The notes under the pieces are model-generated. The model saw only the letters and a list, made by a program, of their open reading frames with translations. It had not been told where the DNA came from and made no database searches. Positions 1 through 22,576 of a stretch of DNA of 22,576 nt are shown here, one piece after another. This DNA comes from a virus. The stretch is taken from positions 1-22,576 of IMG/VR virus record IMGVR_UViG_3300022745_000147; one strand, 5' to 3'. A program made the translations under genes and the position numbers. Position 1 is the stretch's first letter; the number at the start of each line of letters is the position of its first letter.

Positions 1-120
1 GTGACGCTCAAGGCTTTCCGTAATCTCAGTCTGTAACATGGTTGCAGCTTTCTTGACGCCTTGATAAGCCGCCCGCTGCAACTTCTGAATGATGGATGCT
101 TGGTGGAAGGTCACATTCAC
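1..120 (-). CDS. HK97 gp10-like tail/head-tail component, partial (3' end beyond window)
   Basis: Only the first 40 codons are inside the window. The reading frame begins with GTG at 120, which overlaps the stop of the adaptor gene as GTGA. The visible residues form an amphipathic helix with the pattern QKLQRAAYQGVKKAATMLQ followed by TEITES. That pattern, and the position directly after a head-tail adaptor, fits the HK97 gp10 family of tail-completion proteins. The ATG at 116 cannot be the start because the next codon in its frame is a stop. Assignment rests mostly on position, since the conserved core lies outside the window. Confidence 0.6.
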   Translation of the reverse strand, partial: MNVTFHQASIIQKLQRAAYQGVKKAATMLQTEITESLERH

Positions 121-452
121 GGCGGCACCACCACTTCTACCGCCGTGATGTTTAGGAAGATTCCCTGCTCGTCCAAGTCGGAAACGTTGATAACGTCGAA
201 CCGCCGCGAAGCATAACTAATGATGTCCGTACTAATGATGTCGGTATCGCCCGGTGCGTAAAACGTATACTGGTTCGAGGTGCGAGAACCGCCGCCCGTG
301 TTGATTTCGGAACCGCCAAGAGCATTCAACCGCATCCGGAAATTACCAATGGCGGTATACGATTCAATCACGCCGCCGCCCGTGTCCTGAGTCTGGGACT
401 TGCGGAGAATCGTTACGTCCTTATCAAACCAATACGCGGGTACTCCGATCAT
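117..452 (-). CDS. Phage head-tail adaptor (head closure) protein
   Basis: A 111-residue protein of the usual length for the SPP1 gp16 / phage head-tail joining family. The N-terminal third reads like that family: a short lead, then DVTILRKSQTQDTGGGVIES, a beta strand with FRMRLNALGGSE, and later YTFYAPGDTDI and RRFDVINVSDLDEQG, which match the strand order of the beta-barrel adaptors. The protein is expected to seal the connector on the portal vertex and give the docking surface for the tail. It overlaps the upstream connector gene by four bases (ATGA) and the downstream gp10-like gene by four bases (GTGA), so translation is probably coupled through the three genes. Confidence 0.7.
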   Translation of the reverse strand: MIGVPAYWFDKDVTILRKSQTQDTGGGVIESYTAIGNFRMRLNALGGSEINTGGGSRTSNQYTFYAPGDTDIISTDIISYASRRFDVINVSDLDEQGIFLNITAVEVVVPP

Positions 453-1360
453 CCCATGCCCCCCGCAATGGTGATCTTCTTGTACGGTGCGAGTCGGTCA
501 ACGTAATTGAGACGGCGCAATGTCTGGTCAGCAAGCGTGTACGTATAATCGCCGAGTGCTTCGCTGGTCAGGTTGTTATCCTTGAGCGACAAGTTGTAGG
601 TATCGGCAATGACCTGATTCGACAACAATGCAATGTCGTCGGGGATCGTCTCATACCCGCCGCGATAGTCGATGCAGACGCCCTGGTAAGTGCCGGGGAA
701 GGAAAGCGGGGTAGCCTGTCCACCGTCCGGCCTAAACATGTAATCCATCGACGACATGGGCGTGAATGCGATGGTGCTGAACGTGGGGTCTACGATGTAG
801 GTCATTACGTCCACATTCGGCCAGCCGATTGATTGCGTGTAGGAGGCGTTTGCGGACTTCAACGGAACGCCGGCCGTATCGAACAGCCACTTAGTCGGAA
901 CGTCCACATTGCCCATCAGGTTTGCCGAGAATCCGGAGATGGCCGCGATGCCCGTGACAAGTTGGGAGGCGAGGGTCATGGAGGATGTGGTCAGGTTGAA
1001 TGTCGTGGTATTCGTAGTCCCGCTGTTGGTAATTTCCGTCACCACGCAGCGCCGGTCGGGAGTCACCTGCACGGACGAAAACACATTCGATCCGGTGTAG
1101 CTCACCTGTAACGCGGTCGCATATCCCCACCCAACCCGATTCACCTGAATCACTGGCTTATTCCGAATCTGGATTCGCTGCTGGCGAGTGCCGGTGTTGT
1201 GGAACTCCACATAATTCGCCGCCCCGAACGTCCGCCCACAATCCGTCTCAATCCGGCGCGACACCTGACTAATCAACGAGGTCAACAGCGTGTCGCTGCT
1301 GGTCCCCGTGATGTGCATGTAGCTTTTAACGCTGGCTAAAGTTGTCAGGTCTGTCGCCAT
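449..1360 (-). CDS. gp6-like head-tail connector protein
   Basis: The first 60 residues carry the signature of the phage gp6-like connector family: LTTLASVKSYMHI, then SDTLLTSLISQVSRRIETDCGRTF, i.e. a helix pair that precedes a beta segment. At 303 residues it is much longer than the HK97 gp6 type (about 110), as in SPP1 gp15-like or longer connector variants. The extra part is a Ser/Thr-rich central region (about residues 90-220) with no motif I recognise, followed by a helical C-terminal section containing SNQVIADTYNLSLKDNNLTSEALGDYTYTL that resembles the second half of a connector. The long middle could be an inserted domain. The start ATG overlaps the upstream stop as TAATG. The product would form a ring under the portal. 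Confidence 0.7.
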   Translation of the reverse strand: MATDLTTLASVKSYMHITGTSSDTLLTSLISQVSRRIETDCGRTFGAANYVEFHNTGTRQQRIQIRNKPVIQVNRVGWGYATALQVSYTGSNVFSSVQVTPDRRCVVTEITNSGTTNTTTFNLTTSSMTLASQLVTGIAAISGFSANLMGNVDVPTKWLFDTAGVPLKSANASYTQSIGWPNVDVMTYIVDPTFSTIAFTPMSSMDYMFRPDGGQATPLSFPGTYQGVCIDYRGGYETIPDDIALLSNQVIADTYNLSLKDNNLTSEALGDYTYTLADQTLRRLNYVDRLAPYKKITIAGGMG

Positions 1361-1593
1361 TACATCGCCGCCTTACGAATCTGCCCGTGTAACATTGCCT
1401 TGTGCGGAATCTTCATATCCGCTCCCGATTCCGACGCCGTTGCTTTCCCAAGCTCAATCAGCCGCTTCGCAATCTCGGGAGGCACAAGGTAAGTGCCGCC
1501 TTTTTCAAAGCATCCATTCGTGCTTATGACCCGGAGGGATCGGCGGGGGGTCGTCATCCGGCCCGCCGATCCGGGGTCAGGGGGTTGAGTCAT
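1360..1593 (-). CDS. Small phage hypothetical protein, structural region
   Basis: A 77-residue protein. From residue 13 on it shows the pattern of a small beta protein followed by a helix: RSLRVISTNGCFEKGG, then YLVPPEIAKRLIELGKATA. The sequence V-P-x-E-I-A-K-R-L-I-x-x-G-K-A is common in short phage proteins encoded between capsid and connector genes, whose role is unknown to me. I take the first ATG because it overlaps the previous stop as ATGA; a second ATG at residue 13 is possible and would drop a proline-rich lead. It ends in TAATG with the connector gene. Confidence 0.6.
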   Translation of the reverse strand: MTQPPDPGSAGRMTTPRRSLRVISTNGCFEKGGTYLVPPEIAKRLIELGKATASESGADMKIPHKAMLHGQIRKAAM

Positions 1594-2276
1594 ACGGGCA
1601 CCCCTTCACGGTCATACTCATCCATGAATTGATGCTTGATCGTCCAATCTGCGGTAGGCCAGGTAATCACCCGCTGGATGTGCCCGATGCGAACGTTATT
1701 AGCGAGGTACACACGCCAATTCAGATGTTCCGTGGCGGTCATCCAGAATCCCACGTCAGCATCGAACCGCCCCGGCCCTTGCGTGTCCCATTGCCCATTC
1801 GACGGGTCAGGCGTTGACCACAGCCACGGCTTCGGCATTTTCTTCAGCGACTCGCACCGGATGATCGTCAGGCCGAAATGACCAGAACGGGCTTTAACGA
1901 GTGCTTTACTGGTGTCCCATTTCCCATCGACCACTTCGGACGGGTGAATCGTGGTAAGAACGTTTTTCGAGTCGCGGCGCATCTGGACGGGAAACACCGC
2001 GTCTGCGCCGGACGACTCGATTAAACGGAGCAATTCAAGGAACTGAGCCTGCGTGAATATGCTGTCATAATCGACGGTGACGAGGTAATCGTCCCCGTCT
2101 TCGATACAGACCTGCATCAGCTTTGTAAGGCTTTGTTCCCAGAATGCGCCCGAATGAGAAACAATGTGAATCCCCAACGGGAGGAAGTTGCGGGCACAAC
2201 AGAGGAGGTTATCAGTGAATCCCAATCGCGGGATGCTGAGTAACGCCTTCATTTTCACTTGACGAGGTGACGACAT
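1590..2276 (-). CDS. Glycosyltransferase-like protein (GT-A fold) inside the head gene cluster
   Basis: A 228-residue protein with features of a small GT-A glycosyltransferase. After an N-terminal strand there is DDYLVTVDYDSIFTQAQF (about residues 62-79), where DYD is a good DxD nucleotide-sugar/metal motif after a hydrophobic strand. It is followed by a helix and ADAVFPVQMRRDS, the usual strand after DxD. Further on, SGHFGLTIIRCESLKKMP and DADVGFWMTATEHLNWRVYLANNVRIGHI match the acceptor half of phage glycosyltransferases that end near a gHi motif. No transmembrane segment is seen, so it should act in the cytoplasm. Position between decoration and connector genes suggests it may modify a virion protein; a host-surface or DNA-base target is also possible. 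A GGGG ribosome site lies five bases before the ATG. Confidence 0.65.
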   Translation of the reverse strand: MSSPRQVKMKALLSIPRLGFTDNLLCCARNFLPLGIHIVSHSGAFWEQSLTKLMQVCIEDGDDYLVTVDYDSIFTQAQFLELLRLIESSGADAVFPVQMRRDSKNVLTTIHPSEVVDGKWDTSKALVKARSGHFGLTIIRCESLKKMPKPWLWSTPDPSNGQWDTQGPGRFDADVGFWMTATEHLNWRVYLANNVRIGHIQRVITWPTADWTIKHQFMDEYDREGVPV

Positions 2277-2292
2277 TTGAACCCCTGATAAA

Positions 2293-2344
2293 CCCCGGTT
2301 CGGGGAGGGTGCTGATACAACCTTGCACCCTCCCCAACACCGGG
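2293..2344 (-). terminator. Strong hairpin after the decoration gene; terminator or attenuator candidate
   Basis: An 11-bp perfect inverted repeat (2302-2312 with 2325-2335, 12-nt loop) is extended by a 6-bp outer stem (2294-2299 with 2339-2344). A second, mutually exclusive 5-bp hairpin (2293-2297 with 2301-2305, 3-nt loop) shares one arm. It sits between the decoration gene and the glycosyltransferase gene in minus-strand transcription. No good T-run follows, so it may lower read-through or stabilise the capsid mRNA end, not fully terminate. Confidence 0.5.
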
Positions 2345-2352
2345 AGAAACGG

Positions 2353-2817
2353 TTAGACCGAATTGATGGTCGATGCGGTGGTGAAGCTGGTCGTGCTGGT
2401 CAGGTTGTAGGACGATGCCGGGTCATACCGACCGTCGCCGCCAAGGATGATGCCAGACACGGCAACCGCAGCCGCAGCAGCCGACACACGCAAAGCAATG
2501 TAGGGCTTCGAGGTGTCCACGTTGACGCCGTTGATGTCGAACAACACCGCTTCGCCGTTCGTGGTGGCGTAGCTATAGGTGGCAATCGCGGTCGCACCAG
2601 TGCCGGACGTATCCGACGCCTTCACAACCTGGACCGTCGCCGTATTGGTGGAGTTGACACTGACAACGCCGAGATAACGCTGGGAGAGGTTGCCATTGGC
2701 CGCCTGCAACCCAACGTAGGAAGAAGTGAGCGTCGCACCGGCAGTCAACGCCACGGGGGACAGTGCCCCGAGCACGTTGAGCCGTTCGCTCAAGAGGCTG
2801 TTATTGGGAATGCTCAT
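2353..2817 (-). CDS. Head decoration/auxiliary capsid protein candidate
   Basis: A 154-residue protein directly after the major capsid gene, the usual place of a decoration protein. It begins with a short helix (SIPNNSLLSERLNVLGAL) and is then made of beta-strand-like, Ala/Thr/Ser/Val-rich sequence such as RYLGVVSVNSTNTATVQVV and YIALRVSAAAAAVAVSGIILGGDGRYD. The composition (few charges, few aromatics) is typical of a stable capsid surface or cement protein. No enzymatic motif is visible. An AAGGA ribosome site precedes the ATG. The family cannot be named from sequence alone, so the role is inferred from place and composition. Confidence 0.5.
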   Translation of the reverse strand: MSIPNNSLLSERLNVLGALSPVALTAGATLTSSYVGLQAANGNLSQRYLGVVSVNSTNTATVQVVKASDTSGTGATAIATYSYATTNGEAVLFDINGVNVDTSKPYIALRVSAAAAAVAVSGIILGGDGRYDPASSYNLTSTTSFTTASTINSV

Positions 2818-2867
2818 GTGAAATCCTTCAATTCAAAAAGAGGGGCGGGGGTTGCCCGCCCCCGTGA

Positions 2868-4313
2868 TTACCGGGCACCAAGGGCAACAAAGTGGGAACG
2901 GGTGATCGTGGTGTCATTCGCGGGGGTGACAGCCGAACGCAGATACGGCTCGCCGCCCATGCGGAACACCCAACGGAACGCGGTAGTGTTGGAGTCGAAG
3001 AAGAGGTGGATGCTGGTCTGGAAGTCCAGACCCGAGGCCTTCGTGTAGGCCGCGTAGCCTTTGAGGTTGCAGAGGATCACGTCACCAGCCGAGGAGAAGG
3101 CCGATGCGTGTTCGGAGACGTACACGGGCATCCCGAGGAGGCTGGGGATGATCTGGTTGTCAATCGTGGTGGTCCCAACCGGGAAGCCGCCGGCAGAGCC
3201 GGGGGTGCCGATGGTCAGGGAGGGGATAGCCGCGTATGCACGCCGGGTCATGATCCAAACCGCGCCGGGGTTACGCATATTGGGGGCGAGGATGCGGGTG
3301 GACATGTCGGTGATGTTCTGGAGGGCAAACGTATTCGCGGCCTGACCAGGATATTTCGCCTGAGTGACGAGGGAGTTGGCGTTGAGGAAGCCCAGCGGCT
3401 CGCCGTTGCCCTTGCCACGGAAAATGTACTCGTCAATTTTGTAACCAATCTTGGCCGCAGCCTTATTGGTCAGGAGATCGTTGAGCATGGGGCCGTCTTC
3501 GAGGAGTTCGTTGGAGACGGGCACAAGGGCGTAGATTTCGTTGAGCTGGATCTGACGGTTCTGGATAACCGGCTTGGACTGGCTCATGGTCGCACCCTGA
3601 GCACGGGAGTAGACCGCAATGCCGGTCGAATTATCCCACGGGGTGTTTTCGTCAGCGACAAGGTTGACCACGTTGGAGGCGGTCGTCTGCAGGTCGGTCA
3701 TGGACAGGATAGATTCCTGGTCCTGCACGGCGGTCCAGATGGTGTCCTTATACTCGGGCGGAACAGCGAAGCCGCCGTCAGCGCCGACGAGTTCGGACGC
3801 AAACGAGGTCGGGGTGGCTTTGATCTGGCCATTGCGTACGCCGTTGGAGTAGTCAGAGAGGAGTTTGAGGCGGTGGTCGGTCTTGGTGATGCCGGTCGCT
3901 CCCTTGAGGTGCATGATGGCACGGCCAAAGTCGGCCATGTTTTTGAAGCCCCAATTGCGCTTGGTTTCGTCGTTTTCGACCAGCTTTTCGGCTTCGGTGC
4001 GGACCACGACATCGGCGGAGACCTTGCCGCCCTTGGTTTCGACGGTCAGGGACTTGAGCGAATCGCGGATCGCGTCGCCGATTTCCTTGGCAATGCTCTT
4101 GTTGTCGGTGGGATCGGTGTCGGTCAGGACATCCATCGAATCGAGGGACAGCTTGACGCAATGCCCTTCGTCGTTCTGGAATTCGTTGTCGTCAAGATAT
4201 TCCTTGACGGTGTTGAACGCCAACGCGGAATCAAGGCCGGACTTGACCAAGTTATCAAACTTGGCTTTGGCCTTGGCTTTGAGGTCGGCGCTATCTTTGA
4301 TTTTGATAGCCAT
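2868..4313 (-). CDS. HK97-fold major capsid protein with N-terminal scaffold (delta) domain
   Basis: A 481-residue protein of the Phage_capsid (HK97 gp5) family. Residues 1-115 are charged and helical, as in a delta domain that acts as a scaffold and is removed by the prohead protease encoded upstream. The mature part starts around residue 165: TSFASELVGADGGFAVPPEY matches the conserved GG-x-x-VP entry to the fold. Later landmarks are PVSNELLEDG (spine helix) and YIFRGKGNGEPLGFLNA, the G-x-G-x-x-P-x-G segment of the A domain, and VFRMGGEPYLRSAVTP near the C-terminus. AAGGA lies eight bases before the ATG. The 256-base leader contains four short direct repeats and a small hairpin (4355-4368). 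Confidence 0.93.
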   Translation of the reverse strand: MAIKIKDSADLKAKAKAKFDNLVKSGLDSALAFNTVKEYLDDNEFQNDEGHCVKLSLDSMDVLTDTDPTDNKSIAKEIGDAIRDSLKSLTVETKGGKVSADVVVRTEAEKLVENDETKRNWGFKNMADFGRAIMHLKGATGITKTDHRLKLLSDYSNGVRNGQIKATPTSFASELVGADGGFAVPPEYKDTIWTAVQDQESILSMTDLQTTASNVVNLVADENTPWDNSTGIAVYSRAQGATMSQSKPVIQNRQIQLNEIYALVPVSNELLEDGPMLNDLLTNKAAAKIGYKIDEYIFRGKGNGEPLGFLNANSLVTQAKYPGQAANTFALQNITDMSTRILAPNMRNPGAVWIMTRRAYAAIPSLTIGTPGSAGGFPVGTTTIDNQIIPSLLGMPVYVSEHASAFSSAGDVILCNLKGYAAYTKASGLDFQTSIHLFFDSNTTAFRWVFRMGGEPYLRSAVTPANDTTITRSHFVALGAR

Positions 4314-4390
4314 TGATGAATCCTTGCGTGGGGGAAAGAAAAACAGTCACGATGCCCCGGTGTCGGGGTGTCGCTCTGGCTTCGCTTTCC

Positions 4391-4463
4391 CATCCAGCTC
4401 GCAATTAGCATCTGGCTCGGGGGCGGGTGGCGGCTATCCGGCTCGAAATGAATCATCCGGCTC
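4391..4463 (-). repeat. Four degenerate direct repeats (GAGCCGGATG type) in the capsid-gene leader
   Basis: On the minus strand the 10-mer GAGCCGGATG occurs in four versions: GAGCCGGATG (4454-4463), GAGCCGGATA (4435-4444), GAGCCAGATG (4409-4418) and GAGCTGGATG (4391-4400). Start-to-start spacing is 19, 26 and 18 bases. The copies fall in different reading frames and the region has no minus-strand gene, so this is not a protein repeat. It could be a protein-binding array on DNA or on the capsid mRNA leader. Confidence 0.5.
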
Positions 4464-4528
4464 AGCCCGCACAGCCTTGGCGGGTTGTCTGATATGCTTA
4501 TACGCTCACAAAAACGGAATGGAAGAGT

Positions 4529-4552
4529 GTAGGTAGCCGTTTGGATACCTAC
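4529..4552. promoter_or_regulatory. 7-bp inverted repeat upstream of the plus-strand small gene, operator-like
   Basis: GTAGGTA (4529-4535) and TACCTAC (4546-4552) form a perfect inverted repeat with a 10-base spacer, i.e. half-site centres 17 bases apart, close to 1.6 helical turns. It lies 17 bases before the ATG of the plus-strand gene at 4570. A dimeric repressor site or an RNA hairpin in the short leader are both possible. No clear promoter hexamers were found around it. Confidence 0.35.
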
Positions 4553-4569
4553 TTTGATAGAATGCAGCT

Positions 4570-4776
4570 ATGGACGACCGCGACGTACAGCAACAGGCTC
4601 GGAACCGATTTGGCAATGAATGCCGGGTTGAGATTGCCAGGAATAACGACACGGGGAAGTGCGTGGTGGTGGTTCTATCGGTGGGGATGATTTACGCCGG
4701 CATCTTGGCGTTCGGGAAGGGTGCCACGTTGGAAGAGGCATGGGCGGATGCGTTAAACAATACGTGCCTTGAATGA
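4570..4776 (+). CDS. Small plus-strand hypothetical protein
   Basis: A 68-residue reading frame on the strand opposite to its neighbours. It looks protein-like, with a basic N-terminal part (RNRFGNECRVEIARNN), a hydrophobic centre (VVVVLSVGMIYAGILAFG) and a helix GATLEEAWADAL that resembles small phage proteins ending in a T-x-E-E-A-x-x-D-A helix. The ribosome site is weak. It is the only gene candidate between the zinc-ribbon gene and the capsid gene, and converges on the former with a 24-base overlap. Function unknown. It may be a moron-type gene with its own control, or a chance frame; the helix motif is the main reason to keep it. Confidence 0.5.
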   Translation: MDDRDVQQQARNRFGNECRVEIARNNDTGKCVVVVLSVGMIYAGILAFGKGATLEEAWADALNNTCLE

Positions 4777-4911
4777 CCAGAGGCACGCCTTACACCGATA
4801 GGCGCGTTGCGGTCCCTTGTGCCAAGTGGCGCGGATGTCGGTAGATTTGCACGATGGGCAACGCCGCGCCTCATACTGGACGAATCGCGGGGCTTCCTTC
4901 ACGTCAGGCAT
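4753..4911 (-). CDS. Short zinc-ribbon protein
   Basis: A 52-residue gene too short for a length-filtered search. ATG at 4911 overlaps the protease stop by eight bases, and GGGAGGG lies three bases upstream, a strong ribosome site. The protein contains CPSC at residues 18-21 and CKAC at 40-43 separated by 18 residues including STDIRATW and YRCKAC, a classical four-cysteine zinc ribbon, followed by a basic tail SFKARIV. Such proteins may bind nucleic acid or protein partners. Between prohead protease and capsid one would expect a structural or assembly role, but nothing in the sequence shows it. Confidence 0.75.
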   Translation of the reverse strand: MPDVKEAPRFVQYEARRCPSCKSTDIRATWHKGPQRAYRCKACLWSFKARIV

Positions 4912-5638
4912 ATACCCTCCCAAACGCTTTCAGGATCGCTTTACGGGCTTCTTCTTTCGCAATGGCCGCAATGTCCACCTTAGGGGCGGGGACGTGCCTA
5001 ATGAGGCATAGCGTCTCATGAATGACCTTCGGGGCGGGTTTGGGTGCGGGCTTGTTGACCGCCTTGCCCACGGTGACGACAAATGCGTCCTGGTTCGCCT
5101 GTACGGGGGCAATGGAGACTTCGAGCAGCTTCCATTTCGAGTGAACCACCTGCACACGCTCACCCCACCGGGCAACGTCCGCCTTCGTCGCCCGCCGTGA
5201 TTCGAGCGGGACAAACCCAATCGACACGCCGGGCGAGATGCCGTTGGCGTAGGCTTGCGTGACGAATTCGCGGGCAAGGTCAGGCGGAAACACGCCATCC
5301 CAATCCATCGGCTTTTTCATGAATACGCCGCCGCATTCGATGAAGTTGTCACCGCGTACAATCTTCTTGGCCTTATTGGGGAAGCCAACAGGCTGAGCAT
5401 AATCGTGATTAAAAAACCACGCCCCGCAGGTCAGGAACTCGGTCAGGTCGCCGCCTTGCGGGATGACCACTTCGTCCTGACGGTCTAGGGAATCCGTGGT
5501 GATACGGGCGGTGAACTTGTACGGGTCATGGTCCCCATCGGCCTTCACCGTCAGCACCGACGACATCACCTTTACTTCGGCATCGGCTCCCAGCTTGTGA
5601 CGGGAACGGATCGCTTCGAGGGTGGATTTGGTAATCAT
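4904..5638 (-). CDS. HK97-family prohead (capsid maturation) protease
   Basis: A 244-residue protein matching the herpesvirus-type/HK97 prohead serine protease family. Landmarks in order: KFTARITTDSLDRQDEVVIPQGG (strand and turn, residues 41-63), WFFNHDYAQPVGF with the likely catalytic His78, an H-x-x-x-P-x-G pattern; SPGVSIGFVPLES with likely catalytic Ser139; and LLEVSIAPVQANQDAFVV (171-188), the conserved E-x-S-x-x-x-x-x-A-N segment with Glu173. The C-terminal 50 residues are Pro/Lys-rich then helical, perhaps a capsid-targeting tail. It should cut the N-terminal scaffold of the capsid protein encoded just downstream. It overlaps the preceding gene by ATGA. Confidence 0.88.
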   Translation of the reverse strand: MITKSTLEAIRSRHKLGADAEVKVMSSVLTVKADGDHDPYKFTARITTDSLDRQDEVVIPQGGDLTEFLTCGAWFFNHDYAQPVGFPNKAKKIVRGDNFIECGGVFMKKPMDWDGVFPPDLAREFVTQAYANGISPGVSIGFVPLESRRATKADVARWGERVQVVHSKWKLLEVSIAPVQANQDAFVVTVGKAVNKPAPKPAPKVIHETLCLIRHVPAPKVDIAAIAKEEARKAILKAFGRVYA

Positions 5639-5856
5639 TCTGTTCCCCGATCATAAAAAGTACCGGGTGCAATACGTGGGAAATAATTGCACCGTTCAAG
5701 TTCATAACACATCTTACTGACCATTCGTTTCATGATTGAGTCTTGCGTGTCCTGTTTTGTAAGCGGGACGCACACTTTGACCTCATCACCGTTTGGCGTG
5801 TAGACCATCACGTAAATCGAATCTCTAGCCTTTGCCTGTTCCAACAGTTCGCTCAC
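5635..5856 (-). CDS. Small hypothetical protein between portal and protease
   Basis: A 73-residue protein. I place the start at GTG 5856 because GGAGGA ends seven bases before it, directly over the stop of the portal-MuF gene (TGA, then CC, then GTG); the longer frame from 5895 would only read through intein/extein junction sequence. The protein begins SELLEQAKARDSIYVMVYTPNGDEVKVCVPL, a helix then two strands, and ends in a helix MKRMVSKMCYELERC. No motif is recognised. It is translation-coupled to both neighbours. Confidence 0.7.
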   Translation of the reverse strand: MSELLEQAKARDSIYVMVYTPNGDEVKVCVPLTKQDTQDSIMKRMVSKMCYELERCNYFPRIAPGTFYDRGTE

Positions 5857-5858
5857 GG

Positions 5859-8800
5859 TCAATCCTCCAAAACTGCTGTCATTCCACAACGGCAATTGCT
5901 AGTATATACCCCGTTGCAGTTGTAGATACCGCTACTCGTTTGGAGATCGTAGACATGGCCAGAATAATTGAACCCATCGACATCGACGACTTGATTCAAC
6001 GCCACAAGGCCGGAGAATCGGTTAAGCAAGCCGCTAATCGTCTCGGTGTCAGCCGCCGCACCATTTGCGATAGGTTCCAGAAGGCAAGTTTCGCTTGGCG
6101 TAATCGAAGTGAATCCATGTTCACACGCATGAGCTTTTCCACCGCCGATCAACGCAAGGCTTGGAGCAAGGCCGCCCATGATGCCGTGAGAGGCAAGCGA
6201 CAATCCCACTTGCATCGCGTCAAGATCGCTCAAACCATCGAGCTTAAGGCTGTCCCATGCGGCACAGAGCGGGAGTTGATGGTTATGCTTGAGGGTCTCG
6301 GTTTCGTGTGCGTACCGCAGAAGGCCGTCGGTCCATACAACATCGACATCGCCCTTACAGAACAATCCATCGCCGTGGAGGTGTTCGGGGGAAACTGGCA
6401 CGCCACGGGACACCACGCTGCGCGACATGATAAGCGAGTTAAATACCTCATCGACAACGGTTGGGCGGTCGTAATCGTTTGGGTTACCCCGATCAAAGGT
6501 GCCCATTTGACCATCGACGCCGCCAAGTACATACGAACCTTTGCCGAGCAACTTCGCCGCGATGAATCCTTGCGGGGTAAGGAAACGATGATTCTCGGTA
6601 ACGGAGACAACTGCCCCCGATGCAAATCGTACCTTAATAGCCCGGCCTGAGTAATTGGCTCGCATTGCGGCAATCACATCGCGGGCAATAACCTTGGTGC
6701 CGGGGAGCAAGCAATGCGGATGCCCCGGCGGGGTGTTGATCGCGGAATAGTTGACCTTGAACACGCCCCCATCCGGCAACGGAATCACCGCGCCAAGGGG
6801 GACGAACGATTGCCCCAACGGGATGCCGTCCGGGTGCATCTTGGCAATCTGACCACACACCGGGCAGCCGCCCGCCGCCAATTGCCATTTCTTCGCCTTC
6901 ACCACGCCCGACTCCGCCCACGCCGTTTCGTTGCCGGCACTATACGCCCGTGCCGATTCGGTGCGGGCAATCATCTCGGAACGGTAGCCGTCAAACTCGT
7001 CGTAAAGCTCATTTACACGCACCGCAAGCCGTGCCGGAGGTTCGCCCGCGTCCAGACCTTCAGCCAGCGTGTCGCTCAATTGCTGGGCCGTGTAGCCGTT
7101 AACCTCGCCAGCAAGCCGGATCGTGTACCCGCGAACAAACTCCGCCACTTTCGGGTTGCTCACGTTGAAGGTATCGGCGGGGAGGCTAATCGCAGCCATC
7201 GCCGCACCGCCACCGTTGACCAATTGGGCGGTGATAAACGGCTGGATGGCTTCAGCAATCGCACCGTCGTATTCACGGATGATGCTAATCATCTTCGCCA
7301 GGTCCAGACCGCCCGCCGCCTTTTGACCGGACAGGACCGCCACCACATCGCGGCGTTGCAGGGCGAAAACCGCATTGAGCTTGTTTGTCATGCGGCGGAT
7401 AACCTTTTCGGACTCGCCTTCGCGTTCCGTGTCGTCGGCGTTGCCTTTGGTTAGACAGGTGTGCCCGTGGGCAGAAAGCTGAACGATTGTTTTTTCGTCT
7501 CCTTCACGGTGGAGTTGACTACGCGGATATGACTTGTCCGCTGTTCCATCGGTGCCCCCAGAACTTGCGTCGTCATCGGTCCCGGTGTTGTTGTCTGCAT
7601 TGTCAGTACCTCCACCGTTTGCATCTCGATTGCCACCCCCGTTATCACTATCGTCCGGTCGTCCAGTTCCACCGTTACCCTGACCATCCTGACCTCCAAT
7701 CGAAAACCCACCCATGGAAAGCGGTTCGCCTACTTTCTCAATGGGAGTTAATCCAGACGGAACCAACAGCTTATCGGCGTTCTCTTCGTCAATCGGGTCA
7801 TCACCCAGCTTCGCCCGCGCCTCATTCCGCGTCCAATACCCATTCTGCAAGGCCGCAACAATGTCTTGCCGCACTTCGTCACGGTTTTCGGGTACGGGGT
7901 CGTCGTAGCACAAGAAAGCGTCCTCACCCAGCCCGAACGCGGGGAGGATGAAGTGGTTAAGGAACTCTTCATCCATCCGGCAATAGGGAAGGATCGTATT
8001 TTCACGCCATGATGCAAACCCGACCTGTGCCGATGCAAGGTTGGGGTCATTCGCTTTCAGCATCGACACGGGAACACCGAAAACCGCCGCATGTTCTTCA
8101 ATGATAATCTCCCGGTCCCCCTGTTCCGTGGGCATCCAGTTCAACGGCACAACGGACGTATCCCCGGTCAGGAACACGGGCGAGCCTTGCCGGAACGTAC
8201 CACGGAACAGACGAGCCCATTCCTCCTGCAACTCTTTCATCTGGTTGATATTGGTCACATTCGATGCCGACTTCGTGATAACGGCAAGGTCGGGACGGCT
8301 CAGGTTGTCATACCGGCTCTGATCCGTCTCCCGTTGAGCGATGGTGATTTTCTGGGCATCGTAATCGGCTTCGAGCGGTCCCAGCCCATACATCATGTCC
8401 TTCGGGTTGGGAAACGTCTGCTGGAATACCTCGTCTTTCGGGTAGTACTTCATCTGAGTCGCGATGATGCCGTATTGGTATCCCGCAATCATGTCGCCTT
8501 CGGATGGGGCGGCCGGCACGATCTTCACATACTGGGACGGCATCAACCACAACTCTTTGATGCGGCTCATGCTGTCGCCACCGGATCGAAGCGACTCAAC
8601 CACGGGATGAATATAGGTGTTACCCGTCAACGCTCCCATGATGTGACGCATGCAGGAGAACTCAAAGCCCCGCGTTGACGGATTGGGATTGCTCAACAGT
8701 TGCGTGATCGGGTGCCGTTCCATGACCTCTTCAAACTCGCCGCCCCATTCGGTTGCTTTCTGAATCACACCGCTAGAGGGTGCGGTACGCTTCTCGCCAA

Positions 8801-9083
8801 GCATGTACCGATACCGGCCCGGCGTTGCCTTGCGAACGTTGCGAGTCGTATACAGCTTCGTTCCCGACTTCTTGCGGGTGTACAGTCGCAACGGGGTCGC
8901 TGCAATGGCCTTGGCGTTCATCATGACCGCCGCATAGATCCATCCGCGAAATTGATTCACCGCCGTCAGGTAGTTAAACGGGCGTTCCTTCGGGCGTTTG
9001 GTGCCCTGCTCAATCACGTTGACAGACGAGCTTAGGAACTTGTCCGGCGAAGTCTGCGCTTTGATTACCCAGCTATTAGCCAT
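5859..9083 (-). CDS. Portal-MuF fusion protein interrupted by an intein
   Basis: A 1074-codon frame holding three parts. Residues 1-440 are a phage portal of the HK97 type: FRGWIYAAVMMNAKAIAATPLRLY, then HPITQLLSNPNP, and the late segment EEHAAVFGVPVSMLK. Residues 455-530 are a Gly/Asp/Asn-rich linker. Residues 560-790 plus 1064-1074 are a MuF (SPP1 gp7-like) minor head domain: RSEMIARTESARAYSAGN (701-718), CPVC (740-743), FKVNYSAINTPPGHPH, and after the intein CRCGM, which restore the family motif HPxCRC. The intein spans residues 791-1063. Excised, the mature protein would be about 801 residues. The product sits at the capsid vertex and probably delivers the MuF part inside the head. Start ATG overlaps the preceding gene by eight bases. 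Function depends on splicing, since the insertion splits the conserved His/Cys cluster. Confidence 0.88.
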   Translation of the reverse strand: MANSWVIKAQTSPDKFLSSSVNVIEQGTKRPKERPFNYLTAVNQFRGWIYAAVMMNAKAIAATPLRLYTRKKSGTKLYTTRNVRKATPGRYRYMLGEKRTAPSSGVIQKATEWGGEFEEVMERHPITQLLSNPNPSTRGFEFSCMRHIMGALTGNTYIHPVVESLRSGGDSMSRIKELWLMPSQYVKIVPAAPSEGDMIAGYQYGIIATQMKYYPKDEVFQQTFPNPKDMMYGLGPLEADYDAQKITIAQRETDQSRYDNLSRPDLAVITKSASNVTNINQMKELQEEWARLFRGTFRQGSPVFLTGDTSVVPLNWMPTEQGDREIIIEEHAAVFGVPVSMLKANDPNLASAQVGFASWRENTILPYCRMDEEFLNHFILPAFGLGEDAFLCYDDPVPENRDEVRQDIVAALQNGYWTRNEARAKLGDDPIDEENADKLLVPSGLTPIEKVGEPLSMGGFSIGGQDGQGNGGTGRPDDSDNGGGNRDANGGGTDNADNNTGTDDDASSGGTDGTADKSYPRSQLHREGDEKTIVQLSAHGHTCLTKGNADDTEREGESEKVIRRMTNKLNAVFALQRRDVVAVLSGQKAAGGLDLAKMISIIREYDGAIAEAIQPFITAQLVNGGGAAMAAISLPADTFNVSNPKVAEFVRGYTIRLAGEVNGYTAQQLSDTLAEGLDAGEPPARLAVRVNELYDEFDGYRSEMIARTESARAYSAGNETAWAESGVVKAKKWQLAAGGCPVCGQIAKMHPDGIPLGQSFVPLGAVIPLPDGGVFKVNYSAINTPPGHPHCLLPGTKVIARDVIAAMRANYSGRAIKVRFASGAVVSVTENHRFLTPQGFIAAKLLGKGSYVLGGVDGQMGTFDRGNPNDYDRPTVVDEVFNSLIMSRSVVSRGVPVSPEHLHGDGLFCKGDVDVVWTDGLLRYAHETETLKHNHQLPLCAAWDSLKLDGLSDLDAMQVGLSLASHGIMGGLAPSLALIGGGKAHACEHGFTSITPSETCLLEPIANGAAADTETISGLLNRFSGLVALNQVVDVDGFNYSGHVYDLQTSSGIYNCNGVYTSNCRCGMTAVLED
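5895..6713 (-). mobile_element. Intein in the MuF domain, with antisense homing endonuclease
   Basis: Residues 791-1063 of the portal-MuF frame (273 aa). Block A is Cys791-LLPGTKVIA; block B is VVSVTENHRFLTPQGF with T829 and H832 as the T-x-x-H motif; block F/G is SGHVYDLQT (1041-1049) then GVYTSN ending in Asn1063, followed by Cys1064 as +1 residue. The host sequence on both sides closes to a normal HPHCRC. The penultimate residue is Ser, not the usual His. No LAGLIDADG or HNH motif is present in the intein frame itself. About 200 residues separate blocks B and F, more than a mini-intein needs, and that stretch is overlain by the plus-strand endonuclease gene. The central part includes SPEHLHGDG and KGDVDVV, which look ordered and, from memory, recur in MuF-located inteins. 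Confidence 0.88.
5955..6650 (+). CDS. Vsr-like (EDxHD-type) homing endonuclease, antisense within the intein
   Basis: A 231-residue protein coded opposite the intein. ATG at 5955 follows GGAG (5942-5945) with nine bases spacing. Residues 8-42 are a helix-turn-helix: DLIQRHKAGESVKQAANRL then GVSRRTICDRF. Residues 59-90 (FSTADQRKAWSKAAHDAVRG) resemble a NUMOD3-like DNA-binding module. Residues 103-180 are a Vsr/DUF559-type PD-(D/E)XK nuclease: TERELMVMLEGLGF (Glu105), YNIDIAL (Asp131), IAVEVFGGNWHA (Glu142, His149), ARHDKRVKYLIDNGW (Asp159), AVVIVWV. These positions fit the EDxHD catalytic set of Vsr-like homing enzymes such as I-Bth0305I. The C-terminus has CPRC (220-223). It probably cuts intein-less MuF alleles to spread the intein. 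No convincing promoter was seen. The whole gene lies inside the intein with 60 and 63 bases left at the two ends. Confidence 0.85.
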   Translation: MARIIEPIDIDDLIQRHKAGESVKQAANRLGVSRRTICDRFQKASFAWRNRSESMFTRMSFSTADQRKAWSKAAHDAVRGKRQSHLHRVKIAQTIELKAVPCGTERELMVMLEGLGFVCVPQKAVGPYNIDIALTEQSIAVEVFGGNWHATGHHAARHDKRVKYLIDNGWAVVIVWVTPIKGAHLTIDAAKYIRTFAEQLRRDESLRGKETMILGNGDNCPRCKSYLNSPA

Positions 9084-9285
9084 TACCGATTACCTCAATA
9101 TGAGCGGTCGCCACTTCCGCCAACGGCACCATGACGACCGCTTTCCCCGTTTTGTCATTCCCGAACAACACGCCATCCTGAACCGAAAAGTACGTGACGC
9201 CCGGTTGTATGACCTGACCCGGCTTGCCACTGTCGGCCATGACGTTTTGCGTAATCACGCCTTGCGTTTTCGTAGCAGCTTTCAA
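9076..9285 (-). CDS. Small hypothetical protein between terminase and portal
   Basis: About 69 residues. I choose TTG at 9285, overlapping the terminase stop as TTGA and lying six bases after AAAGGGG; a TTG at 9291 in the same frame is too close to that ribosome site. The protein contains VITQNVMADSGKPGQVIQPG, YFSVQDGVLFGNDKTGKAV and VMVPLAEVATAHIEVIG, which suggests an all-beta fold. No family is recognised. It overlaps the portal start by eight bases, so it is part of the head operon. Confidence 0.6.
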   Translation of the reverse strand: MKAATKTQGVITQNVMADSGKPGQVIQPGVTYFSVQDGVLFGNDKTGKAVVMVPLAEVATAHIEVIGNG

Positions 9286-10514
9286 CTCCAACCCCTTTCG
9301 CCAAACATGACTTTCATGCGGTCGTTTTTGATCTCGGGCACGGTAACGGAAAATTCTAGGAAGTCGCTGGCCATCGTCTTTTTACGATTGGCAAGAGCGA
9401 GGGCACATACGCCGTCATCGTGGAGGCCTTGAGGGGCAGTATATCGAACGCCGGTACGGGTGTATTCGTATTCAAACGAATCCAGTTCGTTTTTCAACCA
9501 CCCATCGGGATACCCGATAAGCCCCTGCTGTATCGCCGCCGCCAGACCTTCCATAAGCTGTTGCTTGCTTGGCTGTGTGAACTTGAACCCCTCAACGCGG
9601 GGGAGCTTGGCTTGCAACGCCTCAACAATCGGATCGCCTACGCCGGTCGAGTCGATCAAGGCGGGGACGTTGCCAATGATGCGAATCAGTTTCTCAGTCG
9701 TCTCCCGCCAATTGCCCTGCCACCGTTCCAGAAAGCAAACATGCCCGCGTTCATCCAGACCGACGCATACCGTCCAGTCCTGACTCTTCGCCAAGTCCAC
9801 ACCAAACACCACCGCCTTGGCACTGGACTGGGGGCGGATACATTCCGCGATGGCTTTCAATCCGAACGGGTTGCCGCCATCGTCGGCGGGGATGCCTAAG
9901 AACTCCTGATTGAATACATGCTCGGGCAATTCACGCTTCGCCGCTTCGATTTCGTCGGGGGGAATATGCGGATTCATCGTGGTTGCCAGCCGCCACGACT
10001 TCCAATCCTTTTCCCCGTTCTCGCCACGCATGAACAGCTTATGAGCGAAGTTGCGGCCCTTGGGTGTGTTCAAAAACCACGCATCACCCCGTAAGTCGGT
10101 TAGGGTCGGACGGATCGCCGATTCCCATGCCTCTTGCAAGTTGGGGGCGATGCTGGCTTCGTCAATGATAACGCGGGCATATTTACGAGAGCGGCCGGCA
10201 TCGGGGTCATCCAGTGACCAGAACTCAATCGTGCCACCATTCACAGTACGCAACCGGCGTTCTACCTTGTTTGTCTCCGCCACCGGACGCAACAGGCGGA
10301 ATATCTCTTCCTGTGCCGGGAGAAGTACCTTGTATGACGGTGCGAACCAACCCACGGGCTTACCCTGCAACGCGGGGGCGATCGCCAATTGATGCCCCAG
10401 CGTGGTCTTACCGAAACGCCGCCCGCACTGAAGCACGTTGAACCGTGCCGCATTGCTAATCACCTGGACCTGTCCAGCGTGGGGCTTAGGCAATTTCAAG
10501 GTAACTTCGGGCAC
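9282..10514 (-). CDS. terL: Terminase large subunit (ATPase-nuclease)
   Basis: A 410-residue packaging motor. ATPase part: Walker A CGRRFGKTT (30-38), Walker B ARVIIDEAS with Asp118 and Glu119, coupling motif WFLNTPKGRN (146-155). Nuclease part of RNase H fold: VVFGVDLAKSQDWT with Asp240, ALIDSTGVGD with Asp288, and GLHDDGVCALALA with Asp366/367, the three expected acidic sites. The protein translocates DNA into the prohead through the portal encoded downstream and cuts concatemers. The start is GTG at 10514, five bases after GGAG, and overlaps the upstream gene by 19 bases. It is a little short for the family but complete in motifs. Confidence 0.93.
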   Translation of the reverse strand: MPEVTLKLPKPHAGQVQVISNAARFNVLQCGRRFGKTTLGHQLAIAPALQGKPVGWFAPSYKVLLPAQEEIFRLLRPVAETNKVERRLRTVNGGTIEFWSLDDPDAGRSRKYARVIIDEASIAPNLQEAWESAIRPTLTDLRGDAWFLNTPKGRNFAHKLFMRGENGEKDWKSWRLATTMNPHIPPDEIEAAKRELPEHVFNQEFLGIPADDGGNPFGLKAIAECIRPQSSAKAVVFGVDLAKSQDWTVCVGLDERGHVCFLERWQGNWRETTEKLIRIIGNVPALIDSTGVGDPIVEALQAKLPRVEGFKFTQPSKQQLMEGLAAAIQQGLIGYPDGWLKNELDSFEYEYTRTGVRYTAPQGLHDDGVCALALANRKKTMASDFLEFSVTVPEIKNDRMKVMFGERGWS

Positions 10515-10807
10515 TCGCTCTCCTCATACACAACTTTGATGGTCATCGCGGTCGCTTCCGTTGATTGGCCGGAGTCGATTCGCTCGTCTTTATGGATCAG
10601 ATGGTCGTCGGCCTGGTTCTGGCCTTCCATCGCAACCAGTGTTTTCGCCGCTGCAATCTTGTCGCGTTCAACCACGTACTCGTTATCAATGATCGCCATC
10701 AGCTTTTCGGGTAGCGTTTCTTTCACATCGTTGGGAATCTTCCATCCCTTGCGGATCGCCATCCGGGTGAGCTTGCAATCGGTGCCGGGTTTTAAGTCGC
10801 CTGCCAT
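10496..10807 (-). CDS. Putative terminase small subunit
   Basis: A 103-residue, helical, charged protein immediately before the large terminase gene. The sequence RMAIRKGWKIPNDVKETL, EKLMAIIDNEYVVERDKIAAAKTLVAMEGQNQADD has the form of small DNA-recognition proteins found at this place in many phages, where short helices precede a coiled oligomerisation part. There is no clear helix-turn-helix, so the call rests on position and on the pattern R-D-K-I-A-A-A-K-x-L-x-A-M-E-x-Q-N. It has AAGGA five bases before the ATG. It should bind pac/cos DNA and recruit the motor. Confidence 0.55.
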   Translation of the reverse strand: MAGDLKPGTDCKLTRMAIRKGWKIPNDVKETLPEKLMAIIDNEYVVERDKIAAAKTLVAMEGQNQADDHLIHKDERIDSGQSTEATAMTIKVVYEESECPKLP

Positions 10808-10815
10808 GATGGTCC

Positions 10816-12615
10816 TTAGCTAATCGTTGACGCGGAACCGGAGAAGGTCACAACGGTGCCCGCGTTGAATGGGTTGACGTTCGGGCAATCGTTCATAGTC
10901 GAGGATGAACCGTTGAACGATACGACCGTGCCGGCGCGTTGCCCGGGGTTGAATCGGTCAGACGGCTTCCACGTCACATCGGGCTGAGCTTGGAACGCGG
11001 TCGGGGAACTGAACAGGAGCGGGAAGTGGAGGATGCGGCTGTCATACATCGCCGTCTTGCCCCAATAATCGCCCACCATGAGCAACGCGGGATAACCCTG
11101 CCCGTCGAGGTAGCCGGGGATGGCCCGTACAGGGCCGGATTGGACGTTTAGCTGCGTTCCTACGGGGTCGCTGGCCCAGAGTGAGGTAGCCGTTGACCAA
11201 GTGCCATAGGGCGAGGTGGCGGTCTGGTATTTCAGGTCGAACGTCGATGCGTTGTCGTAGAAGTTGCCCACGCTGGTGATGAGGAAATAGGTAGACCCCC
11301 GCTTGAACATTTGGGGAGCTTCACGGCCCGCCGCCGCTGCCGTGTTTTCGACCGTTTTGGGTGCGTTCGTGGTGTTGAGGTAGTCCGAGGTGAGGCGAGA
11401 GATGCGGAGCGTATTCGCCGCGCCGTTGAGCTGGAAGTTGTAGATGGCGTAGGCGGTCCCATCGTCGTCTTGGAACAGGCTCATGTCCTTGAACTCATAC
11501 GAGTTACCGGATTGGATGCCATCGACCGCCGCCCGGTAGTTCTGAGCTACGAACGTCCCGTCCGGCGTGTCGCATGTCGCGAACGTGGCGAGCATCGGCG
11601 TGTAACCCGCGTTGAAGCAATCATTACCGATGAGGACATACTTGGAAGTCGATGCGTTGTAAATCACATCCGAACGAAGGATAAAACCCGGGCGGGTCGC
11701 CGCCGAGTTGTACACGATGCCGCGATATTCCCACGGCCCGTTAAAGCTGAGGGAGCGATAGCAGACGATACCGGGGGCGAAGTCTTGGCCGAGGTTGTCC
11801 GCACCGCTGCAACGGAATGGGAAGCCGTACCGATACCAGTAATTCCCGAACTTGCGGATAGTGCCCGCATGGGCTTCAAGCCGTTGGTTGTAGTTGTCGA
11901 GAATATAAACGCCACTGGTGTTGTCATACCAGTTGGCCGAAATGACATACGAGAAGGAAGCCACATCGGAACTGGTCGCACCTGATCCAATGGCAATCGC
12001 CTTGATTGTCTGCGAGGTCGATACCGTGATCGGCCCGGTATACGCGGTGGAACCTGCCGAGGGGGTTGAGCCGTCCGTGGTGTAGTAGATGGTCACGCCG
12101 CCCGTTACGCAGGATAGGGAAACGGTCTGAGCGGAGGTGAATCGGCCCGGCGTCACATCGACAACAGGGGCACACGCCCGGCACGCTACCGATGCGTTGT
12201 ACGGACCAATGAACCGCACTTCGGACGCGGACAGGTACGGGTCTGCGGTGTTGACCGCGAACATGGTGAAACGCCAGTGCGCGGCAGCAATCGGTGCGGT
12301 GAGGCTGCGTTGCTCGATCACGTTCTGCAGGAATGCCGTGGTGCCAGTTAGGGCGAGGGTATAGGTGCTGTCATCGGTCGAGTAGTACAGCTTGTAATTC
12401 ATGGACTGTTTGGAATAGTCCGACCCGCCGCTTACTGAACGGGGAGAGATGGCGTAGGCGGTCGGTTGAATCGCCGCCGCAAAGTGGAACTTGGCCGGGT
12501 CATACGTGGCATCGGTGGCGAGGTTGTTATCCCACACATTGGCGAACGATCCGCCAAACGGTAGCGAACCGTCAACGGTCGATGGGATGTAGATTACTGT
12601 CCCTGAAATAGCCAT
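10816..12615 (-). CDS. GH43-like glycosidase/tail fibre or depolymerase candidate
   Basis: A 599-residue modular protein. Residues 1-140 resemble an F5/8-type (discoidin-like) carbohydrate-binding domain (WDNNLATDATYDP, HWRFTMFAV, LSASEVRFIG). Residues 148-226 are a chitobiase/beta-hexosaminidase C-terminal type domain (FTSAQTVSLS, VTIYYTTDGSTPSAGSTAYTG, TIKAIAIGSG). Residues 236-550 are a five-bladed GH43 propeller close to subfamily 24 exo-beta-1,3-galactanases: RLEAHAGTIRKFGNYWYRYG, FKDMSLFQDDDGTAYAIYN with Asp377, and GREAPQMFKRGSTYFLITS with likely acid Glu432. The usual GH43 base Asp at the first blade is not evident, as reported for subfamily 24. The C-terminus holds two copies of AGTVV-x-F-x-GS-x-ST. 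No signal peptide. Likely a virion protein degrading host surface glycan; a lysis-time enzyme is an alternative. Confidence 0.72.
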   Translation of the reverse strand: MAISGTVIYIPSTVDGSLPFGGSFANVWDNNLATDATYDPAKFHFAAAIQPTAYAISPRSVSGGSDYSKQSMNYKLYYSTDDSTYTLALTGTTAFLQNVIEQRSLTAPIAAAHWRFTMFAVNTADPYLSASEVRFIGPYNASVACRACAPVVDVTPGRFTSAQTVSLSCVTGGVTIYYTTDGSTPSAGSTAYTGPITVSTSQTIKAIAIGSGATSSDVASFSYVISANWYDNTSGVYILDNYNQRLEAHAGTIRKFGNYWYRYGFPFRCSGADNLGQDFAPGIVCYRSLSFNGPWEYRGIVYNSAATRPGFILRSDVIYNASTSKYVLIGNDCFNAGYTPMLATFATCDTPDGTFVAQNYRAAVDGIQSGNSYEFKDMSLFQDDDGTAYAIYNFQLNGAANTLRISRLTSDYLNTTNAPKTVENTAAAAGREAPQMFKRGSTYFLITSVGNFYDNASTFDLKYQTATSPYGTWSTATSLWASDPVGTQLNVQSGPVRAIPGYLDGQGYPALLMVGDYWGKTAMYDSRILHFPLLFSSPTAFQAQPDVTWKPSDRFNPGQRAGTVVSFNGSSSTMNDCPNVNPFNAGTVVTFSGSASTIS

Positions 12616-12938
12616 TAAATCGGCTCCTGTGCAATGCCCGTCACGGCGGGATTGGTCTTACTCATGTCTTTCAACCCCGCGTCGAGGTCGCCAAGGTCGA
12701 TCTTCCCGTCTTGGTTTATGTCCGATCTGACATCGGGGAAGAGCGTGTTTTGCGTCTCCAGAAACACAACGCCGGCCCACGATTGGGCAAGCTGGTCCAA
12801 CGTCCCCCGCGACAGCACATCCGTCTCCGTGGTCAGCAATCGGCCATTGCTGATCGCCGACACGACAATCTTACCGTCCCGATAGAAACAATCGATGCAC
12901 ACGGAGAAGTCAGGGGCGTATGTGGCGGTGTCGGTCAT
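12615..12938 (-). CDS. Dockerin/EF-hand-like calcium-loop protein
   Basis: A 107-residue protein. Residues 1-75 show beta-type sequence (FSVCIDCFYRDGKIVVSAI, GVVFLETQNTLFPD). Residues 73-91 carry SDINQDGKIDLGDLDAGLK, a clean dockerin/EF-hand calcium-binding loop (D-x-N-x-D-G-x-I-D-x-x-D) with its following helix. Only one such repeat is seen, where bacterial dockerins usually have two. It shares TAATG with the GH43 gene, so the two are co-translated, and it may hold or cap that protein, or serve a calcium-dependent contact at the tail tip. No signal peptide. Confidence 0.6.
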   Translation of the reverse strand: MTDTATYAPDFSVCIDCFYRDGKIVVSAISNGRLLTTETDVLSRGTLDQLAQSWAGVVFLETQNTLFPDVRSDINQDGKIDLGDLDAGLKDMSKTNPAVTGIAQEPI

Positions 12939-13264
12939 TTTGCCACCTCCAGAATCAACCGTTTGCGGGAGATGGAGTATTGAATCTTGGTGCCAGCCGC
13001 CATCGCGTCCAGACGGCTCAGGACGCGTTTGCCGATGCTTAGCAGAGGAGTCCCGCGATACGTCTTGCGGATGCGTAGAATGCCCGTTTCCGGCCCGTAG
13101 AGGTTGCCATTCAGGAAGGCATTGGGATACATAACGCGGATAACTTCAACGTGGCGATGATCCGCCTTATAGGTGTCGAGGTAATACTTGACGGGCATCG
13201 GGCGATTCTTGCGGTGACGCGATTTGATGTCGGCGATGAAATCCGTGAACTCGATGCGGTTCAT
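12935..13264 (-). CDS. Hypothetical protein before the dockerin-like gene
   Basis: A 109-residue basic protein. It reads FTDFIADIKSRHRKNRPMP, YYLDTYKADHRHVEVIRVMYPNAF, NLYGPETGILRIRKTYRG, LLSIGKRVLSRLDAMAAGTK, QYSISRKRLILEVAK. The mix of helix and strand and the many Arg/Lys residues would fit a nucleic-acid or virion protein, but I recognise no family. It overlaps the next gene by ATGA and the preceding membrane-protein gene by one base (TGATG). Confidence 0.6.
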   Translation of the reverse strand: MNRIEFTDFIADIKSRHRKNRPMPVKYYLDTYKADHRHVEVIRVMYPNAFLNGNLYGPETGILRIRKTYRGTPLLSIGKRVLSRLDAMAAGTKIQYSISRKRLILEVAK

Positions 13265-13503
13265 CAGTCCGCCCCCTCATTCACTTCGGCCCACGCTGCC
13301 CTCGTCCAATCCGTGTGCGAGGACTTAACAGAGACTCCATGCGATGCTGAATTGGTGGCGGATGGAGTCGCTGTGCGGGTTAAGACTTTTACAAGTTTTA
13401 TAACCCCAAAAACTGCCATAAACGCACAAAAACAAATAACCATAATTAAAATACTTAGTTCACATTCTTGGAAACGAAATTTCATGTATTCGGAAAATGT
13501 CAT
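13264..13503 (-). CDS. Small single-span membrane protein (A)
   Basis: A 79-residue protein starting at ATG 13503, which overlaps the stop of the preceding gene as ATGA. The longer open frame to 13767 is only a shadow of that gene. It has one transmembrane segment, SILIMVICFCAFMAVFGVI (about 15-33), a basic stop-transfer part (KLVKVLTR) and a soluble tail with ATPSATNSASHGVSV. The tail resembles that of the next small membrane gene. Membership of a lysis or superinfection-exclusion set is possible. No family named. Confidence 0.6.
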   Translation of the reverse strand: MTFSEYMKFRFQECELSILIMVICFCAFMAVFGVIKLVKVLTRTATPSATNSASHGVSVKSSHTDWTRAAWAEVNEGAD

Positions 13504-13703
13504 TCTTTGTACCCCAATTCTTTCCGAATACGTTTGATCGCTTGATCGTCTGTATCTTCGCAAACAATATGCGTCGCTTGATTGGTTGCGGACGGCGGCG
13601 CTGCGTTGCGGATTCGCATGTACACGCCGAGGATGCCAATCGCTCCCCATGCGGTCAGGGTGATGCCGAGGCAAAGCAGACACATTGCGGCGAAGGCACT
13701 CAT
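13500..13703 (-). CDS. Small single-span membrane protein (B)
   Basis: A 67-residue protein with an N-terminal transmembrane segment (MSAFAAMCLLCLGITLTAWG then AIGILGVYM), basic residues RIR, and a tail with NAAPPSATNQATHIV followed by a charged helix DDQAIKRIRKELGYKE. The segment PSATN-x-A-x-H is shared with the downstream membrane gene, which points to tandem duplication. ATGA overlaps couple it to both neighbours. Function unknown; location suggests lysis. Confidence 0.6.
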   Translation of the reverse strand: MSAFAAMCLLCLGITLTAWGAIGILGVYMRIRNAAPPSATNQATHIVCEDTDDQAIKRIRKELGYKE

Positions 13704-14386
13704 TTTTCACCCCCCGATGCCGGGGTAGGTTGAGTACCTGCCCCCGGCTGCGGTAGGGAGGAAACAATTGAGCGATGCGTGGCGTAATAGATGGCGTAGG
13801 CGATGCCCATACCCAATCCAGTCAGCCCCGCAATCCAGTAGATTTCAGTGAGGAAGTGGGCGATGGTGATGAGAGCGATGCCAAATACCGCCGCCGCCCC
13901 GAATATCGGTTCGACCTTCGCCGTCGCCAGCATCGGCACGAAGTAGGACGCGATGAGACCGCCGATGCCCACGATCATGCACAGGATTCCGATGAAGTAG
14001 AGCCAGCCGCGTACCGGGTCGGATTTCTCAAGGTCCGCAATCCGCTTGTCCTTCGTCGCTTCCCGTTTCGCGTCGGCTACTGCCTGAATGCTCACCTGAT
14101 CCAATTGCTTGGTCAGCGTTGCCACGGTCTGCTTGAGTTGGTTCACCTGCTCGACTAACGCCGGCTTCACCGCCGCCATGTTCTCCGTCGTCAGGCGCTC
14201 AATCCCCTTCCCAATCCCCACAAGACCGTCTGCCAGCCCCTTGGCGCTCGACTTGGCTTCTTCCACGGCCACAACCGTGGTTGGCGTCTTGTCGGCCCGG
14301 GAAACGCCTCCCGTTGGTCGCTGGCTAAAGCAACCCCCGAGTAAGAGGCTGAGGCTGAGTAGCAGCACGGTCGCGGGCTTCGTCAT
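13700..14386 (-). CDS. Lipoprotein with coiled coil and membrane spans (lysis or envelope protein candidate)
   Basis: A 228-residue protein. Residues 1-19 are a lipoprotein signal: basic start, hydrophobic VLLLSLSLLL, lipobox LGGC. Residues 60-120 are coiled coil (VKPALVEQVNQLKQTVATL, KQLDQVSIQAVADAKREATK). Then come two or three hydrophobic spans, WLYFIGILCMIVGIGGLIAS, PIFGAAAVFGIALITIAHFL and WIAGLTGLGMGIAYAIYYA, and a Pro-rich tail. A lipid-anchored coiled coil suggests a spanin-like bridge, though spanins do not normally have several spans, so a membrane-anchored envelope disrupter is equally possible. Its first 62 bases overlap the preceding lipoprotein gene in another frame. Confidence 0.6.
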   Translation of the reverse strand: MTKPATVLLLSLSLLLGGCFSQRPTGGVSRADKTPTTVVAVEEAKSSAKGLADGLVGIGKGIERLTTENMAAVKPALVEQVNQLKQTVATLTKQLDQVSIQAVADAKREATKDKRIADLEKSDPVRGWLYFIGILCMIVGIGGLIASYFVPMLATAKVEPIFGAAAVFGIALITIAHFLTEIYWIAGLTGLGMGIAYAIYYATHRSIVSSLPQPGAGTQPTPASGGEK

Positions 14387-14540
14387 CTTGTCGCTGCCTT
14401 TCGATTACAGGTTCCAAGTTGCGGATATGGGCGGGCTTCGATGTGGTGAAGATTGACCCTTCAACGATGCGCCCGAAGGACTGACAACCGCACTGGCAAC
14501 TTATCAGCACGCACATCATTACCATCGCTACACGGCTCAT
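14325..14540 (-). CDS. Short Cys-rich lipoprotein, o-spanin-like
   Basis: A 71-residue protein starting at ATG 14540, seven bases after GGAGG; the longer frame to 14573 has no ribosome site. The start SRVAMVMMCVLISCQCGCQS gives a lipoprotein signal with lipobox LISC (or CQCGC). The rest is polar, with RNLEPVIERQRQDDEARDR as a helix and a Gln/Pro-rich end. Small lipoproteins of this size that overlap the next gene out of frame are typical of Rz1-type outer-membrane spanins. It overlaps the preceding zinc-knuckle gene by 80 bases, a large overlap. Confidence 0.5.
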   Translation of the reverse strand: MSRVAMVMMCVLISCQCGCQSFGRIVEGSIFTTSKPAHIRNLEPVIERQRQDDEARDRAATQPQPLTRGLL

Positions 14541-14709
14541 ACGGCGGCCTCCACGGAACAACGTCCGGGTCAATTGCGGTTCCCGGCATCGCCAGGTTCT
14601 GTCTCATCCTCGCCCGTTCAGCCGCATGGCACTTGTCACACTTGAACGGCTGTTGCGTGTCGCCTTCGATGCCGCACCCGGCGCATCTTGCATTCTTCCC
14701 CATCGTCAC
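14461..14709 (-). CDS. Small zinc-knuckle protein
   Basis: An 82-residue protein from GTG 14709, which overlaps the previous stop as GTGA; ATG 14703 is an alternative. The N-terminal part is a four-cysteine knuckle, CAGC at residues 9-12 and CDKC at 24-27, with GIEGDTQQPFK between them, then helix HAAERARMRQNL. The C-terminal 25 residues overlap the next gene and are Pro/Arg-rich. Function unknown; similar treble-clef mini proteins are common in phages. Confidence 0.55.
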   Translation of the reverse strand: MTMGKNARCAGCGIEGDTQQPFKCDKCHAAERARMRQNLAMPGTAIDPDVVPWRPPYEPCSDGNDVRADKLPVRLSVLRAHR

Positions 14710-14888
14710 ACCCGCTCTACGTTTTCAATCCCTTCCACGTCCCTGATAATGCCCATCAACCGCACAAAATCCGCTTCAATCGCCCGTTCCCGCCGATCCA
14801 CTTCGCAATCCGGGCACCGCCCCTGAATCGAATGCAGTTCGCATGTCTCCGCCCCCTTTCCCCCTACCATTTCGGCACTTTCCGCCAT
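14706..14888 (-). CDS. Small CxxH/CxxC zinc-site protein
   Basis: A 60-residue protein. It has CELH at 16-19 and CPDC at 25-28, which together make a plausible zinc site, followed by one long helix (EVDRRERAIEADFVRLMGII). The ATG lies three bases after the preceding stop. It seems related in style to its neighbour, a second zinc-site mini protein. No function can be given. Confidence 0.55.
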   Translation of the reverse strand: MAESAEMVGGKGAETCELHSIQGRCPDCEVDRRERAIEADFVRLMGIIRDVEGIENVERV

Positions 14889-14891
14889 GTT

Positions 14892-15116
14892 TCACCGCCC
14901 TGTAAGTTTTGCCCAAATCCACGTACAACCCAATCCGACGACCGTTGCAATCGCCGATCCCCCCAGCCACTTCGCCGCACTCACGTCACGTTCAACGCGA
15001 TCAATTCTCATGGTTAATCCGGGGTTTTCTTCAGTCCCGTCCCCGATTACGCGGTCATAGATTTCCCGCACCATCTCCTCAGTGCTGAGTCCGTCGATAC
15101 GTTGTCGTGAAGTCAT
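14892..15116 (-). CDS. XhlA-like holin/haemolysin-type membrane protein
   Basis: A 74-residue protein with a charged N-terminal half, coil-like segment MRIDRVERDVSAAKWLGG and one C-terminal membrane span SAIATVVGLGCTWIWAKL (about 53-70). This layout is the one of the haemolysin XhlA/phage holin-like family. It is the first gene after the regulatory region at 15117-15371, so it would be early in the late transcript, as expected for a lysis gene, though an endolysin is not seen nearby. Confidence 0.6.
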   Translation of the reverse strand: MTSRQRIDGLSTEEMVREIYDRVIGDGTEENPGLTMRIDRVERDVSAAKWLGGSAIATVVGLGCTWIWAKLTGR

Positions 15117-15153
15117 GGCGGAATTTTCCCTAGGCTGAGACGACCTATGGGGG

Positions 15154-15183
15154 AGCGTAGGGTCGGGGGCGATTGTCTGTCAA
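15154..15183 (-). promoter_or_regulatory. Candidate sigma70-type late promoter
   Basis: On the minus strand a perfect -35 TTGACA (15178-15183) is followed after 18 bases by TACGCT (15154-15159), which keeps the three best-conserved -10 positions (TA---T). The transcript would begin about 30-40 bases before the holin-like gene and could drive the whole chain of lysis, packaging and head genes. Confidence 0.5.
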
Positions 15184-15205
15184 GAGAAATGTTGTCAGAA
15201 TTATG

Positions 15206-15286
15206 ATTGTTTGAACAATTGCCGTTTGTAGGGGTGAATCGGGAATAGGCCTATGTCTATTTCCGGTCCCCACTTAACCCCTACAA
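15206..15286. promoter_or_regulatory. Nested inverted repeats upstream of the late promoter
   Basis: Three symmetric sites lie in this gene-free stretch (15117-15371). ATTGTT and AACAAT face each other at 15206-15219 with two bases between. A 10-bp perfect repeat, TTGTAGGGGT at 15226-15235 with its complement at 15277-15286, encloses a 41-base loop. Inside that loop is the perfect palindrome ATAGGCCTAT (15245-15254). They could be operators for the neighbouring HTH/AbrB-like proteins, or an RNA structure ending the upstream transcript. Nothing recognisable is seen in 15287-15371. Confidence 0.45.
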
Positions 15287-15371
15287 TGCCCCAAATTCGC
15301 ACGGAAAGGCACCGCCAAGCGATTGCTGCACCAAAATCGACTCACAACCCGTTCTGGCGCCTGCGAACGCC

Positions 15372-15692
15372 TTAAACGGGCTCTAAAACGATTTTAGACC
15401 CATCGACGCGAACGCGGCAGCGGTCGAAACGGACGAGGCCGGATTCACGCAAGGCCCAGTTCGGGACGCGGGTATTGACGCGGCCAAGGGAGATGATGCC
15501 GGAATCTTGGCCGTGGGTGGGGCGGTCTGGGACGTGTCGGCGAAGGCGTTTGAGTTGGACGAGGTAGCGGTAGCAAATGGCATTGACCTTGGCCCGGGTC
15601 GATCCGAGCATCGTCGCCAATTCATCGGCGGTGTATTTCCCAGTGCGGGCAAGTTCGAGGAGGCGGAGGGTTTGTTCATGAACCTTTTTCAT
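15372..15692 (-). CDS. HTH plus AbrB/MazE-like regulator
   Basis: A 106-residue protein. Residues 5-50 form a winged-helix-type start: TLRLLELARTGKYTADELA, TMLGSTRAKVNAICYRYLVQL. The C-terminal 35 residues, RVNTRVPNWALRESGLVRFD then RCRVRVDGSKIVLEPV, have the pattern of a SpoVT/AbrB swapped hairpin (P-x-x-x-L-x-x-x-G-L, then V-x-V-x-x-D-G-S-x-I-V-L). It is the last gene before the late control region and could act on it. It overlaps the previous gene by ATGA. Confidence 0.5.
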   Translation of the reverse strand: MKKVHEQTLRLLELARTGKYTADELATMLGSTRAKVNAICYRYLVQLKRLRRHVPDRPTHGQDSGIISLGRVNTRVPNWALRESGLVRFDRCRVRVDGSKIVLEPV

Positions 15693-15874
15693 TTTTCACC
15701 CTTCGCGGTTTTGCCACGGTACACGGCGCGGCCGATGCAATCGAAGTCCCATTCCGATTCGTACGCGGCGTGTTTGGCGATGAGGGCCTGGATGCGTTGC
15801 TCACGGTCCTGACGCCATCCGGCATCACGGACGGTTTGGGGGTAGAAGATTTCGGGTTTGTATTTCGCTTTCAT
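15689..15874 (-). CDS. Small hypothetical protein with AbrB-like half motif
   Basis: A 61-residue protein starting at ATG 15874, which overlaps the previous stop as ATGA. Its N-terminal segment IFYPQTVRDAGWRQDREQRI recalls the IVIPDAVIRDVGW segment of the upstream neighbour, i.e. half of an AbrB-type hairpin, but the second half is missing. The rest is helical with KHAAYESEWDFDCIGRAVY. Function unknown. Confidence 0.5.
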   Translation of the reverse strand: MKAKYKPEIFYPQTVRDAGWRQDREQRIQALIAKHAAYESEWDFDCIGRAVYRGKTAKGEK

Positions 15875-16200
15875 TTTGTTTTCTCCACAATCAAACGCCC
15901 GTTCTCGTTTCGAATCGTGACCGATTGGCCCGCTTCCCAACCCACATCCCGAATCACCGCGTCGGGAATCACAATCTTCGGGGTTTTAATTATTTTCCGA
16001 TTCGGTGCCAAACAAACCTTGACGGTGATCGACGCGGTTTTCTTTTCGCTCCGGGCAAATTCAACGCGGTAGCAGTTTGCGATTCGGTAAACGATGCCAT
16101 GCCCGCATCCGGTGTTTCGAGCGATGGTGAGGGCCGGGGTAGGACATTCCCTTCCCGCGTAGGGGGCGAGGTATTCGCGGATCTGTTGGGACTTGGTCAC
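15871..16200 (-). CDS. HTH plus SpoVT-AbrB domain regulator
   Basis: A 109-residue protein. The N-terminal 50 residues look like a helix-turn-helix (QQIREYLAPYAGRECPTPAL then TIARNTGCGHGIVYRIANCY). The C-terminal part KIVIPDAVIRDVGWEAGQ, SVTIRNENGRLIVEKTK is a good AbrB/MazE swapped-hairpin DNA-binding domain (I-P-x-x-V-I-R-x-x-G-W-x-x-G-x-x-V). Fusion of two DNA-binding modules suggests a transcription regulator of the phage. ATGA overlaps on both sides. Confidence 0.6.
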   Translation of the reverse strand: MTKSQQIREYLAPYAGRECPTPALTIARNTGCGHGIVYRIANCYRVEFARSEKKTASITVKVCLAPNRKIIKTPKIVIPDAVIRDVGWEAGQSVTIRNENGRLIVEKTK

Positions 16201-16745
16201 AGCATCGCCTCCTTCGCCATCGGCCCTAGTTTGCGTTCAGCGGCCCAATGGGATTCAACGGGAATGTGTTTCCACACGCCATTACCATCGGGAACAGCAA
16301 CGGAGTGGTGTACGAACCTGGAGCAGAACAAATGCCGCCACCATTTGCCGGCGTGAGACAAACGGGAGAGCGGGAAGAGTTCCGGTTCTTTCGACAGAAT
16401 AATTTCCTTCCCGTCTTTCAGGTCGGCATCGGAGTAGTTGGCGAGGAGACGATCCGTTTCGGCTTCCTCGTCGGCACACCGCTGGATGAATTCGGGGGGC
16501 AACCCGTCATAGTTGGATTTCACGTTGCCGCGTTTCACGGCTTTGAGTGCGTCAAGGATTTCGGAGAGCGTTGGTTCTTTCCATCGACCATCGGCGTAAG
16601 CATCGCCAGCCGCCTTGCGGGCATCGAACAGGGTGACGTACTGCAACCGATGCCACCAGATTTCCCCCTGCTCCGGGGTCAGCTTCCATTTCGGCCAGAG
16701 CGAGGTGAGGTAGGGACCAAATTCGAGGAATTCACTTTTTGTCAT
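16197..16745 (-). CDS. Putative helicase loader/replication accessory protein
   Basis: A 182-residue protein directly after the initiator-like gene. The N-terminal part, FLEFGPYLTSLWPKWKLTPE, WWHRLQYVTLFDARKAAGDA, then DGRWKEPTLSEILDALK, has the pattern of the G39P-type helicase loader/inhibitor family (short helical domain with a late P-x-x-x-E-I). The C-terminal half is not recognised and includes WKHIPVESHWAAERKL. In many phages such a gene sits beside the O/DnaD-like initiator. The assignment is tentative. Confidence 0.45.
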   Translation of the reverse strand: MTKSEFLEFGPYLTSLWPKWKLTPEQGEIWWHRLQYVTLFDARKAAGDAYADGRWKEPTLSEILDALKAVKRGNVKSNYDGLPPEFIQRCADEEAETDRLLANYSDADLKDGKEIILSKEPELFPLSRLSHAGKWWRHLFCSRFVHHSVAVPDGNGVWKHIPVESHWAAERKLGPMAKEAML

Positions 16746-17424
16746 GGTTCAACTCCGAATTGATAAACGCGGCGAACGGGTTTTCGGTTGGGACGGATTC
16801 GGTTGGGGATGGGGGTGATGATTCCCAGCGGCGTTGATTGATGAAGACTTTTGGGGCGGGGATGAATTGCCCATTATTTTTGGTCCATTCGGTTGACGTT
16901 TTCCAGCACGCCAAAGCCGCCATGATTTTTCCGGCGATGGGGTCGCATTTTTGCCGACGCCAGGAAGTGGCGGTTTGCCCCTTGGCGGACTTGCGGGGGT
17001 GGGGAGGCCATTCGGACCAGAACGCCTCAAACTCCGGGGAGGACACACCCTCCCCCTTTGGGGGTAAGGGGGTCTTCTCTGTCTCTGTCTCTGTCTCTCT
17101 CTCTGAGTCAGCATTTTGCACGCAACTTGCTAGCATCTTGCTAGCATCGCTGTAACGCTCTATAAAACCGTGACTTACGAGAGACTCTACATCTACTTTT
17201 GAGGACACTCCGATACGCCGCCGAATCCACTCCGAATCGTCCGGAATGGTGTTATTGGTGCGGCTTGCTAGCAGCCAAATCAAAATGAGGTGCAACTTGC
17301 TAGCATCTTGCAAGCATGCGAAATGGTAGTTATCCATGATGGAATTATGGAGCTTGATCCAAGGCGGATTTCGGTGTTTGTAATGCTGAAATTTTTCGAG
17401 GTTTATGACCCGTAAATAGTTCAT
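16732..17424 (-). CDS. Phage replication initiator (lambda O/replisome-organiser type)
   Basis: A 230-residue protein starting at ATG 17424 (NYLRVINLEKFQHYKHRNPP); the open frame continues to 17553 but would read the terminator hairpin. The N-terminal domain has WIKLHNSIMDNYHFACLQD, KLHLILIWLLASRTNNTIPD and WIRRRIGVSSKVDVESLVSHGFIERY, the winged-helix pattern of phage replication proteins. Then comes a low-complexity stretch of Glu/Thr, and a C-terminal part FEAFWSEWPPHPRKSAKGQT, which is common in DnaT/O-like proteins (F-x-x-F-W-x-x-x-P-x-x-x-x-K-x-x-A), ending in FIPAPKVFINQRRWE. It would open the origin and bring in the helicase. The gene body contains iteron-like repeats. Confidence 0.7.
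   Translation of the reverse strand: MNYLRVINLEKFQHYKHRNPPWIKLHNSIMDNYHFACLQDASKLHLILIWLLASRTNNTIPDDSEWIRRRIGVSSKVDVESLVSHGFIERYSDASKMLASCVQNADSERETETETEKTPLPPKGEGVSSPEFEAFWSEWPPHPRKSAKGQTATSWRRQKCDPIAGKIMAALACWKTSTEWTKNNGQFIPAPKVFINQRRWESSPPSPTESVPTENPFAAFINSELNHDKK
17126..17318. repeat. Iteron-like CTTGCTAGCATC repeats, candidate replication origin
   Basis: Five copies on the plus strand: 17126-17137 and 17137-17148 (both exact), 17264-17275 (ends GC), 17296-17307 (exact) and 17307-17318 (CTTGCAAGCATG). They form two tandem pairs with an 11-base period, about one helical turn, 170 bases apart, plus a single between. The core TGCTAGCA is a perfect palindrome. The two pairs sit in different reading frames of the initiator gene, so DNA, not protein, is what repeats. 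Lambda keeps its iterons inside the O gene in the same way. Confidence 0.6.
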
Positions 17425-17448
17425 TTTTTTGACCCATTTTCGGTGCAG

Positions 17449-17514
17449 AAAAAAGACGCCCGACCTGTGAACCCTCAAAGCGGCGTAAGCCTGGTTTTGA
17501 GCAAGTCGGGCGTC
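17449..17514 (-). terminator. Rho-independent terminator after the methyltransferase gene
   Basis: On the minus strand a perfect 10-bp stem (17505-17514 with 17455-17464, GC-rich) is followed by six T residues (17449-17454). The 40-base loop holds an inner 6-bp stem (17496-17501 with 17474-17479). It lies between the methyltransferase gene and the replication initiator gene; the 152-base gap holds nothing else recognisable. Confidence 0.8.
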
Positions 17515-17576
17515 ATGAATTGGTAGGGTAGCGTTGTCATACCTACCACGCAATCGGGAAAGGGTTGACGGGGGAG

Positions 17577-18458
17577 TTACGCCTTCGCCGGGAACATCGA
17601 CAACTGGCTTTCACCTGATTCATGAATAGCCCGCTGAAGGTTGCGAACGGCGGCGGCGTGATATTCTTGCTTGATCTCGCAACCGTAGAACAATCGCCCC
17701 AACTTTAACGCTACATACCCTTCCGAACCGATACCCGTAAACGGACTAAAAACAATCTCGCCGGGATTGCTGTAAAGCTTGATGAGCCGTTCAATTACGT
17801 CAAGCTGGAGCGGGCAAATGTGCTTCGTGTCGTCCTTACCACGGCCTTCGGAAACGTTCAGCGTATTCGTTTCCTTAATGTCACCCCAGCAACTTTCCGC
17901 CCATGAAATCCATTGGTTGCGGGTCACTTGGTTCGGGGTGTCGATTCGCACTTCATTATCGCCGGGTGCACGGAATTTGATGAGGTAATCGCCAAGGGTG
18001 CCGCGTTGTTTTGCTCGATCCGATTCAAGGCCGGAAAATTGCAGTTCTCGGGCTTTGGTTCGGATCGCCTGGGCCTGCGGGTTTTTCCGCACCAGCCAAT
18101 CGTACTCGTAGACCAGTCCAGCCCGCTCCCCGAGGCGGATGTTGAATCCCCTGAAGTCAAACAACCCTACGCCACCGGTACGCTTCATGCGGGGAAGCTG
18201 CATGACGTGGACAACAACAACGCGGCCCGGTTTGAGGATGCGGGCAAGTTGCCGGTAAAAGTATGAGAGGTGGATCTTGGCTTCACCTTTCATATCTTCT
18301 GAATTGCCGATGTCACACGATTCGGACGTGTACGCATAAAGTGCGGGAAACGGGGGAGAGAATACCGACATGTCCATTGACGCGGCGGGCATCGTTGACA
18401 TGTGGGTAATACAATCCTCAAGCTGGACGTGGTACGGGTTGGAATTATTTGGCATCAT
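17577..18458 (-). CDS. DNA methyltransferase, N6/N4 type (N4-cytosine-like)
   Basis: A 293-residue enzyme. Motif IV is SPPF (34-37), the S-P-P-x form usual for N4-cytosine methylases, close to the N-terminus; motif I is FSPFTGIGSEG (237-247) near the C-terminus, with YGCEI (258-262) as the following acidic strand. The order catalytic motif then AdoMet motif is that of the beta class. Residues 64-110 hold LSYFYRQLARILKPGRVVVV, the helix-strand after motif IV, and 125-185 may be target recognition. I start at ATG 18458 (ATG 18455 also possible), seven bases after AGAGGA; the longer frame to 18488 lacks a ribosome site. No cognate restriction enzyme is seen; it probably protects phage DNA. It overlaps the helicase gene by 14 bases. 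Confidence 0.85.
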   Translation of the reverse strand: MMPNNSNPYHVQLEDCITHMSTMPAASMDMSVFSPPFPALYAYTSESCDIGNSEDMKGEAKIHLSYFYRQLARILKPGRVVVVHVMQLPRMKRTGGVGLFDFRGFNIRLGERAGLVYEYDWLVRKNPQAQAIRTKARELQFSGLESDRAKQRGTLGDYLIKFRAPGDNEVRIDTPNQVTRNQWISWAESCWGDIKETNTLNVSEGRGKDDTKHICPLQLDVIERLIKLYSNPGEIVFSPFTGIGSEGYVALKLGRLFYGCEIKQEYHAAAVRNLQRAIHESGESQLSMFPAKA

Positions 18459-19920
18459 GGAAAATCCTCTCTTGTTCTTCGGTGTCATGTTGTACGCGTT
18501 TCGCTTTGGTAAGCACAGTTTCGATCATTGGGCGTTCGATGTCAGTTACGGGGATATGGACGTTGAGCGGTCGAGTGGAGCCGTAGCGGTTCGACCGTTT
18601 GACCGCCTGATAAAACTCCTCGTAAGAATCCTGTAAGCCGCTGAAAACTTGGCGGGTTGCAATCTGGAGATTCAAACCAAAGCCCATGATTTTCGGCTTT
18701 GAAATCAAAACCTTACGCTTGCCCGATTTGAATTCGTTAATCAATTCGACGCGGGATTCATAGGGAGTATCGCCAGAAATGTTTGCGGCGTGTGGAAAAG
18801 TGGCGGCGATGATGTCCTGTTCGGTGTTGTACTTGCACCAGATGATCGTTGATTCATCCGGCCATGATTCCACCAATTGCTTGATGTAAGCGGGCTTTTC
18901 CGTATCAACCCGAACGCCCTTGTAACATCCCTTGGCAATCTGAGACAGAACGGACCTGGAAGTAATGCCGCCGATATTGTTGGCGAAGAGAGTACCTGTT
19001 TTTGTGAATGCGAGTTCAGTCTGTTCCAGCGTCAACGATACGTCATGAATATGGACATGAATGGGTGGAACGGTGGCGGTATTGTCTTTCCATCCATAGG
19101 TAGCGGGATTGGTTAGGAAGATAGACCAGTGGGAAAGTGCCCGGTAGAACGGTTCAAGGGCATGAGGCTTCAATTCCCATCGTTCGCCAGTTTCTCCACG
19201 GTTCACAAAAAACCGGGCAAGGAAGCTGTTGACAGTGGGGAAGTGGTCAAGGAAGACGGCATGATTCGCGTATTCGATGCGGTCATTAGGGGCAGGCGTC
19301 CCCGTGAGGGCAAGTTTCCACGGCAATCCTTTCCCAAGTTCAATGATCTTCATGCCCCATTTTCCGTAATGGGACTTGAGCATGGATGATTCATCGCAGA
19401 TAAGACCCGAAAGACGACCGGGCTTAATCTCATCCGTGAGCGATTCGTAATTGGTGATGCCGATGGATTCGGTGCCTGACGCAAGCCAATCGTTTAATTC
19501 ATTAGCCCGGATCTGTCGGACGGGAAGCGAATCCCCATAAAACCGCTTCACTTCGGCAAGGGTTTGTTCGATGACCATGAGAGGAGAAAGGATGAGAATA
19601 CAACGCCCGGCGGGGATGTTTTGGGATGCATGGCGAGCAAACTCGCAAAGGATGGCAGTTTTCCCCAGTCCGCAATCAATGAACGCGGCGTATTTCCGTT
19701 TGGTGATGGCGGATCGGGAAATGTCGGCCTGGTAATCGAATAGGTAATCGGCGGGGGTGTATTCGGTGATGCGTTCGGGAACAGTATCAACTCCAACGGC
19801 GGCGGCATATTCATCGGGGAAAATAGCTGTTCGCCCGCAGAATCGAAATTTAGGCAGAGACTTGATGCGGAGGAATTTGCAGTAATCGTCAACGCGATCA
19901 AGGTTAAGGGTAATTCTCAT
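18445..19920 (-). CDS. SNF2-like superfamily II helicase/ATPase
   Basis: A 491-residue protein. Motif I is DCGLGKT (82-88), motif II CDESS (175-179, DES in place of DEAH), motif III ALTGTPAPND (204-213), motif V-like KIMGFGLNLQ (410-419), and motif VI QAVKRSNRYGSTRPL (438-452), with the two arginines expected. This set and order fits the SNF2/phage helicase group. It should move on double-stranded DNA; phage members serve replication, recombination or DNA modification. It is paired with a methyltransferase gene, a common phage couple. GGAG lies five bases before the ATG. Residues 1-60 have no motif and may bind DNA or a partner. Confidence 0.85.
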   Translation of the reverse strand: MRITLNLDRVDDYCKFLRIKSLPKFRFCGRTAIFPDEYAAAVGVDTVPERITEYTPADYLFDYQADISRSAITKRKYAAFIDCGLGKTAILCEFARHASQNIPAGRCILILSPLMVIEQTLAEVKRFYGDSLPVRQIRANELNDWLASGTESIGITNYESLTDEIKPGRLSGLICDESSMLKSHYGKWGMKIIELGKGLPWKLALTGTPAPNDRIEYANHAVFLDHFPTVNSFLARFFVNRGETGERWELKPHALEPFYRALSHWSIFLTNPATYGWKDNTATVPPIHVHIHDVSLTLEQTELAFTKTGTLFANNIGGITSRSVLSQIAKGCYKGVRVDTEKPAYIKQLVESWPDESTIIWCKYNTEQDIIAATFPHAANISGDTPYESRVELINEFKSGKRKVLISKPKIMGFGLNLQIATRQVFSGLQDSYEEFYQAVKRSNRYGSTRPLNVHIPVTDIERPMIETVLTKAKRVQHDTEEQERIFHDAK

Positions 19921-20052
19921 TCATTCTCCAAAAAAAGGTGTTGCGTGTGGGTTAGCCGATTGGAGTGGTCATAATTTGCCGATGTATTTCGATTAAAAGC
20001 CGTTCCAAGCCTTGCACTTGGATGGGAGCTACTACGGCCTTCCGGTGGGATA

Positions 20053-20081
20053 GCATCCGAGGGAGCGACCCTGCCGGATGC
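20053..20081 (-). terminator. Hairpin in the gap after the ssDNA-binding candidate gene
   Basis: GCATCCG (20053-20059) and its complement (20075-20081) with an inner 4-bp stem (20060-20063 with 20069-20072) and a 2-base bulge make an 11-bp hairpin, nine bases after the stop of the upstream gene. No T-run follows. The remaining gap 19921-20089 shows a ribosome site for the helicase but no clear promoter. Confidence 0.35.
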
Positions 20082-20089
20082 GGGTGGGC

Positions 20090-20785
20090 TTAGAAGGGGA
20101 GCGACGCCGTTTCCTTGATGGCGTGCCACTGTTGACCCGTGAAGGCGGATTCGGCAACCCCGTACCGCGTTTCCGCGTCCCCGAGGAGCTTCGCCCAAAG
20201 GTCATTGACCACATCATCGGGCTTGCCGTCATGGGCCGCACAGAGAGACGCCCACGCCTCGTCCCGAGTCGCAACCGGACCCGCCGCAGGCTTTGGCGTC
20301 GAACGCCCCGCCACGGGCTTCGCAGGGGGCTTCCCCGCAACGCCGGCAACGCCGGACGATTGGGGGGTTGTCTTGCCCTGCTTCGCCCGCCACAATGCCG
20401 CCATCTTCTGAATGGTGGCCTTGCTCGCCGGCTTCACTTCCTGGGCATCGCCCCAGTTCGCCAAATCCCACTCCTCCCGCGCCGTCCCGTCCTGCTTGGT
20501 GCCGTGCTTGCACAAGACTTCAACGCGATTGGTGGAAAATCCGATGTTCTCAAAGTTGCCATCGAACCCCAGCGCCTTGAGCTTCTTGTCGGTGTACTCC
20601 ACCGCGCCGCCGTGGTAGGACAGGTACATGCGGCGTTCGATGGGAACGGGTAGCGTTTCGGTGCCCGTCGCCGGGTCAACAAATTCGGTGACGTTCATCG
20701 AGATGCAGATTTGCGGGCTTCCGTTCTTGGATTCGGTGGAAACCGCCCCAGTGATGTCCGCGACATATTTGCCTTCGGGTGTCAT
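20090..20785 (-). CDS. DUF669-like putative ssDNA-binding protein
   Basis: A 231-residue protein starting at ATG 20785 (overlap ATGA with the ATPase gene); the frame further upstream is a shadow. The N-terminal 130 residues (PEGKYVADITGAVST, SPQICISMNVTEF, RRMYLSYHGGAVEYTDKKLKA then LGFDG) have the OB-like beta pattern and the late T-x-x-x-L-x-x-L-G of DUF669-type phage proteins. A Pro/Ala/Lys linker follows (about 147-172), then a helical C-terminal domain with AWASLCAAHDGKPDDVVNDL and FTGQQWHAIKE. Beside a Sak4-type ATPase this is probably its single-strand-binding partner. Confidence 0.55.
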   Translation of the reverse strand: MTPEGKYVADITGAVSTESKNGSPQICISMNVTEFVDPATGTETLPVPIERRMYLSYHGGAVEYTDKKLKALGFDGNFENIGFSTNRVEVLCKHGTKQDGTAREEWDLANWGDAQEVKPASKATIQKMAALWRAKQGKTTPQSSGVAGVAGKPPAKPVAGRSTPKPAAGPVATRDEAWASLCAAHDGKPDDVVNDLWAKLLGDAETRYGVAESAFTGQQWHAIKETASLPF

Positions 20786-21609
20786 GCTTGCTCCTTGTGG
20801 ATGTAAGAGAAAATGGTGGAATAGACCAATGCCGGATCGTTGGGAATGTCGATGCACTCAGGCATCCCGTAACGGTTCTTTGCGTCCCAGGTGTCGCGGC
20901 GCTCCGTGTAGACCAGCCGCTCCGAACCGCCTACCCCCTTCCCCTTGCCCTGCTTCTCCTTGTCAATGACCGTCAGGTATTTCCCGAACAGGCAGGCATC
21001 CGCCCACCGTGCCGTAGCGCCCCAGGTCTTGTCGTGACAGTCGGCGACAAAGCGGTCGAAATCCGCGCCTTCGGGGTTCTTGAACTGCTTGATCTTGGTG
21101 TGTGCGGTGAAAATCACGTCAATCCCATGATTCTCCCGCAACTTGTCCAACGCCACCAGGAGCTTGAGCCAGTGCGACACGGAAACATCGTAACCCTTCT
21201 GGAAGTTGGCAAACCCCTTGTCTCCCCATTCTCCGCGAAACTCCGTCAGGCAGACATGCTCATGGCAAAGCCGCTCAGCGGTTCCCAGGGAGTCAATGCA
21301 GACGGTGCGGATGCTGCCGGGGGATTCGGCAATGCCGGAAATTAGGTCAAGCATCTCCGCCCATGCCATCGTCGATTTCGCTGGCACATTCGGAACCCGA
21401 CCCGCGTTGAGGAGGGTTCGGTATCCCTTTTCGTTGCCCGCCATGATGAAAGCGGGGGAGGGGGCGTAGGCTCCCACGGTGGACTTGCCCCATCCTTCCA
21501 CGGCGGCAAGGACAACGGCCGCGCCAACGGGGGAAGAGACATCGCCAAACGCGGGCTTGGCTTTCGGGGGTGCGGCGGGTGCCGCCCTGCTGGGGGGTGC
21601 GAGTGTCAT
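20782..21609 (-). CDS. Sak4-type RecA-fold ATPase (recombination)
   Basis: A 275-residue protein of the phage AAA_24/Sak4 group. Walker A is VEGWGKSTVG (37-46), preceded by a strand AAVVLAA. IRTVCIDSLGTAERL (100-114) is Walker B, and GIDVIFTAHTKIKQF (162-176) fits the next core strand with a Thr-x-His sensor. The N-terminal 20 residues are Ala/Pro-rich. Sak4 proteins anneal single strands with the help of an SSB. The gene lies between a PD-(D/E)XK nuclease and an SSB-like gene, coupled to both by ATGA, which supports a recombination role. Confidence 0.75.
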   Translation of the reverse strand: MTLAPPSRAAPAAPPKAKPAFGDVSSPVGAAVVLAAVEGWGKSTVGAYAPSPAFIMAGNEKGYRTLLNAGRVPNVPAKSTMAWAEMLDLISGIAESPGSIRTVCIDSLGTAERLCHEHVCLTEFRGEWGDKGFANFQKGYDVSVSHWLKLLVALDKLRENHGIDVIFTAHTKIKQFKNPEGADFDRFVADCHDKTWGATARWADACLFGKYLTVIDKEKQGKGKGVGGSERLVYTERRDTWDAKNRYGMPECIDIPNDPALVYSTIFSYIHKEQA

Positions 21610-22576
21610 GGTTTCTCCAATTCTGGATGCAAGTCCGTCGAAAAGCGAAATCCGCCTGGCAATCCAGATTCAAGCGGATTCACACTGTTAAAACACAACT
21701 CCCGGTAGGGACAGGGGTAGGGGTGGATACACGCCGCCGTGTTGCGAGGCCAACGGGCGTTCTTCTGGTGATAGCGGAGAATCTGGGTTTCGTCCCACAG
21801 TTCTTGAAGAAATTCGTCAACGTCCACCGACATCCGCACAATCTCACGCCGGGCAAAGTAGAAGTCTGGCCGCGATGCCACATCCTGGCGGAGCCGTTCG
21901 CCAAATTCGGCGGGGGTTTCCCTCGCTCCCTTTACCAGCTTGGGCCTGATGCTGGGCTTGCGGATCACATCGTAGACCACGGATTCGGCGGGGTATCCCA
22001 TCGCCTGGGCTGCGACCATGTACCCGGTAATCTGGGTATCCACACGCAGCCGCTTCCAATAGTCGGAGTCGGCTTCGATGCTGTCGGATGTCGTTTTCGT
22101 TTCCAAAACCGCCGTTGCGCCGGACGCCATTTTCACGATGCGGTCAATCTTTCCGGCGAACTGGAAGAGGGGCGATGCCGCCTGGGTTTCGGGGTTGAGA
22201 ATAGAAAGCTCGAAGGGGAGTTCTGTGGCGACGGTTTCGAGGGTGGCTAGTGAGCCGTTGGCCGAAGCCCAATGGCGGACGTAGGACCATACGAGAGCGC
22301 ACACGGTCTCGCATTCCGTCAACCATTCGGCTTCGGCCTCGGGGTCACCGAGCGCCCATGCGGGAATGTCCGCATAGTTGGAGCGAATGGCGGATTGGGC
22401 CGCGTCATCCGCCGCAACGCGGTCGGGATGTTGATAGTAGACCTCTACCCCCTTGTGGAACGCCCCGCCGAAACGCAGGGGGGTGGAATCACGGGAGGGA
22501 ACAACGCCAAGCTCATACCGATACCAATGCTTTTTGGAGCAGGACATGCGGCAGGTGCGGCGGGAATGGGTGATGA
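21606..22576 (-). CDS. Cas4/RecB-like PD-(D/E)XK exonuclease, 5' end beyond window
   Basis: The open frame starts with ATG at 22547, but in-frame codons upstream read ITHSRRTCRM, the usual S-x-S-x-x-x-x-C entry of this family, so the true start is probably outside the window. Motifs in order: FGGAFHKGVEVYY (His of motif I), FAGKIDRIVKM (Asp), AVLETKTTS (E-x-K), and TQITGYMVAA (Q-x-x-x-Y). Three cysteines near the C-terminus (CIHPYPCPYRELC) with an N-terminal cysteine (CSKKHW) can hold a 4Fe-4S cluster as in Cas4 and AddB. The enzyme likely resects DNA ends for the Sak4 annealase. Confidence 0.8.
   Translation of the reverse strand, partial: ITHSRRTCRMSCSKKHWYRYELGVVPSRDSTPLRFGGAFHKGVEVYYQHPDRVAADDAAQSAIRSNYADIPAWALGDPEAEAEWLTECETVCALVWSYVRHWASANGSLATLETVATELPFELSILNPETQAASPLFQFAGKIDRIVKMASGATAVLETKTTSDSIEADSDYWKRLRVDTQITGYMVAAQAMGYPAESVVYDVIRKPSIRPKLVKGARETPAEFGERLRQDVASRPDFYFARREIVRMSVDVDEFLQELWDETQILRYHQKNARWPRNTAACIHPYPCPYRELCFNSVNPLESGLPGGFRFSTDLHPELEKP

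Follow-up and report, generated by a model that had tools for sequence, protein, structure and literature searches.

How can one short stretch of phage DNA carry both an intein and a nuclease of the homing type when the two appear to occupy the same base pairs on opposite strands? The question is raised by positions 5895-6713 of the window, which is the whole stretch of DNA analysed here (22,576 nucleotides, IMG/VR record IMGVR_UViG_3300022745_000147). A preliminary description, made without database searches, had read a full-length intein frame in a MuF protein on the minus strand and a nuclease gene with its own ribosome site on the plus strand. Both frames were re-read, compared separately with profiles and structures, and followed through their relatives.

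Organization of the locus

The features of the locus, with positions in the window, are as follows.

5859-9083, minus strand: portal-MuF precursor ORF, 1074 aa, interrupted by the intein (portal at residues 119-427, MuF at residues 667-737)
6714-9083, minus strand: N-extein, residues 1-790, ending in TPPGHPH (family site HPN^C)
5895-6713, minus strand: intein, 273 aa, Cys1 to Asn273, an 819-bp insert (residues 791-1063 of the precursor)
5859-5894, minus strand: C-extein CRCGMTAVLED and stop, starting with Cys+1, from the reading of the ORF
6588-6599, minus strand: intein block B, TENH, residues 39-42, opposite the C-terminal tail of the nuclease
5940-5957, minus strand: intein block F, HVYDLQ, residues 253-258, whose reverse complement is the putative ribosome site and start codon of the nuclease
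6060-6326, minus strand: intein residues 130-218, a low-confidence spacer opposite the nuclease, mostly with pLDDT <50 in the structure model
5942-5945, plus strand: Shine-Dalgarno-like GGAG, 9 nt before the nuclease ATG
5955-6650, plus strand: antisense-nested predicted homing endonuclease gene, 231 aa and stop (ATG at 5955, stop at 6648-6650)
5979-6092, plus strand: nuclease helix-turn-helix, about residues 9-46
6249-6617, plus strand: nuclease Vsr/EDxHD-type fold, about residues 99-221, with conserved E105, D131, E142, H149 and R161

The precursor is a single continuous ORF, and the intein is not split between separate genes; the nuclease is encoded on the opposite strand and so does not lie in the reading frame of the intein. 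The two reading frames share a codon register, position 1 lying opposite position 3. On re-reading, the intein residues first described (Cys791, T829-H832, GHVYDL, Asn1063 and Cys1064) were found where that description had put them, the nuclease gene was found to lie wholly inside the intein, leaving 60 and 63 bases at the ends, and its ribosome site could be identified with the GGAG listed above. The separate profile searches of the two frames that had been proposed as a check detected both the intein and the nuclease domains. Elsewhere in the window (17577-19920), adjacent genes for a DNA methylase (N6_N4_Mtase) and a SNF2/ResIII-type helicase form an overlapping pair.

The minus-strand frame

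The precursor matches Pfam/NCBIfam profiles for the portal protein (6e-31) and Phage_Mu_F (3e-4). The window intein alone matches the Intein_splicing profile at 2.5e-4 and by itself falls under Pfam's gathering cut-off; 60 of 66 family members match this profile, the best at 6e-14. The motif set of class 1 inteins (Cys1, block B TxxH, a C-terminal Asn and Cys+1) is met. Across the family, C1, H42 and N273 are invariant and T39 and N41 nearly so, and the ends (HPN^C...N^CRC) are conserved together with blocks B, F and G; GHVYDLQ occupies intein residues 252-258. At the penultimate position of the intein, the window and many relatives have Ser in place of His. In the structure model, confident Hint parts are found at residues 1-65 and 237-273 (pLDDT mostly >90), and comparison with the Mtu RecA intein gives a match probability of 1.00, so that the Hint fold is met. 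As judged from these sequence features and the model, the minus strand of 5895-6713 is a complete intein of class-1 type, whose protein splicing is inferred only. Between the Hint parts, a VPVxxEDFHGDG motif (window 6330-6401, intein residues 105-128) is conserved beyond the demands of the nuclease strand VAVEV(F) encoded opposite it.

The plus-strand frame

The nuclease matches the profiles MTES_1575 (3e-7), HTH and Vsr (6e-4), and its best match among phage profiles is a homing endonuclease family. Its structure model (mean pLDDT 92.5) comprises seven helices, including the helix-turn-helix, followed by a mixed nuclease core. The best Foldseek matches are I-Bth0305I (probability 1.00) and Vsr; in VIA-align, the model aligns with Vsr over 116 residues (Z 11.4, 2.7 A) and with I-Bth0305I (PDB 3R3P) over 95 residues (Z 9.9, 3.2 A). 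E105, D131, E142, H149 and R161 are conserved, a statement made without a residue-by-residue match to 3R3P. Of the three parts initially read in the 231-aa protein, the Vsr-like nuclease and an attached DNA-binding domain, the N-terminal helix-turn-helix, are thus supported, whereas the NUMOD-like part (E=0.26 only) is not, the N-terminus being the helix-turn-helix.

Distribution and joint conservation

Among annotated phages, tblastn matched the intein in 94 records and the nuclease in 130, many of these matches being in the same place on opposite strands; the main hosts of the matched phages are Salmonella, Pseudomonas, Gordonia, Klebsiella and Vibrio. The nested layout was found in annotated phages of these five genera and of Mycobacterium, Edwardsiella, Pantoea and others, and in 17 of the 18 annotated phage loci read in both frames, the copy in Rhodococcus phage REQ3 being reduced. 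In REQ3 (L061 949-2727), the MuF intein-like insert starts with Ala, not Cys (HPN^AVLEG), and the antisense nuclease is shortened and lacks the HTH; this insert is perhaps a decaying copy or one of a different class. A direct search of IMG/VR with the window intein alone gave no matches, and the nuclease is the better probe. IMG/VR and bacterial genomes supplied further matches, and one of these searches counted 458 candidate relatives. The tested set consists of 311 loci fetched for a relative of the nuclease; they hold 183 distinct nuclease cores and give 166 clusters at 70% identity (91 at 50%).

The antisense frame in register with the nuclease forms an open MuF intein frame in 309 of the 311 loci, always in the same codon register, and neither of the other two antisense frames is open at any locus. 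In the two remaining loci, a free-standing nuclease adjoins an intein-less MuF gene. A closed frame in five further loci (L009, L034, L041, L044 and L142) was dismissed as an artefact of stop-to-stop queries extending upstream of the nuclease. Homologues keep both frames, and neither observation that was to have refuted the preliminary description was made. Inteins of this type without an antisense nuclease were sought with an intein-frame pattern and with a pattern of the N-terminal splicing block, and the nuclease was present in 80/80 loci in each case; the former pattern is biased, since it lies opposite the catalytic strand of the nuclease, and the latter is less so. No form of the nested intein lacking the endonuclease was thus found among these 160 intein-pattern loci, which are partly overlapping sets. 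Nor has conservation of the splicing blocks been lost in relatives, in which the splicing residues are conserved. The antisense overlap of intein and nuclease is not due to chance, and the nested pair is a widespread family, present in hundreds of phage sequences, including phages that have long been in GenBank.

Where the host protein was examined by profile, it is a minor capsid protein of the MuF, SPP1 gp7 or Phage_min_cap2 type, and the usual insertion site is the HPN^CRC motif. In Kagunavirus KMB36 (L060 1-3390), the same nested element occupies a second MuF site, TSTT^CRARDG. A Scytonema MAG (L070 1618-4407) has two inteins in one MuF ORF: upstream, at KRT^CPYC, a short one that is Hint-only, and, at HPS^CRC, one of the nested-nuclease type.

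A shared start signal

The codons of HVYDLQ, CAT-GTN-TAY-GAY-CTC-CAA, read in reverse complement as TTG-GAG-RTC-RTA-NAC-ATG, which has the form of a ribosome site and a start codon. Codon choice in this block is unusual in the 93 members compared: the block-F Leu codon is CTC in 68/79 (86%), against 29% of other Leu codons, and the block-F His codon is CAT in 60/66, against 51% elsewhere. A Shine-Dalgarno-like motif is found at the right distance in 68 of the 93 members, where 23 would be expected. For the 26 members without a start codon opposite the block-F His, an ATG or GTG lies 1-5 codons downstream in 21. At the other end, the stop codon of the nuclease lies opposite one of the first 30 intein residues in 86/93 members, so that the nuclease gene is contained in the insert. 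The splicing motif HVYDLQ is thus predicted to double as the Shine-Dalgarno sequence and start codon of the nuclease, whose expression is inferred. A scan of the plus strand for sigma-70-type promoters returned one site, as many as expected by chance, and no convincing promoter.

Selection on both frames

Since each frame constrains the other, synonymous codons were shuffled in one frame, which gives the identity expected in the other from constraint alone. The sample comprised 90 aligned members, none more than 70% identical to another, and pairs of 15-42% identity were used. In the intein frame, the observed identity of 0.256 exceeds the 0.192 expected (z 65); this difference is greatest at residues 22-75, around splicing block B (0.379 vs 0.193), moderate at residues 111-150 and close to nil at residues 151-225. 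Identity in the nuclease frame is 0.350 against 0.184 expected (z 177), and the excess is strong in every zone. The same shuffling on the MuF extein, which has nothing encoded opposite, gave no signal (z -0.5). Related sequences enter these z values as if they were independent, and the values are to be taken as large rather than exact. In the same 90 members, the codon usage of each member taken separately predicts that 481 of the 3236 Leu and Ser codons of the nuclease frame would create a stop in the intein, and none was seen; this sample had been pre-selected as open, and the count of 309/311 open frames is therefore the less biased measure. The intein and nuclease frames are each shown to be conserved beyond what the other imposes.

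Mobility and origin

With the Jerseyvirus MuF gene and its insert as the query, 349 phage records were matched, of which 58 contain at least 80% of the query; among the matches listed, most of the others consist of the two flanks without the 816-bp insert. The two empty alleles that were read have the exact junction PPAHPN^CRS. The expectation that intein-less relatives would lack both frames is therefore borne out in the Jerseyviruses, where the two are absent as one unit, and these phages are polymorphic for the whole 816 bp. This precise empty allele belongs to a homologue and has not been shown for the window's own phage. In the Salmonella phages vB_StyS-sam and dunkel, the inserts are 100.0% identical, with flanks 70.1% identical over 600 bp upstream and 96.6% identical over 290 bp downstream; within what such sequence identities can indicate, the intact unit is shown to have been transferred recently between phages. 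Six occupied copies were compared, and in each of them both frames stay open as far as the same nuclease stop. A presence/absence difference caused by an intein has also been reported for a minor head protein of phages (PMC7468147); this intein may or may not belong to the same family.

In Acinetobacter phage P1068 (L063 1309-2202) and in an IMG/VR locus (L045 3947-4678), a nuclease relative and an intein-less MuF gene are arranged tail to tail. Such free-standing relatives fit either ancestors, from which an antisense endonuclease joined an intein, or descendants after loss of the intein, and the direction is undecided. The single codon register of all nested copies suggests a single origin.

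Proposed function and alternatives

We consider it very probable that the element is a mobile intein with an EDxHD/Vsr-type homing endonuclease overprinted in antisense, its splicing, its cutting and the expression of the nuclease from an antisense transcript all being inferences. On the minus strand, the intein would be translated within the portal-MuF head protein and would remove itself by class-1 splicing, through Cys1, the block B His, Asn273 and Cys+1, so that ...GHPH is ligated to CRC.... The plus strand would supply an endonuclease with an HTH and a Vsr fold, started from the ribosome site and ATG that are reverse-complementary to block F; its expected target would be the HPN^CRC codons of MuF alleles that lack the intein, and repair of the cut allele would copy the whole unit.

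That the plus-strand ORF is an accident, a mere by-product opposite a real intein, is hardly credible. The in-register antisense phase does make long open frames easier, and 15 of 88 MuF extein stretches (of at most 160 codons) are stop-free by chance, but the nuclease frame is conserved in every zone far beyond the demands of the intein, has conserved residues, a high-confidence Vsr-type fold and an optimised start signal, and exists free-standing in L045 and L063; a chance antisense ORF is ruled out by the codon shuffling with its MuF-extein control and by the absent stop codons. If, conversely, the nuclease were the sole functional gene and the intein frame had decayed or were no more than a tolerated read-through, without splicing, weak conservation and low model confidence would be explained at residues 151-225, which are hardly conserved beyond nuclease demands. 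This possibility is very unlikely given that the frame of MuF, a virion head gene, is open in 309/311 loci, that conservation extends to Cys1, block B, Asn and Cys+1, and that residues 22-75 are conserved far above expectation in an intein whose Hint parts are predicted with high confidence.

It is also possible that the unit is built as proposed and that its nuclease now serves mainly to cut the MuF genes of co-infecting relatives, rather than to spread the intein. Nucleases of mobile introns are used for such interference in other phages, and the nuclease is intact in 80/80 loci found by the intein-frame pattern, as would be expected with selection on the phage as well. However, occupied and empty alleles coexist in close relatives and the insert moves between backgrounds, as plain homing predicts, and a role mainly in interference appears improbable.

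For the antisense-overprinted mobile intein, a tentative interpretation, on which we would not quite count, is that overprinting makes the element persist. The decay phase of the homing cycle would be largely blocked, because indels in the common DNA that kill the endonuclease also kill the essential head protein, and HVYDLQ would have been co-opted as a start signal, which would fix the two genes as a pair in phages from several bacterial phyla. The element is relevant to the question of why homing endonucleases decay once they are fixed. It would represent a third way of building a mobile intein and a large natural example of two proteins, both conserved and structured, whose codons lie opposite one another on the two strands, with a splicing motif that also acts as a translation start signal. 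It has remained unannotated for years in phages in GenBank, a gap probably due to the suppression of long antisense overlaps by gene callers. Jerseyvirus and Gordonia phages are ready systems for testing antisense endonuclease homing.

Comparison with known systems

Ordinary mobile inteins (PI-SceI, Mtu RecA, VMA) have an in-frame endonuclease domain of the LAGLIDADG type. Like them, the present element is a contiguous intein, mobile between alleles, in which the endonuclease fills the slot between blocks B and F; here, in contrast, the endonuclease is encoded on the other strand as a separate product, has a Vsr/EDxHD fold, and has a tail that overlaps block B. The catalytic fold is shared with I-Bth0305I, an EDxHD homing endonuclease (PDB 3R3P), which is encoded in a group I intron, neither in an intein nor antisense to a protein. 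The fractured genes of Dassa et al. (2009) reportedly combine split inteins with a Vsr-like (EDxHD) endonuclease, and the general nuclease fold, the association with inteins and the phage setting are the same; here, however, the intein is contiguous and acts in cis, and the nuclease shares the intein's DNA instead of lying between half-genes.

The element had first been put forward as a candidate for an undescribed system. No description of an antisense-nested intein endonuclease was found in the literature searched, which left most subscription papers outside its scope, and the antisense-overprinted layout is apparently undescribed; nor is it an isolated case, the family being widespread. The MuF intein was noticed in papers on Jerseyvirus UPWr_S and Kagunavirus vKMB36, both of which carry the nested element, and the passages found in these papers mention no antisense nuclease (PMC8425127, PMC11162368). 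A comparable arrangement is that of nuclear group I introns with antisense homing endonuclease genes, such as Didymium squamulosum L2066, which likewise combine a splicing element with a mobility nuclease on the opposite strand; there, however, the gene lies in a peripheral insertion of the ribozyme (P9.2) and has no codons in common with a second protein (PMC9548176).
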